Shown piece by piece: positions 1-64,000 of a stretch of DNA of 64,000 bases. The DNA comes from an uncultured Hyphomicrobiales bacterium (GTDB lineage: Bacteria; Pseudomonadota; Alphaproteobacteria; Rhizobiales; Beijerinckiaceae): assembly GCA_903825465.1 (NCBI GenBank), contig CAIKAR010000008.1:1-64000 (forward strand). Reading direction: 5' to 3'. The notes under the pieces are model-generated. The model searched no databases. It was not told the DNA's origin and worked only from the letters and a program-made list of their open reading frames with translations. Position 1 is the first letter of the stretch; every line of letters starts with the position of its first letter. The translations under genes were made by a program, and so were the position numbers.

Positions 1-305
1 CAATAACCGCATTGCGGCACCTGCTCCTCGATGAACGCCGCCTGCACCTTGTGCGGCTTGCCGTCCTTCTCGATGCCCTGAAGCGTCGTGATCTTCTTGC
101 CCTTCAGCGCGTCGAGCGGAATCGAGCACGAGCGCGAGGGTTCGCCGTCGATCAGCACGGTGCAGGCGCCGCATTGCGCCAGCCCGCAGCCAAAGCGCGG
201 GTTCTTCAAGCCGAGATCGTCGCGCAGAGCGTACAGAAGCGGCATGTCCGCGTCCGCGTCCACGGCGTGCTGCTTGCCGTCGACCATGAGTTCGAACCTG
301 GCCAT
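1..305 (-). CDS. (2Fe-2S)-binding protein, small subunit of xanthine dehydrogenase/isoquinoline oxidoreductase-type enzyme (partial, runs off left edge)
   Basis: Reverse-strand translation MARFELMVDGKQHAVDADADMPLLYALRDDLGLKNPRFGCGLAQCGACTVLIDGEPSRSC...VPQCGYC; Cys motifs of 2Fe-2S small subunits; ATG at 305. Confidence 0.88.
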   Translation of the reverse strand, partial: MARFELMVDGKQHAVDADADMPLLYALRDDLGLKNPRFGCGLAQCGACTVLIDGEPSRSCSIPLDALKGKKITTLQGIEKDGKPHKVQAAFIEEQVPQCGY

Positions 306-399
306 GCGGTTCCCTCCCTTTTTTCAAGGCCGGGGCCATGCGCCCCATCGCCCGATACTGCACTATTTCAACCGTCGGCGGAAGCGCGGCGGCGAAAAC

Positions 400-1356
400 C
401 TACGCCAGGACGCGGCTTGGCGCGCCCTTCATCCAGTTCGAGACATTGTCGATCACGTCTTCGAAATACTCGTGGTAGGTCGCGTCGCTGACATAGCCGA
501 GATGCGGGCTCAGCGTCGCGTTGTCGAGCTTGCGCAGGGGATGGTCCGCGGGAAGCGGCTCGACGTCGTAGACATCGAGGCCGGCGCCGCCGATGCGCTT
601 CTCGGACAGCGCGGCGAGCATCGCCTTTTCGTCGATGATCGGCCCGCGCGACGTGTTGACGATCACCGCGGTCTTCTTCATCAGCGCGAATTCCGGCGCG
701 CCAATCAGCCCGCGCGAGCGGTCGCTCAGCACGAGGTGCACGCTGACATAGTCGGAGCGGCGGAACAGCTCCTCCTTCGTCGCGTATTCGGCGCCGGCCG
801 CGGCGGCCTTCTCCGGCGTGAGATTCGCGCTCCAGGCGATCACGTTCATCTCGAACGCCTTGGCGACGCGCGCCATGCGCGCGCCCAGGCGCCCCAGGCC
901 GACGACGCCGAGCGTCTTGCCGGCGATGGTGTGGGGAATCGTGGTCTGCCACTTGCCCTCGCGCATCATGCGGTCTTCGTGGACAAGGCCGCGGCCGTGG
1001 CCGAGCAAAAGCGCGAACGCGGTTTCGACCGTGGTGGCCGTGGAGTCGCCGCCGCGGGTAAAACAGCAGACGATTCCCTTCGCCTTCGCGTGGTCCTTGT
1101 CGAGCGAGCGGTTGGAGCCCCCCGTGGTGATGATCAGCTTGAGGTTCGGCAGGCGGTCGATCAGTTTCGCCGGCATCGCCATGCGCTCGCGCATCAACAC
1201 CACGACATCGAACGGAGCCAGCGCCGCGGCCGCCTCGTCGACCGTCGCGAGGTTGTTGTGAAACATGGTCACCTGCGCCGAGGGATCGAGCTTCGACCAG
1301 TCGCCGTAGGATTTGGCGACGTTTTGATAATCGTCGAGAATGGCGACGCGCGGCAT
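400..1356 (-). CDS. D-2-hydroxyacid dehydrogenase family protein
   Basis: MPRVAILDDYQNVAKSYGDWS...GVVGLGRLGARMA...NTSRGPIIDEKAM...GAGLDVYDVEPLP...LSPHLGY; NAD-binding and catalytic motifs. Confidence 0.88.
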   Translation of the reverse strand: MPRVAILDDYQNVAKSYGDWSKLDPSAQVTMFHNNLATVDEAAAALAPFDVVVLMRERMAMPAKLIDRLPNLKLIITTGGSNRSLDKDHAKAKGIVCCFTRGGDSTATTVETAFALLLGHGRGLVHEDRMMREGKWQTTIPHTIAGKTLGVVGLGRLGARMARVAKAFEMNVIAWSANLTPEKAAAAGAEYATKEELFRRSDYVSVHLVLSDRSRGLIGAPEFALMKKTAVIVNTSRGPIIDEKAMLAALSEKRIGGAGLDVYDVEPLPADHPLRKLDNATLSPHLGYVSDATYHEYFEDVIDNVSNWMKGAPSRVLA

Positions 1357-1507
1357 GGTGTGCTCCTCGTTTGCGGCGCGGACATTGCTTCAAGCCGCGC
1401 CGCGCGTCAACGTGAATGGCGTTTGGACAACGCCGTCCGGAAGCCGCGGCTTGCCACGGGCCGCGCGGCTGCTACGTTGCGGCCAACAAGAGGGGACGCC
1501 CGGAAAA

Positions 1508-2962
1508 ATGAACGCGCCGGAGAATCCAAGGGCGATGGCGCACGGCGCGCTGACGCATCGCGAGCGGATGTGGATCGTCGCCGGCGCGCTGCTGCCCGTC
1601 TTCATGGGCTCGATGGACCAGACCGTCACCTCAAGCGTTTTGCCGACGATTGGCCGCGCGCTCGGGCAGGTCAACCACCTGTCGTGGGTCCCGACGGCGA
1701 ATCTTCTGACCGTGACGGCGATGACGCCGCTTTACGGCAAGATCAGCGACATCATCGGCCGCCGCTCGACGCTTTTTTGCAGCATCACCATCTTCATGCT
1801 GGGCTCGCTGATATCGGCCATGGCGCCGAGCCTGACAACGCTCATCATCGGCCGCGCGGCGCAGGGCATGGGCAGCGGCGGCCTCACCACCGTCGCGATG
1901 ACGGTGCTCGGCGACATCGCGCCGCCGAAGGAGCGCGCGCGCTATTACACGTATTTTTCCATCGTCTACATCACCTCCGGCGCCATTGGGCCGCTGTGGG
2001 GCGGCTTCGCCGCGCAGCATCTCGGCTATTCCGCGATTTTCTGGGCCAACATTCCGATGGGATTCCTGGCGCTGTTCATGGTCGCGACGCTGCTGAAGCG
2101 CCTGCCGCGCCACGACAGGCCGCACAAGCTCGATGTGCCCGGCGCGCTGTTGCTGACGGGCGCGAGCTCAAGCTGCATTTTCGTGCTGAACACGGGCGGC
2201 CACGACTTCGCCTGGGATTCGCCGATCACGGTTTCGACGTCGTTCCTTTCCGCCGTGTGCTGGATCGCCTTTGTCGCGCGGCTGCTCACCGCGCCCGAGC
2301 CGTTGATCCCGCTCGGCGTGCTGCGCAACAGGATCGTCGCCTGCGCGGTGATTTCAAACGGCGTCGGCTGGGCGGCGGTGGTCGCGCTCAACATCTACAT
2401 GCCGCTTTTTCTGCAAGCCGTCGGCGGCTATTCGCCGTCGGAATCCGGCGCGGCGATGATGATGTTGATGGCCACGGTGAACGGCGGCGCGTTGATCGGC
2501 GCGCAGATCGCCGGGCGCATGACGCATTACAAGGCGCCGCCCATGGCCACGCTGCTGATGGCGTGCGGCGCCTGCCTGTGGCTCGCGTGGCGCGCCCGCG
2601 TCGTTGGCCCGGTCGAGTTCCAGGCCGCGTTGTTCGTCATCGGCATGGGCTTTGGCCCCTCCGCGCCGGTGTCGACGGTGGCGTTGCAGAACGCCATCAA
2701 GCTCAGCGAGCTTGGCGTCGCCAGCGGCGTCACGAGCTTCATCCGCTCGCTGGTGACGACGGGCCTGGTCGCGGCCTTCGGCGCGCTTGTGCTGGGCGGC
2801 GCGGGATCGGGCGCCGCCGGCGCCGCGATCTACGGCGACGCCATGGCCGCCGCCGACAAGTTCAGCCTGATCTTCGTGGCCGCCGCCGGAGCGCTGTTCG
2901 TGTCGTTCCTGGCGCTGGCGCTGATGGAGGAGCGCCCGCTGTTGAGCGAGCGCAAGACGTGA
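1508..2962 (+). CDS. MFS transporter, DHA2/EmrB-QacA-like multidrug efflux
   Basis: MNAPENPRAMAHGALTHRERMWIVAGALLPVFMGSMDQTVTSSVLPTIGRALG...GRRSTLF; many TM segments. Confidence 0.9.
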   Translation: MNAPENPRAMAHGALTHRERMWIVAGALLPVFMGSMDQTVTSSVLPTIGRALGQVNHLSWVPTANLLTVTAMTPLYGKISDIIGRRSTLFCSITIFMLGSLISAMAPSLTTLIIGRAAQGMGSGGLTTVAMTVLGDIAPPKERARYYTYFSIVYITSGAIGPLWGGFAAQHLGYSAIFWANIPMGFLALFMVATLLKRLPRHDRPHKLDVPGALLLTGASSSCIFVLNTGGHDFAWDSPITVSTSFLSAVCWIAFVARLLTAPEPLIPLGVLRNRIVACAVISNGVGWAAVVALNIYMPLFLQAVGGYSPSESGAAMMMLMATVNGGALIGAQIAGRMTHYKAPPMATLLMACGACLWLAWRARVVGPVEFQAALFVIGMGFGPSAPVSTVALQNAIKLSELGVASGVTSFIRSLVTTGLVAAFGALVLGGAGSGAAGAAIYGDAMAAADKFSLIFVAAAGALFVSFLALALMEERPLLSERKT

Positions 2963-2963
2963 C

Positions 2964-3950
2964 TCACAGCTTCAAAAGGCGCGCCGCGTTGCCGTAAAAG
3001 ACCGCTTGCTTGTCGGCGGGCGACAACTCCATGCCGTCGATGCCGTCGAAGGTTTTCTTGATCGGCCCGAGCGGCGCGTCGGTGGCGAACAGCACCTGGC
3101 TCGCGCCGAAGAAATCGAGGCCGCACTTGACGCCCGTGGTCGCGCCGAACATGGCGGTGTCGCCATGGAATTTCTTGAAATATTCGAGGTGCGGACGCTT
3201 CAGCGACGGCAGAATTCCCGAATAATCCTCGTCGCTCGTGCGCGAGCCCAGGACATCGAGGCCGGGGCCGACGCGCCCGTCGAAAAACGGAATCATGCCG
3301 CCCATGTGGTGGGTGATGATGTTGATGTCGGGATGCCGGTCGAACAGCCCGTCGAAGACAAGGCGCGCCATCGCCACCGAGGTGTCGTAGGGCCAGCCAA
3401 AGCACCACCACATCTCGAAGCGCGACTTCTCCTCGCTCGCGTAGTCCTTCACCGCGGCCGTGCGCGTCGGATGCAGCCAGATCGGCCGGTCCCACTTCGC
3501 CATCGCGTCGAAGAAGGGGCGGAAGCGCGGCTCGTCGAGCGGGTGGCCGGCGATGTGGTTGTAGGTCTGCACGCCCTTGGCGCCGAGCTGGTGGATGGCG
3601 CGGTCGGCCTCGCGGATGGCGCCGTCGACGTCGTCGAGATGCCCCGCCGCGGCGAAGCCGACGAAGCGGTCGGGATGCCGCCGGCAGAGTTCGGCGAGTT
3701 CGTCGTTGGCGATTTTCGCGAGCGGGGCGCCCGCGCTCGCCGGCCCAAGCTCCTCGAGCGAGGGATTGGGCAGGCAGATCAACTGCCGGTAGTCGGGCAC
3801 GGCGTCCATCGCCTTGAAGCGCAAATCGAGGTCCGACAGCGGCTTCACCGCCAGCAGGCGGTTGACGATGTTGCCCATCTTCGGGCCGAGATCGACCATC
3901 TTGTCGAGAAAGCTCTTCGGCGCGATGTGGGTGAAGATATCGATGATCAT
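2964..3950 (-). CDS. Amidohydrolase family protein (ACMSD / gamma-resorcylate decarboxylase-like)
   Basis: MIIDIFTHIAPKSFLDKM...WLHPTRTAAVKDY...NIITHHMGGMIPFFDGR...LFATDAPLGP. Confidence 0.88.
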   Translation of the reverse strand: MIIDIFTHIAPKSFLDKMVDLGPKMGNIVNRLLAVKPLSDLDLRFKAMDAVPDYRQLICLPNPSLEELGPASAGAPLAKIANDELAELCRRHPDRFVGFAAAGHLDDVDGAIREADRAIHQLGAKGVQTYNHIAGHPLDEPRFRPFFDAMAKWDRPIWLHPTRTAAVKDYASEEKSRFEMWWCFGWPYDTSVAMARLVFDGLFDRHPDINIITHHMGGMIPFFDGRVGPGLDVLGSRTSDEDYSGILPSLKRPHLEYFKKFHGDTAMFGATTGVKCGLDFFGASQVLFATDAPLGPIKKTFDGIDGMELSPADKQAVFYGNAARLLKL

Positions 3951-4013
3951 GGCGGCGCCTTTGGTTGGGGTTGGTCGATATAACGCTTTGTCGGCCTATC
4001 TTTCAACGCGCGC

Positions 4014-5210
4014 TCAAATCGCGCGCGCCGCCCGCAGCGCGGCGATGTCGGCGGCGGCGTAGCCGAGTTCGCCGAGAATGGCGTCGGTGTGTTGCCCAAG
4101 CGCCGGCACGCCGTCCATCCGCGCGTCGAAACTGTCGGGCGTGGCGGGCGGCAGCAGCGCCGGCAACGCGCCCGCGGGCGACGCGATTTCGCGCCAGCGG
4201 CCGCGCGCCGACAATTGCGGATGCGCCCACACGTCCTTCATTTCGTTGACGCGCGCGTTGGCGATGCCCGCGGCGTCGAGCAGCGCGACGGCTTCGCTCG
4301 TCGTCAGCGCGGCGAAGCGCGCGTCGATCATCGCCTTCAACGCCGCGCGGTTGGCGACGCGCTGGACGTTCGACGAAAACCGCGGGTCGAGCGCGAGGCC
4401 GGCGTCGCCGAGCGCGCCTTCGCAGAACGCCGCCCACTCCCGCTCGTTCTGCAAGCCGAACATCACCACGCCGCCGTCGCCGGCGGAAAACGGCCCGTAG
4501 GGATAGATCGTCGCGTGCGCCGCGCCGGCGCGCGGCGGCGGCGGCGCGCCGTCGAAGGCGTAGTAAAGCGGATAGTTCATCCACTCCGCGAGCGCCTCCA
4601 GCATCGAGACTTCGACATGCGCGCCTTCGCCCGAGATGCCCCGCTGCAACAGCGCCGCGAGGATGTTGGAATAGGCGTACATGCCGGCGGCGATGTCGGC
4701 GATCGAAACGCCCGCCTTGGCGGGCTCGTCGGGCGACCCGGTGGTCGAGACGAAACCCGCCTCGCTCTGGATCAAAAGGTCGTAGGCCTTCTTGTCGCTA
4801 TAGGGTCCGTCGGCGCCGTAGCCGGAAATTTCGCAGACGATCTTGCGCTTGTCTTTGGCGCGCAACTCCGCCGCGCCGAGGCCCAGCCGCGCGGCGGCGC
4901 CGGGCGCGAGGTTCTGCACGACGATGTCGGCCTTCGCCGCGAGCGCGTCCAGAATTTTTCTCGCCTCGGGATGCTTCACGTCGAGCGTCAGGCTTTCTTT
5001 CGAGCGGTTGCACCAGACGAAATGCGACGCGAGGCCCCTGACCCGCGCGTCGTAGGCGCGGGCGAAGTCGCCGGCGCCGGGCCGCTCGATTTTAACGACG
5101 CGCGCGCCAAGGTCGGCGAGCTGGCGCGTGCAAAAGGGCGCGGCGATGGCGTGTTCCATCGACACGACGAGCGTGCCCGCGAGCGGGCCGGGGCGTTGCG
5201 CTCGCGTCAT
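4014..5210 (-). CDS. CaiB/BaiF family III CoA transferase
   Basis: MTRAQRPGPLAGTLVVSMEHAIAAPFCTRQLADLGARVVKIERPGAGDFAR...KSLTLDVKHPE...GYGADGPYSDKKAYDLLIQSEAG. Confidence 0.92.
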   Translation of the reverse strand: MTRAQRPGPLAGTLVVSMEHAIAAPFCTRQLADLGARVVKIERPGAGDFARAYDARVRGLASHFVWCNRSKESLTLDVKHPEARKILDALAAKADIVVQNLAPGAAARLGLGAAELRAKDKRKIVCEISGYGADGPYSDKKAYDLLIQSEAGFVSTTGSPDEPAKAGVSIADIAAGMYAYSNILAALLQRGISGEGAHVEVSMLEALAEWMNYPLYYAFDGAPPPPRAGAAHATIYPYGPFSAGDGGVVMFGLQNEREWAAFCEGALGDAGLALDPRFSSNVQRVANRAALKAMIDARFAALTTSEAVALLDAAGIANARVNEMKDVWAHPQLSARGRWREIASPAGALPALLPPATPDSFDARMDGVPALGQHTDAILGELGYAAADIAALRAARAI

Positions 5211-5214
5211 CGCG

Positions 5215-6066
5215 TCACCCGAGCCCGACTTCGGCGCGCATGCACAGGTCGCCGCGCGCGTCCTGCGCCCATACCTCGATCTTGCCGTCGGCGCCGGGCT
5301 GGCCACGCGCGGAGAAAGGCGCGATGTCGAACAGCGGCTTCGTGGCGCGGAAATCAAACGAGACGACCGGCGCGCCGGTGTTGCGGCGAACCAGGTCGAT
5401 CAACAGCGTCGCGATCAGCGGTCCATGCACGACAAGGCCCGGATAGCCCTCGACCTCGGTGACGTAGCGCCGGTCGTAGTGGATGCGGTGCGAGTTGAAC
5501 GTCAGCGCGGAATAGCGGAACAGCAGCACGTCGTCGGGCGCGATGTCGCGGCGCCACGCGGATGTTTCGGGCGCCGCCAGACCGGCCGGCGCGGCCTCGC
5601 CAGGCCTCGCCGCGGCGCGATAGGCGATGTCGTGAAACTCCGTGATCGCGCCGCCGCCGGCGCTTGTGATTTCATGGCGCGCGGTGACGAACACCAGCGG
5701 CCCCGCCCGGCCCGTCTTCATTGTCACGTCGTCGACGCGCGACACGCGCTTGATGGCCTCCCCAACCCGCAGCGGCTTGTGGAACGCGATACGGCTGCCC
5801 GCCCACATGCGCCGCGGCAGCGGCACCGGCGGCAGAAACCCGCCGCGCGTCGCGTGGCCATCGGGTCCGCCCGCGGAAATCCGGTAAATCGGCAGAAAAT
5901 AAAGCCAATGCCACAGCGGCGGCAGCGCGTCGCCGTCGCGCGGCTCGGGATCGTCGCGGTCAAGCGTCGCGGCGAGCGCCTTCACCGGCGTGTGGGTGAC
6001 AACGTCCTCGGCGGTTTCCTCTTTGCCGATCCACGTCTTGAGATGGTCGATGTCGATGTCCGCCAT
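5215..6066 (-). CDS. MaoC/FAS1-type acyl-CoA dehydratase (mesaconyl-CoA hydratase-like)
   Basis: MADIDIDHLKTWIGKEETAEDVVT...GGFLPPVPLPRRMWAGSRIAFHKPLRVGEAI...LTFNSHRIHYDRRYVTEVEGYPGLVVHGPLIATLL; starts 11 bp after the upstream gene. Confidence 0.87.
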   Translation of the reverse strand: MADIDIDHLKTWIGKEETAEDVVTHTPVKALAATLDRDDPEPRDGDALPPLWHWLYFLPIYRISAGGPDGHATRGGFLPPVPLPRRMWAGSRIAFHKPLRVGEAIKRVSRVDDVTMKTGRAGPLVFVTARHEITSAGGGAITEFHDIAYRAAARPGEAAPAGLAAPETSAWRRDIAPDDVLLFRYSALTFNSHRIHYDRRYVTEVEGYPGLVVHGPLIATLLIDLVRRNTGAPVVSFDFRATKPLFDIAPFSARGQPGADGKIEVWAQDARGDLCMRAEVGLG

Positions 6067-6077
6067 CGCCGCCCCGC

Positions 6078-7436
6078 TCACTTGACGACGCGCGCGTGCG
6101 TCGCCAGCACGCGGTCGACCATCTCGCCGCACTGGCCGAGGTAGTTCGCGGGATCGACGAGCGGCGCGAGTTGCTCGCGCGTCATATGCGCCGCGATTTC
6201 CTTGTTGGCCGCGAGAAGGTCGAGGAAGGGCTTGCCGGTCGCGATCACCTCGCGGCAGATGTCGTAAACGATGTCGTGCGCGCGTTGGCGGCCCAGCGTC
6301 GGGCCGAGGCCCATCATCACCGCCTCCGAAACCACCATGCCGCCGGTGATGTCGAGGTTTTTCCGCATCGCCTTCGCGTTGACTTCGAGGCCGGCGACGA
6401 GGTTGCGCGTCTGCTTGAGCGCGCCCGCGCTCAGACAGAAGATTTCCGGCAGCGAAATCCACTCGATTTCCCACGGGCCGGTCGACCGCTCGTGGTCGGC
6501 GACAAGCGAATCCAGCAGAGCCGCGACGTGCTGGCGCACGACGGAAATATTGGCGTGAATATAAGCGGACGCGATGGGGTTGCGCTTCTGCGGCATGGTC
6601 GACGAAGACCCCCTGCCCTCGTGGAAGGGCTCGAACGCCTCCTCCACCTCGGTCTGCATCATCAGCTTCACATCCATGGAGATTTTGCCGAGCGTGCCGC
6701 ACACCAGCCCCAGAAAACAGCCGACTTCGGCGATCTGGTCATGCGTGGTGTGCCAGGCGATTTCGGGCTGGCCGAGGCCGAGCTCCTTCATCAGCTCTTC
6801 CTGCACCTTCAACCCCGCGCCGCCGAGCGAGGAGAGGTTGCCCGCCGCGCCGCCGAACTCGCCGACGAGCGCGCGCGGCTTCAACTGCCGCAGGCGCTCG
6901 ATGTGGCGGTGAAACGCCGCCAGCAACACGGCGCATTTGAAGCCGAAGGTGATCGGCACCGCCTGTTGCAGGTTGCTGCGCGCCGCCATCGGCGTGTCGC
7001 GGTGCCTCTTCGCCAGGTCCGCGAGCGAATCGGCGATGGCGAGAATGTCCCGCTCCACGAGGCCGAGCGCGAGGCGGATTTGCATCACCGTGGCGGTGTC
7101 GGTGATGTCCTGCGTCGTCGCGCCCCAGTGGCACCACTCGCCAAGGCCCTTGTCGCAAAGCGACACGATCTGCTGCACGACGCCGAGAATGGGATAGCCG
7201 ATGCGCTCCGTCGTCGCCTTCAGTTTCGCCATGTCGATCTGGTCGATGTGGCAGTGCTTGACGATCTCCTCGCAGGCCTCTCGCGGAATGATCTTCAGCC
7301 GCGCCTGCGCGCGCGCCAGCGCCGCCTCGATGTCGAGGTAGCATTGCGTGCGGCGCTCGTCGGAGAACACCTCGCGCATGTCGGCGGCGCCGAACATGTC
7401 GCGGAAGATCGCGGAGTCGATGATGGTCGCGGGCAT
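6078..7436 (-). CDS. Adenylosuccinate lyase superfamily protein (3-carboxy-cis,cis-muconate cycloisomerase-like)
   Basis: MPATIIDSAIFRDMFGAADMREVFSDERRTQCYLDIEAALARAQARL...signature GRGSSSTMPQKRNPIAS. Confidence 0.87.
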   Translation of the reverse strand: MPATIIDSAIFRDMFGAADMREVFSDERRTQCYLDIEAALARAQARLKIIPREACEEIVKHCHIDQIDMAKLKATTERIGYPILGVVQQIVSLCDKGLGEWCHWGATTQDITDTATVMQIRLALGLVERDILAIADSLADLAKRHRDTPMAARSNLQQAVPITFGFKCAVLLAAFHRHIERLRQLKPRALVGEFGGAAGNLSSLGGAGLKVQEELMKELGLGQPEIAWHTTHDQIAEVGCFLGLVCGTLGKISMDVKLMMQTEVEEAFEPFHEGRGSSSTMPQKRNPIASAYIHANISVVRQHVAALLDSLVADHERSTGPWEIEWISLPEIFCLSAGALKQTRNLVAGLEVNAKAMRKNLDITGGMVVSEAVMMGLGPTLGRQRAHDIVYDICREVIATGKPFLDLLAANKEIAAHMTREQLAPLVDPANYLGQCGEMVDRVLATHARVVK

Positions 7437-7520
7437 GTGTCGTCCTGTGTTGGTCGCGCGCGTCGGAAACGCGGGAAACTCATAGGGGCGCGGCGGGCGG
7501 TTTGTAAATCGCCAAGACAA

Positions 7521-9331
7521 TCACGCGCGCAGCACGCCCGCGTCCGGCGGCTCGGCGTAAAGCCGCTCCACCAGCGCCGCGCGGTTGGCCAGCACCGCGC
7601 GCTGGTTGATCGACCCCTTGTCGGTCATCTCGCCCTTGTCGATGGAGGGGCCTTCGTCGAGCAGGATCGCCCGCGCGACTTTCGTTGAGCTGCCTGTGCT
7701 TTGGCGCGCGTGCGCGGCGAGGCGGCGGGCGATTTCGGCCCCCGCCGACGCGGCGCCGCCGGGCAGTTTCGCGCATTCGCCGGCGTCGGGAAAAATCAGC
7801 GCGCCGACGAAATCGCGGTCGAGCCCCGCCAGCGCCACGTCCTGCGCCAGGGCGCCAGCGCGTCGATCAGCGAAGCGCGCATTGGGCCCACCGCGACCCA
7901 GGTGCCGGTCGCGAGCTTGAAATCCTCGGCGATGCGCCCGTCGAAGCGGAAGCCCTTGTTCACGTCGCCCGCGTCGACGAAGCGCAGGGCGTCGCCCATT
8001 CTGTAGAAGCCCTCCTCGTCGAAGGCGGCGGCCGTGAGATCGGGTTGCCGCCAGTAGCCGGGCGTGATCAACGGCCCGCGCAGGCGAACCTCGTGCTTGC
8101 CCTCGGCCGGCACGAGCTTCATGACGACGTCGCGCGCGGGCGCGCCAACGACGCCGGCGCCGATCATCGTTTGATCGGCGGCGAGCGCGAAGGGCGCGGT
8201 CTCCGTCGAGCCTAGGCCGGTCAGCACCAGCACGCGCTCGCCCGTCGTCATCACCGCCAGCTCGTCGAGCGCGTCCCACACGTGTTGCGCCATGCCGGCG
8301 CCGGCGTACCACATGAGCTTCAGGTTCCTGAAAAAGCTTTCGCGCAAGGCTTTGTCGGCGCGGAGAAACGGCACAAGCGCGTCGTAGCCCTTTGGCACAT
8401 TGAAATACCAGGTCGGCGACACCTCGCGCAGATTGCGCACCGTGCGCTCGATCGCCCCCGGCGTCGGCTTGCCGTCGTCGATGTGGAGCGTGCCGCCATT
8501 GTTCAGGATCAGGTTGAAGTCGTGGTTGCCGCCCGCCGTGTGGTTCCATGGCGACCAGTCGAGCGTCACCGGCGGCTCGTCCATCAGCCACGCGAAATGC
8601 GCGGTCGTCATGGCCATGTTCGAACACAGCATGCGCTGCGTGTTGACAACCGCCTTCGGCGCCCCGGTCGAGCCCGAGGTGAACAGGAATTTGGCGATGG
8701 TGTCGTGGGTCGTCGCGGCGTGGGCGGCGTCGACCGCCGCGTCGTCGCGCTCCGCCAGCAGCGCGGAGAACGGCGTCGTCTCCCGGCCCGGGGGCGGATT
8801 CGCGCCGACGACGATTTCGACGCCGGCGGGAACCGCGTTGGCGAGCGCGCGCGCGTAGGGCGCGGCGTCCGAAACGTACACGAGCCCCGGCGTCAACAGG
8901 TCGAAAATATGTTTCAGCTTGCCATGGTCGCTCGAGATCAACGAATAGGCGGGCGACACCGGCGCGTAGGCGACGCCGGCGTAGAGCGCCGCCATGCCCA
9001 ACAGCGCGTGGTCGATGTCGTTGCCCGACAGGATGACCAGCGGACGTTCCGCCGACAGGCCGCGCCGCAGCAGCCCCGCGGCGATGTTTCGCGCTTTTAC
9101 GCGCGCTTGCGCGTAAGTCACGCGCCGCCAGCCGCCGGCGGCGTCGCGCTCGGCCAGCCAGACCCGGTCGGGGGCGGCGGCGGCCCAATGGTCGAGCCGG
9201 TCGGCGACGCTGCGCGGATAGGGGCCGAGCGGGTTGATGTTGCGCACGATCATCGCGCCGTCGCCGCGGTGTTCGAGCGTCGCGCGGCAGTCGCCCATGC
9301 GGGCGGCGCGAATGGGCGCGTTGCCTGTCAT
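7521..9331 (-). pseudogene. Feruloyl-CoA synthase-like AMP-binding acyl-CoA ligase, reading frame broken near 7850
   Basis: N-terminal frame 7796..9331 (KFLFTSGSTGAPKAVVNTQRM; FYRMGDALRFV; IAEDFKLATGTWV) and C-terminal end in a different frame (ALAQDVALAGLDRDFVGALIFP...STKVARAILLDEGPSIDKGEMTDKGSINQRAVL) reaching a stop at 7521; single-base loss in a G/C run explains it. Confidence 0.83.
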
Positions 9332-9361
9332 CCCCGCGTTTCCATCGAAATTCCCCGTCGA

Positions 9362-9392
9362 ACGAACGCGGCTTGCGCGCGCGAGCGTTCGT
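9362..9392. promoter_or_regulatory. Perfect 8-bp inverted repeat ACGAACGC-N15-GCGTTCGT in the divergent intergenic region
   Basis: aACGAACGCggcttgcgcgcgcgaGCGTTCGTg read directly. Confidence 0.5.
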
Positions 9393-9414
9393 GATAATTT
9401 ACAACTATCTTATC
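9393..9414. promoter_or_regulatory. AT-rich imperfect palindrome GATAATTTACAACTATCTTATC, candidate MarR-type operator
   Basis: GATAA/TTATC arms with partial inner symmetry, between the divergent ligase and enoyl-CoA hydratase genes; MarR gene lies downstream. Confidence 0.45.
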
Positions 9415-9467
9415 AAGGACCCCGCGCGGCGCAAGTTGTCCGGCCGCGACGCGGATGGGAGCGCCAG

Positions 9468-10253
9468 TTGAATCATTCCGGCACAGTCGACTACGCGCTC
9501 GAGGGGGATGTCGCGGTCATCGCCCTGAACCGGCCGGCCAAGCGCAACGCCATCAACGAGGATCTCATCGCGGGCATCGAATCCGCCGTCGCCCGCGCCG
9601 GACGCGAGGCGCGCGTCGGCGTGATCCACGGGCGCGGCGATCATTTCTGCGCCGGCCTCGACCTCGCCGAGCACGCCGAGCGCACGCCGTTCGAAGGCGT
9701 GCTGCACTCGCGCAAATGGCACCGGATTTTCGACGAGATCGAACGCGGGGCGATCCCCTATGTCGTGGCGCTTCACGGCGCCGTCGTCGGCGGCGGACTG
9801 GAACTCGCCGCCTCCGCGCAGATCCGCGTCGCCGACGAGACCGCGTTCTTCGGCCTGCCGGAGGGCCAGCGCGGCATCTTCGTGGGCGGCGGCGGCTCGG
9901 TGCGCGTCGCGCGGCTGATGTCGGCGGCGCGCATGGCGGACATGATGCTGACCGGCCGCACGCTGTCGGCGGCGAAGGCCGAGAGCGTCAACCTCGTGCA
10001 ATACGTCGTCGCGCCCGGGCGGGCGCTCGCCGAGGCGAAGACGCTGGCCGCGCGGATCGCGCGCAACGCGCCGATGTCGAATTTCGCCGTTGTGCAGGCC
10101 CTGCCCCGCATTCAGGAGATGTCGCACGACGGGGGCCTGTTCACGGAATCGCTGATGGCCGCGATGACGCAAACAAGCCCGGAGGCCGTGGAGCGGCTGC
10201 GCGCCTTTCTCGAAAAGCGCGCGGACAGGCTCGACAAGCCGCGCGACTCGTGA
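9468..10253 (+). CDS. Crotonase/enoyl-CoA hydratase family protein
   Basis: (TTG start likely) NHSGTVDYALEGDVAVIALNRPAKRNAINEDLI...HFCAGLDLAEHAE...AVVGGGLELAASAQIRVADETAFFGLPEGQRGI. Confidence 0.88.
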   Translation: MNHSGTVDYALEGDVAVIALNRPAKRNAINEDLIAGIESAVARAGREARVGVIHGRGDHFCAGLDLAEHAERTPFEGVLHSRKWHRIFDEIERGAIPYVVALHGAVVGGGLELAASAQIRVADETAFFGLPEGQRGIFVGGGGSVRVARLMSAARMADMMLTGRTLSAAKAESVNLVQYVVAPGRALAEAKTLAARIARNAPMSNFAVVQALPRIQEMSHDGGLFTESLMAAMTQTSPEAVERLRAFLEKRADRLDKPRDS

Positions 10254-10741
10254 CGCGCGCGCCGGGGTTGGCCTCGATCAAGAGCGGCGCCGCCGTCCGG
10301 CCCGGACGCCTCGAACCGCTGACCGCGGCGCCCATCTTCGGCCTCGCCACGCGGCTTCTCGACGTCCGCATGATGAAGCGCGCCAACGCCCTTTTCGCGC
10401 GTCTTGGCCTGACGCCGGCGTCGGCGGCGGCGCTGCTGTTGATCGAAGCCAACCCCGGCGCGCGGCACGGCGAACTCGCCCGCGCGCTGGCGATTCAGCC
10501 GCCCAACATGACCAAGCTGCTCAACCAGATGATCGGCGAGGAACTGTTGCGGCGCGAGGAAGCTCCGGCGGACCGCCGCCACGCGACATTCGCCCTCTCG
10601 CCGCGCGGCCGGCGCGCCGCCGGCAAGGCGCGGGCGGCCATGGAGGCGCTCGACTCCGAGGTGTTGTCGCCGCTGACCGCCGACGAGCGCGCGACGCTGA
10701 TCGACCTGACGACGAAACTGGCGCGCGCGCTGGCGGATTAG
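10250..10741 (+). CDS. MarR family transcriptional regulator
   Basis: ANALFARLGLTPASAAALLLIEANPGARHGELARALAIQPPNMTKLLNQMIGEELLRREEAPADRRHATFALSPRGRR; GTGA overlap with upstream gene. Confidence 0.87.
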   Translation: MTRAPGLASIKSGAAVRPGRLEPLTAAPIFGLATRLLDVRMMKRANALFARLGLTPASAAALLLIEANPGARHGELARALAIQPPNMTKLLNQMIGEELLRREEAPADRRHATFALSPRGRRAAGKARAAMEALDSEVLSPLTADERATLIDLTTKLARALAD

Positions 10742-10743
10742 CT

Positions 10744-11367
10744 CTACGGAAACAACCTCGCCACCGACCAATCCCCTTTCGGCGCGGCGCGGCGGAACAC
10801 CACGCGCTCGTGCAGGCGGAACGGCTTGTCGGTCCAGAATTCGAAATAGGTCGGCATGAGGCGGTAGCCGATCCAGTGGGGCGGCCGCGGCACTTCGCCG
10901 ATCGGGTATTTCAGCGCCGTCCGCGCCACCGCTTTTTCGAGCGCGAAGCGCTCCGTCATCGGCTCGCTCTGCCGGCTCGCCCAGGCGCCGATGCGGCTGT
11001 CGCGCGGCCGGCTGGAGAAATACGCGTCGGATTCGGCTGTCGTCACCTCCTCGACCGGGCCGCGCAGGCGCACCTGGCGGCGCATCGACTTCCAGTGGAA
11101 ATTCGCCGCCGCCTTCCAGCTCGCGTCGAGTTCGGCGCCCTTGGCGCTTTGGCGGTTGGTGTAGAAAACGAATCCCCTGACGTCCCAGTCCTTCATGAGA
11201 ACCATGCGCAGATCGGGCAGGCCCGCCGCGTCCACGGTCGCCAGCGACATGGCGCTGGGATCGTTGGGCTCGCTTTTCCGCGCCTGCTCGAACAGGCCGC
11301 CGAAACGCTCGAAAGGCTCGGTTTCGGGCGCGCTTGAACCGGGCGTTAACTCTTCCAGTGTTTCCAT
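10744..11367 (-). CDS. pdxH: Pyridoxamine 5'-phosphate oxidase family protein
   Basis: SLATVDAAGLPDLRMVLMKDWDVRGFVFYTNRQSAKGAEL...FHWKSMRRQVRLRG...YFSSRPRDSRIGAWASRQS...WIGYRLMPTYFEFW. Confidence 0.92.
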   Translation of the reverse strand: METLEELTPGSSAPETEPFERFGGLFEQARKSEPNDPSAMSLATVDAAGLPDLRMVLMKDWDVRGFVFYTNRQSAKGAELDASWKAAANFHWKSMRRQVRLRGPVEEVTTAESDAYFSSRPRDSRIGAWASRQSEPMTERFALEKAVARTALKYPIGEVPRPPHWIGYRLMPTYFEFWTDKPFRLHERVVFRRAAPKGDWSVARLFP

Positions 11368-11869
11368 GGGGCAAGCGACTTTTTTGCGACGGATGCGCCG
11401 CGTGCGTTTTGGCAGAACGAATTCAACCCGATGTTACAGGCCGGCGGCGGCTTTCGCCAGCCGATGCCTCGCTGTCGGCGTCGCCGGCTTCTCCGCCGCC
11501 TGTTCGGCGGTGATTCCCCTGCCGTCGTTGATCTCCGGCGACGATGTCACGAGCTCGATCGGCGCCTCGCCCTCGCCGCTGTCGTCCTCGCTCGACGCCG
11601 AGGACTGGCGCCGGGCGCGCGCGGCGCTCGGCGTCGCGCTCGATCCGCAAGGCAATGGCGCCGCTGTTGTGTGGGACAATCCCAAATCCGGCGCGAAAGG
11701 CTCGTTCACGCCGGTTGGGCAGGCCCGGCCTTCCGACGACAAGATTTGCCGCGCCTTCCTCGCCGACATCGGCGGCGCCGCGCCCGGCCAGAACCTGCAA
11801 GGCGTCGCCTGCCGCGACAAGTCGGGCGAATGGGCCGTCGGCGATGTAAAGCCGTGGAAAAAAATCTGA
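11366..11869 (+). CDS. Surface-antigen/RT0821-Lpp0805-like exported protein
   Basis: Lipoprotein-like N-terminus (VAGFSAACSAV) and C-terminal SFTPVGQARPSDDKICRAFLADIGG...LQGVACRDKSGEWAVGDVKPWKKI. Confidence 0.6.
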   Translation: MGQATFLRRMRRVRFGRTNSTRCYRPAAAFASRCLAVGVAGFSAACSAVIPLPSLISGDDVTSSIGASPSPLSSSLDAEDWRRARAALGVALDPQGNGAAVVWDNPKSGAKGSFTPVGQARPSDDKICRAFLADIGGAAPGQNLQGVACRDKSGEWAVGDVKPWKKI

Positions 11870-11925
11870 GCTTCGACCAACCCTGAGCCGCGGCGCGTCC
11901 AAGGCGGTCGCGGATGTCGCCAAAC

Positions 11926-11957
11926 GAAAAGGAGCCGCTCGGGCGAGCGACCCCTCT
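11926..11957 (-). terminator. Possible rho-independent terminator of fasciclin gene
   Basis: CGCTCG-gg-CGAGCG hairpin; on the minus strand followed by TTTTCGTTTG. Confidence 0.4.
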
Positions 11958-11978
11958 CCAGGCGAAACGCCGAATGGA

Positions 11979-12551
11979 TTACTTCGGCATCAACACCGTG
12001 TTGACGACGTGAATCACGCCGTTCGATTGCATGACGTCGCCGATGGTGACCGTCGATTTGCCACCTTTGGCGTCGACCAGCACGAGCTTGCCGCCGCTCA
12101 TCTCGGCCGTCAGGTTCTCGCCCTCGACGGTCTTCAACTCGGCCTTGCCGCCGCCGGCCTTGATTGCCTTGTCGATATCGGCCGCGGTCATCTTGCCCGA
12201 GACGACATGATAAGTGAGAATCTTGGTCAGCGTCGCCTTGTTCTCCGGCTTGACGAGCGTGTCAACCGTGCCCTTCGGCAGCTTGTCGAACGCTTCGTTC
12301 GTCGGCGCAAACACGGTGAACGGGCCCGGCCCCGACAGGGTGTCGACGAGGCCCGCGGCCTTGACCGCCGCGACGAGCGTCGTGTGATCCTTGGAGTTCA
12401 CCGCGTTTTCAACGATGTTCTTGGATGGATACATCGGCGCGCCGCCGACGGTCACGGTTTTCTCCGCGCTCTGCGCGAAGGATGGCGCGGCCGACATGGC
12501 GAAGCCGAGCGCAGCCGCGGCGATGGCCACGGCAAAGTGTTTCCTGTTCAT
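11979..12551 (-). CDS. Secreted fasciclin (FAS1) domain protein
   Basis: Signal peptide [30 protein letters not shown]1 motifs [21 protein letters not shown]...ILTYHVVSG...[12 protein letters not shown]. Confidence 0.94.
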
Positions 12552-12655
12552 GTGAATTCTCCCAACGGCCCGGAAATGTTCCAGGCTGTGAGGGATACGG
12601 GAGGCGTTTGCGAAAGTTTCAGCCGACCGCCCGATCCGCGGGCTCGGTCAGGCGT

Positions 12656-13615
12656 TCAATCCAGCTTCACGGGCGTGAAATCCGGCGTGTAAAGGCTCGC
12701 CGCGTCCGGCGCGTGGTCCAGCATGCCGAGTTCCGGCAGCGAGCGGCGGATGACTTCAATCGCCGCCGGGTTGAAGGCGCCGTCGTTCGAAATCATGCGC
12801 AACTCGTTGTCCCACGCCTTGGCGACGGCGGCCTCGCTGACATTGACGCCCTTGGCCGCGACCTTGATCCCCTCTTCGCGATGGCCGCGCATCCACACGA
12901 CCGTTTTGAACCAGCCCTTGAGCACGCGCCGCACGAGGTCGGGGTTTTTCGCGCGCACATCGTCGCTGGCGAACATCACATGCGTGTGAAAGTCCGTCAC
13001 CACGTCGCCAAACGACAGCACCATCTTGCCGGCGTTGTTTTCCTCGTAGGAATAGGCGTTCTGATCGGCGGCGACGCTGCCGTCGAGTTCGCCCGTCTTC
13101 AGCGCCGCCAACCGCGTTCGCTCGGAACCCAGCGGCAGGATCTCGATGCCATCCGGCCCCCAGCCCCGCTGCCGGGACACCTCGCGCACCAGCCAGTCGG
13201 TCAGCGAGCCCGCCGATGTGATGCCGATCTTCTTGCCCTTGAGGTCGTCGAAACTCTTGATCGTCGAATTCATCGGCGCGGCGATGGTCATCGAATAGGG
13301 CGGCCCGGCCAGCGCGGCCACGGCGAGCGCCGGCACGCCCTTGGCGCGATAGCCCATCGCCGGCCCCGACCCGCAGCCGAAGTCGATCGAGCCGGAGGCC
13401 AGCGCCTGCTGCATCGGCGCGTCGCCGGCGAGTTCGACGCGGTCAACCTCAAGGCCGAGCGGCGCCCAGACACCGGCGGCGGTTCCCATCTCAACGATGG
13501 TCCAGATAATGGAATTGCCCGACGTGCCGATGTGGACCTTGTCGAGCGCCCGGGCGGGCGAGCCGCCGAGGACCACCGCGACGGCGATGGCGAAGAGTTT
13601 GGGTATCGACCGCAA
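12656..13615 (-). CDS. ABC transporter substrate-binding protein (NMT1/TauA-like)
   Basis: Signal peptide; HIGTSGNSIIWTIVEMGTAAGVWAPLGLEVDRVELAG...IKSFDDLKGKKIGITSAGSLTDWLV. Confidence 0.87.
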   Translation of the reverse strand: MRSIPKLFAIAVAVVLGGSPARALDKVHIGTSGNSIIWTIVEMGTAAGVWAPLGLEVDRVELAGDAPMQQALASGSIDFGCGSGPAMGYRAKGVPALAVAALAGPPYSMTIAAPMNSTIKSFDDLKGKKIGITSAGSLTDWLVREVSRQRGWGPDGIEILPLGSERTRLAALKTGELDGSVAADQNAYSYEENNAGKMVLSFGDVVTDFHTHVMFASDDVRAKNPDLVRRVLKGWFKTVVWMRGHREEGIKVAAKGVNVSEAAVAKAWDNELRMISNDGAFNPAAIEVIRRSLPELGMLDHAPDAASLYTPDFTPVKLD

Positions 13616-13673
13616 GACGTCCTCCGCAGTTTTTTTTTGATTTACCGGGCGCGCGTGGCGCCCGCAAACGTCG

Positions 13674-14663
13674 TCACCGCATGGTCGCCGCGCGGAACGC
13701 GAAATCCACCGCGGGATTCTGCGCGTCGAATTCCACCACCGCGTCCCCCGCCGCGTAAACAGCCGCGTCGCCGTAATTCTTGCGGCGGGGCCGGAACATA
13801 GGCCCGTTTATTGAACCAAGCTCGATCGCCAGATACCGCGCGGCTCCACCGCCAACATTGCAATGCTGGTTGAAAGCCATGCCTGGTGGAGCGAAGGCAA
13901 CGCCATGTCTCCAAAGGGTTTTTCGCGCTTCTCCCGCGTCGTCTTCCCACGTCAGCGTCATGCCCTCGCCAGCGACGCCCAGCAGCAGCGAGCCGAACAT
14001 TTGCCGCCGCGCCCGGGCGTATTTTCCGCCAGCGATTTCAACGAGATCGCAGCCGATCGAGCCGCCCGCCAAGGATAGCGGAGTAATGAGCTCGTTGGGG
14101 CGGCTCATCGCGGTGGAATGAGCCTCAAGGCAATTGTGCATGAAGTTTCCATCGCAACGATCTGGAAACTCAAGCGGATTGTCGAACAGGAATGCCTCGT
14201 TGCGATAGAGCTGGATCAAATAACGGAAGTCGTTGACCGCCGCGATCCGCGCCTGTCCGCCAGATGTGTTTCGCAGCCGGATCGACGCGTTCATCGGCGC
14301 GGCGAACAGCGCTTTAGGGCTGAATTCAATGGTCTTTTTCGCGCCGCCGGGAAGCTCGATGTCCGCTGTGCCCGTCCCCGACAACACGTAGTAAACCTCT
14401 TCATAGAGGTGCTTTATCGGCGCGCTCGACTCTCCCGCCGCGAGATCGAACACGAATACTGTGAGAAAATCATCGCGGCCATCGAGATGGCACATCGCGC
14501 CATCGACGCCAAAACGCGCCCAAGGTCTTGTTTCAACAGCGAACATATCGATTGCGACGCCTGTGTGGACAGGGACGCCTTCACCGCGCGCCCAGTCTTC
14601 GTAAGTATCGACGAGATACTTGCCGGCGGGCGTTTGAAAGATCTGATCTACTTGCGAAGTCAT
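13674..14663 (-). CDS. Double-cupin domain protein (paralogue B)
   Basis: MTSQVDQIFQTPAGKYLVDTYEDWARGEGVPVHTGVAIDMF...HLYEEVYYVLSGTGTADIEL...AFNQHCNVGGGAARYLAIELG; ATGA overlap with next gene. Confidence 0.82.
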   Translation of the reverse strand: MTSQVDQIFQTPAGKYLVDTYEDWARGEGVPVHTGVAIDMFAVETRPWARFGVDGAMCHLDGRDDFLTVFVFDLAAGESSAPIKHLYEEVYYVLSGTGTADIELPGGAKKTIEFSPKALFAAPMNASIRLRNTSGGQARIAAVNDFRYLIQLYRNEAFLFDNPLEFPDRCDGNFMHNCLEAHSTAMSRPNELITPLSLAGGSIGCDLVEIAGGKYARARRQMFGSLLLGVAGEGMTLTWEDDAGEARKTLWRHGVAFAPPGMAFNQHCNVGGGAARYLAIELGSINGPMFRPRRKNYGDAAVYAAGDAVVEFDAQNPAVDFAFRAATMR

Positions 14664-15820
14664 GCCACGCCGCTCCCGCCGAACTTCGACTCGTCGATGA
14701 ACTTGCCCATGCCGGATTTCACTCCTTGGGAAGCGATTTCCTTCAGCCAAAGCGCGTGCACCCTGGGGTCCTGATCTTCGTATTCCACTTGCGCGCCGCC
14801 CTGTTTAACGCTGCGGTCGACGCCGACATCCCAAATCTCGCGCTTCATTCGCATCAGCGGATGCCGCACCGTGCCGATTTGCAGCGCGAGATAGCGGGAG
14901 GGATGGTTGGCGACGTTGAAATGCTGGTGAAACATTGAATCAGGCGGACAATAGACGCAGCCATGCTCCCAATCGACGCGGGTGTAATCGTCGCCGGCGT
15001 CCTTCCAAAGCAGCGAATATCCCTTGCCCGTGACCGCGAAAACGCAAACGCCGTCGAAATGGCGATGGCCCTTTTTATAGGTGCCAACGGGCATTTCCGA
15101 GGAGTGGGCGCCGATGGTCGAATCGCTCAGCATGAAGCGCAGCATCGAGCCGCCGGCCCCGCGCGCCGACCACGCCTTCAATTCGAAAGCGGAGAGATCG
15201 GGCACGAAATTCGTTTCCCATTGATGCCGCCCGGGGCGCACGCCAATGAATTCGCCTTCGCCGGCGAAGAAGTTTTCCGCGCCCATTCTCTCGGGAAAAT
15301 CGACCGGGCAGTCGAAGATAAGTCTTTCCGAGCGGAAACGGTTCATGACAAAGATCATGTTGTTGGCGCTGGCGAAGCGCGCGGGTTCGCGGCCCGAGCC
15401 GTTGAAGTGTTGATGCTTCGCGTTGAGCGGAATGGCGAACAGGCTTTTCGGCCCCCATTCAAAGGTGTGTTTGCGACCCTCGGCCGACGTCACCACCGTC
15501 GAACCATGGCCGGAAACAACGTAAATCACCTCTTCGTAAACATGACGAACAGGCGCGGACTTGCCGCCCGGCGGCAATTCAAACGCGAAGATCGAAATGA
15601 AATCGTCGCGACCCTTCACATGGCAGAAGGCGCCAAGCGTCCCGTAGCGATCCCATTTGGCGACCGGGACTTTGCGGATATCGATGCCGAAATCCTCGAT
15701 AATGGGAATATTCTGCGCCCGCGCCCAGTCCATATAAGGGTCGGGAAGCGGAGCTCCTGGAAATACAGCGGTCAAAGGCTTTCCTTGCAGAGCGGCGGAC
15801 GTTCGCGCGTTGACGTTCAA
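14660..15820 (-). CDS. Double-cupin domain protein (paralogue A)
   Basis: DPYMDWARAQNIPIIEDFGIDIRKV...HVYEEVIYVVSGHGSTVV...MFHQHFNVANHPSRYLALQIG; colinear with 13674..14663. Confidence 0.84.
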   Translation of the reverse strand: MNVNARTSAALQGKPLTAVFPGAPLPDPYMDWARAQNIPIIEDFGIDIRKVPVAKWDRYGTLGAFCHVKGRDDFISIFAFELPPGGKSAPVRHVYEEVIYVVSGHGSTVVTSAEGRKHTFEWGPKSLFAIPLNAKHQHFNGSGREPARFASANNMIFVMNRFRSERLIFDCPVDFPERMGAENFFAGEGEFIGVRPGRHQWETNFVPDLSAFELKAWSARGAGGSMLRFMLSDSTIGAHSSEMPVGTYKKGHRHFDGVCVFAVTGKGYSLLWKDAGDDYTRVDWEHGCVYCPPDSMFHQHFNVANHPSRYLALQIGTVRHPLMRMKREIWDVGVDRSVKQGGAQVEYEDQDPRVHALWLKEIASQGVKSGMGKFIDESKFGGSGVA

Positions 15821-15978
15821 ACGCCTTTATTATCCCGCGCGGGAAAAGGCGCAAGCGGTCTCCGCCAAACGCCATCGTCGAAAAATATTCGCCAAGATGG
15901 ACGCCAACGGCGATGTTGCTCGCCAGCAACAGTCCCGATGCGCCGCTTCGCCGCCCCGCGCTCGCCCCATTGCCGCCA

Positions 15979-15995
15979 TTAACCACCCCTTAACC
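15979..15995. promoter_or_regulatory. Perfect CtrA-type box TTAA-CCACCCC-TTAAC upstream of pal
   Basis: TTAACCACCCCTTAACC read directly; further TTAACCAC half-site copy at 16062..16069. Confidence 0.6.
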
Positions 15996-16112
15996 ACGCG
16001 CGCATCGACACAAAAGCAACGCGTCGAAAATACCCCTTGTTAGGGTTGATGGAACCTTCGCTTAACCACCACGGACTAGGACATGCCTCACGTTCGAGTT
16101 CGTAAAAGGAGT

Positions 16113-16637
16113 ATGGGAATGATCGGTTTCACACGCGCCGGAGGCCTCAAGGCCGCGCTCGCGCTCGTCGCTGGCTTGTCCATGGCGGCATGCGCGAAGA
16201 ACCCGGCTGACGACGCCAACAATGGCGGCGTGGGCGCGGGGCTCAGCGGATCGGGCGTCGCCGCGCCGGGCAGCCAGCAGGATTTCGTCGTCAACGTGGG
16301 CGACCGCGTGTTTTTCGAGACTGATTCGTCCGATCTGACTTCCAAGGCGCAAGACACGCTCGACAAGCAGGCGCGCTGGCTGCAGCAATACGCGCGCTAC
16401 AGCTTCACCGTCGAGGGCCACGCCGACGAACGCGGCACGCGCGAATACAATATCGCGCTCGGACAGCGCCGCGCGGAAGTGGCGAAGAACTACCTGGTCG
16501 CCAAGGGTATCCCCGCCGGTCGCATGCGGGTCATCAGCTACGGCAAGGAACGCCCGGTCGCGGTGTGCGACGACATATCCTGCTGGTCGCAGAACCGCCG
16601 AGCCGTCACGGTGCTGAACGGCGGCGGCAACAGCTGA
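16113..16637 (+). CDS. pal: Peptidoglycan-associated lipoprotein Pal (OmpA family)
   Basis: MGMIGFTRAGGLKAALALVAGLSMAACAKNP lipobox; VNVGDRVFFETDSSDLTSKAQDTLDKQARWLQQY...VEGHADERGTREYNIALGQRRAEVAKNYL. Confidence 0.96.
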   Translation: MGMIGFTRAGGLKAALALVAGLSMAACAKNPADDANNGGVGAGLSGSGVAAPGSQQDFVVNVGDRVFFETDSSDLTSKAQDTLDKQARWLQQYARYSFTVEGHADERGTREYNIALGQRRAEVAKNYLVAKGIPAGRMRVISYGKERPVAVCDDISCWSQNRRAVTVLNGGGNS

Positions 16638-16661
16638 GATTTTTCCACGCTCCGTTGAAAG

Positions 16662-16694
16662 GGCCGGCGTTCCCCGATGGACGCCGGCCTTTTT
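16662..16694 (+). terminator. Rho-independent terminator after pal
   Basis: GGCCGGCGT-tccccgatgg-ACGCCGGCC followed by TTTTT. Confidence 0.85.
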
Positions 16695-16808
16695 CGTTGG
16701 TGTCGCAGGCGCCGCTTTGCCATCGCCCAGCCGCGCGGCCGCCCCATTTTGGCCGGGGGCGCTGCTGTATGGTATAAGTCAGTCGAATCCACCGAACGGA
16801 CAACGTTG

Positions 16809-17933
16809 ATGAATTATCCGGGCCGCTTCCTCGCGACGCTCCTGACAGGCTGCGCTCTCGCCACTGGCGCCACGTTCGCGCAGGGCTTTCGTCCCCCCGC
16901 GTCGATTCCCGGCGGCGGCTATTCTGACGACATCCGGCCCGCGCAGGCCACGGACCCCGCCGGATTAACGGTGAGGATCGACCGGTTGGAAGGGCAATTG
17001 CGACAACAAAACGGTCAAGTCGAAGAATTGCAATTTCAGGTCAAGCGGCTTGAAGACCAGTTGCGCAAATTCCAACAGGATGTCGATTTCCGATTTCAGG
17101 ACGCAAGTGGCAAGCCGCCGGCGCGTTCGCCCAGCCCGCCGCCGTCCGCGCCCGGCAAGCGCGGCGATGTCAACGAAAACGGCTATCCTATTGTCGGCGA
17201 GGTGGATCCAATTTCACCGGACGCCGGGGCGCCTCCACGGGTCGCGAACAACACGAAGTCTGGCCGTCGCGGCGACGCTTTCGATCCGGATTCGGCCCCT
17301 TCGGCTCCGGGCGCCCCGCTGCCGATGGGGCAAACACCTTTTCCCTCCGCGCCACAACGCGTCGCCAATCCTCGCGTCGCCGCGGCGTCCGGGCCTTCTG
17401 GCCCGCTCAGCGACAATGTGGACGACGATCCCACCGGCGCCCCGATGGACTTGATGCGCGGCGGCGACGGAGCGCCGACACGCTTGGCCGGACCGGCGAT
17501 ACCTGTCGATCCCGCGCCAGCGGCTCTCGATCCGGCGTCCGTCGCGCCGGCGACACCACGCGATGAATTCAATACGGCCATGGCTAGCCTCCGCGCGAGC
17601 CGCTTCGAAGACGCTGAAACTTCTTTGCGGGCTTTTCTCGACAAGCATCCGAAGGATCGCCTCGCGGCGGACGCCACTTTTTACCTTGGCGAAAGCTACT
17701 ATCGCCGGCAGCGCGCGAGAGAGGCGGCCGAGCAATACTTGAAGGTTTCGACGGATTTCGAGAAATCGAGCCACGCGCCGGAGGCGTTGTTGAAACTGGG
17801 CTTGTCATTGGAAAAGCTGGGCGCGCGCGAACAGGCTTGCGCCGCCTATGGCGAAATTCCGCGCAAGTATCCCACAGCGTCGGCTTCCATCCGCGCGAGC
17901 GCCGACAAGGAATCGAAGCGCGGACAATGCTGA
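16809..17933 (+). CDS. cpoB: Tol-Pal system protein YbgF/CpoB
   Basis: Signal peptide MNYPGRFLATLLTGCALATGATFAQG; coiled coil RIDRLEGQLRQQNGQVEELQFQVKRLEDQL; TPR region DEFNTAMASLRASRFEDAETSLRAFLDKHPKDRLAADATFYLGESYYRR. Confidence 0.93.
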   Translation: MNYPGRFLATLLTGCALATGATFAQGFRPPASIPGGGYSDDIRPAQATDPAGLTVRIDRLEGQLRQQNGQVEELQFQVKRLEDQLRKFQQDVDFRFQDASGKPPARSPSPPPSAPGKRGDVNENGYPIVGEVDPISPDAGAPPRVANNTKSGRRGDAFDPDSAPSAPGAPLPMGQTPFPSAPQRVANPRVAAASGPSGPLSDNVDDDPTGAPMDLMRGGDGAPTRLAGPAIPVDPAPAALDPASVAPATPRDEFNTAMASLRASRFEDAETSLRAFLDKHPKDRLAADATFYLGESYYRRQRAREAAEQYLKVSTDFEKSSHAPEALLKLGLSLEKLGAREQACAAYGEIPRKYPTASASIRASADKESKRGQC

Positions 17934-19000
17934 AGGGCGATCCATTCGCCCGTTTCGATGTTGAAAGTCTTTTGCGCGGCTTCACAGAAAGAGCCGGTCT
18001 TTTGGTCGCGGTTTCCGGCGGCCCGGATTCGATGGCGCTGTTGCGGCTCGTCGCGCGGTGGCGCGAGAGGGATGGCCGGCCCCCGGTATTCGCGGCGACT
18101 GTCGACCATCGACTGCGAGACGACTCAGCCGGAGAGGCGGAAGCCGTCGGCGGTTGGTCGGCCGCGCTTGGCGTTCCCCATGAGGTTTTGGCTTGGGAGA
18201 GCGCCAAGCCCTTGACGCGGTTGCAGGAACGGGCTCGCGAAGAGCGCTATCGCTTGTTGACCGCGCACGCCGGAAAAGTCGGCGCGGACACAGTGCTGTT
18301 GGCCCACCATGCCAGCGACCAGGCTGAAACCGTGCTGCTTCGATTGACCCGCGGCAGTGGCGTGGGCGGACTCGCGGGAATGGCCGCGGAAACCACGCGT
18401 GGCGGGGTTTTCCTCGCCCGGCCACTGTTGAAACTGGATAAATCGGAGCTTGTGGAGCTTTGCGAGGCCTTGGGACAGGGTTTTTTCCACGATCCGTCGA
18501 ATGAAAATCCCAGGTTCGCGCGGGTCCGGCTGCGCCGCTTGGCGACAACGCTGGCCGCCGAAGGCCTGGACCACGACGCGTTGTTGCGACTCGCGCGGCG
18601 GGCGCGACGCGTGGACGCCGCGCTGGCGACCGCGGTGGATTTCATCGAAAACCAAATTTCCGCGCGACGGAGCGAGCGCGGCGTTCAAGTCGAGGTCGAT
18701 TTGTTGCGCGGCGCCCCGCTGGAAATCCTGATCCGCTTTTTGGACCGCGAGTTGTCGGCTTTGACAGGCGCCCGGCCCCGCTACGACCGGCTGGAGGCGT
18801 TCGCTGAACGCCTGGGCGCGGCGCTGGCCGCGCGCGAAAGGCTCGCCGCGACGCTGGGTGGCGCGCGGCTGGTTTTGTCGGCGAAGGGCGTTCTCGTCGC
18901 GTCGCTGGAATCCCCTCGCGGCCAGGCGAAGCCGCGCAAGGAAAAAGACAAGGAAAAAGAAACCTGTCGCGTTCACAGTGTTCATCTTAAGGTCGTATAG
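17927..19000 (+). CDS. tilS: tRNA(Ile)-lysidine synthetase TilS
   Basis: PP-loop LLVAVSGGPDSMALLRL; VDHRLRDDS...DTVLLAHHASDQAETVLLRL; overlaps the cpoB stop. Confidence 0.94.
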   Translation: MLKGDPFARFDVESLLRGFTERAGLLVAVSGGPDSMALLRLVARWRERDGRPPVFAATVDHRLRDDSAGEAEAVGGWSAALGVPHEVLAWESAKPLTRLQERAREERYRLLTAHAGKVGADTVLLAHHASDQAETVLLRLTRGSGVGGLAGMAAETTRGGVFLARPLLKLDKSELVELCEALGQGFFHDPSNENPRFARVRLRRLATTLAAEGLDHDALLRLARRARRVDAALATAVDFIENQISARRSERGVQVEVDLLRGAPLEILIRFLDRELSALTGARPRYDRLEAFAERLGAALAARERLAATLGGARLVLSAKGVLVASLESPRGQAKPRKEKDKEKETCRVHSVHLKVV

Positions 19001-19119
19001 CCGCGCCCACGTCGCGTTTTTCGACGCCCGTTCCCTTGGCAATGGCCCTTGCGAAGCATAAATAGGTTCCAATCGGAGGCGATGCCGTTCCCGGCTCGGG
19101 CCCCCGGACAAGGTTTTCA

Positions 19120-21051
19120 ATGAACCCGAATTACAGGAACTTCGCGCTCTGGGTCATCATCTTCCTGCTCGTCGTCGCGCTGGTGATGCTATTCCAGAAT
19201 CCAAGCCAGCGGACGCAGGCGCAGGACATCGGCTACAGCCAGTTCCTGAACGAGGTCGATCAGGGCCATGTGCGGGACGTCACCATTGCCGGCAACGACA
19301 TTTCCGGCCACTTCAACGACAATAACCGCGCCTTCGCGACCTACACGCCCAACGACCCGTCGCTGGTGCAGACGCTCATCAAGAAAAACGTCACCACCAA
19401 CGCGCGGCCGCCGTCGGACGGCAATTCCTGGCTGCTGACGTTGCTGGTCAACGGGCTGCCGCTCATCGCCTTTCTTGGCGTGTGGATATTCCTGTCGAGG
19501 CAAATGCAGGGCGCGGGCGGCAAGGCCATGGGCTTCGGCAAATCGAAGGCGAAGCTTCTGACGGAGGCGCATGGGCGCGTGACGTTCGAAGACGTCGCCG
19601 GCGTCGACGAGGCCAAGGAGGACTTGGAGGAGATTGTCGAGTTCCTCAAGGACCCGCAAAAATTCCAGCGGCTGGGCGGGCGGATTCCGCGCGGCGTTCT
19701 GCTCGTGGGGCCTCCAGGCACCGGCAAGACGCTGACGGCGCGCGCCGTCGCGGGCGAAGCGAACGTGCCTTTCTTCACCATCTCGGGCTCGGACTTCGTC
19801 GAGATGTTCGTTGGCGTCGGCGCAAGCCGCGTGCGCGATATGTTCGAGCAGGCGAAGAAGAACTCCCCCTGCATCAGATTCATCGACGAAATCGACGCCG
19901 TTGGCCGGCACCGCGGCGCTGGCCTCGGCGGCGGCAACGACGAGCGCGAGCAGACGCTCAATCAGTTGCTCGTTGAAATGGACGGCTTCGAGCAGAACGA
20001 GGGCATCATCATCATCGCGGCGACCAACCGCCCCGACGTGCTCGATCCCGCGCTGCTGCGCCCGGGCCGTTTCGACCGGCAGGTCGTGATTCCGAATCCC
20101 GACGTGCTTGGCCGCGAGAAAATCCTCAAGGTCCACGTGCGCAAGGTGCCGCTGGCGCCCGATGTCGATCTCAAGATCGTCGCGCGCGGCACGCCGGGAT
20201 TCTCTGGCGCCGACCTGATGAACCTCGTCAACGAGGCCGCGCTTCTCGCGGCCCGCCGCGGCAAGCGCGTCGTCACCCGCGACGAGTTCGAGTCCGCCCG
20301 GGACAAGGTCATGATGGGCGCCGAGCGCCGGTCGATGGTCATGTCCGAAGAGGAGAAGAAGAACACCGCTTATCACGAGGCCGGCCACGCGATCGTCGCG
20401 CTGTCGATCCCCGGCGCCGATCCCATCCACAAGGCGACGATCATTCCGCGTGGCCGCGCGCTGGGCATGGTTCAACAATTGCCGGAGGGCGACCGCCACT
20501 CCTACACCCGGCAATACTGCGTGACGCGGCTGGCGATCCTGTTTGGCGGGCGCGAGGCGGAAATCCGCACCTTCGGCCCGGAGAAGGTGACCAACGGCCC
20601 CACCGGCGACATCCAGATGGCGACGCAACTGGCCCGCGCGATGGTGATGCAGTGGGGCATGTCGGACAAGCTTGGACGCGTGCGCTACCAGAGCAACCAG
20701 GAGGAGATTTTCCTCGGTCATTCCGTGTCTCAATCGACAAACATCTCGGAAGAGACGGCGCGGTTGATCGACGCGGAAGTGCGCAGCCTGATCGAGGACG
20801 GCGAGGTAACCGCGCGGAAGATTCTCGAGGAAAAAAGCGCCGAGTTCGTCACCCTCGCCAAGGCGCTCATCGAATTTGAAACCCTGTCGGGCGACGAAAT
20901 GATCGCGCTGATCCGCGAGGGCAAACAGCCGGTGCGCGAAAACGACGAACCCCCGCCGGCCGCGCGTCCCACGCCGATCGTGCCCTCGGCTGGCAAGCCG
21001 CGGCCGAAGCCTGACGGGGCGGGCGGTTTGGAGCCGCAGCCGCAGGTTTAG
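19120..21051 (+). CDS. ftsH: ATP-dependent zinc metalloprotease FtsH
   Basis: Walker [46 protein letters not shown]; zinc motif HEAGHAIVA. Confidence 0.97.
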
Positions 21052-21178
21052 CGGATCGCTCGAAGAGGGAAACAAGCGCCCTCTCGTTTGTGAAGTGGCC
21101 ACTCCCCAATGGGGCGGCCGGTCGCCGGCCACGCCCGTCGAATGAGCTCAACGCGCCCCACGCCCGGGAGGACAAGGC

Positions 21179-21580
21179 TTGGACGATCATAAAAAAGCTG
21201 TGGTGAAGAGCTGTCTCGACGGCGCGGAAGGCAACTCGATGACCTTTCCACAGATTGTCGGAACATTGATGCGGGAAGGCTTCGAAAGCTACACCATCAA
21301 CTTCCGCCGAGCGCTCGCGACTTATTACATGCCAGATGGCGACTGCGTCGAAGTGCCGACGCACAAGATCGCCGCTCCCGTCGCCCCGTCCTTTGACGCG
21401 GGGCGCATTCAAGCCGCCATCAAGGAAGCGCAACAACTGGCGCCTGGCTACACCTATCTGGGCTTTTGCGAGAAAGCCGCGTCGGCCGGTTGCGCGGGGT
21501 ACATCGTGTCTTTCTCTGGCCGACGAGCGCTTTACATTGGCCGCACCGCCGAAACCCACCTGGAGCATTTTCCGGACTGA
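21179..21580 (+). CDS. DUF1398 family protein
   Basis: MDDHKKAVVKSCLDGAEGNSMTFPQIVGTLMREGFESYTINFRRALATYYMPDGDCVEVPTHKI...GCAGYIVSFSGRRALYIGRTAETHLEHFP. Confidence 0.8.
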   Translation: MDDHKKAVVKSCLDGAEGNSMTFPQIVGTLMREGFESYTINFRRALATYYMPDGDCVEVPTHKIAAPVAPSFDAGRIQAAIKEAQQLAPGYTYLGFCEKAASAGCAGYIVSFSGRRALYIGRTAETHLEHFPD

Positions 21581-21810
21581 AAAATCAAAACTCGATTCGA
21601 CGCGTCGCGTTGACGTTTCCGCGTGGAGCGGAAGCTTCAACGATTTTCCGTTCGGTCCACGTCGCGGGTTTATTCGTCGACGCAAATCAAGCGCGCCTTC
21701 CGCCGCGTCGCGGACCCGCGATTTGGGGGCCCGGTAAATCGTTTCTTAACCGGGTTCCTTCAATTTGTACGGGCGCGTAGCGCAGTGTACGAGTTGCGGA
21801 GCCCAGCGTC

Positions 21811-22008
21811 ATGTCAAACGATCAGCGAAACGCCAACGCGCCGGTTGGATCCGAAACCCAGCGCGATTTGCTTGCCCGTCTCTATCGGGAAATCGGCATT
21901 TCCGCCGTCGCGGCCGCCTTGTCGATTGGTCGGCCGGCGCCGCGACAACAGCGTATTTCCGCCGCAAAACTCTTGGAAAAGCGAGCCGACGAAAGCGCCG
22001 CCGCCTAA
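21811..22008 (+). CDS. Hypothetical small protein (65 aa)
   Basis: MSNDQRNANAPVGSETQRDLLARLYREIGISAVAAALSIGRPAPRQQRISAAKLLEKRADESAAA; non-overlapping ORF between annotated genes. Confidence 0.5.
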   Translation: MSNDQRNANAPVGSETQRDLLARLYREIGISAVAAALSIGRPAPRQQRISAAKLLEKRADESAAA

Positions 22009-22044
22009 TCCGCGCCGGGCCACCCTTTCGACATCGGGCTATTC

Positions 22045-22959
22045 ATGTTCGTTACCCGCCGCGTGTTGCTGAAGGGAGCCGCCGCCCTCGCCGGCGTCGC
22101 TTGTCCGCTTGGCTCCTACGCCCTGGCGATCGAACCAGGCATGATGCTCGATGTCACGAAGTACGCGTTCACGCCGCCTGGATGGCCCGCGAATTTGCCT
22201 TTGAAAATCGCTGTTATCGCCGACATTCACGCCTGCGAGCCCTATATGTCGGCGGCGCGGATCAAGCGCATTTGCGACGTCGCCAACGCCTTGCGACCGG
22301 ATGTCACGGTGATCCTCGGCGACTTCAACGCAGGCCACAATTTCGTGACGGGGCCGGTCCTGCCGGAGCAGTGGGGCGAAGCGATCAGCGGCCTCAAGGC
22401 GCCGCTGGGCGTTTACGCGATACTCGGCAACCACGACTGGTGGCACGGCGCTTTGCCCAGCGTTAAGACGCTCAACGTCCCGGAGATCGCAAAAGCGCTG
22501 AAGGACGCCGGCGTCGTGTTGATGGAAAACGACGCCGTGCGGCTCGACCACGCGGGTCAGTCGTTTTGGCTTGTCGGCCTCGCCGACCAGCTCGCCTATG
22601 TCATCAAGCGTGGGCACTATCGCGGCGCGGACAACCTCGACCTCGCGTTGTCGCTCGTGAAGGACGACGCCCCGGTCGTCCTGCTGGCCCACGAACCCTA
22701 TGTTTTCAACCGCGTGACCGAGCGGGTGTCGCTGACGCTGTGCGGGCACACGCATGGCGGACAGGTTGATCTACCGTTTATCGGTTCGCCCGTGGCGCGC
22801 CGACGTTTTGGCGCCAACCACGTTTACGGCCACACGATCGAAAACGGCAGGCACATGATTATTTCCGCCGGATTGGGCACGTCGTCGCTGCCCATTCGGT
22901 TCGGTCGGCCGCCAGAGGTCGTGTTGGTGACTCTGGGGTCGCCGCCGCTCGCGGCCTGA
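22045..22959 (+). CDS. Metallophosphoesterase with Tat-like signal
   Basis: TRRVLLKGAAALAG; IAVIADIHACEPYMS...ILGDFNAG...YAILGNHDWW...CGHTHGGQ. Confidence 0.94.
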   Translation: MFVTRRVLLKGAAALAGVACPLGSYALAIEPGMMLDVTKYAFTPPGWPANLPLKIAVIADIHACEPYMSAARIKRICDVANALRPDVTVILGDFNAGHNFVTGPVLPEQWGEAISGLKAPLGVYAILGNHDWWHGALPSVKTLNVPEIAKALKDAGVVLMENDAVRLDHAGQSFWLVGLADQLAYVIKRGHYRGADNLDLALSLVKDDAPVVLLAHEPYVFNRVTERVSLTLCGHTHGGQVDLPFIGSPVARRRFGANHVYGHTIENGRHMIISAGLGTSSLPIRFGRPPEVVLVTLGSPPLAA

Positions 22960-22982
22960 TTGAAGCGGTCTCAACGAAAAAA

Positions 22983-23003
22983 GCCGGGACGAGCCCGGCC
23001 TTT
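22983..23003. terminator. Bidirectional hairpin between convergent genes
   Basis: aaaaaaGCCGGG-acgag-CCCGGCcttt. Confidence 0.7.
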
Positions 23004-23044
23004 CCAAAAATCACGTTCCTTTTCAAAAATCGTGGTCGCGAAAA

Positions 23045-23665
23045 CTAGCGAACCACAACCTTCGCGCCGACTTTGACCCGGTTGAAGAGGTCGATGGCGT
23101 CGAGATTTGTCATGCGGATGCAGCCCGACGACACGTCGTGGCCAATTGTTTCCGGCTCGTTGGTGCCGTGAATGCGATAAAGCGTGTCGCGATTGTTCTG
23201 AAAGAGATACATCGCGCGCGCGCCGAGCGGATTATCGGGGCCGCCTGGGAGACCGCCGGCGTCGACGGTGGGCTTGAGGTGGGGCCAGCGCTGCAACATG
23301 TCCGACGGCGGCAGCCAGTGCGGCCATTCAGCCTTGCGGGCGACCTGGGCTACGCCCGTCCAACCCTGCGCTTCCGCGCCCGTGGCGACGCCGTAGCGGA
23401 TAGCCTTCTTGCCCGGCAGAATGTAATAAAGGAAGTGCGCCTTGGAATCGATCATCACCGACCCCGGGGCTTCGTTGGAAGCGAAATCAATCTGCTGACG
23501 CTGGAATTCCGAGGGAAGCTGGACGGTCGGCACCATCGCCAGCATCTTGGCGTCCATACCGGAAACCGACGGGTCGGGAAGACGCGCGTTGAAGGAGCCG
23601 GTGGAATTGCAGCCCGCCAAGCCCATCGCCAGGAAGCAACCAATTGAAATAGCTTTGAAAGTCAT
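23045..23665 (-). CDS. L,D-transpeptidase (YkuD domain) lipoprotein
   Basis: FLAMGLAGCNSTG lipobox; PGSVMIDSKAHFLYYILPGKKAIRYGVATG...LYRIHGTNEPETIGHDVSSGCIRMTNLDAIDLF. Confidence 0.95.
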   Translation of the reverse strand: MTFKAISIGCFLAMGLAGCNSTGSFNARLPDPSVSGMDAKMLAMVPTVQLPSEFQRQQIDFASNEAPGSVMIDSKAHFLYYILPGKKAIRYGVATGAEAQGWTGVAQVARKAEWPHWLPPSDMLQRWPHLKPTVDAGGLPGGPDNPLGARAMYLFQNNRDTLYRIHGTNEPETIGHDVSSGCIRMTNLDAIDLFNRVKVGAKVVVR

Positions 23666-23833
23666 CGCCCAGCCCTGATTCGTCCGTTTGAGATTGCGAC
23701 CTTATTAGAGTATTTCTTACCATAAAGTGGACTAAAAGAGATCAATTGCCGCACAACTTGTTGACTTGTGGCTCAAATGACACGGTCGCGCTCCAGACGA
23801 GGGACAAGCACGACCGGAGCAAAGGAAGAACGT

Positions 23834-24763
23834 GTGAAAACGGTTTTTGTTTCGCATCCGGCCGCGCTTTTGCACGATATGGGGCCCGGCCACCCGGAGC
23901 GACCCGACCGTCTGCGGGCGATTGAGGCGGCGCTGGCGGACGAAGCGTTCCAAGGCCTGGTTCGCGTCCAGGCGCCGATGGCGGCGCGCGGGCAGCTTCT
24001 GCGCGTTCATCCCGAGGCATATGTGGCCGATATCGAGGCGGCCGCGCCGACCGCCGGGTACGCCGAGCTCGACGGCGACACGACGATGTGTCCCGGAACG
24101 CTCGAAGCGGCGATGCGCGCGGCGGGCGGCGCGTGCTTCGCGGTCGATGAAGCGATGACGGGCCGCGCCGACAACGTGTTCGTGGCCATGCGGCCGCCCG
24201 GCCACCACGCCGAACGGACGACGGCGATGGGCTTTTGTTTTTTCAACAGCGCCGCGATCGCCGCCCGGCACGCGCAGGCGGTTCACGACGCGGAGCGGGT
24301 CGCCATCGTCGATTTCGACGTGCATCATGGCAACGGAACCCAGGACGTTTTCTGGTCCGACAGGTCGGTCATGTACTGCTCGACGCATCAGATGCCGCTT
24401 TATCCGGGCACCGGCGCCGTCGGCGAGCGCGGTCAGTTCGACACGATCGTGAACGCGCCGCTGCGGCCGGGCGACGGCGGCGAACAGTTCAAGGCGGCGA
24501 TGAGCGAGCGTATTTTGCCGCGCCTCGACACCTTCGCCCCCGACCTCGTGATCGTGTCGGCGGGCTTCGACGCGCATCGCCTCGACCCCCTCGCGAACCT
24601 TCAACTGGTCGAGGAGGATTTCGGCTGGGCGACGGCGAAACTGATGGAAGTCGCCGACAAACACGCGAAAGGCCGGCTCGTGTCGCTGCTCGAAGGCGGC
24701 TACGACTTGAAGGGTCTGTCGATGTCGGTCGCCGCGCACATGCGTCGGCTGATGGGAAGCTAA
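23834..24763 (+). CDS. Histone deacetylase family protein
   Basis: [27 protein letters not shown]...[28 protein letters not shown]...[19 protein letters not shown]. Confidence 0.95.
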
Positions 24764-24844
24764 GGCTCCGAACGCGCGTGAAAGAAAGATGCCCTTGCGC
24801 AACAGGCCGCGCGAGTCTCGCATTCCGCGTCCGGTTATGGTTAG

Positions 24845-26293
24845 ATGGCGCGCCTTCAATGGCGAATCGTTGTTACGCGCGCGCGCCGCGCTTCCGTCTT
24901 GATCTGTCACGGTAGCATATTGACCAAATCACCCTGGCAGTTTCGGCCCCGCGGCAAACAGTCCGAGGCACCGCCTTCTCCTCCCGGACTCGCGGTTCGA
25001 ACCGTCGCAGCGGCCATTCTCGCCGATATCGCGGGGCAAGGCCTGACGCTCGACGAGTGCTTCGATCCGGAAGCGCCGAACGCGCGCGTCGCCGAACTTG
25101 AGCCGCGCGACCGCGCGCTCGCCCGCTCGATCGTGGTGACGTCCTTCCGCAGGCTCGGCACGATCCGCGCGGCGTTGGCGAAGTTCATGGAAAAGGGGCC
25201 GCCGCGCAAGGCGCATTCTCTTGAGTGGACGCTGGTGGGCGCCGCCGCGCAGATATTGTTTCTCGACGTGCCCGACCACGCGGCGGTCGATCTCGCCGTT
25301 CATTCGGTGAAAAGCGATCCGCGCACCGCGGCTTTCGCCGCGCTCGCCAACGCGGTGTTGCGCAACGTGGCGCGCAACGCGGACGAATTGCGCGCCCCGG
25401 CGGATCCCTTCGTCGACGCGCCGAACTGGCTCTCGGCGCGCTGGCGCGCCAATTACGGCGAGGAGACCGCGGCCGCGATCGCCCGCGCCCATCAAACGGA
25501 GCCAACCCTCGACCTCACCGTGCGGAGCGACCCCGCCGGCTGGGCGGAGCGGCTTGGCGGAATCGTGCTGCCAACGGGCTCGCTCCGCCTCGACACGCAC
25601 GCCCCTATCGCCGAACTGCCGGGTTACGACGAGGGGCAATGGTGGGTGCAGGACGCCGCCGCGAGCCTGCCCGCGCGGCTGTTGCGGGCCGAGCCCGGCA
25701 TGCGCGTCGCCGACTTGTGTTCGGCGCCCGGCGGCAAAACCGCGCAACTCGCCGCCACCGGCGCGCAGGTGACGGCGCTCGACCGTTCGGCTGGCCGCCA
25801 GAAACGCCTCGCCGCGAATCTTTCACGCCTCGGCCTGTCCGCCGATATTCGCGTCGGCGACGCCCTGAGCGCCGACATCGGCGTGTTCGACGCCATCCTG
25901 CTGGACGCGCCCTGCTCGGCGACGGGCACCATCCGCCGCCATCCCGATGTCGCGTGGAACAAGTTCGCCGGCGACATCGCGACGTTGTCGACCCTGCAAA
26001 GCAAGATGATCGACCGCGCCATCGCCATGTTGAAGCCGGGCGGAACACTGGTTTACTGCGTTTGTTCGATGGAGCCCGAGGAGGGCGAGGGAAGGGTCGC
26101 GGCCTTGTTGCGGCGAAACCCCGACATCGAGCGCGAGCCTGTCGCGGCCGCGGAAATCGGCGGCCTGACGGAATGCGTCACGGCCGACGGCGATTTGCGG
26201 ACACTTCCCTCGCATTTGCCGTCGGATAATCCGCGCCACGCGGGTCTCGACGGTTTTTTCGCGGCGCGCCTGAGGCGGCGGGTTCGCCCGTAA
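24845..26293 (+). CDS. rsmB: RsmB-type 16S rRNA (cytosine-5) methyltransferase (TTG start near 24919 possible)
   Basis: WWVQDAAASLPARLL...VADLCSAPGGKTAQLAATGAQVTALDRS...ILLDAPCSATGTIRRHPDVAW...GGTLVYCVCSMEPEEGE. Confidence 0.92.
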   Translation: MARLQWRIVVTRARRASVLICHGSILTKSPWQFRPRGKQSEAPPSPPGLAVRTVAAAILADIAGQGLTLDECFDPEAPNARVAELEPRDRALARSIVVTSFRRLGTIRAALAKFMEKGPPRKAHSLEWTLVGAAAQILFLDVPDHAAVDLAVHSVKSDPRTAAFAALANAVLRNVARNADELRAPADPFVDAPNWLSARWRANYGEETAAAIARAHQTEPTLDLTVRSDPAGWAERLGGIVLPTGSLRLDTHAPIAELPGYDEGQWWVQDAAASLPARLLRAEPGMRVADLCSAPGGKTAQLAATGAQVTALDRSAGRQKRLAANLSRLGLSADIRVGDALSADIGVFDAILLDAPCSATGTIRRHPDVAWNKFAGDIATLSTLQSKMIDRAIAMLKPGGTLVYCVCSMEPEEGEGRVAALLRRNPDIEREPVAAAEIGGLTECVTADGDLRTLPSHLPSDNPRHAGLDGFFAARLRRRVRP

Positions 26294-26329
26294 TTTTTTC
26301 CGGAGGCGTTCACTTTCCCCGTCAAAGGA

Positions 26330-28111
26330 ATGTCCGAGAAATTTAGGCGTGAAGTAATTTATGCTTTGGTTGGCCGTGTTTCGGCCGAGAGGGGGAAGAG
26401 CCAAATCTTGAACCGGTCCAGGCTCGCCGATCAGGTTTATGTGTCCGGACTTGCGGCCCGCGAAACAGTCGCGCGGCTGGCGGGCGCGATCTCGCGTCCG
26501 GCGCGGACGACGAGGTCGCTGTTCGGGCGGGCGCCACCCCGCCTGCTGATCGCGCCGTCGGACATCCGCACCGCCGACCCGACGCTCGCCGACGACATTT
26601 ACGCGGGATATTTCGCCTTCGCCGGCAAGGTCGTCAACGCGCATGGAAGCGTCGTGTTCGACGCCCCCGCGCCGTCGCGGGCCTGGGCCGCCGCGCTCGC
26701 CGGCTTCGGATGGCTGCGTCATTTGCGAGCCTCTGGAACACCGCTGGCGCGCGCCAACGCGCGCGCCCTTGTCGGCGACTGGATCGCCGCGCGCCGCCGC
26801 GGCGGCGTGGACTGGGAACCGGGGGTGGTGGCCCGGCGGCTGGTGTCCTGGCTTAGCCAATCGCCTCTTCTGCTTGAAGACGTCGATATCGCCGACTACC
26901 GGCGTTTCATGAAGGCGCTCGGTCGGCACGCCGCGTTCCTGCGCGACGCGCTCGCTGGCGAACTCAAGGGCGCGGACCGCCTGGTGGCGCTCGTGGGACT
27001 CGTGGAATTCGCGTTGTGCGCGGAAGGACAAGCCAAGCAACTGCGGCGGGCGACGCGCGATCTCTCCGCGGAACTGGGCCGGCAAATCCTCGCCGATGGC
27101 GGACACATCGGCCGCGACCCCCAGACGGCGCTGGACCTGTTGCTTGATTTCCTGCCTCTGCGGCAGGCTTATGTGTCGCGCGGGCAGGCGGCGCCGCCGC
27201 AGTTGCTCAACGCCATCGACCGCATGCTGCCGCTGCTGCGCTTGTTTCGGCTTGGGGACGGATCGCTCGCCCTGTTCAATGGCATGGGCGCGACCCAGCC
27301 GCACCAACTCGCGGCGGTCCTGGCGCACGACGAAGCGCGCGCCGCGGCGATGCTGGACGCCCCCTATTCGGGCTATCAGCGGCTCGAAGCGGGCGAATCG
27401 TGCCTCGTGATGGACGCGGGCCGGCCGCCGCCGCCAGCCTATTCGGCGCAGGCGCACGCCGGCTGCCTATCGTTCGAGTTCGCGTCGGAGGGCTGCCGGC
27501 TGGTGGTGAATTGCGGCTCTCCGCCCGAAGCCTTCGCGGACTTGCGGGACGCCGCGCGATCGTCCGCGGCGCACTCGACGCTCGTCGTTGACGACACGTC
27601 GTCGTGCCGGTTGGCGCCCTTGACGGCGCGAACGAAGTCGGTGGCCGGCTGGATCGTCGCGGGTCCCCGCCGCGTGTCGACTACGCGAAGCTGGGACGCC
27701 GACCATGAAGGCCTATGGGCCTCTCACGACGGATACGCGCGCGAATTCGGCCTTGTCCACGACAGGAGCCTTTCGCTCTCGCGCGACGGCGGCCTGCTGC
27801 GGGGCGAAGACCGGCTGTCGCCCGCCGATGGACGCGCGATGCCGTCCGTCCCTTTCGCGATCCGGTTTCACATGCATCCAACGGTCGGCCTCGAAAGCGG
27901 CGCGAACGGCGCGATTCACCTCGTCGCCCGGAACGGCGCCCGGTGGCTGTTTAGATCAAGCGCCCCCGCGTCGATCGAGGAAAGCATCTATTTCGCCATG
28001 GTGGACCGGCCCCGCGGCTGCGAGCAGATCGTGGTGGCGGCGAACACGGGAGAAGCGCCCGCCGTCGCCTGGGCCTTCGAGCGCGTCGCCGAGCCGTCCG
28101 CGGAAGCGTGA
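26330..28111 (+). CDS. Heparinase II/III family protein
   Basis: Length and motifs: GYQRLEAGESCLVMDAGRPPPPAYSAQAHAGCLSFEFASEGCRLVVNCGSP...AHSTLVVDDTSSCRL...HDGYAREFGLVHDRSLSLS. Confidence 0.9.
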   Translation: MSEKFRREVIYALVGRVSAERGKSQILNRSRLADQVYVSGLAARETVARLAGAISRPARTTRSLFGRAPPRLLIAPSDIRTADPTLADDIYAGYFAFAGKVVNAHGSVVFDAPAPSRAWAAALAGFGWLRHLRASGTPLARANARALVGDWIAARRRGGVDWEPGVVARRLVSWLSQSPLLLEDVDIADYRRFMKALGRHAAFLRDALAGELKGADRLVALVGLVEFALCAEGQAKQLRRATRDLSAELGRQILADGGHIGRDPQTALDLLLDFLPLRQAYVSRGQAAPPQLLNAIDRMLPLLRLFRLGDGSLALFNGMGATQPHQLAAVLAHDEARAAAMLDAPYSGYQRLEAGESCLVMDAGRPPPPAYSAQAHAGCLSFEFASEGCRLVVNCGSPPEAFADLRDAARSSAAHSTLVVDDTSSCRLAPLTARTKSVAGWIVAGPRRVSTTRSWDADHEGLWASHDGYAREFGLVHDRSLSLSRDGGLLRGEDRLSPADGRAMPSVPFAIRFHMHPTVGLESGANGAIHLVARNGARWLFRSSAPASIEESIYFAMVDRPRGCEQIVVAANTGEAPAVAWAFERVAEPSAEA

Positions 28112-28117
28112 AGAGCT

Positions 28118-28882
28118 TCAGTGAATCGTTTGCCCGCCGTCGACCATCATCGTCGCGCCGGTGACGAAAGACGCGGCGTCCGACACGAGAAAGGCGACCA
28201 CATCGCCGATTTCCTCGCATTCCGCGGGGCGGCCCAGCATGATGCGGGCGCGCACGGCGCTTATGTCCATCAGGCCCTTGTCGAGGTAGCCTTTGTAGCG
28301 CGGCGACAATGTCGAGCCCGGGCACACGGAATTCACGCGCAGGCCTTTCGCGCCGTAGTCGATGGCGAGCTGGCGCGTCAGGTTCACGACGGCGCCCTTG
28401 CTGGCGCAGTAAACCGGCATTTTCGCATTGCCGATGACGCCGAACGTCGAGGCGACGTTGACGATGGACGGGCCGTTCGACTTCAGCAAAAGCGGAATGA
28501 AATCGCGGCACATGAAATAGACGCTGTCGATGTTCGTCGCCATCAGCTCGCGCCATTTTTCCGTGGGAAGCTCGTGCAAAAGGGCCGAAAAATTGTTGCC
28601 GGCGTTGTTGACGATCGCCTTGACCGCGCCGAATTTTTCGCCGGTCCACGCCGATAGGCGCCCAACGTCGGCCTCCTTGGAAACATCGGCGGCGAAAACC
28701 TCGCAGCGCCACCCTTTTTCGACGAACTCCGCTTGCGCGGCCCTGAGCGTCGCCTCGGTGCGTCCGACGATCACCGATGTCGCGCCCATTTCGCACAACG
28801 CCGCCGCCGCGGCCTTGCCGATGCCGGCGCCACCGCCCGTCACCACCACGGCCTCGCCGTTCATTTTAAGTTTCGACAGCAT
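28118..28882 (-). CDS. SDR family oxidoreductase
   Basis: VVTGGGAGIGKAAAAALCEMGATSVIVGR...NNAGNN...YCASKGAVVNLTRQLAIDYG...FVTGATMMVDGGQTIH. Confidence 0.95.
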   Translation of the reverse strand: MLSKLKMNGEAVVVTGGGAGIGKAAAAALCEMGATSVIVGRTEATLRAAQAEFVEKGWRCEVFAADVSKEADVGRLSAWTGEKFGAVKAIVNNAGNNFSALLHELPTEKWRELMATNIDSVYFMCRDFIPLLLKSNGPSIVNVASTFGVIGNAKMPVYCASKGAVVNLTRQLAIDYGAKGLRVNSVCPGSTLSPRYKGYLDKGLMDISAVRARIMLGRPAECEEIGDVVAFLVSDAASFVTGATMMVDGGQTIH

Positions 28883-29036
28883 GCGTTTCCTCCGGGATTT
28901 CCGGGGAAACTAAGGCAATGAAAACAAGTTGAAAAGCGCGTCCGACCTCGTCGCAAGTCCCGACCGTCGAAATTTTCCGCCACGGCGCCGGCGCTTTTGG
29001 CTATACAGGGCGTCGTCGAACCCGTGGAAGCCACGC

Positions 29037-29912
29037 ATGATAAACCTGAACGACATCGTCGCCATCGACGTCCACACCCACGCCGAGGAGCCCTGCGGCA
29101 CGCACGCCGACGACGGCTACGACGATTTTCAGGACGCGATGAAGGCCTACTTCAAGCCCAAACACAACCACCGCCCAACGGTGCCGGAGACAGCCGCGCA
29201 TTTCCGCGAGCGCAAAATCGCCGCGGTGATATTTCCGGTCGACGCCGAGCGCGAGACCGGGTTTCGCCGCTATAACAACGAGGAGATGGCCGAGCTCGCG
29301 GCGAAGGAAAGCGACATTCTGATCCCCTTCGGCAGCATCGATCCGGCGAAGGGCCGCGCGGGCGCGCGCGAGGCGCGCCGGCTGGTGAAGGATTTCGGAA
29401 TCAAGGGATTCAAATTCCACCCGACGATGCAGGGCTTCTACCCCAACGACCGCTCCGCCTATCCACTTTACGAGGCGATCAACGAATGCGGCGTGCCGGC
29501 GCTGTTCCACACCGGCCAGACCGGCGTCGGCGCGGGCATGCCCGGCGGCATGAACATGCGCCTGAAATATTCAAACCCGCTGCATCTCGACGATGTCGCG
29601 GCGGATTTCCCCGACATGAAGATCATTCTCGCGCATCCCTCGTTTCCCTGGCAGGAGGAAGCGCTGTCGGTCGCGACGCACAAGCCCAACGTCTACATCG
29701 ACCTCTCGGGCTGGTCGCCGCGCTACTTCCCGAAGATCCTGGTGCAATACGCGAATTCCATTTTGCGGCACAAAGTGATGTTTGGCTCGGATTGGCCGGC
29801 GATCCTTCCGGACCGCTGGCTGGCGGATTTCGACACGCTCGACATCCGGCCGGAGGTGAAGCCGTTGATCCTCAAGGAGAACGCGGCGAAGCTGCTGGGG
29901 TTGAGCCGCTAG
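29037..29912 (+). CDS. Amidohydrolase family protein
   Basis: MINLNDIVAIDVHTHAEEPCGTHADDGYDDF...GFKFHPTMQGFYPND...PALFHTGQTGVGAGMPGG...MFGSDWPAILPDRWL. Confidence 0.92.
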   Translation: MINLNDIVAIDVHTHAEEPCGTHADDGYDDFQDAMKAYFKPKHNHRPTVPETAAHFRERKIAAVIFPVDAERETGFRRYNNEEMAELAAKESDILIPFGSIDPAKGRAGAREARRLVKDFGIKGFKFHPTMQGFYPNDRSAYPLYEAINECGVPALFHTGQTGVGAGMPGGMNMRLKYSNPLHLDDVAADFPDMKIILAHPSFPWQEEALSVATHKPNVYIDLSGWSPRYFPKILVQYANSILRHKVMFGSDWPAILPDRWLADFDTLDIRPEVKPLILKENAAKLLGLSR

Positions 29913-29930
29913 CTGGCCACCGAAAACACG

Positions 29931-31118
29931 TTAAACCGGAAACGCCTCCAGCAGCTCGGCCGGGTCGCCGTAGCGCCTCGCGCATTCGATCACGGCGGGA
30001 TCCCGCAGCGACAGCAGCAGTCCCTCGTCGATGAGCGTCTTGTTGCCGGCGGTCACTGTTGAATCAAACGCCACAAGGTCCATGTGGACGTGGGGCTCCT
30101 CCCAGTTTGGCATGACGCGGCGCAGATATTCGGATGTTTTCGGCCCATTGACGCCAAAATGCAGCGCGCCCGGCGAATTCGGGCCGGCGGGATAGATGTC
30201 GAAACGCGGCGCCTTGGGATTGTGGCCGCACCCAAGTTCCTCGAGCGTGCCGCCGATGAGGAACTCACGCAGGACGCCGGCTTCCCAGCTCTCGCCGTGG
30301 ACAGCAACCACCCTGTCGTCGCGGAATTCGACCGCGGGCGGGTCCTCGAACGGCTTCTCAAAACCGACGCCCCATTGGGCGCGGATGATTCCGTTGATGC
30401 CGACCTTGTGGTCGGGATCGTTGCCGAACATCATGGGGTCGTAAATGTTGGGCCCGTGCGTGGGCATGTAATGCACGTAGCAACCAGCCTCGTCGGCGGT
30501 GTTGCGCCCACGCCAGCGATTGTCCCTCTTCATGCGTTCGCGCATGTCGGCGCTGAACGGAACGCGCAAATCGGTGCCGCGCTGGTCGGTGATCTTCAGT
30601 TCGAACGGACCGGCCTCCGGGTAGAGCCGCGAGGTCGCGCGGATCAATTCGCCGACGATGTCGAGAGGGAAGCGCGCCTGCGGCGTGTTCCACAGGTCGA
30701 TGTTGCGGAAGAAGGTGATCTTGACCCAGCGTTGGCCCTTTTCGCGCCTCAGCCGCTGGCAAAAGGGGTCGAACACCGAGGCGAACCAGGTGGAGACGAC
30801 GAAGTCCGCCCGCTCCAGCAATGTTTTCGCCTCGTCGGGCACCGCGACGTAGCGCGTCGATTCCCCCATGTAGGAGATGAATGTCGCGCCGCGCGCCTTG
30901 CAGACGCCCTGAACCGCCTGAACGACGCGCGGATCGAGCAGGGGGTCGGTCAACATGACGACGTGTTCGCCGGGACGCACGGCGAAGACGCGGTGGAAAT
31001 TGTCCAGCGCCTGTATGTGTTCGGTCGTGGTCGCCTTGCCATAGTCCACCTCGCGCGGCAGGCCCCGCGTGGTTTTCGAGGCCGCGATGTCGGCGTTGGA
31101 GCGCGGAAAGGCCACCAT
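29931..31118 (-). CDS. M29-aminopeptidase/2,5-dihydroxypyridine 5,6-dioxygenase (NicX)-like metalloenzyme
   Basis: MVAFPRSNADIAASKTTRGLPREVDYGKATTTEHIQALDNFHRVFAVRPGEHVVMLTDP...GTLEELGCGHNPKAPR...LHFGVNG...EEPHVHMDLVAFDSTV. Confidence 0.65.
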   Translation of the reverse strand: MVAFPRSNADIAASKTTRGLPREVDYGKATTTEHIQALDNFHRVFAVRPGEHVVMLTDPLLDPRVVQAVQGVCKARGATFISYMGESTRYVAVPDEAKTLLERADFVVSTWFASVFDPFCQRLRREKGQRWVKITFFRNIDLWNTPQARFPLDIVGELIRATSRLYPEAGPFELKITDQRGTDLRVPFSADMRERMKRDNRWRGRNTADEAGCYVHYMPTHGPNIYDPMMFGNDPDHKVGINGIIRAQWGVGFEKPFEDPPAVEFRDDRVVAVHGESWEAGVLREFLIGGTLEELGCGHNPKAPRFDIYPAGPNSPGALHFGVNGPKTSEYLRRVMPNWEEPHVHMDLVAFDSTVTAGNKTLIDEGLLLSLRDPAVIECARRYGDPAELLEAFPV

Positions 31119-31224
31119 GTCGTTCCTCCCTTTGTTCAACCCGAAGTTGACAGGCCGCGAGGACGTTCGCAAGGCGGGCCTTGTTTGTGTGGACGCCGCC
31201 GCCGCGCCCGGATAAAATGGGGAC

Positions 31225-31617
31225 ATGTACAAAGCCAGGACCGACGATATCGAGGTGACGGTGGAACCGCGCTTCATGGCCGACCGTTCCGATCCCGGGG
31301 CGGGCCGCTATTTCTGGGCCTATACGGTGCGGATCGACAATCACAGCCCGCGCACGGTCACGCTCGTGTCGCGCCATTGGCGGATCACCGACTCCCACGG
31401 ACGGCTTGAGGAAGTGCGCGGCGCGGGCGTCGTCGGCGAGCAGCCAGTGCTGAAACACGGCGAAAGCTTCAAATACACGTCGGGCTGCCCGCTGACGACG
31501 CCGTCGGGCTTCATGGCCGGCGACTATCAAATGGTCGATGATTCCGGCAATTCCTTCAATGTGGAAATTCCGGCTTTTTCGCTCGACACGCCCGACAACA
31601 GGCGTTCGCTGAACTAG
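31225..31617 (+). CDS. apaG: ApaG family protein
   Basis: IEVTVEPRFMADRSDPGAGRYFWAYTVRIDNHSPRTVTLVSRHWRITDSHGRLEEVRGAGVVGEQPVLKHGESFKYTSGCPLTTPSGFMAG. Confidence 0.97.
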   Translation: MYKARTDDIEVTVEPRFMADRSDPGAGRYFWAYTVRIDNHSPRTVTLVSRHWRITDSHGRLEEVRGAGVVGEQPVLKHGESFKYTSGCPLTTPSGFMAGDYQMVDDSGNSFNVEIPAFSLDTPDNRRSLN

Positions 31618-31625
31618 GTCGCGCC

Positions 31626-32789
31626 ATGGCTCCGGATCGTCTCGAAGCGGCGCTGACAATCCTCGAACGGCTCATCTCCTTCGACACCGAAAGCTCGAAA
31701 TCGAATCTCGCGCTCGTCGCCGAGGTCGAGTTGCTGCTGCGCGAGCGGGGCGTGGACTACGTGAAAATTCCGAACGCCGCGGGCGACAAGGCCGCCTTGT
31801 TCGCCACCATCGGGCCGATGATCGACGGCGGCGTGGTCCTGTCTGGCCACACCGATGTGGTGCCGGTGGCCGGACAGCCCTGGTCCAGCGACCCCTTTCG
31901 CGCGCGACGCGCCGACGGCCGCGTTTATGGCCGCGGCGCCTGCGACATGAAGGGCTTCGACGCCGTCGCGCTGGCGATGATCGAGGAATTCCAGCGCGCG
32001 CCGTTGAGGCGGCCCATCCACATCCTGTTCAGCTACGACGAGGAGACGACCTGCCTCGGCCCGGTCGACACGATCGCGCGTTTCGGCAAGGACTTGCCCC
32101 GCCCCGGCGCCGTGATCGTCGGCGAGCCCACGATGATGCGCGTCGCCGACGCGCACAAGTCGGTCACGACCCACGCCACGCGCGTGCGCGGCGTCGAGGC
32201 GCATTCCTCGATGCCAGCCTCGGGCGCCAACGCCATCGAAACCGCGTGCGAACTTGTCGGCGAGATATACCGTTTCGCCGAAACCCTCGCCGCCGAGGGC
32301 GGCGCTTTCGGGCGCTTCGATCCCGCTGGCGCGACGGTCGCCGTCGGCGTCATCAACGGCGGGACGGCGCGCAACATACTGGCGCGCGATTGCTCGTTTC
32401 TGTGGGAATACCGCGGCCTTCCCGGCGCGCCCGCCGACCGCGCGCGGCGACATCTCGACGATTTTGTCGCGACCCATGTCGCGCCGAAATTCGCGGCGCG
32501 TCCACACAGGGTCGAGGTCGAAACAACGACGGAGGTCGAAATTCCAGGCCTCTCGCCCGAGCCCGGGTCGGCGGCCGAAACGCTCGCCTTCAAGCTGGCG
32601 CGCGCCAACCACGCGATCGCGGTGTCCTACGCGACCGAAGCCGGGCGTTTTCAGGCGGCGGGCGTTCCCACTGTTGTCTGCGGCCCCGGCAGCATCGGAC
32701 AGGCGCACCAGCCCGACGAATATATCGAGGTCTCGCAGATCGAGGCGGGCATCGATTTCATGCGCGCGCTGACCCGGGAGTTGATCTGA
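31626..32789 (+). CDS. argE: Acetylornithine deacetylase (ArgE)
   Basis: LSGHTDVVPVAGQPWSSDPFRARRADGRVYGRGACDMKGFDAVALAM...SYDEETTCLG...GEPTMMRVADAHK. Confidence 0.93.
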   Translation: MAPDRLEAALTILERLISFDTESSKSNLALVAEVELLLRERGVDYVKIPNAAGDKAALFATIGPMIDGGVVLSGHTDVVPVAGQPWSSDPFRARRADGRVYGRGACDMKGFDAVALAMIEEFQRAPLRRPIHILFSYDEETTCLGPVDTIARFGKDLPRPGAVIVGEPTMMRVADAHKSVTTHATRVRGVEAHSSMPASGANAIETACELVGEIYRFAETLAAEGGAFGRFDPAGATVAVGVINGGTARNILARDCSFLWEYRGLPGAPADRARRHLDDFVATHVAPKFAARPHRVEVETTTEVEIPGLSPEPGSAAETLAFKLARANHAIAVSYATEAGRFQAAGVPTVVCGPGSIGQAHQPDEYIEVSQIEAGIDFMRALTRELI

Positions 32790-32816
32790 GCCGAGGCGCC
32801 GCCGCGCGCCCGGCTT

Positions 32817-33854
32817 TTATCGGCACCCCGCCAACGGGCTTTGCTTGTTTTGCAAATCGAACGGGCCCAGCATGCTCGTGGCGTAATCGACATATTGATA
32901 ATCGACGAAATCGTCGATCGGCGTCTCCCTTGTCGCAAGCCCCTGCTTCCTGAAATACTCCCGCATGTCGAGCAGGCCCGGCTTGTTGACGTGCCCATTG
33001 GGGTTGCGCGCCGGCCATGGATAGCGGTCGAGCGTCTCGGGCCTGTCCTCGATGCCCGTCTTGACGATGATGTCCACCACTTCCGCGCGGTTGGGACCGT
33101 GGTGATAGGCCTGGCAATAGTCGTAGGCCGCGCGCTCGTAGGCCGTGTAATAGTCGCGCGCCAATTGCGGATTGGACTTCGCCCAGTCGGTGTTGATCAT
33201 GTTGACCGCGATGGTGAGCGGCCTGGGGTCCGCGTAGTCGTCGGGGTCGGCGACGACTCTGGCCATGCCCTGATCGACATATTCCGAGGCCCACGGCTGT
33301 ATCGCCAGCGCGGCGGCGATGGCCTTGCTGGTCAGAGCGACGCCCATTTGCGGGAAAGACATGATCTTGATGTCGACGTCTTTGACGTTGAGTCCGGCGC
33401 TGGCGAGGATCTTGCCGATTTCGTAGGTCGTCACCGTGCCCGCGCCGTTCGAGGCGATCGAGCCGCCTTTAAGGTCGGCGATCGATTTTATCGTGTCGGA
33501 GAGGTCCGAACGGACCAGCAGCTTGTGGTTGAGCGGCGAAGACGCGCGGTCGGCGACGATGGAAATCGGCATGCCGCGCTCGCGGGCGCTGAAGAACCCC
33601 GCGGTGACGCCACCTTCGACAATCTGCAACCGGTTCTGCGCGAGCAGCGTGATCACGTTGGCGGCCGAGTCGAGCTGGGTCAATTGGACCTTGATGCCCG
33701 CGTCTTGAAAATAGCCCTTTTCGACCGCGATCATCGTGGTCGCCGAGGCCAGGCTCTTGGTGACCCCGACGTGGACAACGGTCTCCTGCGCCCAACAGGA
33801 GGTCGCCGCCAGCGCGGCCAGCGTCGCCGCCGTCCAACCCGCGCGCCTTGGCAT
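32817..33854 (-). CDS. ABC transporter substrate-binding protein (NMT1/SsuA-like)
   Basis: Signal peptide MPRRAGWTAATLAALAATSCWAQ; VHVGVTKSLASATTMIAVEKGYFQDAGIKVQLTQLDSAANVITLLAQNRLQIVEGG. Confidence 0.88.
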   Translation of the reverse strand: MPRRAGWTAATLAALAATSCWAQETVVHVGVTKSLASATTMIAVEKGYFQDAGIKVQLTQLDSAANVITLLAQNRLQIVEGGVTAGFFSARERGMPISIVADRASSPLNHKLLVRSDLSDTIKSIADLKGGSIASNGAGTVTTYEIGKILASAGLNVKDVDIKIMSFPQMGVALTSKAIAAALAIQPWASEYVDQGMARVVADPDDYADPRPLTIAVNMINTDWAKSNPQLARDYYTAYERAAYDYCQAYHHGPNRAEVVDIIVKTGIEDRPETLDRYPWPARNPNGHVNKPGLLDMREYFRKQGLATRETPIDDFVDYQYVDYATSMLGPFDLQNKQSPLAGCR

Positions 33855-33989
33855 CTCGTCCCTCCAACTTGATCCTGGGATAAACCCCGGCGCGACGCGA
33901 GGAAAGCCCCCAATCGCGGCCATTGCGTGGTTTGCCCGTCCCCGCCCGCCATGCTAGGCGACGAGCGATCCGCGAAACGGGAAACGGCC

Positions 33990-35153
33990 ATGAAGCGAAG
34001 CGACAAGCGCATTCTCACGACCCATGTCGGCAGCCTGATCAGGCCGCCGGATTTGCGCGAGTTCATCAAGGCGCGCCAGAGCGGCAAGGACTACGACAAA
34101 GCGGCCTACGCCGCCTGTCTGAAGTCGAGCGTCGCGGCGGTGGTGAGGCGCCAGCGCGAAGCCGGCATCGACATTCCCAGCGACGGCGAATTCGGCAAGG
34201 CGATCAGTTGGTCGCAATACGCGTTGACGCGGCTGAGCGGCTTCGAGCGCCGGCCCATCGTTGGACAGAACCTGTTCACCACCGGCGCGGACCGCGCGCG
34301 CTTCGCCGAATTCTACGCCGAAATGGACGCGCAGGATCCGCCCAACACCAACATGGAATCCGTCTGCGTCGGGCCGATCAAATACACCGGCCACGCCGAG
34401 CTCCAGATGGACATCGACAACTTCAAGGCCGCGTTGAAGGACAACCCCGTCGAAGAGGCTTTCCTGCCGGTCGCCGCCGTGTCGAGCGTCATCCCCGACC
34501 GCCGCGACCTCCACTACAAGAGCCGCGAGGCCTCGGACATAGCCATCGCCGAGGCCATGCGCGACGAATACAGGCAGATCGTCGACGCCGGCCTGCTGGT
34601 GCAACTCGACGACGCCCGCGCCGCGGTGACGTGGGACCGCATGTCGCCTAACTCCAGCTTCGCCGATTATTTGAAATGGCTGACGCGGCAGGTCGAGATC
34701 ATCAACCATTCGCTGGAAGGCGTGCCCGAGGACCGCGTGCGCTACCATGTGTGCTGGGGCTCGTGGCCCGGTCCACACACAACGGACGTCGCGTTCAAGG
34801 ACATCGCCGCGCTGGTGCTGAAGATCAAAGCGGGGGCGTTCGTCATTGAAGGCGCGAATCCGCGCCACGAGCACGAATGGAGCGTGTGGAAGGACGTGAA
34901 GCTGCCGGCGGGCAAGGTGTTGATCCCCGGCGTCGTCAGCCACGCCACCAACATCGTCGAGCACCCGGAATTGGTCGCCGAGCGCATCGCGCGCTACGCG
35001 GGCCTTGTCGGGCGCGAGAATGTGATCGCGGGAACCGACTGCGGCTTCGCGCAGGGACCGCTGCTGCGCCGCGTGCATCCCTCCATCGTGTGGGCGAAGT
35101 TCGAGGCGCTGGCCGAGGGCGCCCGGATCGCCAGCAAGCGGCTTTGGGCGTAG
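33990..35153 (+). CDS. Cobalamin-independent methionine synthase II family protein (MetE C-terminal domain-type)
   Basis: MKRSDKRILTTHVGSLIRPPDLREF...DGEFGK...zinc ligands VRYHVCWGSW, VIEGANPRHEHEW, AGTDCGFAQ. Confidence 0.9.
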   Translation: MKRSDKRILTTHVGSLIRPPDLREFIKARQSGKDYDKAAYAACLKSSVAAVVRRQREAGIDIPSDGEFGKAISWSQYALTRLSGFERRPIVGQNLFTTGADRARFAEFYAEMDAQDPPNTNMESVCVGPIKYTGHAELQMDIDNFKAALKDNPVEEAFLPVAAVSSVIPDRRDLHYKSREASDIAIAEAMRDEYRQIVDAGLLVQLDDARAAVTWDRMSPNSSFADYLKWLTRQVEIINHSLEGVPEDRVRYHVCWGSWPGPHTTDVAFKDIAALVLKIKAGAFVIEGANPRHEHEWSVWKDVKLPAGKVLIPGVVSHATNIVEHPELVAERIARYAGLVGRENVIAGTDCGFAQGPLLRRVHPSIVWAKFEALAEGARIASKRLWA

Positions 35154-35200
35154 GCGGCGCCCTCCCCGCGAGCGGGGAAAGCGCGCGCCACGCGAAAACC

Positions 35201-35560
35201 CTACCGCGCCAGCAACGGTATCTTCTTGGGGTCCGTGGGCCCCGGCAGCGTCTGCAGGAACGCGTGGATGTCGGCGACATCGGCGTCCGACACCTGGCTC
35301 GCGACATAGGGCGGCATGTCGTTCCTGCCCTCGCGCAGGAAGGCGGCGAGCGACTCGGGCGGCAGTTGCAGTTGCGCCAGAGGTGGCGCTGGATAGTTCA
35401 TCCGCCCGCCCTGTCCAGACCGGCCATGGCACTCGAAGCAACCCACCGCGAGGAAGGTGGCTTTTCCCTTGACCGGATCTCCATCGGCGCGCGCCGGAGC
35501 GCCGGAAAACGCCGCGGCGATAAGCGCGGCGGCCAGCATCGATGTTTTGATATGCGACAT
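35201..35560 (-). CDS. Secreted monohaem c-type cytochrome
   Basis: Signal peptide ...ALIAAAFSGAPARA; haem motif CFECH; distal ligand region GRNDMPPYVASQVSDADVADIHAFLQTLP. Confidence 0.92.
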   Translation of the reverse strand: MSHIKTSMLAAALIAAAFSGAPARADGDPVKGKATFLAVGCFECHGRSGQGGRMNYPAPPLAQLQLPPESLAAFLREGRNDMPPYVASQVSDADVADIHAFLQTLPGPTDPKKIPLLAR

Positions 35561-35574
35561 GTTCGGCTAGCTCC

Positions 35575-37512
35575 TCAGCGCGGATCGGTGACGACATCGA
35601 TGAGCGCGGGCTCGCCGTTGCGGACCACGGCGAGGGCGCGCTTGAGCGCCGGCCCAAGTTCCTTCGGATCGCTGATCGGCCCTTCGCCGTAAACGCCGAA
35701 GCTGCGGGCCAGATTGGCGTAGTCGATGTTCGGATCGGTGATGGTGGTGCCGATGCGCGTGTTGCGCGCGCCGCGCTGATGGCGGCCGGCCATGGCCTGG
35801 AGATACATGAACTCCTGATGCCACGCCCGGTTGTTGTTCATCACATAAAGCAATGGAATCTTGTGGTGAGCCGCCGTCCACAGCGTGCCGGGGCACATCA
35901 TGAAATCGCCGTCGCCCTGGAACGACACCGTCAACCGGCCGTGCTTCTTGTTGGCCAGCGCCGCGCCAAGCGAGGCGGGCGCGTTGTAGCCAACGCCGCC
36001 GCCGCCGGAGCCGCCGTTCCAGTTGTGGGGCTTCTTCATGTCCCACAAAAGGCGCGGCCAGGCGAGGCCGACGCTTGTGCCGACAAGCGACCAGTCGTCG
36101 TCCTTGATCTGCGCGTAGACCTCGGCGCACATGCGCGCGGAGGTGATCGGGCTCGCGTCCCAGCCGATCGTCGCGTTCGACAGCGCGGCGTCGATCATCG
36201 AGGCGTGCGCCGCGGCGAGTTTCTTGCCGCGTTCGGCCAGCGCCGACTTGCGGCCGTCGTCGATGAGCTTCTTCACCTGCTCGGTCAGATACGGCAGGCT
36301 CGCCTCGCCGTCGCCGGATATCGCCAGATCGACCGGTTGATAGCGTCCGAAATCCTGATCGTTGGCCTTGATCAGCATTTCGCGGTTGCCAATGGTCGCG
36401 AGCTTCGCCGTCGGCTTGTAGATGGGCCGGTTGGAGCGCACGATGCGGTCGCTGTGGGCGTTGATCAGACCCCACAGGTCTGTCGCTTCGATGCCGACGA
36501 TCACATCGGCCTGCGCGATCGCGGCGCGGGCGCGCCCGGAGTGGTTGAGCGGATGCTGGCTCGGAAAGTTCATCCGGCCGCCGACGTCGATAATGGCGCA
36601 TTGCAGCGCCTCGGCGAGCTCCACGAGCAGGGGCATGGCGGCGGGCGTGCGCGCCAGGCGATCGACGACAACGACCGGGTTCTCCGCGTTCGTCAGCATC
36701 TTGGCGACCTCGCGCAAAGCCCCCATTTCGCCCATCGCCGGCAGCGGCAGGGAGAGCTTCGGAATTTTCAGCTTCTCGCGGTCTTCGATCGGGTTTTCCT
36801 GCAACTCCGCGTCGACGGAGATAAACACCGGCGCCATCGGCGGCGTCTGCGCGATGCGCACCGCGCGCACCGTGGATTCCGCGAAGTGCTGGAGGTTGGC
36901 GGGCTGGTCGTCCCACTTGGTGAAGTCGCGGATCAACGCGCCGGGATCGACCGCCGAATGATTCCATTCGGCGCCGGGCAGGCGCTTGTCCTCTTCCAAG
37001 ATGTTGCCGACCATGGCGAGCATCGGCACGCGGTCGCACCAGGCGTTGTAGATCGCCATCGCCGCGTGCTGCAGGCCGACGGTGGCGTGGCAGATCATCG
37101 CCTGCGGCTTGCCGTCGATCTTGTAATAGCCGTGGGCCATCGCCGCGGCGATTTCCTCGTGCACGCAGACGATGATTTCCGGCTTGTTGCCGCCATGGTT
37201 GAGGACGGCTTCGTGCAGGCCGCGGAAGCTCGAGGCGCACATCATGAAGAGATAGTCGATGCCGGCGGATTGCAGCACGTCGGTCATGAAGTCGCCGCCC
37301 GACGAGGTTTGCGTGGCGGGATCGGCGTTCGGCCGCTCGGTGTCGGCGGCGAGTTGAAGCGGGCCGGGATAGGCGGCGCTGGCTTTCTTCGGCGCCTCGA
37401 CGGGAACGGCCTTCGCCTCGCCCGCGGTTATCGCGGCGGCGCCCGACAACGCCGCGCCCTTCAAAAACCCGCGCCGCCCGACGGCGGCCGTGTCGCTGCG
37501 CTTGCTCGCCAT
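35575..37512 (-). CDS. Thiamine diphosphate-dependent enzyme (acetolactate synthase-like) with twin-arginine signal
   Basis: Tat motif VGRRGFLKGAALSGAAAITAGEAKA; cofactor Glu VCVHEEIAAAMAHGY; GDG-N motif GDGDFMMCPGTLWTAAHHKIPLLYVMNNN. Confidence 0.9.
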   Translation of the reverse strand: MASKRSDTAAVGRRGFLKGAALSGAAAITAGEAKAVPVEAPKKASAAYPGPLQLAADTERPNADPATQTSSGGDFMTDVLQSAGIDYLFMMCASSFRGLHEAVLNHGGNKPEIIVCVHEEIAAAMAHGYYKIDGKPQAMICHATVGLQHAAMAIYNAWCDRVPMLAMVGNILEEDKRLPGAEWNHSAVDPGALIRDFTKWDDQPANLQHFAESTVRAVRIAQTPPMAPVFISVDAELQENPIEDREKLKIPKLSLPLPAMGEMGALREVAKMLTNAENPVVVVDRLARTPAAMPLLVELAEALQCAIIDVGGRMNFPSQHPLNHSGRARAAIAQADVIVGIEATDLWGLINAHSDRIVRSNRPIYKPTAKLATIGNREMLIKANDQDFGRYQPVDLAISGDGEASLPYLTEQVKKLIDDGRKSALAERGKKLAAAHASMIDAALSNATIGWDASPITSARMCAEVYAQIKDDDWSLVGTSVGLAWPRLLWDMKKPHNWNGGSGGGGVGYNAPASLGAALANKKHGRLTVSFQGDGDFMMCPGTLWTAAHHKIPLLYVMNNNRAWHQEFMYLQAMAGRHQRGARNTRIGTTITDPNIDYANLARSFGVYGEGPISDPKELGPALKRALAVVRNGEPALIDVVTDPR

Positions 37513-37670
37513 GGCTTCCTCCCGTGTTCCGGAACCGTTTTTCACGGCGTTTTCCGCGCGGCGGAAGTCGCGGCGCGTCCGGCGTTGAGAGGATGCTAGC
37601 GCAACCCATAGGAAAGGCAATGGCGCCCGGCCAGCGTTGTCCGGAAATTCAAATCGGTTAAAACAGCCGC

Positions 37671-38681
37671 ATGAAAAAACCGTTTGGCGTGTTCGCGGTC
37701 GCCGCAAACCTGGGGTTCTTCGGCCTTCAGGCGCGCGCGCAGACGCCCGCCGATTTCCTCGACATCCGCTATGGCGAAACCGCGTCGCCGCTGCAAAGCG
37801 TCTTCGCGCTGCCGATCCTGGTCGCGGAGCGCGAAAAATTCTTCGCGCGGCGCGGCCTGCATTTCTCCATCGTGCCGGTGCAGGGCGGCGGCGAAGCCAC
37901 GGTCGATGTGTTGGCGGAAGGACGCGCCGACATATCCCACGTCGCGACGAATTTCCTGATCTCCACGGCGCTGAAGGGGTCCGACGCCGTCGCCGTCGCG
38001 GCCGAGTTCAACAATCCGATTTAGTCCCTCGTGGCGAAACCCTGGATCAAAAGCTTCGACGACCTCAAGGGCAAGCGGGTCGGCATGGCCGACATGACGG
38101 GCACGGTGTCGCTCGCGACGCTCGCCTTGATGGCGAAACACGGACTCGCGCGAGGCGATGTGACGATCAAGGTCGTGGAAGGCACGCCGTCGCGCTTCGC
38201 CTGCCTGATTAGGGAGGACTGCGACGCCGCGCCGCTGGGCCAGCCGCAGGATTTTTTCGCCACGCGGCAGGGCTTCAACATTCTGGGCCTGTCGAGCGAA
38301 GCGACGCCCAATTTTCTTTACACCGTCACCATCGCGCGGCGCTCGTGGGCGGAAAGGAACAGCGAGGCCGTCGTCCGCTACGCGCGCGCGCTCGGCGACG
38401 CCTTTCATTTCATCCGCGATCCCGCCAACCGCGACTCCGTCGCGGGGACGATTCGGGACGCCTGGGGCTCGTCGGATTCATCGGCCCGCGAAACCTTGTC
38501 GCTGTATTTCGAGCCCGAGAAAAACGTGCTGCCCATGGCGGGCGAAATCAGCGTCAAGGGCATGGCGCAAGTGATCGACTTCATGGACAAAGCGGGCGCG
38601 TTCAAAGGCGCGAAGCCGGCCCCGGAGGCGTTCATGGACACGCGGTATTTGCGCGCCGCCGGCGTGCCCGACCAACCTTAG
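37671..38681 (+). pseudogene. ABC transporter substrate-binding protein (NMT1-like) interrupted by in-frame TAG at 38022-38024
   Basis: Two same-frame ORFs: MKKPFGVF...AVAAEFNNPI* then SLVAKPWIKSFDDLKGKRVGMADMTG...; together a full-length SBP. Confidence 0.85.
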
Positions 38682-38691
38682 GCCGCGGGTT

Positions 38692-38746
38692 GCCCACGCC
38701 TTTCGTTCGCGCCGCCCACGCCTTCTGTTAACGTCGCCCACGCCTT
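38692..38746. repeat. Three direct repeats GCCCACGCCTT at exact 22-bp spacing
   Basis: GCCCACGCCTT at 38692, 38714 and 38736, read directly. Confidence 0.85.
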
Positions 38747-38800
38747 TTTTTATCGCCCGAAATCCGCTATCACCGCCCCGAGTAATTCGAGGAGACATCC

Positions 38801-39922
38801 ATGAGCGTTCGCACCAAGCCGCCGTTCCGCGCCGACCATGTCGGAAGCCTCATCCGCCCCGACAATCTGATCGCCGCGCGCGAGGACGCCGCCAACGGCA
38901 AGATCGCGAAGGACGAGCTGTTGACCATTCAGCGCGCCGCGATCCGCGACGTCGTGAAAACGCAGGAGGACATCGGCCTTCGAGTCGTCACCGACGGCGA
39001 ATACAACCGCAAGTCCTGGCAGAGCGACTTTTTGCTCAAGATCAAGAACGTCGCCGTCACGCCGCCGAAACTGACGGTGAAATTCCACTCGGCCGTCGGC
39101 ACGCGCGAGCACACGCCCCCGTCGATGGCCGTTGTCGGCAAGGTCTCGCGGCAGGAGCCGATCTTCGTCGACGACTTCAAGTTTCTGAAGACCGTCGCGA
39201 AGGCGACGCCGAAGGTCACCCTGCCCTCGCCCACGATCCTGCATTTCCGCGGCGGCCGCGAGGCCATCGACGCTAAGGCCTATCCCGACATGGCGGAGTT
39301 CTACCACGACCTCTCCGGCGTCTATCGCGCCGAGCTCGGCGAGCTCGCCGCCAACGGCCTGCGCTACGTGCAGATCGACGAGGTGAATTTCGCCTATCTT
39401 TGCGACCCGGCGCTGCGCAGCGACGTGAAAAACCTCGGGGAAGATCCGGAGTCGCTGCCCAAGACCTACGCGAAGCTGCTCAACGACTCCGTCGCCGGCC
39501 TTCCCGCCGACATGACGGTGTGCATGCATCTTTGCCGCGGCAATTTCGCGGGCTCATGGGTCGCCGAGGGCGGCTACGAACCCGTCGCGGAACTGTTGTT
39601 CAACGAGATCAACGTGACGGGTTATTTCCTCGAATACGACAGCGCGCGGGCCGGCGGCTTCGAGCCGCTGCGGTTCCTGCCGAAAGGCAAGACGGCCGTG
39701 CTCGGGCTGCTGACAACGAAAAGCTCCAACATGGAAACGAAGGACGCGATCAAGCGCCGCGTCGAGGAGGCGACGAAGTTCGCCCCGCTCGACCGTCTCG
39801 CGCTGAGCCCGCAATGCGGCTTTTCCAGCGGCATCGGCGGCGAGACGATGACGGTCGAACGCGAGATGGAAAAGCTGGCCCTGGTCGTCGAGACCGCGAA
39901 AGAAATTTGGGGCGACGCCTGA
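38801..39922 (+). CDS. Cobalamin-independent methionine synthase II family protein (second paralogue; epoxyalkane:CoM transferase-like possible)
   Basis: MSVRTKPPFRADHVGSLIRPDNLIAAREDAANGKI...VTDGEYNRKSW...zinc ligands MHLCRGN, FLEYDSARAG, SPQCGFSSG. Confidence 0.9.
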   Translation: MSVRTKPPFRADHVGSLIRPDNLIAAREDAANGKIAKDELLTIQRAAIRDVVKTQEDIGLRVVTDGEYNRKSWQSDFLLKIKNVAVTPPKLTVKFHSAVGTREHTPPSMAVVGKVSRQEPIFVDDFKFLKTVAKATPKVTLPSPTILHFRGGREAIDAKAYPDMAEFYHDLSGVYRAELGELAANGLRYVQIDEVNFAYLCDPALRSDVKNLGEDPESLPKTYAKLLNDSVAGLPADMTVCMHLCRGNFAGSWVAEGGYEPVAELLFNEINVTGYFLEYDSARAGGFEPLRFLPKGKTAVLGLLTTKSSNMETKDAIKRRVEEATKFAPLDRLALSPQCGFSSGIGGETMTVEREMEKLALVVETAKEIWGDA

Positions 39923-39952
39923 CGCGGCCACCGGCGCGGGCCAAGCGAAAGG

Positions 39953-39977
39953 AAGGCGCGGAACCCGCGCCTTTTTT
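39953..39977 (+). terminator. Rho-independent terminator after MetE-like gene
   Basis: AAGGCGCGG-aac-CCGCGCCTT followed by T run. Confidence 0.85.
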
Positions 39978-40077
39978 CGTTGAAACCGCGGGGGCCGCAG
40001 CTTCTTCATAGCGCAAATCGCGCGTTCTGGCCGCGGTCGCGGGTATCGCTTCAAACGACGCGCGAAGGACGCGGGGC

Positions 40078-40641
40078 CTAGATATAGGCCTTCACGGTCG
40101 TCAACACGCCGGCGATTCCGAGAATTATCGCGCCATACCAGGGCCAGCGCACGCCCTTCATGATGATCGACACCGTCGCGATGGCGATCGACACATGCAG
40201 CATCGTCACCGCGAGCGTCAGCACGTGGTGGCGCTGTTCGTGGCGCTCGGACTCCACGCCCTTCGCCTCGACCTCTTCCTCGAGTTCCGTCGCCTTTTTC
40301 TGGACTTCCTTCGAGTCGTCGTCGTTGTGCTTGGCGCCCTCGTTCAGCTTGTCCGCCTTGTCCGGGTTGGTGATCGCGGCGATTTCGTACATGTTTTTCT
40401 TTATGCTTTTGGCCTGAAAAAACGCCCACTGGTCGCTGGCCTTGTTTTGGAACAGGACGGATTCGTTCTTGCTGACGATGGTCGCGGAAGTCTCGACTGT
40501 CTCAAGGCTGCCGACCGTGGCCGCGATCACGGCCAGAACAGCTATGGTCATCGCCACGGTGGACATGAAGCTGTCGCCCTCGTGCGCGACGTGCTCGGCG
40601 TGCTCCATGTGTTCAAAATGTTCGGTGGGCGATTCGGACAT
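40078..40641 (-). CDS. DUF4337 domain-containing membrane protein
   Basis: FMSTVAMTIAVLAVIAATVGSLETVETSATIVSKNESVLFQNKASDQWAFFQAKSIKKNMYEIAA...GAIILGIAGVLTTVKAYI. Confidence 0.88.
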   Translation of the reverse strand: MSESPTEHFEHMEHAEHVAHEGDSFMSTVAMTIAVLAVIAATVGSLETVETSATIVSKNESVLFQNKASDQWAFFQAKSIKKNMYEIAAITNPDKADKLNEGAKHNDDDSKEVQKKATELEEEVEAKGVESERHEQRHHVLTLAVTMLHVSIAIATVSIIMKGVRWPWYGAIILGIAGVLTTVKAYI

Positions 40642-40917
40642 GGCAATTCACTCCAACGGCAATGGCTTTGGACAAACGCGGGCCCCCCGGCCGTTCAACG
40701 CCCACGCTTCCCACCCTTGCCCCGAACGCGCGCCTCGGGCAAGGCGGCCGTCGGCTTCACCCTCTGATTTCACGCGGAAATCGCGTTCGCCGCCGGTTCG
40801 GCGAGGCAGGACCAAGGGTTAAGGACGGGAAACGCCCGGGGCCATTCCGAATATCCGAATGTTCATGGATCTGATATCGAATGCGACGCCATATTTTATG
40901 AAATTGCCGCGGGCCCA

Positions 40918-41700
40918 ATGACCGACAAACCCAATCTGTCCATCGCCGAGCTTGATCGGGCCATCGCCGAGGAGCGGCTTGTCCTGCTGTATCAGCCGCA
41001 GGTGACGCCGGCCGACGGCGCGATCGCCTCGGTCGAGGCGTTGATCCGATTGCGCGGCGGCGACGGCGCGTTGATTTCGCCCGACCGCTTCGTGCCCATC
41101 GCGGAGATGTCGGGCCAGATCGTGGCGCTCGGCAAATGGGCGCTGCGCCAGGCTTGCCGCGACGCGGCGGGCTGGGAGCGGATAGCGGTCGGCGTCAACG
41201 CCTCGCCGATGCAGTTTCACGATCCCGATTTCGTTTCCTTCGTCGAAACAACCCTCCGCGACACCGGGCTGTCGCCCGAACGGCTCGAACTCGAAATCAC
41301 GGAAGGAGCCTATTTCGACGATATCGACGCAGCCGAAGTCGAAGTCGCCCGGCTGCGCGACATGGGCGTGGGCGTGGCGCTCGACGACTTCGGCACAGGC
41401 TACGCCTCGCTCACCTATCTGCGCCGGCTGAAGATCAGCAAAATCAAGATCGACAAGAGCTTCGTTTCGGACTTTCACAGCGTGGACTCCGCCGCGATCA
41501 TCCAAGGGGTTTGCGCCATGGCCCGCGCCATGGGCTTGAAAATCACCGCGGAAGGCGTCGAAACGGCCGAACAGGCGCGTTTTCTGAGTTCCGCCGGCGC
41601 GCACTACATGCAGGGATACCTCTATTCGCCGCCGCTGACGCGCGACGATCTCGCCAAGCTGCTGCGCGAACGCGCCGCTCCGCCGCCAGGCGCCCCATAG
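40918..41700 (+). CDS. Stand-alone EAL domain protein (c-di-GMP phosphodiesterase)
   Basis: LLYQPQVTPADGAIASVEALIRLRG...LELEITEGAYF...ALDDFGTGYASLTYLRRLKISKIKIDKSFV...KITAEGVET...YMQGYLYSPP. Confidence 0.95.
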   Translation: MTDKPNLSIAELDRAIAEERLVLLYQPQVTPADGAIASVEALIRLRGGDGALISPDRFVPIAEMSGQIVALGKWALRQACRDAAGWERIAVGVNASPMQFHDPDFVSFVETTLRDTGLSPERLELEITEGAYFDDIDAAEVEVARLRDMGVGVALDDFGTGYASLTYLRRLKISKIKIDKSFVSDFHSVDSAAIIQGVCAMARAMGLKITAEGVETAEQARFLSSAGAHYMQGYLYSPPLTRDDLAKLLRERAAPPPGAP

Positions 41701-41723
41701 CTTCGCCGACGGGGCCGCGCGGC

Positions 41724-42755
41724 CTAATCGATCTTCAACGCAGCGAGGTAGCGTTCGACGACGGCCTTTGGCGCGTTGACGATGCGGCCCGAAATTTCCG
41801 ACATTTGCTCGCCCGTGCGCGGATTGATCAACAAGTCGAGCTTGCGCGCCGCGGCGAGGAATTCGGGATCGCGCATGGTCTCGTCGAAGCCGCGCCGCAG
41901 CGTCTCGACGACCGGCCTGGGCGTGTCGGGCGGCGCGACAAATCCCTCGCCTATCTCCGACGAGGACGACATGAACTCCAGCGTTCGCCGGTCATCTTCG
42001 CTGGCCACCAGGTCGTCGAGAAGCGGAATGTCGGGAAGGTCGGCCAGTTTCGTCAGGCCGATCTGCGCGAGCACCCGGATCTTCTTGTCGCGCACCCAGT
42101 CCGCGCGCAAATTGATCAGGTCGCTCCACGTTGTCGTCGCCGCGTCGGTCTCGCGGTTCTCCACCGCCTGATTGACATCGACCGCGGATTTGTAGCCGAC
42201 GACGATCTTGAACTTCGTGCCGAGAAACCTGTTCATCAACGCGGGATTGGTGAAGGTGTCCGACGCGCGCCCGGCCGAACCCGCGATCAATTCCCTTCCC
42301 CGGAGGTCGTCGATCGTTTTGGCGGCGACCGTGTGCCAGACGAACAGCACGCGCGTCGCGTCCGCCGTGCGGCCGATCCAGCTCATCTTGTTCAAATCGT
42401 ATTTGACGGATTCCTCCGCCACCGCCTGCGAGGTGGCCGCGGCGACCAACGGCGTGACAATGGTCAATCCGTCGCGCGGGGCGGCGTTGTAGGCGTAGTT
42501 GATCGCCAGCGATCCCCCGGCGCCGGGCATGAACACCGGCTGCACGGTGGGCTTGCCCGGAAGATGGCGCCCGAGGAACTCGATGACCGGCAGCGTGTAG
42601 AACACGCGCCCGCCGCCCGGCGCCGAGGGAATGACGACGCGGAGGGTCTGGCCGCGGAACACGTCGGCGGGGCTTTGCGCGCGGGCCGGGAGGACGGCGA
42701 AGACCGCCATGATGGCCAGCGCGGGCGGGAAACGGAAAGACATGCGCGCCCTCAT
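41724..42755 (-). CDS. Bug/TTT-family tricarboxylate transporter receptor-like substrate-binding protein
   Basis: Signal peptide MSFRFPPALAIMAVFAVLPARAQ; VVIPSAPGGGRVFYTLPVIEFLGRHLPGKPTVQPVFMPGAGGSLAINYAYNAAPRDGLTI; ATGA overlap with upstream gene. Confidence 0.85.
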   Translation of the reverse strand: MRARMSFRFPPALAIMAVFAVLPARAQSPADVFRGQTLRVVIPSAPGGGRVFYTLPVIEFLGRHLPGKPTVQPVFMPGAGGSLAINYAYNAAPRDGLTIVTPLVAAATSQAVAEESVKYDLNKMSWIGRTADATRVLFVWHTVAAKTIDDLRGRELIAGSAGRASDTFTNPALMNRFLGTKFKIVVGYKSAVDVNQAVENRETDAATTTWSDLINLRADWVRDKKIRVLAQIGLTKLADLPDIPLLDDLVASEDDRRTLEFMSSSSEIGEGFVAPPDTPRPVVETLRRGFDETMRDPEFLAAARKLDLLINPRTGEQMSEISGRIVNAPKAVVERYLAALKID

Positions 42756-43993
42756 TCTTTTCGCCTGAATGGAATCTCGACATCGCGCGGCGGATTGGCC
42801 TTCCGTTTGCGTTGCTCCAGCTCCCTCGGCCAAAGCCGGAACGCGTAGTTGTCCGGCAGAACATCGAGCCAGTCGTCGAGTCCGAGCGCGCGGGCCGCGC
42901 GCGCCGGCCAATAAGGGTCGATCAGCATCTCGCGCGCGATGGCGACGATGTCGGCCCCGCCCGTCGCCAATATCTCCTCGGCTTGCTCCGGCTCGGTGAC
43001 GAGGCCGACGACCGCGGTCATGACATCCGCCTCGCGGCGGATATGGCGGCTGTAGACGACGTTGTAGCCGGGCGCGTCCTTTGGCACCGCGGGCAGGCTG
43101 GAAGCGCCTTCGAGCCCGCCGCAGGAACAATCCACGACATCGACGCCGCGTTGCTTCAACGCCCGCGCGAGAACCACGCTGTCGTCGATGTCCCAGTGCC
43201 CGCCCTTTCCATCGACGACCGACATGCGGAAAAACAGCGGCTTGTCCGCCGGCCATTTTTTGCGCGCGCCCTCGACCAGTTCCAGCGCGAAACGCATGCG
43301 GCCCTCGAGGCCGCCGCCGTAGGAATCGGTCCGCTTGTTGGCGACCGGCGACAGGAACTGGTTGATCAGATAGCCATGCGCGCCGTGGATTTCGACAATG
43401 TCGAACCCCGCGTCCGCCGCGCGCCCCGCCGCGTCCGCCCAGGCCTGGATCTCGTCGCGGATTTGCTGAACATCCAGCGCGGCCGGCGCGGGCCGGTTCG
43501 GCGCGTGCGCGACCGCGCTCGACGAAATCGTCGGCCAGGGCGCGAGGCCGGCGGCGACGTCGTCGGGCCCGAGCGGCCTGCGGCCCTCCCACGGCGAACG
43601 CACCGCCGCGCGACGGCCCGCGTGACCAAGCTGGATGGCGGGAACCGCGCGCAGGCTCTTGAGAAAATCGGTGACGCGCCGCCATTTCCGCGCTTGCGCG
43701 TCGGTGTGGAGTCCCGGGCAATGATGCGTGCGGCGGCCGCGCGCCTCCACCGCCGTTTCCTCGGCGCAAACGATGCCGGCGCCGCCAATGGCGAACTGGC
43801 CGAGGTGAACGAGATGCCAGTCCGTGATCTCGCCGTCGATGGAAAGATACTGCGACATGGGCCCGAGCATGATCCGGTTGCGCGCCGTCACGCCGCGCAA
43901 GGCGATAGGGCGGAACAGCAGCGGCCGCTTGTCGATGGGCGTGGTCAGGCCGCCCGGCCGGTCCGTCGAGAATTCGACGCCCGCGATATTCAT
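42752..43993 (-). CDS. NADH:flavin oxidoreductase / old yellow enzyme family
   Basis: KRPLLFRPIALRGVTARNRIMLGPMSQYLSIDGEITDWHLVHLGQFAIGGAGIVCAEETAVEARGRR...GFDIVEIHGAHGYLINQFLSPVANKRTDSYGGGLEGRMRF. Confidence 0.95.
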   Translation of the reverse strand: MNIAGVEFSTDRPGGLTTPIDKRPLLFRPIALRGVTARNRIMLGPMSQYLSIDGEITDWHLVHLGQFAIGGAGIVCAEETAVEARGRRTHHCPGLHTDAQARKWRRVTDFLKSLRAVPAIQLGHAGRRAAVRSPWEGRRPLGPDDVAAGLAPWPTISSSAVAHAPNRPAPAALDVQQIRDEIQAWADAAGRAADAGFDIVEIHGAHGYLINQFLSPVANKRTDSYGGGLEGRMRFALELVEGARKKWPADKPLFFRMSVVDGKGGHWDIDDSVVLARALKQRGVDVVDCSCGGLEGASSLPAVPKDAPGYNVVYSRHIRREADVMTAVVGLVTEPEQAEEILATGGADIVAIAREMLIDPYWPARAARALGLDDWLDVLPDNYAFRLWPRELEQRKRKANPPRDVEIPFRRKE

Positions 43994-44132
43994 TGGTCCT
44001 CCCCGTGTCGTTGGCGACAGCTTGCCCCGGATTCATCGGCCCGGCAATCTCGCGCAAGCGCTGGCGTCGCGGCGCGCCATGGTCCATGATCGCGCCAACG
44101 GGCGCTCGCACAGCCCGGCCACGAGGGAAAAC

Positions 44133-45518
44133 ATGCCGCAAGACCAGCACGCGCCGACATTGGGCCTCTCGCCGGGCTCGCCCGCCGACATCGTCGCGCG
44201 GGTCGAGCGGCTGCCGATCACGCGCTTCCACGTCAAAGCGCGCGTCGTTATCGGCACCGCGACGATCTTCGACGCCTACGATTCCTACGCCATCGCCACC
44301 GTGCTGCCTGTGTTGATTCCGCTGTGGCATATTCCCCAAGGCTCGATCGGTTATCTGATCGGAGCCGCGAATTTCGGCCAATTGTTCGGCGCGCTTTTCT
44401 TCGGCTGGGTCGCGGACCGCATCGGCCGGCTGCGCACGCTTGGCGTCACCATCACGCTCTACGCGCTGACATCGCTCGCCTGCACGCTGGCGTGGGACTA
44501 CAATTCGATGATCGTCCTGCGCTTCATCGAGGGCTTGGGCCTTGGCGGCGAGGTGCCCGTCGCGGCCGCGTATATCGGCGAGATGGCCAGGGCCAAGGGC
44601 CGCGGCGTCTTCTTCCTGCTTTACGAGAGCATCTTCACCATCGGCCTGCTGATGGCGAACCTGCTTGGCCTCTACCTCGTGCCGCATTTCGGCTGGCAAT
44701 CGATGTTCGTCGTTGGCGCCCTGCCCGCCTTCGTCGCTTTTTACGCCATGCGCAGCCTGCCGGAATCGGCGCGTTGGCTGGCCGACCGCGGCCGCGCGGC
44801 GGAAGCGGACAAGATCGTCTCCGGCATCGAACAAATCGCGCGCGACGCGGGCCAGCCGCTGCCGCCGCCCGTGCCGCTCGTCGCGGCGACAACGAATGTC
44901 ACGGCCTCGTGGGCGGAGATGTTCAGCCCGTTCTACCGGGCGCGCACCTTCAGCGTTTGGGCGTTGTGGTTCTGCGACTACTTCTGCAGCTGGGGCATCA
45001 CCGGCTGGGCCGCGACGATCTACACGACCGTTTTCAAGCTCGATCTGCACACGGCGCTGCTCTACGCGCTCGGCGCCAATTTCGCCAGCATCGTCGGCGG
45101 CTTCGCGGTCGCCTTCCTCGTCGATCGCACCGGCCGGGTGAAGTGGTTCGCCGGCGCGTTCCTGTGCGGCTCGGCGGCGCTGGCGACGGTGTGGTGGGTC
45201 GGCCCCACCAACCCCGAATTCGTCGCGGTGATGCTGACGCTGGCGTTCCTCTGCATCGGCTCGAATTCGAGCATGCTGTTCCTTTACACCGCCGAAATCT
45301 ACCCGACGCGCCTGCGCGCGCGCGGCACCAGCGCTGGCACCGCGTTCAACCGTTTGGCCTCGTCCATCGGCCCGCCCATCGTCGGGGCGCTGCTCGGTTT
45401 CACCGGGCTCGCCTCGGTCTATTTGCTGCTGGCGGTGGTCGCGCTGGTGGGCGCGCTTGTCGCGATCTTCTTCGCGGTGGAAACCACGGAGCGCGTGATG
45501 GAGGAGGTGTCGCCATAA
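44133..45518 (+). CDS. MFS transporter (sugar/aromatic-acid-type)
   Basis: ATIFDAYDSYAIATVLPVLIPLW...GWVADRIGRLRTLGVTI...RFIEGLGLGGEVPVAAAYIGEMARAKGRG...YTAEIYPTRLRARGTSAG. Confidence 0.93.
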   Translation: MPQDQHAPTLGLSPGSPADIVARVERLPITRFHVKARVVIGTATIFDAYDSYAIATVLPVLIPLWHIPQGSIGYLIGAANFGQLFGALFFGWVADRIGRLRTLGVTITLYALTSLACTLAWDYNSMIVLRFIEGLGLGGEVPVAAAYIGEMARAKGRGVFFLLYESIFTIGLLMANLLGLYLVPHFGWQSMFVVGALPAFVAFYAMRSLPESARWLADRGRAAEADKIVSGIEQIARDAGQPLPPPVPLVAATTNVTASWAEMFSPFYRARTFSVWALWFCDYFCSWGITGWAATIYTTVFKLDLHTALLYALGANFASIVGGFAVAFLVDRTGRVKWFAGAFLCGSAALATVWWVGPTNPEFVAVMLTLAFLCIGSNSSMLFLYTAEIYPTRLRARGTSAGTAFNRLASSIGPPIVGALLGFTGLASVYLLLAVVALVGALVAIFFAVETTERVMEEVSP

Positions 45519-45526
45519 CGGCGCGC

Positions 45527-46657
45527 CTACCTCCCGGTTGGTCCGCGGAAGGCCTGCGGCGGCAATCCCGCGCCGAACTGCGCCTGAGCTTGCGCGGGAT
45601 AGGCGGCGGGCGGCGGGGTAGTCCCGGCCTCAGCGCCCGCCACCGGCGCCATGTACCGCGGGCCACCGGGCGCGACGGGGCTTTGATAGGCCTGCGCGGC
45701 ATTGAAGGCCGCCGCGGGCGTGCCGTCGTCATCGCTCCTGGGCGCTGGCCGCCGCGCCACGCGCTTGAAGCGCGGCGCTGGACGGGCGGCGCGCCGCGGC
45801 GGCGCGGCCGGCTTGGCCTTTGTTTCCGGCGCCGGAGAACCGATCAGCGTCGCTTCGAGACTGTCGGGCAACGCCGTGACGGCGGCGGTTGAGCCTGAGA
45901 CCGTCGCGACGGAGTCGGGCAAAATGTTGCGTCGGTCCATCGACATGATCCGGGCGAGGGTCGAGGATTCCCCCAGACGCAATCCCTCCACCATCGCGGC
46001 GAGTTGATCGACCGTCTGGTCACCCCGGCAAATCCGCACGCGGATCGACGCGGGCGCCGCGCCGCCCGACACAAGCGCGCCGAGACGCGCGAAGCCGGAA
46101 GAACCCGCGCCGCCGGCTTGCCGGATGTCGTCGATCCATTGCCACGCGAAGACGCAGCGCGCGCCGTTGGCGTGTTTGCCAATCGCGAGGCCGACGGGGC
46201 CGTAGGCGTTGCTCATCGCGCGCGTGACGATCCCCATTCTCACCTCGGGAAAGCGCGACAGGATTTCGCTTCGGACGCCGCGCTCCGACGGCTTGCCCAT
46301 TTGCATCTGGCCGGGGCCGCCAACCGAGGAGGAACTCGCACGCAAGCTGACTTCGATGACGTTTTCGCCTTTCGTCAACCTGTCGGGAGCGAGCGCGATC
46401 TCCTGGCGCGTTCCATCGACGAAGTTTCGCTCGCGAACCGCGGTGACCACGCCCGCCTCGATGGGCAGATAAAACAACGCCGCCGATATGTCCTGATTGC
46501 CGGCGGCCGCGCCGTCCCTCGAAACCGGCACGATGGACTGCGAACCGGAGGCTGGAATCGAACCCGTGGCCATTCGGGAATTGTCGAGCGGGAGATCGAA
46601 CCCCGAGCCGCAGGCGGCCAGGGAAAACAATCCGAAAACGGCGATGAGCTTGCGCAT
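45527..46657 (-). CDS. Lipoprotein resembling cellulose biosynthesis protein BcsN
   Basis: Lipobox MRKLIAVFGLFSLAACGSG; SAALFYLPIEAGVVTAVRERNFVDGTRQEIALAPDRLTKGENVIEVSLRA...AYGPVGLAIGKHANGARCVFAWQWID; Pro/Ala-rich C-terminus. Family recalled, not searched. Confidence 0.6.
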   Translation of the reverse strand: MRKLIAVFGLFSLAACGSGFDLPLDNSRMATGSIPASGSQSIVPVSRDGAAAGNQDISAALFYLPIEAGVVTAVRERNFVDGTRQEIALAPDRLTKGENVIEVSLRASSSSVGGPGQMQMGKPSERGVRSEILSRFPEVRMGIVTRAMSNAYGPVGLAIGKHANGARCVFAWQWIDDIRQAGGAGSSGFARLGALVSGGAAPASIRVRICRGDQTVDQLAAMVEGLRLGESSTLARIMSMDRRNILPDSVATVSGSTAAVTALPDSLEATLIGSPAPETKAKPAAPPRRAARPAPRFKRVARRPAPRSDDDGTPAAAFNAAQAYQSPVAPGGPRYMAPVAGAEAGTTPPPAAYPAQAQAQFGAGLPPQAFRGPTGR

Positions 46658-46692
46658 GTCAGTGCCTCGGCGCGGGCGGAGAGGAGAACGGC

Positions 46693-47694
46693 GTGATGGA
46701 AAAACCGGCGGACGGCGCGGGCGAGGGAAAGAGCGAGGACGAGTATCAGATCGCGCTTTCCGCCGAGGAGTTCCTCGAATTCTTCCTCGAGGACCTCGAG
46801 CTCCCCGATCTCGAACGGCGCAAGCTCTCGACGACCGAGAGCGACGGGCTTCGCCGCGCCGGCTACGCGGTTTCCGGCTCGCCCGCGAACGTCTCGGTGA
46901 CACGCACGATGCGCAATTCCCTGTCGCGCCGCATCGCCCTCAAGCGCCCGCGGCCGGAAGACATCGACGAAGCGGAGCGCGAACTGGCCGACGCCGAGGC
47001 GCGCGGAGCCGACGCGGGCGCGCTCGCCGAATTGCGCGAGCGCGTCGAAACGCTGCGGCGGCGGACGCGCACCATCGCCTGGATCGACCCGATCGACATC
47101 CGCTACCGGCGCTTCGAACCGGTGCCGCGGCCGACGACGCAGGCCGTCATGTTCTGCCTGATGGACGTTTCGGCGTCGATGAGCGAGCACATGAAGGATC
47201 TCGCCAAGCGCTTTTTCATGCTGCTCTACGTCTTTCTCAAGAAGCGCTACAAGAAGGTCGAGATAGTCTTCATCCGCCACACCGACGAGGCGGCCGAGGT
47301 CGACGAGGACACGTTCTTCCACGGCGTTGAAAGCGGCGGCACGCGGGTGTCGTCGGCGCAAGCTGAAATGCTGCGCGTCGCGCGCGCGCGCTATTCGCCC
47401 GACGCCTGGAATCTCTATGTCGCGCAGGCCTCGGACGGCGACAACGACCCGCGCGACAACGCCGTTTCGACCGCGCTGCTGCTCAACGACATTCTTCCGA
47501 TGACGCAGTACTACGCCTATCTCGAAGTCGGCGAGCCGGGCCAGCGCGTTGGCGCGTCCTCGCTGTGGCGCGCCTACAAGGAGCTTGGCGAGCCCCGCGT
47601 CGCGCAGCGCTCGGTTACGTCGCGCGAGGAGATCTACCCGGTGTTCCGCGAGTTGTTCAACCGGGATTCGGCGGAACGCGGAGGCGGCGAATGA
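46693..47694 (+). CDS. YeaH/YhbH (DUF444) vWA-like protein, N-terminus apparently short
   Basis: EDEYQIALSAEEFLEFFLEDLELPDLERRKL...VMFCLMDVSASMSEHMKDLAKRFFMLLYVFLKKRYKKVEIVFIRHTDEAAEVDEDTFF; SD-like ggagaggag upstream. Confidence 0.9.
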   Translation: MMEKPADGAGEGKSEDEYQIALSAEEFLEFFLEDLELPDLERRKLSTTESDGLRRAGYAVSGSPANVSVTRTMRNSLSRRIALKRPRPEDIDEAERELADAEARGADAGALAELRERVETLRRRTRTIAWIDPIDIRYRRFEPVPRPTTQAVMFCLMDVSASMSEHMKDLAKRFFMLLYVFLKKRYKKVEIVFIRHTDEAAEVDEDTFFHGVESGGTRVSSAQAEMLRVARARYSPDAWNLYVAQASDGDNDPRDNAVSTALLLNDILPMTQYYAYLEVGEPGQRVGASSLWRAYKELGEPRVAQRSVTSREEIYPVFRELFNRDSAERGGGE

Positions 47695-49226
47695 GCGGCT
47701 TGCTGTTCGACGGCGAAGGCTGGTCCTACGACACGATCCAGCGCATCCACGACGCGGTGTCGGAAATCGCGGTCGGCGAACTCGGCCTCGACATCTACCC
47801 GAACCAGATCGAAATCATCACCGCCGAGCAGATGCTCGACGCCTACGCGTCGACGGGCATGCCGATCTTCTATCAGCACTGGTCGTTTGGAAAACACTTC
47901 ACACAGCACGAGCAGATGTACCGCAAGGGGATGATGGGCCTCGCCTACGAGATCGTCATCAACTCCAATCCGTGCATCTCCTATGTGATGGAGGGCAACA
48001 CGGCGACGATGCAGACGCTGGTCATCGCGCACGCGGCGTTCGGCCACAACCACTTCTTCAAAAACAACGAGACGTTCCGCGAATTCACCGATCCCGCTGG
48101 CATTCTCGACTATCTCAAGTTCGCCAAGGCCTACATCTCGCAATGCGAGGAGAACCACGGCGAGGCCGCCGTCGAACGCCTGCTCGACGCCGCGCACGCG
48201 TTGCAGTCGCAAGGCGTCCACCGCTCGGGCCGGCGCCGCAAACTCGATCTTCGCGCGGAACAGACGCGCCAGCGCGAGCGCCGCGCGCATGAAGCCGCCA
48301 CTCACAACGAGTTGTGGCGGACGCTGCCGTCCGCGGGTCGCGAACGCGGCGGCGATCACCGGGCCCTTTCGGCCGAACGCTTGGGCCTGCCGGAAGAAAA
48401 CATCCTGTTCTTCCTGGAGCGCAACGCCCCCAAGCTGGCGCCGTGGCAGCGGGAGATCCTCCGCATCACGAGGCTAGTGGGGCATTATCTCTACCCGCAG
48501 CGCCTGACCAAGACGATGAACGAGGGCACGGCGACCTACGTCCACTACCGCGTCATGAACCGCCTGCACGAGACCGGGCGGATTGGCGACGGCGCCTTCT
48601 TCGAGTTCCTGGCGTCGCACACGAATGTCGTCATGCAGCCCGGTTTCGACCACCCGGGCTACTCCGGCGTCAACCCCTACGCGCTGGGCTTCTCGATGAT
48701 GCGCGACATCGAGCGCATCGTGACAAATCCGACGGACGAGGACCGCGTCTGGGCGCCTGACATCTCCGGACGCGGCGATGTGATGGGCGTGCTGAAGGAG
48801 GTGTGGGCCAACTACCGCGACGACAGCTTCATCGCGCAATACCTGTCGCCGAGATTGATGCGCGAAATGAAGTTCTTCGCCATCGAGGACGACCCAGAGG
48901 AGTCCGAGCTGGTCGTCGGCGCCATTCACGACGAGCGGGGCTTCCGCCGCCTCCGGCGCGCGCTGGCGCGGCGCTACGATCCCTCCGAAGGCGACGCGTT
49001 GATGGAAGTCGTCGCCGTCGATATGCTGGGCGACCGCCGCCTTTGCGTCGAGCACAAGGTTCTCGAAAAACGGCTGCTCGCGAAGGGCGACACGCGCAAG
49101 TCGCTTCAGCACATCGCCGACCTCTGGGGCTACGACGTCGAACTTCGCGAAGTCGATTCGGTCACTGGCGCGAAGCTCGCGGAGCACGAGGCCCGGCCGA
49201 AACGGCCGTTCGGCGGTGAAGGTTAG
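47691..49226 (+). CDS. SpoVR family protein
   Basis: LLFDGEGWSYDTIQRIHDAVSEIAVGELGLDIYPNQIEIITAEQMLDAYASTGMPIFYQHWSFGKHF...NEGTATYVHY; ATGA overlap with DUF444 gene. Confidence 0.96.
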   Translation: MSGLLFDGEGWSYDTIQRIHDAVSEIAVGELGLDIYPNQIEIITAEQMLDAYASTGMPIFYQHWSFGKHFTQHEQMYRKGMMGLAYEIVINSNPCISYVMEGNTATMQTLVIAHAAFGHNHFFKNNETFREFTDPAGILDYLKFAKAYISQCEENHGEAAVERLLDAAHALQSQGVHRSGRRRKLDLRAEQTRQRERRAHEAATHNELWRTLPSAGRERGGDHRALSAERLGLPEENILFFLERNAPKLAPWQREILRITRLVGHYLYPQRLTKTMNEGTATYVHYRVMNRLHETGRIGDGAFFEFLASHTNVVMQPGFDHPGYSGVNPYALGFSMMRDIERIVTNPTDEDRVWAPDISGRGDVMGVLKEVWANYRDDSFIAQYLSPRLMREMKFFAIEDDPEESELVVGAIHDERGFRRLRRALARRYDPSEGDALMEVVAVDMLGDRRLCVEHKVLEKRLLAKGDTRKSLQHIADLWGYDVELREVDSVTGAKLAEHEARPKRPFGGEG

Positions 49227-49244
49227 GTCCCCCCCGGGGGCTGC

Positions 49245-49640
49245 TCAGCCGTTCTTCAAGAATTCATCGACGATGAACACATCCGTCAACAAGGCGCGCA
49301 AATGAATGCTGCCATTGAGGTTGTCGACAAGCTGCGAGGAAATCGAACGCGCGGAAAGCGTCAACCGGGTCGCCGCCAGCGCCTTGCGCGCGTCTTCGGC
49401 CAGCACATCCAGAAACGCCGCGCATTTTTCGCGCGCGGGATGCGCGGCGAAGGCCTCGCGCGCCGCCGCGTCGATTCCATCCAGCGCGCCGGCGGCCGCT
49501 GTCAGCAGCGCGCGGACCTGCGAGAGCGCGGGGTCGCCTTCGTCCGCGCGGCCCTGCGCCGCGTAGGCGAGCATGAACTCGTAAGCGCCTTCGATCGTGT
49601 CGACGCGGGCGGCGAGGCCGCCTTCGGTTGCTTCGGTCAT
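49245..49640 (-). CDS. Hypothetical protein (131 aa)
   Basis: MTEATEGGLAARVDTIEGAYEFMLAYAAQGRADEGDPALSQVRALL...; fills the intergenic space. Confidence 0.6.
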   Translation of the reverse strand: MTEATEGGLAARVDTIEGAYEFMLAYAAQGRADEGDPALSQVRALLTAAAGALDGIDAAAREAFAAHPAREKCAAFLDVLAEDARKALAATRLTLSARSISSQLVDNLNGSIHLRALLTDVFIVDEFLKNG

Positions 49641-49659
49641 TCCAGTCCGCCGCTGGCGC

Positions 49660-49995
49660 CTAGGAAACCGCGGGGCCCTCGGCCAACGCCTTGCTCATCG
49701 CCTTGCGCGTATAGACGTACCACACCACGCCGATCGCGAGCATGACCAAGCCCAGAATGGCGACCGGCAGCAGCGATGGGCCGGATATCGCCAGATAATT
49801 GGTCGTGAACAGGACGATGCCGAGCAAGATCAGCGCCACCGCCGAAAACTTCGTGTTGTCGAGCTTTACGATTCGCGCTTTGTAATTCTTCTCGGCGTTC
49901 GCCTTGATGTTGGCGGGACTGTCCGCGTCAAGGTTCGCCTGCTTGTACTGATCGCCGAGAATCAACTTCAGATCGGCTTCTGTCAACGCCGCCAT
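49660..49995 (-). CDS. Hypothetical two-TM membrane protein
   Basis: MAALTEADLKLILGDQYKQANLDAD...FSAVALILLGIVLFTTNYLAISGPSLLPVAILGLVMLAIGVVWYVYTRKAM. Confidence 0.65.
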   Translation of the reverse strand: MAALTEADLKLILGDQYKQANLDADSPANIKANAEKNYKARIVKLDNTKFSAVALILLGIVLFTTNYLAISGPSLLPVAILGLVMLAIGVVWYVYTRKAMSKALAEGPAVS

Positions 49996-50029
49996 GTCAC
50001 GCCTCCCCGGGCCCCACCCACGCCCTTCA

Positions 50030-51019
50030 CTACAGCGTCCCGTCCCGCGGCGCAATCGCGCCCCGAGCGTTCGCGACCGACCGCCGCCAGTCGAGGATGA
50101 GTTCGACGATTCCCTCGAAGAAGGCGCGATATCCCTGCTCCGTCACAAAGCCGATGTGCGGCGTCAACACGGTGTTGGGACACGCGCGCAGCGGATGGTC
50201 CACCGGCAGCGGCTCGCGGTCGAACACGTCGAGGCCGGCGCCGCCTATGCGCCCGTCGCGCAGGGCCTCGATCAGCGCGGCCTCGTTGACAATCGGTCCG
50301 CGCGACGTGTTGATCAGTAGCGCGCCCGGCTTCATCGACGCCAGTTCCGCCGCGCCTATCAGGCCGCGGGTGCGATCCGACAGTTTGAGCTGCACGCTGA
50401 CGACATCGGAACAGCGCAGCAATTCCTCCTTCGGAACGAGTTTCGCGCCGGACGCGGCGGCCGCTTCGGCGGTCAGGTTGGCGCTCCACGCGAGCACGTT
50501 CATGTCGAAGGCTTGGCCGTAGCGCGCGACCTTGGCGCCCAGCGCGCCGAGGCCGAGAAGGCCGAGCGTCAGCCCTTGCAAGCGCAGGCCGACCGTCGTC
50601 TGCCAGCGGCCCTCGCGCATGTTGCGGTCTTCGACGACCACATGCCGCGCCAGCGCCAGCACAAGCGCCCAGGCGTGCTCGGCCGCGGAGGCGGACGCGG
50701 CTGGCGAGGTCAGCCTGACGCCAATGCCGCGTTCGTCGCACGCCGCCTTGTCGACAACGTCCGCGTGCGATCCGGTGACCGCGACGAACCTCAACCGCGG
50801 CAGCCGCTCTATCAAGGACCGCGGCACGGCCATGCGTTCGCGCATCAGACACACCACGTCGAAGTCCCGAAGCGCGTCCGCAGCGCCGTCGCCGAGCGGA
50901 CGGTCGAACACCTCGATATCGACATCGGGGCCCAGCCGCGACCAATCCGCCATCTTGAGCGCGACGCGCTGATAGTCGTCGCAGACAGCCACGCGCAAGC
51001 GGTCGTTCGTGTCGGTCAA
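50030..51019 (-). CDS. D-2-hydroxyacid dehydrogenase family protein (second copy, TTG start likely)
   Basis: LRVAVCDDYQRVALKMADWSRLGPDVDIEVFD...LGLLGLGALGAKVARYG...INTSRGPIVNEAAL...GAGLDVFDREPLP...LTPHIGF. Confidence 0.88.
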   Translation of the reverse strand: MTDTNDRLRVAVCDDYQRVALKMADWSRLGPDVDIEVFDRPLGDGAADALRDFDVVCLMRERMAVPRSLIERLPRLRFVAVTGSHADVVDKAACDERGIGVRLTSPAASASAAEHAWALVLALARHVVVEDRNMREGRWQTTVGLRLQGLTLGLLGLGALGAKVARYGQAFDMNVLAWSANLTAEAAAASGAKLVPKEELLRCSDVVSVQLKLSDRTRGLIGAAELASMKPGALLINTSRGPIVNEAALIEALRDGRIGGAGLDVFDREPLPVDHPLRACPNTVLTPHIGFVTEQGYRAFFEGIVELILDWRRSVANARGAIAPRDGTL

Positions 51020-51156
51020 TGTCTGTCCTCCCCCGCGTCCCGCGCGGACAGGCCACCCTATCGCAATCGCCGCGCGCTCCGAAAGCCCCGGACGCGCCTT
51101 GCTGGCGCGGCCGCGATTGTCTATGTCTTCGAGCGCCCGCACGCGGAGATTCCCCA

Positions 51157-53064
51157 ATGCTCAGATGGTCTATCGCGACGGTTTGCATGGGCGGGACGCT
51201 GGAGACGAAGCTCGCCGCCGCCGCGCGCGCCGGCTTTCGCGCCATCGAGATTTTTGAAAACGACCTGACCTTCTTCAGCGGCAAGCCGCGGCAGGTCAAG
51301 GCGATGGCCGCCGACCTCGGCCTCGAGATCGTCGCGCTGCAGCCCCTGCGCGACTTCGAGGGAGCCCCGCCCGCCACGCGCGTGAAAAACTTCGACCGCG
51401 CCGAGCGCAAGTTCGACCTGATGGAGGAGCTCGGCGCGAATCTGCTGTGCGTTTGCTCCAGCGTCGCGGAGGATTCGTCCGGCGACGTCGATCAATGCGC
51501 GGCCGATTTCGCCGAACTCGCCGACCGCGCCGCCCGCCGCGGCTACCGCATCGGATACGAGGCTCTCGCGTGGGGCCGCCACGTCAAGGACTGGGCGAAG
51601 GCGTGGGAAATCGTGCGCCGCGGCGACAAGCCGAACCTCGGCGTCGTGCTCGACAGCTTTCACATCTTCGCCCGCAAGAACGATATCGCGCCCATCGCCA
51701 AACTCCCACCCGACCGCATCGCGCTCGTGCAACTGGCGGACGCGCCGGGCCTGTTGATGGATCCCATGTCGCTGTCGCGCCACCACCGCTGTTTTCCAGG
51801 ACAGGGCGACTGGCCGATCAACGACTATCTCGAAGCCTGCGTCGCCTCCGGCTACAACGGCGCGATTTCGCTGGAAATCTTCAACGACCAGTTCCGCGGC
51901 GCGCCGGCCGCGGCGATCGCGCGCGACGGCATGCGCTCCGTCCAGGCCGCGGGCGAGGCGCTCGACAAGGGGCGCGTGGCGCGCGACCAGCCGCCGCTCA
52001 ACATTGGCCGGCCCCTGCCCGCGCCCGCGAAGATTCTCGGCGTCGAATTCCTCGAGTTCACGACGAACCCGCAACAGTCGCCGCGGCTGGAATCGGAGCT
52101 CGCCGGGCTTGGCTTCCAACGCGTCGCCCGCCACAAGTCGAAGGACGTCGAACTCTTCCGACAGAACGACATCAACATCGTCGTCAACCGCGAGCAGGAC
52201 GGATTCGCGCATTCGTTCTATCTCGTGCACGGCGCGTCGGTTTGCGCCATCGCGTTGCGCTACGACGATCCCCAGCGGGCGCTTGAGCGCGCCAACGCGC
52301 TCGACGCGCCCACCTACCGGGGCCGCATCGGCCCGGGCGAGGCGTTGATACCCGCCGTCGCCGGCGTCGAGAACAGCCTGATCTACCTCGTCAAGGCGGG
52401 CGCTCACGACGCTTGGGCGCAGGACTTCAACTTCGTCGACGCCCCTGACGCCAAAGGCCCGCTGGAGCGCGTCGACCATCTCTCGAACGTCGTGCGGCGC
52501 TCCGAATTCCTGTCGTGGCTGACGTTTTACAAGACCGTGCTCGGCTTCACCGACGACCCGCAGGTCGAGCTCGCCGACCCCTATGGCGCGTTTTTCAGCC
52601 GCGTCATCCGCTCCGAAGGCGGCGAAGTGCGCATTCCAATCAACATCGCCGACGGCGGCGCGACCGCCGTGACGCGTTTCATCGAGACCTTCGGCGGCGG
52701 CGGCGTGCAGCAAATCGCGCTGTCGACCGGGGATTTGTTCTCGTTCGTCGAAAACGCCCGCGCCGGCGGCGTCGCCTTCCTCGACATTCCCGACAACTAC
52801 TACGAGGATCTTTCGGCGCGCTACGACCTCGCGCCCGAACTGATCGAGCGCATGCGGCGGCTCGGCGTGCTCTACGACCGCCACAAGGACGGCGAGTTCT
52901 TCCACATCTATACGAAGATGTTCGAACAGCGGTTCTTCTTCGAGATTTTGGAGCGCCGCGGCTACGACCTATTCGGAGCCGCGAACACGCCCGCCCGGCT
53001 CGCGGCGCAGGCCAACGAGTTCGATCGCGCCATGCGCGACCGCGCCATGCTGGAGATCGATTGA
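51157..53064 (+). CDS. Sugar phosphate isomerase/epimerase + 4-hydroxyphenylpyruvate dioxygenase-like fusion (QuiC1-type 3-dehydroshikimate dehydratase)
   Basis: N-term TIM-barrel MLRWSIATVCMGGTLETKLAAAARAGFRAIEIFENDLTFF...ALVQLADAP...HHRCFPGQGDWP; C-term VOC/HPPD-like RVDHLSNVVRRSEFLSWLTFYKTVLGF...GVQQIALSTGDLFSFV...FFHIYTKMFEQRFFFEILERRGYDLFGAAN. Confidence 0.9.
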   Translation: MLRWSIATVCMGGTLETKLAAAARAGFRAIEIFENDLTFFSGKPRQVKAMAADLGLEIVALQPLRDFEGAPPATRVKNFDRAERKFDLMEELGANLLCVCSSVAEDSSGDVDQCAADFAELADRAARRGYRIGYEALAWGRHVKDWAKAWEIVRRGDKPNLGVVLDSFHIFARKNDIAPIAKLPPDRIALVQLADAPGLLMDPMSLSRHHRCFPGQGDWPINDYLEACVASGYNGAISLEIFNDQFRGAPAAAIARDGMRSVQAAGEALDKGRVARDQPPLNIGRPLPAPAKILGVEFLEFTTNPQQSPRLESELAGLGFQRVARHKSKDVELFRQNDINIVVNREQDGFAHSFYLVHGASVCAIALRYDDPQRALERANALDAPTYRGRIGPGEALIPAVAGVENSLIYLVKAGAHDAWAQDFNFVDAPDAKGPLERVDHLSNVVRRSEFLSWLTFYKTVLGFTDDPQVELADPYGAFFSRVIRSEGGEVRIPINIADGGATAVTRFIETFGGGGVQQIALSTGDLFSFVENARAGGVAFLDIPDNYYEDLSARYDLAPELIERMRRLGVLYDRHKDGEFFHIYTKMFEQRFFFEILERRGYDLFGAANTPARLAAQANEFDRAMRDRAMLEID

Positions 53065-53065
53065 C

Positions 53066-54094
53066 ATGCGTTTGACCGGCGCGGTCGCGGGACTGGTCTT
53101 TTCGCTCGGCGCGTTCGGCGCCGACGCGGCGGAAATGGACAAGGTCGCCGTCGGCTACACGCAAACCGCGACCGACATCGGCCTCTACGTCGCCGACAAG
53201 CGCGGCTACTTCAAGGACGAGAACATCGACTTCAACCTCGTGTTGCTTGATTCGGCCGCGCGCATGATCGCGCCCATCGCCAGCGGCGATTTGCAGGTGG
53301 TCGCGGGCGCGCCGAGCGCCTCGTTCTTCAACGCCGTGGCGCGCGGCATCGACATCAGAATCGTCGCCGACAAGGTGTCGACGCCGCCCGGGCGCCCGAG
53401 CCAAACGCTCATCGTCCGCAAGGACCTCGTCGATTCCGGCCGCGTCAAATCGATCGCCGACCTCAAGGGCATGAAGTTCGCCAACGGCGCGCCCGGCACT
53501 GGCGCGAGCGTGACGCTGGAGCGGATGCTCGCGACCGGCGGGCTCAAGCTCTCCGACATCGAACTTGTCTCGCTCGCGTTTCCGCAGATGGTGGTGGCGC
53601 TCGCCAACAAGGCGGTGGACGCGGCGCTGCCGGCGGAGCCCGCCACCACGCAAGCCGTCGAGCGCGGCTTCGCGACGAAACTTCTCGGCGACGACGTCGC
53701 CTACCCCAACCACGAAATCGCGGTGATTTATTTCACCGGCAAATTCGTGGGCGAGAAACCCGACGTGGCCAAGCGGTTTCTCAAGGCCTTTTTGCGCGGC
53801 GTCCGCGACCACGACGACGCGCTGGGCCCAGATGGAAAACTCGTCGGCGAGAAGGGCGAGGCGATCATCAATATCCTCAACGAATACACCCCCATCAAAG
53901 ACCCGCAATTCTACCGGAACTTTCCCCTCGCGGCGTGCAACCCCGATGGGACGATCAATGTCGAGTCGATCGCCACCGACCTCGCCGCGTTCAAGGCGCA
54001 AGGGCTGATCGAAGGCGACGTCGATCTCGCCAAGGTGGTGGACACGCGTTTTCTCGACGCCGCGGTGAAGGAACTGGGCCCCTACAAAAAATAG
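53066..54094 (+). CDS. ABC transporter substrate-binding protein (NMT1-like)
   Basis: Signal peptide; VAVGYTQTATDIGLYVADKRGYFKDENIDFNLVLLDSAARMIAPIASGDLQVVAGAPSASFFNAVARG; starts 1 bp after upstream stop. Confidence 0.88.
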   Translation: MRLTGAVAGLVFSLGAFGADAAEMDKVAVGYTQTATDIGLYVADKRGYFKDENIDFNLVLLDSAARMIAPIASGDLQVVAGAPSASFFNAVARGIDIRIVADKVSTPPGRPSQTLIVRKDLVDSGRVKSIADLKGMKFANGAPGTGASVTLERMLATGGLKLSDIELVSLAFPQMVVALANKAVDAALPAEPATTQAVERGFATKLLGDDVAYPNHEIAVIYFTGKFVGEKPDVAKRFLKAFLRGVRDHDDALGPDGKLVGEKGEAIINILNEYTPIKDPQFYRNFPLAACNPDGTINVESIATDLAAFKAQGLIEGDVDLAKVVDTRFLDAAVKELGPYKK

Positions 54095-54114
54095 TCCGCG
54101 CCGCTCGCCGCGCC

Positions 54115-54684
54115 CTACTCCGGGAACCGCGGCAACCGCTCTTCTCCCGCCGGCGGCGGCACGCGCGCCACGTTCATCGTCATCGCCAGCAACGAATAAT
54201 AACCGCAGATGCCGGCGAGATCGACGCAGCCCTGCTCGCCGAACTTCTCCTTGGCGCGCGCGAAGGTCGCGTCGCTCACGCGCTTCCCGCGCAGCAATTC
54301 GGTCGCGAAGTCGAACACGAGCTGTTCCTCCGCGTTGAGATGTTCAGGCCTGCGCCCCTCGCGGATCGCAGAGATCGTGTCTTCGCTCACGCCGGCCTTC
54401 AGGGCGTTGGGCCGATGCGCGCCGAACTCGAAATCCTGTGTCCATTCGCGGGCGATCAGCAGGATCACGAGCTCGCTCAACCGCCCCGAGAGGGAGCAGC
54501 GGTAGCGCAGATATTCGCCCATGCGCTGCGCGTGCGTCAGCAACTCGGGGCTGCGGACGAACACATGCCAAGGGCCGGAAAAGCCGACCTTGCGCGTCGC
54601 GCGAAAATCGGCGAGCGCCTCCTTTTGCGCCGGCGTATAGGCGTCTTCGGCGATGGGCGGCAGGCGGGGCGGGGTTTCCGGCAT
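54115..54684 (-). CDS. Carboxymuconolactone decarboxylase family protein
   Basis: SLSGRLSELVILLIAREWTQDFEFGAHRPNALKAGVSEDTISAIREGRRPEHLNAEEQLVFDFATELLRGKRVSDATFARAKEKFGEQGCVDLAGICGYYSLLAMTMNVARVP. Confidence 0.92.
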   Translation of the reverse strand: MPETPPRLPPIAEDAYTPAQKEALADFRATRKVGFSGPWHVFVRSPELLTHAQRMGEYLRYRCSLSGRLSELVILLIAREWTQDFEFGAHRPNALKAGVSEDTISAIREGRRPEHLNAEEQLVFDFATELLRGKRVSDATFARAKEKFGEQGCVDLAGICGYYSLLAMTMNVARVPPPAGEERLPRFPE

Positions 54685-54696
54685 GATTGCTCCCGA

Positions 54697-55773
54697 TTAT
54701 TCCGGCGCGTCCTCTATGGGGTCGTATTGCTTCGCGTCAAACCCCAACAAATCGAACGTCTTTTGCATGTGCGGCGGAAGCGGCGCGGTGACATCGACCA
54801 CGCCGCCCTTCGGATGCGGCAACACCAGCCGACGCGCGACGAGATGCAGCTTGCGCTCGATTTCGGAGGGCACCGAGCGCAGCGGGTCGGTGCGGCGCGG
54901 GTCGTTGGCGGCGATGGCGCCCGCGTATTTGGGATCGCCTATGATTGGGTGGCCGATGGCCTCCGCGTGAGCGCGCAATTGATGTGTGCGCCCGGTGATC
55001 GGCTTCATCGACAGCCACGCCAGGCGCGGCGCCAGCTTCTCGACGACGGCGTAGAACGTGACGGAATGCCGCGCGTCGACTTCGCCGTGCTTGGCGACCC
55101 GCATTTTTTCGGGATCGACGCGCGCCGCGGGCGTTTTCTCTCCGCGCTCGTCGCCCATGCCCGGCCCCTTGGCGAGGAACAGCGACACGCGGCCTTGCGT
55201 GGGATGCGGCACGCCTTCCACCACGGACCAGTAAATCTTCTTCGTCTGCCGCGTCCGGAAAATCTCGCCGAGGTCGGCGGCCATCTTGCGGGTCTTGGCG
55301 ATCAGCAACACGCCCGACGTGTCGCGGTCGAGGCGATGCACGAGGCGCGGGCGCTCGCCCTGCGCGTTGGCCATCGACTCGAGCATTCCGTCGACGTGGC
55401 GCTTGGTGCCCGAGCCGCCCTGCACGGCGAGACCCCAGGGCTTGTTCAGCGCCATCAGCCATTTGTCCTCGAAGAGGATCATGTCGCGCAAGGCCCGCGC
55501 GTCGGCTTGCGAGGGCGCCGCGCGCACAACCGCGGGCGCCGCGACCGCCTTTTGCGCCAGCGGCGGCACACGCACCATCTGCGCGGTGACGACGCGGGTC
55601 GACGCCTCGACGCGCTTGCCGTCGACACGCACCTGCCCCGTGCGGGCGAGCTTGTTGATGTGGATTTGCGACACGTCGGGAAATCGCCGCTTGAACCAGC
55701 GGTCGAGCCGCATGCCATCTTCGTCCTCGACGACGGCAAGGGTCTGCGCGGCCGCAGGCGTGGCGGCGCTCAT
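54697..55773 (-). CDS. RluA family pseudouridine synthase (RluC-like)
   Basis: S4-like N-term GMRLDRWFKRRFPDVSQIHINKLARTGQVRVDGKRVEAS; LALNKPWGLAVQGGSGTKRHVDG...LVHRLDRDTSGVLLIAKT...ITGRTHQLRAHAEAIGHPIIGDPKY. Confidence 0.95.
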   Translation of the reverse strand: MSAATPAAAQTLAVVEDEDGMRLDRWFKRRFPDVSQIHINKLARTGQVRVDGKRVEASTRVVTAQMVRVPPLAQKAVAAPAVVRAAPSQADARALRDMILFEDKWLMALNKPWGLAVQGGSGTKRHVDGMLESMANAQGERPRLVHRLDRDTSGVLLIAKTRKMAADLGEIFRTRQTKKIYWSVVEGVPHPTQGRVSLFLAKGPGMGDERGEKTPAARVDPEKMRVAKHGEVDARHSVTFYAVVEKLAPRLAWLSMKPITGRTHQLRAHAEAIGHPIIGDPKYAGAIAANDPRRTDPLRSVPSEIERKLHLVARRLVLPHPKGGVVDVTAPLPPHMQKTFDLLGFDAKQYDPIEDAPE

Positions 55774-55899
55774 GTCAACGCCCCAATGCCGGCGCCGGCG
55801 AAAACGATGATGAAGGCGTTCATGCCGGCGGTATAGCCCGGGTTGCCCGGCGCGTCACGCGATCTCGGCCGGCAATCCCGCTCGTCCAAACGACAAAAG

Positions 55900-56109
55900 C
55901 TAGCCGTCTCGGTGGGCGGTCAGATTTTTTGCGGGCTTTTCGAACGGTGGCGGCGACCGATCCTCCCGCACAGCGTCCATGTCCGAGCCATCCTTCTTGG
56001 TGGTCTTGGCTGCGGGCGGCGGATCGCTCGCCGGGAAGGACTGCTTGGAGCTCTCGGTCACCTGCGCGTCCAATTGCGCTTTTGTTTTCGTTTCCGTCTT
56101 GGTGCTCAT
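55900..56109 (-). CDS. Small hypothetical protein (69 aa)
   Basis: MSTKTETKTKAQLDAQVTESSKQSFPASDPPPAAKTTKKDGSDMDAV...; SFPASDPPP motif common in short stress-associated proteins. Confidence 0.6.
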   Translation of the reverse strand: MSTKTETKTKAQLDAQVTESSKQSFPASDPPPAAKTTKKDGSDMDAVREDRSPPPFEKPAKNLTAHRDG

Positions 56110-56285
56110 CGCCTGCTCCTGTCGTCGCGCCAACGCGTTCCGTCTGAAACGCGGCGGTGGACTAACGCCGGGCCGGCGAACACGTTCCGCGGGCTTGACG
56201 CCCCGCCGCCCTTCCACGAATTGACAAACCGCCGCGAGCCGGGCTGATTGCGCGGCGCCAATGCGCCCACGGGAGGCCCGATCCC

Positions 56286-57317
56286 ATGTCAACGATCACG
56301 CGCGCGCGCCTTCTGGCCGCGGCGCTGGCCGCGATATCCTGCGCGGCGCAACCCGCCAGGGCGGACGCGGCGCGCGATTTCTACCGCGGCAAAACCGTTC
56401 ACCTCATTTTGGGCGTGGGTGTCGGCGGCGGCTTCGACAACTACGCGCACATGATCGCGCCCCATGTGGCGCGCGAACTCGACGCCAACGTCGTCGTCGA
56501 AGCCATGCCCGGCGCGGGCCAGCTCGTGGCGTTGAACCGGGTTTACGCCGCCGTGCCCGACGGGCTGACGATCCTGTTCCTGAACGGCACGCCGGCGGCG
56601 CTCGGCCAGTTGATCGGCCAGGACAACGCCCGCTACGACCTGACGAAGATGGAGCATCTCGGCATCGTCAACTCCTCGCCGTGGATGTGGCTCGCGGGGC
56701 CAAAGTCGAAGATCACGAAGCCGCAAGACGCCATGGTCCCCGGCCGCAAGGTGTTGTGGGGCGGCACCGGGCCAACCGGCGGCTTGTCGGACGGCGCGTC
56801 GATCACGTGCGAGGCGTTGCGGCTCGATTGCAAGGTGATCCTCGGCTATACGTCGTCGAGCGACGTGGTTCTCGCCATCGAACGCGGCGAGCTCGATTCC
56901 ATCTACGTGTCGGACGGCTCCTCGCTGCATTACACGCAGGACAAGCGCGTCAACGCCATAGTCGCCCTCGCTCGCCACCGCTCGAAGCTGTTGCCCGACA
57001 CGCCGACCATTTTCGAGGCCGGGGAAGTCGACGCGCGCGCCGCCGCGATGATCGACTTCCGCTCGGCGCTCGACGATCTCGGCCGCATTCTGGTGACGAC
57101 GCCGGGCGTTCCGGCCGATCGGCTGGCCGTTTTGCGCGAGGCCATTCACAAGACGCTGACCGACCCCGATTTGATCGCGGAAGGCGAACGGACGGAACGC
57201 TTCATCGACTACCGCGACGCGGCCACCGCGCGCGACATGACAGCGAAGGCCCTGACCAGCATTTCGGGCGCGGAAAAAGAAGCTGTTCGACACGCGGTGC
57301 TCGACAAGTTCAGATAG
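56286..57317 (+). CDS. Bug/TTT-family tripartite tricarboxylate transporter receptor-like protein
   Basis: Signal peptide; DFYRGKTVHLILGVGVGGGFDNYAHMIAPHVARELDANVVVEAMPGAGQLVALNRVYAAVPDGLTILFLNGTPAA. Confidence 0.87.
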   Translation: MSTITRARLLAAALAAISCAAQPARADAARDFYRGKTVHLILGVGVGGGFDNYAHMIAPHVARELDANVVVEAMPGAGQLVALNRVYAAVPDGLTILFLNGTPAALGQLIGQDNARYDLTKMEHLGIVNSSPWMWLAGPKSKITKPQDAMVPGRKVLWGGTGPTGGLSDGASITCEALRLDCKVILGYTSSSDVVLAIERGELDSIYVSDGSSLHYTQDKRVNAIVALARHRSKLLPDTPTIFEAGEVDARAAAMIDFRSALDDLGRILVTTPGVPADRLAVLREAIHKTLTDPDLIAEGERTERFIDYRDAATARDMTAKALTSISGAEKEAVRHAVLDKFR

Positions 57318-57413
57318 ATCCGGGGCGCGACGCGCGACATCGGGGCGAAGGGCGATCCTTGACAATGGCCCCGGAAGAGCGCGCTCTTCCCGCGGCAAAA
57401 GGGGAGCGCCAAA

Positions 57414-58364
57414 ATGGATTCCAACTTGCAGATCGCGGGCGGCGTTTTTGTCGCCTTTTTGGCGTTTTTGGTGCTGTCCGCGTTCTTCGGCAGCTTCTTC
57501 ACGGTGCAGACGGCCCAGGTCGCCATCATCACCCGCTTCGGCAGGTTTTTGCGCATCGCCCAACCCGGCTTGAGCTGGAAATTCCCCTTCATCGACAAGG
57601 TCGCCGGCCGCGTCAGCCTGCGCGTCAACCAGATTTCGCTGACCATGGAGACGAAGACCAAGGACAATGTCTTCGTCACAATTCCGATTTCGGTGCAAAA
57701 CCGCGTGAAGGCCGAGAACGTCTTCGACGCCTATTACAAGCTCAGCGATCCCGAGCAGCAGATCCAGTCCTATGTCGAGCAGGTCATCCTCGGCCACGTG
57801 CCCGGCATGACGCTGGACGAAGTGTTCGCGAGCCAGTCGGGAATCGCGGCCGCGGTGAAGCAGGAACTCGACGCCGACATGGCGGGCTTCGGCTATGAAA
57901 TCGTCAACGTGCTTGTCACCGACATCGTGCCCGACGCCAAGGTGAAGTCGGCGATGAACGACATCAACGCGGCCCAGCGCGAGCAGGTGGCCGCGACCGC
58001 GCGCGGCGAATCCGACAAGATCCTCGTCGTCAAAAAGGCCGAGGCGGAAGCGGAAAGCAAGGCGCTTCAAGGCCAGGGCATCGCCAACCAGCGCAAGGCG
58101 ATCATCGAGGGCCTGCAAGCCTCCATCGAAAATTTCCAACGCGTCGTCGGCGACACGTCGGTGTCGGAAGTCATGCAGCTCGTGCTGATCACCCAGTATT
58201 TCGACACGCTGAAATCCATCGGCGAAAGCGACCGCACCAACACGCTGTTCCTGTCGCATTCGCCCGGAGCGGTGAAGGACATCTCCGATCAGTTTCTGCA
58301 ATCGATGCTGGTGGCGAACCGCGCCGCCGCGGTATCGGCGCCGCCGCCAAAGTCCGCTGGCTGA
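57414..58364 (+). CDS. SPFH/Band 7 domain protein (HIR-like)
   Basis: FFTVQTAQVAIITRFGRFLRIAQPGLSWKFPFIDKVAGRVSLRVNQISLTMETKTKDNVFVTIPISVQNRV...KKAEAEAESKALQGQGIANQRKAIIEG. Confidence 0.94.
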   Translation: MDSNLQIAGGVFVAFLAFLVLSAFFGSFFTVQTAQVAIITRFGRFLRIAQPGLSWKFPFIDKVAGRVSLRVNQISLTMETKTKDNVFVTIPISVQNRVKAENVFDAYYKLSDPEQQIQSYVEQVILGHVPGMTLDEVFASQSGIAAAVKQELDADMAGFGYEIVNVLVTDIVPDAKVKSAMNDINAAQREQVAATARGESDKILVVKKAEAEAESKALQGQGIANQRKAIIEGLQASIENFQRVVGDTSVSEVMQLVLITQYFDTLKSIGESDRTNTLFLSHSPGAVKDISDQFLQSMLVANRAAAVSAPPPKSAG

Positions 58365-58380
58365 GAGCGTTCCGCGCGGA

Positions 58381-59778
58381 TTACCCCCGCAACACGCTCG
58401 TTATCACCTGTCCGCCGCGGTTGATCGTCAACTTCCACAGCGACTTCGTTCCTCCGGCGGCCTGTTTGAGTTCCGCGGTGTTGGCGATTTTCGCGTCGTT
58501 GACCGCGAGGATGACGTCGCCCTTCTGAACGCCGACGTTGGCGGCGATGGAGCCGGCGGCGACGTCCGTGATCACGACGCCCTTGTCAGCCGCGACGCCG
58601 CCCATTTCCTCGGTGACGGCGGGCGAAATATTCACCGCCGTCGCGCCGGAAAACGGCGAGTTTCCAGACAGTTTCAGTTCGTCGCGGGACGGCGTCTCCG
58701 GCGCCGACATCAGCGTCAACGGAGTGATCAGCGATTTGCCTCCCCGCAGGACGCCGAGCGACGCGACGCCGCCCAGCGGACGCGTCGCCAACCGATAGCC
58801 AAGCGCTTCGGGGTCGTCGACCGCCACGCCATCGATGGATTCCACGATGTCTCCGCTTTTCAGTCCCGCTTCCTGCGCGGGGCTCTTGGGCAGCACTTCG
58901 GTCACCAGCGCGCCCGTCGACCGCTCGAGCCCGAGCGACTCGGCGATTTCGTGTGTCACGGATTGCAGCGTCGCGCCCAGCCACGGGCGCTTCACCAGCT
59001 TGCCGCCGCCCTTCGCGGTGGCGACGACAACCTTCACCATGTTGACCGGAATGGCGAAACCGATGCCCATCGAGCCGCCGGACTTCGAGTAAATCGCCGA
59101 ATTGATGCCAACCAGGCGGCCGTTGAGATCGACGAGCGCGCCGCCTGAGTTGCCGGGGTTGATGGCGGCGTCGGTCTGAATGAAAAAACCGAAGTCGCTG
59201 ATGCCGATCTGCGTGCGGGCGAGCGCCGAGACGATGCCTTGCGTCACCGTCTGCCCGACGCCGAACGGATTGCCGACGGCGAGCGCGAAGTCGCCGACTT
59301 CCAACGCGTCGGAATCGCCCAATTCCAGCACCGGAAATTTGGAGCCGCCCTTGATCCTCAGCACCGCGAGGTCGGTGCGCTGGTCGCTCAGCACGATCTC
59401 GGCCTCGAACTCGCGCTTGTCGGCGAGGGAAACCTTGACGTCCGTCATGCCCTCGATGACGTGGTGATTGGTGACGACAAGGCCGCTCGCGTCGACAATG
59501 ACCCCCGAGCCCAGCGATTGCGCCACGCGGCCCTGCGGCTCGCCGCCGCCGCCGAAGAACTGGCGGAACAGCGGATCGTCGAACAGGGGATTGCGTTGGC
59601 GCTGCTCGACCCGCGACGCGTAGACGTTGACGACGGCTGGCGCGACGCGCTTCACGATCGGCGCGTAGGACAACATGACGTCGCCACGCGACTGCGGCAC
59701 CGCGCGGGTTGTTTGCGCAAGCGCCGGCGCCATAGCGGCGGCCAACAGGAAAATGAACGCGGTGACGACGCGGGGCAT
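58381..59778 (-). CDS. Do/DegQ family serine endoprotease (two PDZ domains)
   Basis: Signal peptide MPRVVTAFIFLLAAAMAPALAQ; TNHHVIEGM, RTDLAVLRI, DAAINPGNSGGALVDLNGRLVGIN catalytic triad motifs. Confidence 0.95.
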   Translation of the reverse strand: MPRVVTAFIFLLAAAMAPALAQTTRAVPQSRGDVMLSYAPIVKRVAPAVVNVYASRVEQRQRNPLFDDPLFRQFFGGGGEPQGRVAQSLGSGVIVDASGLVVTNHHVIEGMTDVKVSLADKREFEAEIVLSDQRTDLAVLRIKGGSKFPVLELGDSDALEVGDFALAVGNPFGVGQTVTQGIVSALARTQIGISDFGFFIQTDAAINPGNSGGALVDLNGRLVGINSAIYSKSGGSMGIGFAIPVNMVKVVVATAKGGGKLVKRPWLGATLQSVTHEIAESLGLERSTGALVTEVLPKSPAQEAGLKSGDIVESIDGVAVDDPEALGYRLATRPLGGVASLGVLRGGKSLITPLTLMSAPETPSRDELKLSGNSPFSGATAVNISPAVTEEMGGVAADKGVVITDVAAGSIAANVGVQKGDVILAVNDAKIANTAELKQAAGGTKSLWKLTINRGGQVITSVLRG

Positions 59779-59855
59779 CGTAAATCTCCTCGATTCCAAG
59801 CGCCCAATATAGGCGCCGGCGCGACCGGCGAAAAGGCGTGCGGCACCGACGCCGG

Positions 59856-61058
59856 TCAACTCAACATGCCTCGATAGACGTCCAGAAGCCCGGCCGCGTG
59901 CGCGGCGGGATCGCGCGGCTTCGCCCAAAACCGCTCGTAGGCCGCCTTGCCCATGGTTCGCGCTGTTTCGTTGTCCGACAGGTCGCGCATCGCCAGCGCG
60001 AATGACGCGGGGTCGGGGTTGACAACGCGGCCGGAACCCGCGCCGAGGTGTTCCGAAGCGCCACAACGCGACGAAGCGATGGCGGGAATGCCCATGGCGG
60101 CCGCCTCCAGCACCGTCAGCGGCCCTGTCTCCGGCCACAGCGACGGCGCGAGAACGGCGCGGACGCGCGTTCGCAACAGCGTTTCGACTTCGCCCGGGGC
60201 GACCCAGCCTGTGATTTCCGCTGACGGATGCAGGCGAAGTATCTCCTCCCGCGCGGGGCCCTCGCCGATGAACAGCATTTTCGCGCCGGCCCTCGCCGCG
60301 GCGTCCGCCGCGACCAGGGCGCCCTTGTCGTCGGTCAATCGGCCCACCATCGCGAAAACCGAATCGTTGGCGATGACCGCCGCCGGGCCCCGCGCGACCG
60401 CGATGGGGTTATCGACGCGATGATGGCGCCACGCGGCGGGCAGCATGGGCGCCAGCCGGTCCCGCGCGCCGTCGGCGATGTGGATCACATCGACGCGCCC
60501 GCCACGCCGCTGGCTCATGGCAGCGTATTGCCGCGCGACGCGCACCAGCTTGTGGGGGTAGGAACGCGTATCGCAATTGGCGACGAGGCAGGCCGCGCCC
60601 ATGGGTTTCAACGCGCAGGGCTCGCTCTTGTCGAAACGGTACAGGACGCCGTTGGGGCAGGCGAGGAAATAATCGTGCGCGGTGACGGCGAGGGGCAACC
60701 CAGAAGCGCGCAGAGGGGCGAGGATCGAGGGCGAAAACGCGCGCGTCCATTGATGCAGATGCGCCACCGTGTCGCGGACCCCCGCATAAGGGGCCAACGC
60801 GGCGGCCATGCGTTTGGCGGCTTCGCGGTTCCACACGCCATTGACCGCGGCCGAGAGCGCGCCGCGCGACCAAATATCGGGCAGATCGAGACAGACCTTG
60901 TCGATCGAAGGATGATCAAGCGCCAGGTCGGTTCCCGCGACCGCGTGAATGAACGTCACTTGCGCGCCAGCTTCCGCCAGCGCCCGGGCCGACTCGACCG
61001 CGACGCGTTGCGCGCCGCCGGTGGCGACAGCGAAATCGGCGATGACCATGACGCGCAT
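59856..61058 (-). CDS. Glycosyltransferase family 4 protein
   Basis: MRVMVIADFAVATGGAQRVAVESARALAEAGAQVTFIHA...FAMVGRLTDDKGALVAADAAARAGAKMLFIGEGPAREEI...PSLWPETGPLTVLEAAAMGIPAIASSRCGASEHL. Confidence 0.92.
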   Translation of the reverse strand: MRVMVIADFAVATGGAQRVAVESARALAEAGAQVTFIHAVAGTDLALDHPSIDKVCLDLPDIWSRGALSAAVNGVWNREAAKRMAAALAPYAGVRDTVAHLHQWTRAFSPSILAPLRASGLPLAVTAHDYFLACPNGVLYRFDKSEPCALKPMGAACLVANCDTRSYPHKLVRVARQYAAMSQRRGGRVDVIHIADGARDRLAPMLPAAWRHHRVDNPIAVARGPAAVIANDSVFAMVGRLTDDKGALVAADAAARAGAKMLFIGEGPAREEILRLHPSAEITGWVAPGEVETLLRTRVRAVLAPSLWPETGPLTVLEAAAMGIPAIASSRCGASEHLGAGSGRVVNPDPASFALAMRDLSDNETARTMGKAAYERFWAKPRDPAAHAAGLLDVYRGMLS

Positions 61059-61087
61059 AGGAGCGATCCGCTTGGGAGGCCAGAATC

Positions 61088-61112
61088 AAAACGGGCGCTC
61101 CAGGAGCGCCCG
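61088..61112 (-). terminator. Rho-independent terminator downstream of rplQ
   Basis: 9-bp stem CGGGCGCTC-cag-GAGCGCCCG; on the minus strand followed by TTTT. Confidence 0.8.
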
Positions 61113-61141
61113 CCGATATCAACCCTGTCGCGAAGCGCCGA

Positions 61142-61552
61142 TCAAGCGGCCTTCTCGTCCTGCGCCGGACCCGAGTCCTTGCCCTTGGCCTCGACATCGC
61201 GGTCGACGAACTCGATCACGGCCAGCGGCGCGTTGTCGCCGTAGCGGAAACCCGCCTTCAACACGCGGGTGTAGCCGCCGTGGCGTTCCTTGTAGCGCGG
61301 CCCAAGCGTGTCGAAGAGTTTCTTGACGAGCACGACATCCTTGATCTGCGAGATCGCCTGCCGGCGGGCGTGCAAGTCGCCGCGCTTGCCCAGGGTGACG
61401 AGCTTCTCGACGACGGGGCGCAGATCCTTCGCCTTCGGCAGCGTGGTGGTGATTTGCTCGTGCTTGATCAGCGCCTGGCACATGTTGGCGAACATCGCCT
61501 TGCGGTGCTCGGATGTGCGGTTGAAGCGGCGTTTAGCGCGTCCATGGTACAT
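61142..61552 (-). CDS. rplQ: 50S ribosomal protein L17
   Basis: [60 protein letters not shown]. Confidence 0.98.
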
Positions 61553-61657
61553 GTTGGCTCTCCTGCTGTTTTTCCGGCCGCCGTGCCAAGGTACGGCCGT
61601 CTTGGTTGAATCCTTCTCCCCGTTTCACGCGGAGAAGGCGGCCTGAAAGGCCTGTTT

Positions 61658-62671
61658 CTAGTAGTGCTCCTCGAAACGCTTCGCCAGTTCTTCGATGTTC
61701 TCCGGCGGCCAGCCGGTGACTTCCATGCCCAGATGCAGGCCCATCTGCGCCAGCACTTCCTTGATTTCGTTGAGCGACTTGCGGCCGAAGTTTGGCGTGC
61801 GCAGCATCTCGCCCTCGGACTTCTGGATGAGATCGCCGATGTAGACGAGGTTGTCGTTCTTGAGACAGTTCGCCGAGCGCACGGAAAGCTCGAGCTCGTC
61901 GACCTTCTTGAGCAGCGCCGGGTTGAAGGAAAGCTCGGGGATCGACGGGCTCGATTCCTCGCGGCGGGGCTCTTCGAAATTGACGAAAATGTTGAGCTGG
62001 TCCTGAATGATGCGCGCGCTGTAGGCGACCGCGTCCTCCGGCGTCAACGCGCCATTGGTCTCGACGGTCAGCGTCAGCTTGTCGTAGTCGAGCTTCTGGC
62101 CCTCGCGCGTGTTTTCGACGCGGTAGCTGACTTTCTTGACGGGCGAATAGAGGCTGTCCACGGGCACGAGGCCGATCGGCGAATCCTCGCTGCGGTTGTG
62201 CTCGGCGGCGACATAGCCCTTGCCGTTGTTGATGGTGAACTCCATCCGAATTTCGGCGCCTTCGTCGAGGTGGCAGATCATCAGGTCGGGGTTGAGCACC
62301 TGAATGTCGCCCGTCGTCGCGATGTCGCCCGCGGTCACCAAGCCCGGACCGGTCTTCTTCAAGATGACCCGCTTCGGCCCCTCGGCCTGCATCCTGACCG
62401 CGATGTCCTTGATGTTGAGGATGATGTCGGTGACATCTTCGCGGACGCCGGGGATCGAGGAAAACTCGTGCAACACCCCGTCGATATGCACGGAGGTGAT
62501 CGCCGCGCCCTGCAGCGACGACAGCAGCACGCGCCGCAGCGCGTTGCCGAGCGTCAGGCCAAAGCCGCGCTCAAGCGGCTCGGCGACCAACGTCGCCGTG
62601 CGCTTGTCGTCGCCGTGCGAGACCTGCAGCTTGTCGGGGCGGATAAGTTCTTGCCAATTCTTCTGGATCAT
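61658..62671 (-). CDS. rpoA: DNA-directed RNA polymerase subunit alpha
   Basis: [61 protein letters not shown]...[18 protein letters not shown]-type CTD. Confidence 0.99.
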
Positions 62672-62802
62672 TTTGTCACCTTCGGCGCGGGCATATCGGT
62701 CCGTCGACCCTGACCTCGCGCTTTCGCGTGAAATCGCCACGCGGAAACGTGGCGGGAAACCGGCCCCGCCCGTCGGCGCGGCCGAAAATCAAATGCGGAA
62801 AC

Positions 62803-63192
62803 TCAGACGCGCCGACGCTTTCGCGGACGACAGCCGTTGTGCGGAATCGGCGTCACGTCTCGAATCGAGGTCACCGTGAAGCCAGACGCCTGCAAGGCGC
62901 GCAGCGCGGACTCGCGGCCCGAGCCAGGCCCGGAAACCTCGACTTCGATGGTCCGCATGCCATGTTCGGTGGCCTTGCGCGCGGCGTCCTCGGCGGCCAT
63001 CTGCGCCGCGTAGGGCGTCGATTTGCGCGACCCCTTGAAGCCCATCGTGCCGGCCGACGACCAGGCGATGGTGTTGCCCTGCGCGTCCGAAATCGTGATC
63101 ATTGTGTTGTTGAACGTGGAACTCACGTGGGCGACACCCGACGCGATGTTCTTGCGTTCGCGGCGGCGAACGCGGCCTGCTTCTTTTGCCAT
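62803..63192 (-). CDS. rpsK: 30S ribosomal protein S11
   Basis: [60 protein letters not shown]. Confidence 0.99.
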
Positions 63193-63298
63193 CGTAAAAT
63201 CGTCCTTCTGGCGCGCCCGTCATGCCAGGCGCTGGGGCTCTGTTTTTCCGCGCGGCGGACAGCCGGCGTATTTTCGCGCGCCTCGCGGCGCTGAAAAA

Positions 63299-63667
63299 CT
63301 ATTTCTTCTTGCCGGCGATGGCCTTCGGCTTGCCCTTGCGGGTGCGCGCGTTGGTATGCGTGCGCTGGCCGCGGACGGGCAACTGGCGGCGATGCCGCAA
63401 GCCACGGTAGCAGCCAAGATCCATCAACCGCTTGATGTTGATCGCCACCTCGCGGCGAAGGTCGCCCTCCACCATGTAGTCGCGGTCAATCGCTTCGCGG
63501 ATTTGCAGCACTTCGGCGTCCGTCAGCTGAGACACCCGGCGCTCGGCGGGAATGTTGACCTTGGCGCAGATCTCGGCGGCGTTTTTCTTGCCGATGCCGT
63601 GAATGTATTGCAGCGCGATGATCACGCGCTTGTTGGTCGGTATGTTCACGCCCGCGATACGAGCCAT
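63299..63667 (-). CDS. rpsM: 30S ribosomal protein S13
   Basis: [45 protein letters not shown]...[24 protein letters not shown]. Confidence 0.99.
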
Positions 63668-63877
63668 CTTCAGTCTCCATGTTGCGGCCCGAAAGCCACG
63701 AATAGCCGCGGTGAGCGGCGGAAGTCCGCGTCCGGTGGAGGCCGGCCCTTGCGGACGATAAAAAGGCCAAACTCCCGACCCTGGAAAGGGCGGGCGTTCG
63801 ACCTTGTTGGACGCGCTTCTAAACGCGCGCCGTTCGCTCGTCAACAGAAAAAGACGAGTATTCGCGGGAAAACCCGC

Positions 63878-64000
63878 CTACGCGCCCAGCAGCCGGTCGA
63901 TCGACTTCGTCACGTCGTCGATCGGCATCATGCCATCGACGGTTTTCAACGTGCCCTTGCGCGCGTAATAGGCCGACACCGGCGCGGTTTGCTCGCGATA
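63878..64000 (-). CDS. adk: Adenylate kinase, C-terminus (partial, runs off right edge)
   Basis: [40 protein letters not shown]; position upstream of rpsM is typical. Confidence 0.9.

Follow-up and report, generated by a model that had tools for sequence, protein, structure and literature searches.

Why would an enzyme dependent on vitamin B1 (thiamine diphosphate, ThDP) carry a twin-arginine (Tat) export signal and be encoded directly upstream of a secreted cytochrome c? To our knowledge, ThDP enzymes are generally regarded as cytoplasmic. The locus lies in the window analyzed here—a stretch of 64,000 nucleotides from an uncultured Hyphomicrobiales bacterium. The initial annotation of this window had predicted an exported enzyme with its own electron acceptor; its sequence facts hold up and its interpretation is borne out in part.

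The coding sequence of the ThDP enzyme (positions 35575–37512, minus strand) specifies 645 residues with the domains TPP_enzyme_N, TPP_enzyme_M, and TPP_enzyme_C (Pfam PF02776, PF00205, and PF02775). Its ATG start is preceded by the ribosome-binding site GGGAGGAA (37516–37523, minus strand). The N terminus is a predicted Tat signal peptide comprising residues 1–35 (37408–37512, minus strand), with the arginine pair at residues 13 and 14; residues 11–35 read VGRRGFLKGAALSGAAAITAGEAKA, and A-K-A precedes a possible signal cleavage at 35/36. R13 and R14 are each kept in 101 of 104 aligned relatives. An RRxFLK-type motif together with a hydrophobic stretch occurs in 101 of the 102 family members with readable N termini (out of 105 family genes), the sole exception being L061, a gene with an apparently broken reading frame. 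Genes for TatC and for the cytochrome c maturation protein CcmE are found in the window's genome. By motif, hydrophobic stretch, and available machinery, the enzyme is hence predicted to be a Tat substrate.

The closest relative of the enzyme, an ortholog at locus L014 (80–82% identical), has the ATG and the GGGAGGAA ribosome-binding site at its start as well. Differences between the two genes at the first, second, and third codon position number 16/13/28 in codons 1–62 and 86/54/201 in the core of the gene. Since those in codons 1–62 fall mostly on third positions and the start signals are conserved, we conclude that the leader region is translated. In the AlphaFold model (mean pLDDT 88, pTM 0.86), the confident ThDP fold begins near residue 63, and residues 1–62 are unstructured. 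A downstream start that would remove the Tat signal is ruled out by the N termini of the homologs, the comparison with L014, and this fold boundary; the twin-arginine leader read in the initial annotation thus stands, and it is conserved.

The cofactor site is intact, as had been noted at the outset. The H118-E119-E120 segment (37153–37161, minus strand) contains the catalytic glutamate E119, which aligns with E47 of benzoylformate decarboxylase (BFD), and the ThDP/Mg motif spans G533-D534-G535 to N560-N561 (35830–35916, minus strand). E119, D534, G535, N560, and N561 are each present in 104 of 104 sequences. Together with the three TPP_enzyme domains and the fold, they place the protein in the ThDP-dependent decarboxylase/acetolactate synthase superfamily. 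H142 (102/104) and S94 (99/104) match H70 and S26 of BFD in the alignment, for which the BFD reference was checked against PDB 1BFD. Counterparts of BFD H281 and F464 are not conserved among the 104 aligned family sequences; H320 as an equivalent of H281 was ruled out by the same alignment. The PoxB FAD-loop motifs (GSGCAG, GMTGLIG, and GTQFPY) are replaced in all family members shown in the alignment with PoxB, whose sequence was likewise checked.

Within this superfamily, the enzyme reaches the curated cut-off of none of the matched NCBIfam families. Its best match is PRK08327 (NF006203) with 254 bits (range 224–261) against a cut-off of 456. Acetolactate synthase (TIGR00118) scores 130 bits versus 538, benzoylformate decarboxylase 146 versus 493, and pyruvate oxidase (PRK08611) 98 versus 742. 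When the family profile is compared with the PDB, all 46 matches at E ≤ 1e-40 are benzoylformate decarboxylases; fold comparison returns the whole superfamily, flavin-free and flavin-bearing members alike. The label acetolactate-synthase-like given initially therefore fits only loosely, because among solved enzymes the BFDs come nearest by profile and the pyruvate oxidase FAD-loop motifs are absent. About 20 residues, such as S94, Q148, Y509, H565, E567, and M569, differ systematically between the Tat clade and its Tat-less paralogs. Because of these residues and the missed cut-offs, the exported clade is, judged by sequence, a distinct subfamily, nameless in the libraries searched. Its members are currently annotated just as "thiamine pyrophosphate-binding protein".

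The partner is a monoheme class I cytochrome c of 119 residues (35201–35560, minus strand; PF13442, E 7e-13) with a signal peptide and predicted Sec export. Its heme-attachment motif CFECH occupies residues 41–45 (35426–35440, minus strand), with C41, C44, and H45 present in 88 of 88 partner cytochromes. Met82 within an MPP motif (35315–35317, minus strand) is the likely sixth heme ligand and is found in 87 of the 88; CxxCH and distal Met are the marks of a class I cytochrome c. The spacer between the ThDP stop and the cytochrome start on the same strand is 14 bp (35561–35574), as initially described, compared with a family median of 10 bp. Some partner cytochromes are diheme proteins whose two class I domains share a single chain, namely those at L047, L067, L081, and L082 (Acidobacteriota) and at L154 (9827–10447).

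On the other side of the ThDP gene, and divergent from it, lies an NMT1-like solute-binding protein gene (37671–38681, plus strand) with an in-frame TAG at 38022–38024; the interruption reflects either a pseudogene or a sequencing error. Two MetE-like genes (33927–35153 and 38801–39922, both plus strand), which encode only the Meth_synt_2 catalytic domain in 373–408 residues, bracket the ThDP-cytochrome pair together with this broken gene.

The pair is not particular to the window. A contig scan yielded at least 537 relatives, of which the best 80 were kept as loci; with further family genes from same-genus genomes, the family set comprises 105 genes from Hyphomicrobiales including Bradyrhizobium, other Pseudomonadota, Acidobacteriota, and a few others. 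A signal-bearing CxxCH open reading frame lies within 400 bp downstream of 88 of the 105, in 85 cases within 60 bp; the adjacency is thus conserved. For two further genes, the cytochrome lies on the opposite strand; in another two cases, the CxxCH motif sits within a longer reading frame or beyond a second ThDP gene. Approximately 13 of the 105 have no adjoining c-type cytochrome in the DNA examined. In a Bryobacterales subset (Acidobacteriota; L071, 5946–7406, and similar loci), a secreted alpha/beta hydrolase (Abhydrolase_10, PF20091) takes its place 10 bp on. Hence, not all lineages require the cytochrome.

Chance adjacency is ruled out by comparison with background genes at the same loci: a CxxCH reading frame with a signal starts at most 60 bp past the stop in 84 of 104 family genes versus 5 of 393 background genes, two of the five being family genes themselves. 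The corresponding Fisher p of about 1e-68 is indicative only, because related rows are not independent; likewise, locus counts are not counts of independent events. The pairing of a predicted Tat-exported ThDP enzyme with a cytochrome is common to hundreds of related genes in soil bacteria, with the cytochrome nearly always next. At E ≤ 1e-200, the family is found in at least 1 of 399 evenly drawn genomes of the phylum, a lower bound since three candidates were scored per genome. No natural ThDP-cytochrome fusion occurs among the loci examined, and no description of an exported ThDP/cytochrome pair was found in the open-access literature.

The window's genome itself contains three more such pairs, two of them back to back; the enzymes are 48–50% identical, and each is immediately followed by its cytochrome. 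At locus L009 (5406–11748), two tandem pairs are followed by a carboxypeptidase-regulatory and virginiamycin-B-lyase-like protein with a CxxCH motif; upstream of the pairs, a Rieske/VanA oxygenase and a VOC protein are encoded.

Export signal and cytochrome are absent together in more distant homologs. Forty-three Tat-less homologs, approximately 33–39% identical, served as controls of similar base composition, because each was taken from the genome of the window or from another of its genus: none of the 43 has a Tat signal and none a downstream cytochrome. PRK08327 and such same-genus paralogs share H118, E119, H142, H149, H185, and H320 with the window enzyme; the paralogs differ from it in lacking both the signal and the cytochrome. 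The Tat group (83 rows) forms a single cluster in the tree, supported at 93 (SH-aLRT, quick method), and cytochrome presence requires about nine changes. Records that had not been used to find the pattern agree with it. Homologs from Caballeronia zhejiangensis (49%) and Novosphingobium plasmids (44%) have both Tat signal and cytochrome, whereas a Sinorhizobium homolog with 37% identity has neither; RefSeq annotates the Caballeronia pair, WP_244808613.1 and WP_244808614.1, as "thiamine pyrophosphate-binding protein" and then "c-type cytochrome". Downstream of a Tat-less ThDP homolog in the same genome as the window (L012, 1915–4068, minus strand) lies the gene for a large CarboxypepD_reg protein, which contains a CVGCH motif and may be another heme partner.

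Is the cytochrome dedicated to the enzyme? It is the only widely recurrent neighbor of the family ThDP genes, forming one homology cluster at 68 loci; a solute-binding-protein cluster comes next with 12. No larger conserved operon that would name a substrate emerges across these loci. Enzyme and cytochrome distances are correlated (Mantel r 0.78, with 0 of 999 permutations as high), a value that shared ancestry alone could give. Species history does not, however, explain why most cytochromes track with their own enzymes among paralogs. When the window's genome is compared with genome G011, the closest enzyme and the closest cytochrome fall in the same G011 pair for three of four enzymes (that of the window, L009_7343, and L009_9694), the fourth having no clear ortholog there. 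The initially proposed Tat export with a dedicated cytochrome is thus strongly supported, at the level of sequence, by conservation across phyla, the Tat-less controls, and co-variation; the oxidative decarboxylation or aldehyde oxidation suggested with it would go a step further.

We consider it probable that the genes for enzyme and cytochrome form one module, which carries out ThDP chemistry in the periplasm and links it to respiration, with the cytochrome c as electron acceptor. The Tat clade combines conserved targeting, an intact ThDP site, and a co-varying cytochrome with the lack of recognizable pyruvate oxidase FAD motifs; beyond these features, we infer an oxidative reaction, direct acceptance of the electrons by the cytochrome, and conversion of a 2-oxoacid or an aldehyde to an acid. 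The enzyme would fold in the cytoplasm, bind its ThDP and Mg there, and then be exported, for which the Tat route is fitting because ThDP loading must come before export. In the periplasm, an enamine (Breslow) intermediate would be formed from a 2-oxoacid after decarboxylation or from an aldehyde, and the co-encoded heme c would oxidize it in one-electron steps—heme c being the simplest acceptor, since the periplasm lacks CoA, NAD+, and lipoamide, which normally take this role. Hydrolysis of the acyl-ThDP would then release the carboxylic acid (plus CO2 in the case of a 2-oxoacid), and the cytochrome would hand the electrons to a terminal oxidase. Aromatic-degradation genes near several pairs give a weak hint of the substrate: a Rieske/VanA oxygenase and a VOC-family protein are encoded near the pair at C82, and a ring-hydroxylating dioxygenase near the Caballeronia pair.

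Parts of this arrangement are familiar. In periplasmic systems such as PQQ methanol dehydrogenase and its cytochrome cL, an exported dehydrogenase comes with a co-encoded, dedicated cytochrome c; the pair described here follows the same logic, with ThDP as cofactor instead of PQQ, molybdenum, or flavin. PoxB (PDB 3EY9), the pyruvate:ubiquinone oxidoreductase, is a ThDP enzyme passing electrons into the respiratory chain and, hence, a functional analog. It differs in working on the cytoplasmic side with FAD and quinone. The closest solved family by profile, the flavin-free benzoylformate decarboxylase (MdlC, PDB 1BFD; PRK07092), shares the three-domain ThDP fold, the ThDP motif, and the residues E47/H70/S26 (E119/H142/S94), but is cytosolic, non-oxidative, and without a cytochrome; the window enzyme is about 120 residues longer and has the Tat leader.

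That BFDs catalyze non-oxidative reactions counts against an oxidative reading, and the family genes without an adjoining cytochrome weigh against the module as well. The exported enzyme might instead be a non-oxidative decarboxylase or lyase, converting a 2-oxoacid to an aldehyde or cleaving an acyloin, with the cytochrome serving a separate periplasmic dehydrogenase that oxidizes the product. The active-site matches to BFD and the absent FAD motifs suit this explanation, as do Mo-hydroxylase genes close to the pair at C19. A dehydrogenase is never a recurrent neighbor, however, co-variation ties the cytochrome to the ThDP enzyme itself, and the H281 and F464 positions of BFD are not conserved; we therefore regard it as unlikely, albeit the most serious competitor.

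More improbable still is a hidden flavin or other carrier between ThDP and heme, which would make the enzyme a periplasmic pyruvate oxidase analog with the cytochrome in place of quinone. Superfamily and overall fold are those of FAD enzymes such as glyoxylate carboligase and AHAS, both of which carry FAD, and the middle domain PF00205 is present; against this stand the replaced PoxB loop motifs and the profile matches, which at E ≤ 1e-40 are exclusively flavin-free. The missing motifs point, by sequence, to direct transfer rather than a flavin. Lastly, the Tat-like leader might be retained or unused, leaving the enzyme cytoplasmic or membrane-associated and the cytochrome merely co-expressed. 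Motif and hydrophobic stretch are kept across phyla while same-genus Tat-less homologs have no leader at all, the partner cytochromes have signal peptides of their own, and the N terminus ahead of the fold is unstructured, so that we give this explanation very little weight. In its most specific form, the preferred reading of periplasmic oxidation is offered tentatively: the pairs of Pseudomonadota and Acidobacteriota may represent a class of periplasmic 2-oxoacid (or aldehyde):cytochrome c oxidoreductases, in which heme c oxidizes the enamine directly, without a flavin, lipoamide, NAD, or iron-sulfur relay.

Redox ThDP enzymes rely on lipoamide, flavin, or iron-sulfur relays. The pair suggests an unstudied route of oxidizing carbon compounds outside the cytoplasm and, as a module of two genes, is simple to express and test. 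It would, if the reading is correct, offer a naturally exported ThDP biocatalyst. ThDP chemistry would have been moved to the periplasm, where the oxidation of carbon compounds would feed respiration directly—an unrecognized entry of electrons into the respiratory chain in bacteria that abound in soil, the relatives of Bradyrhizobium and the Acidobacteriota.
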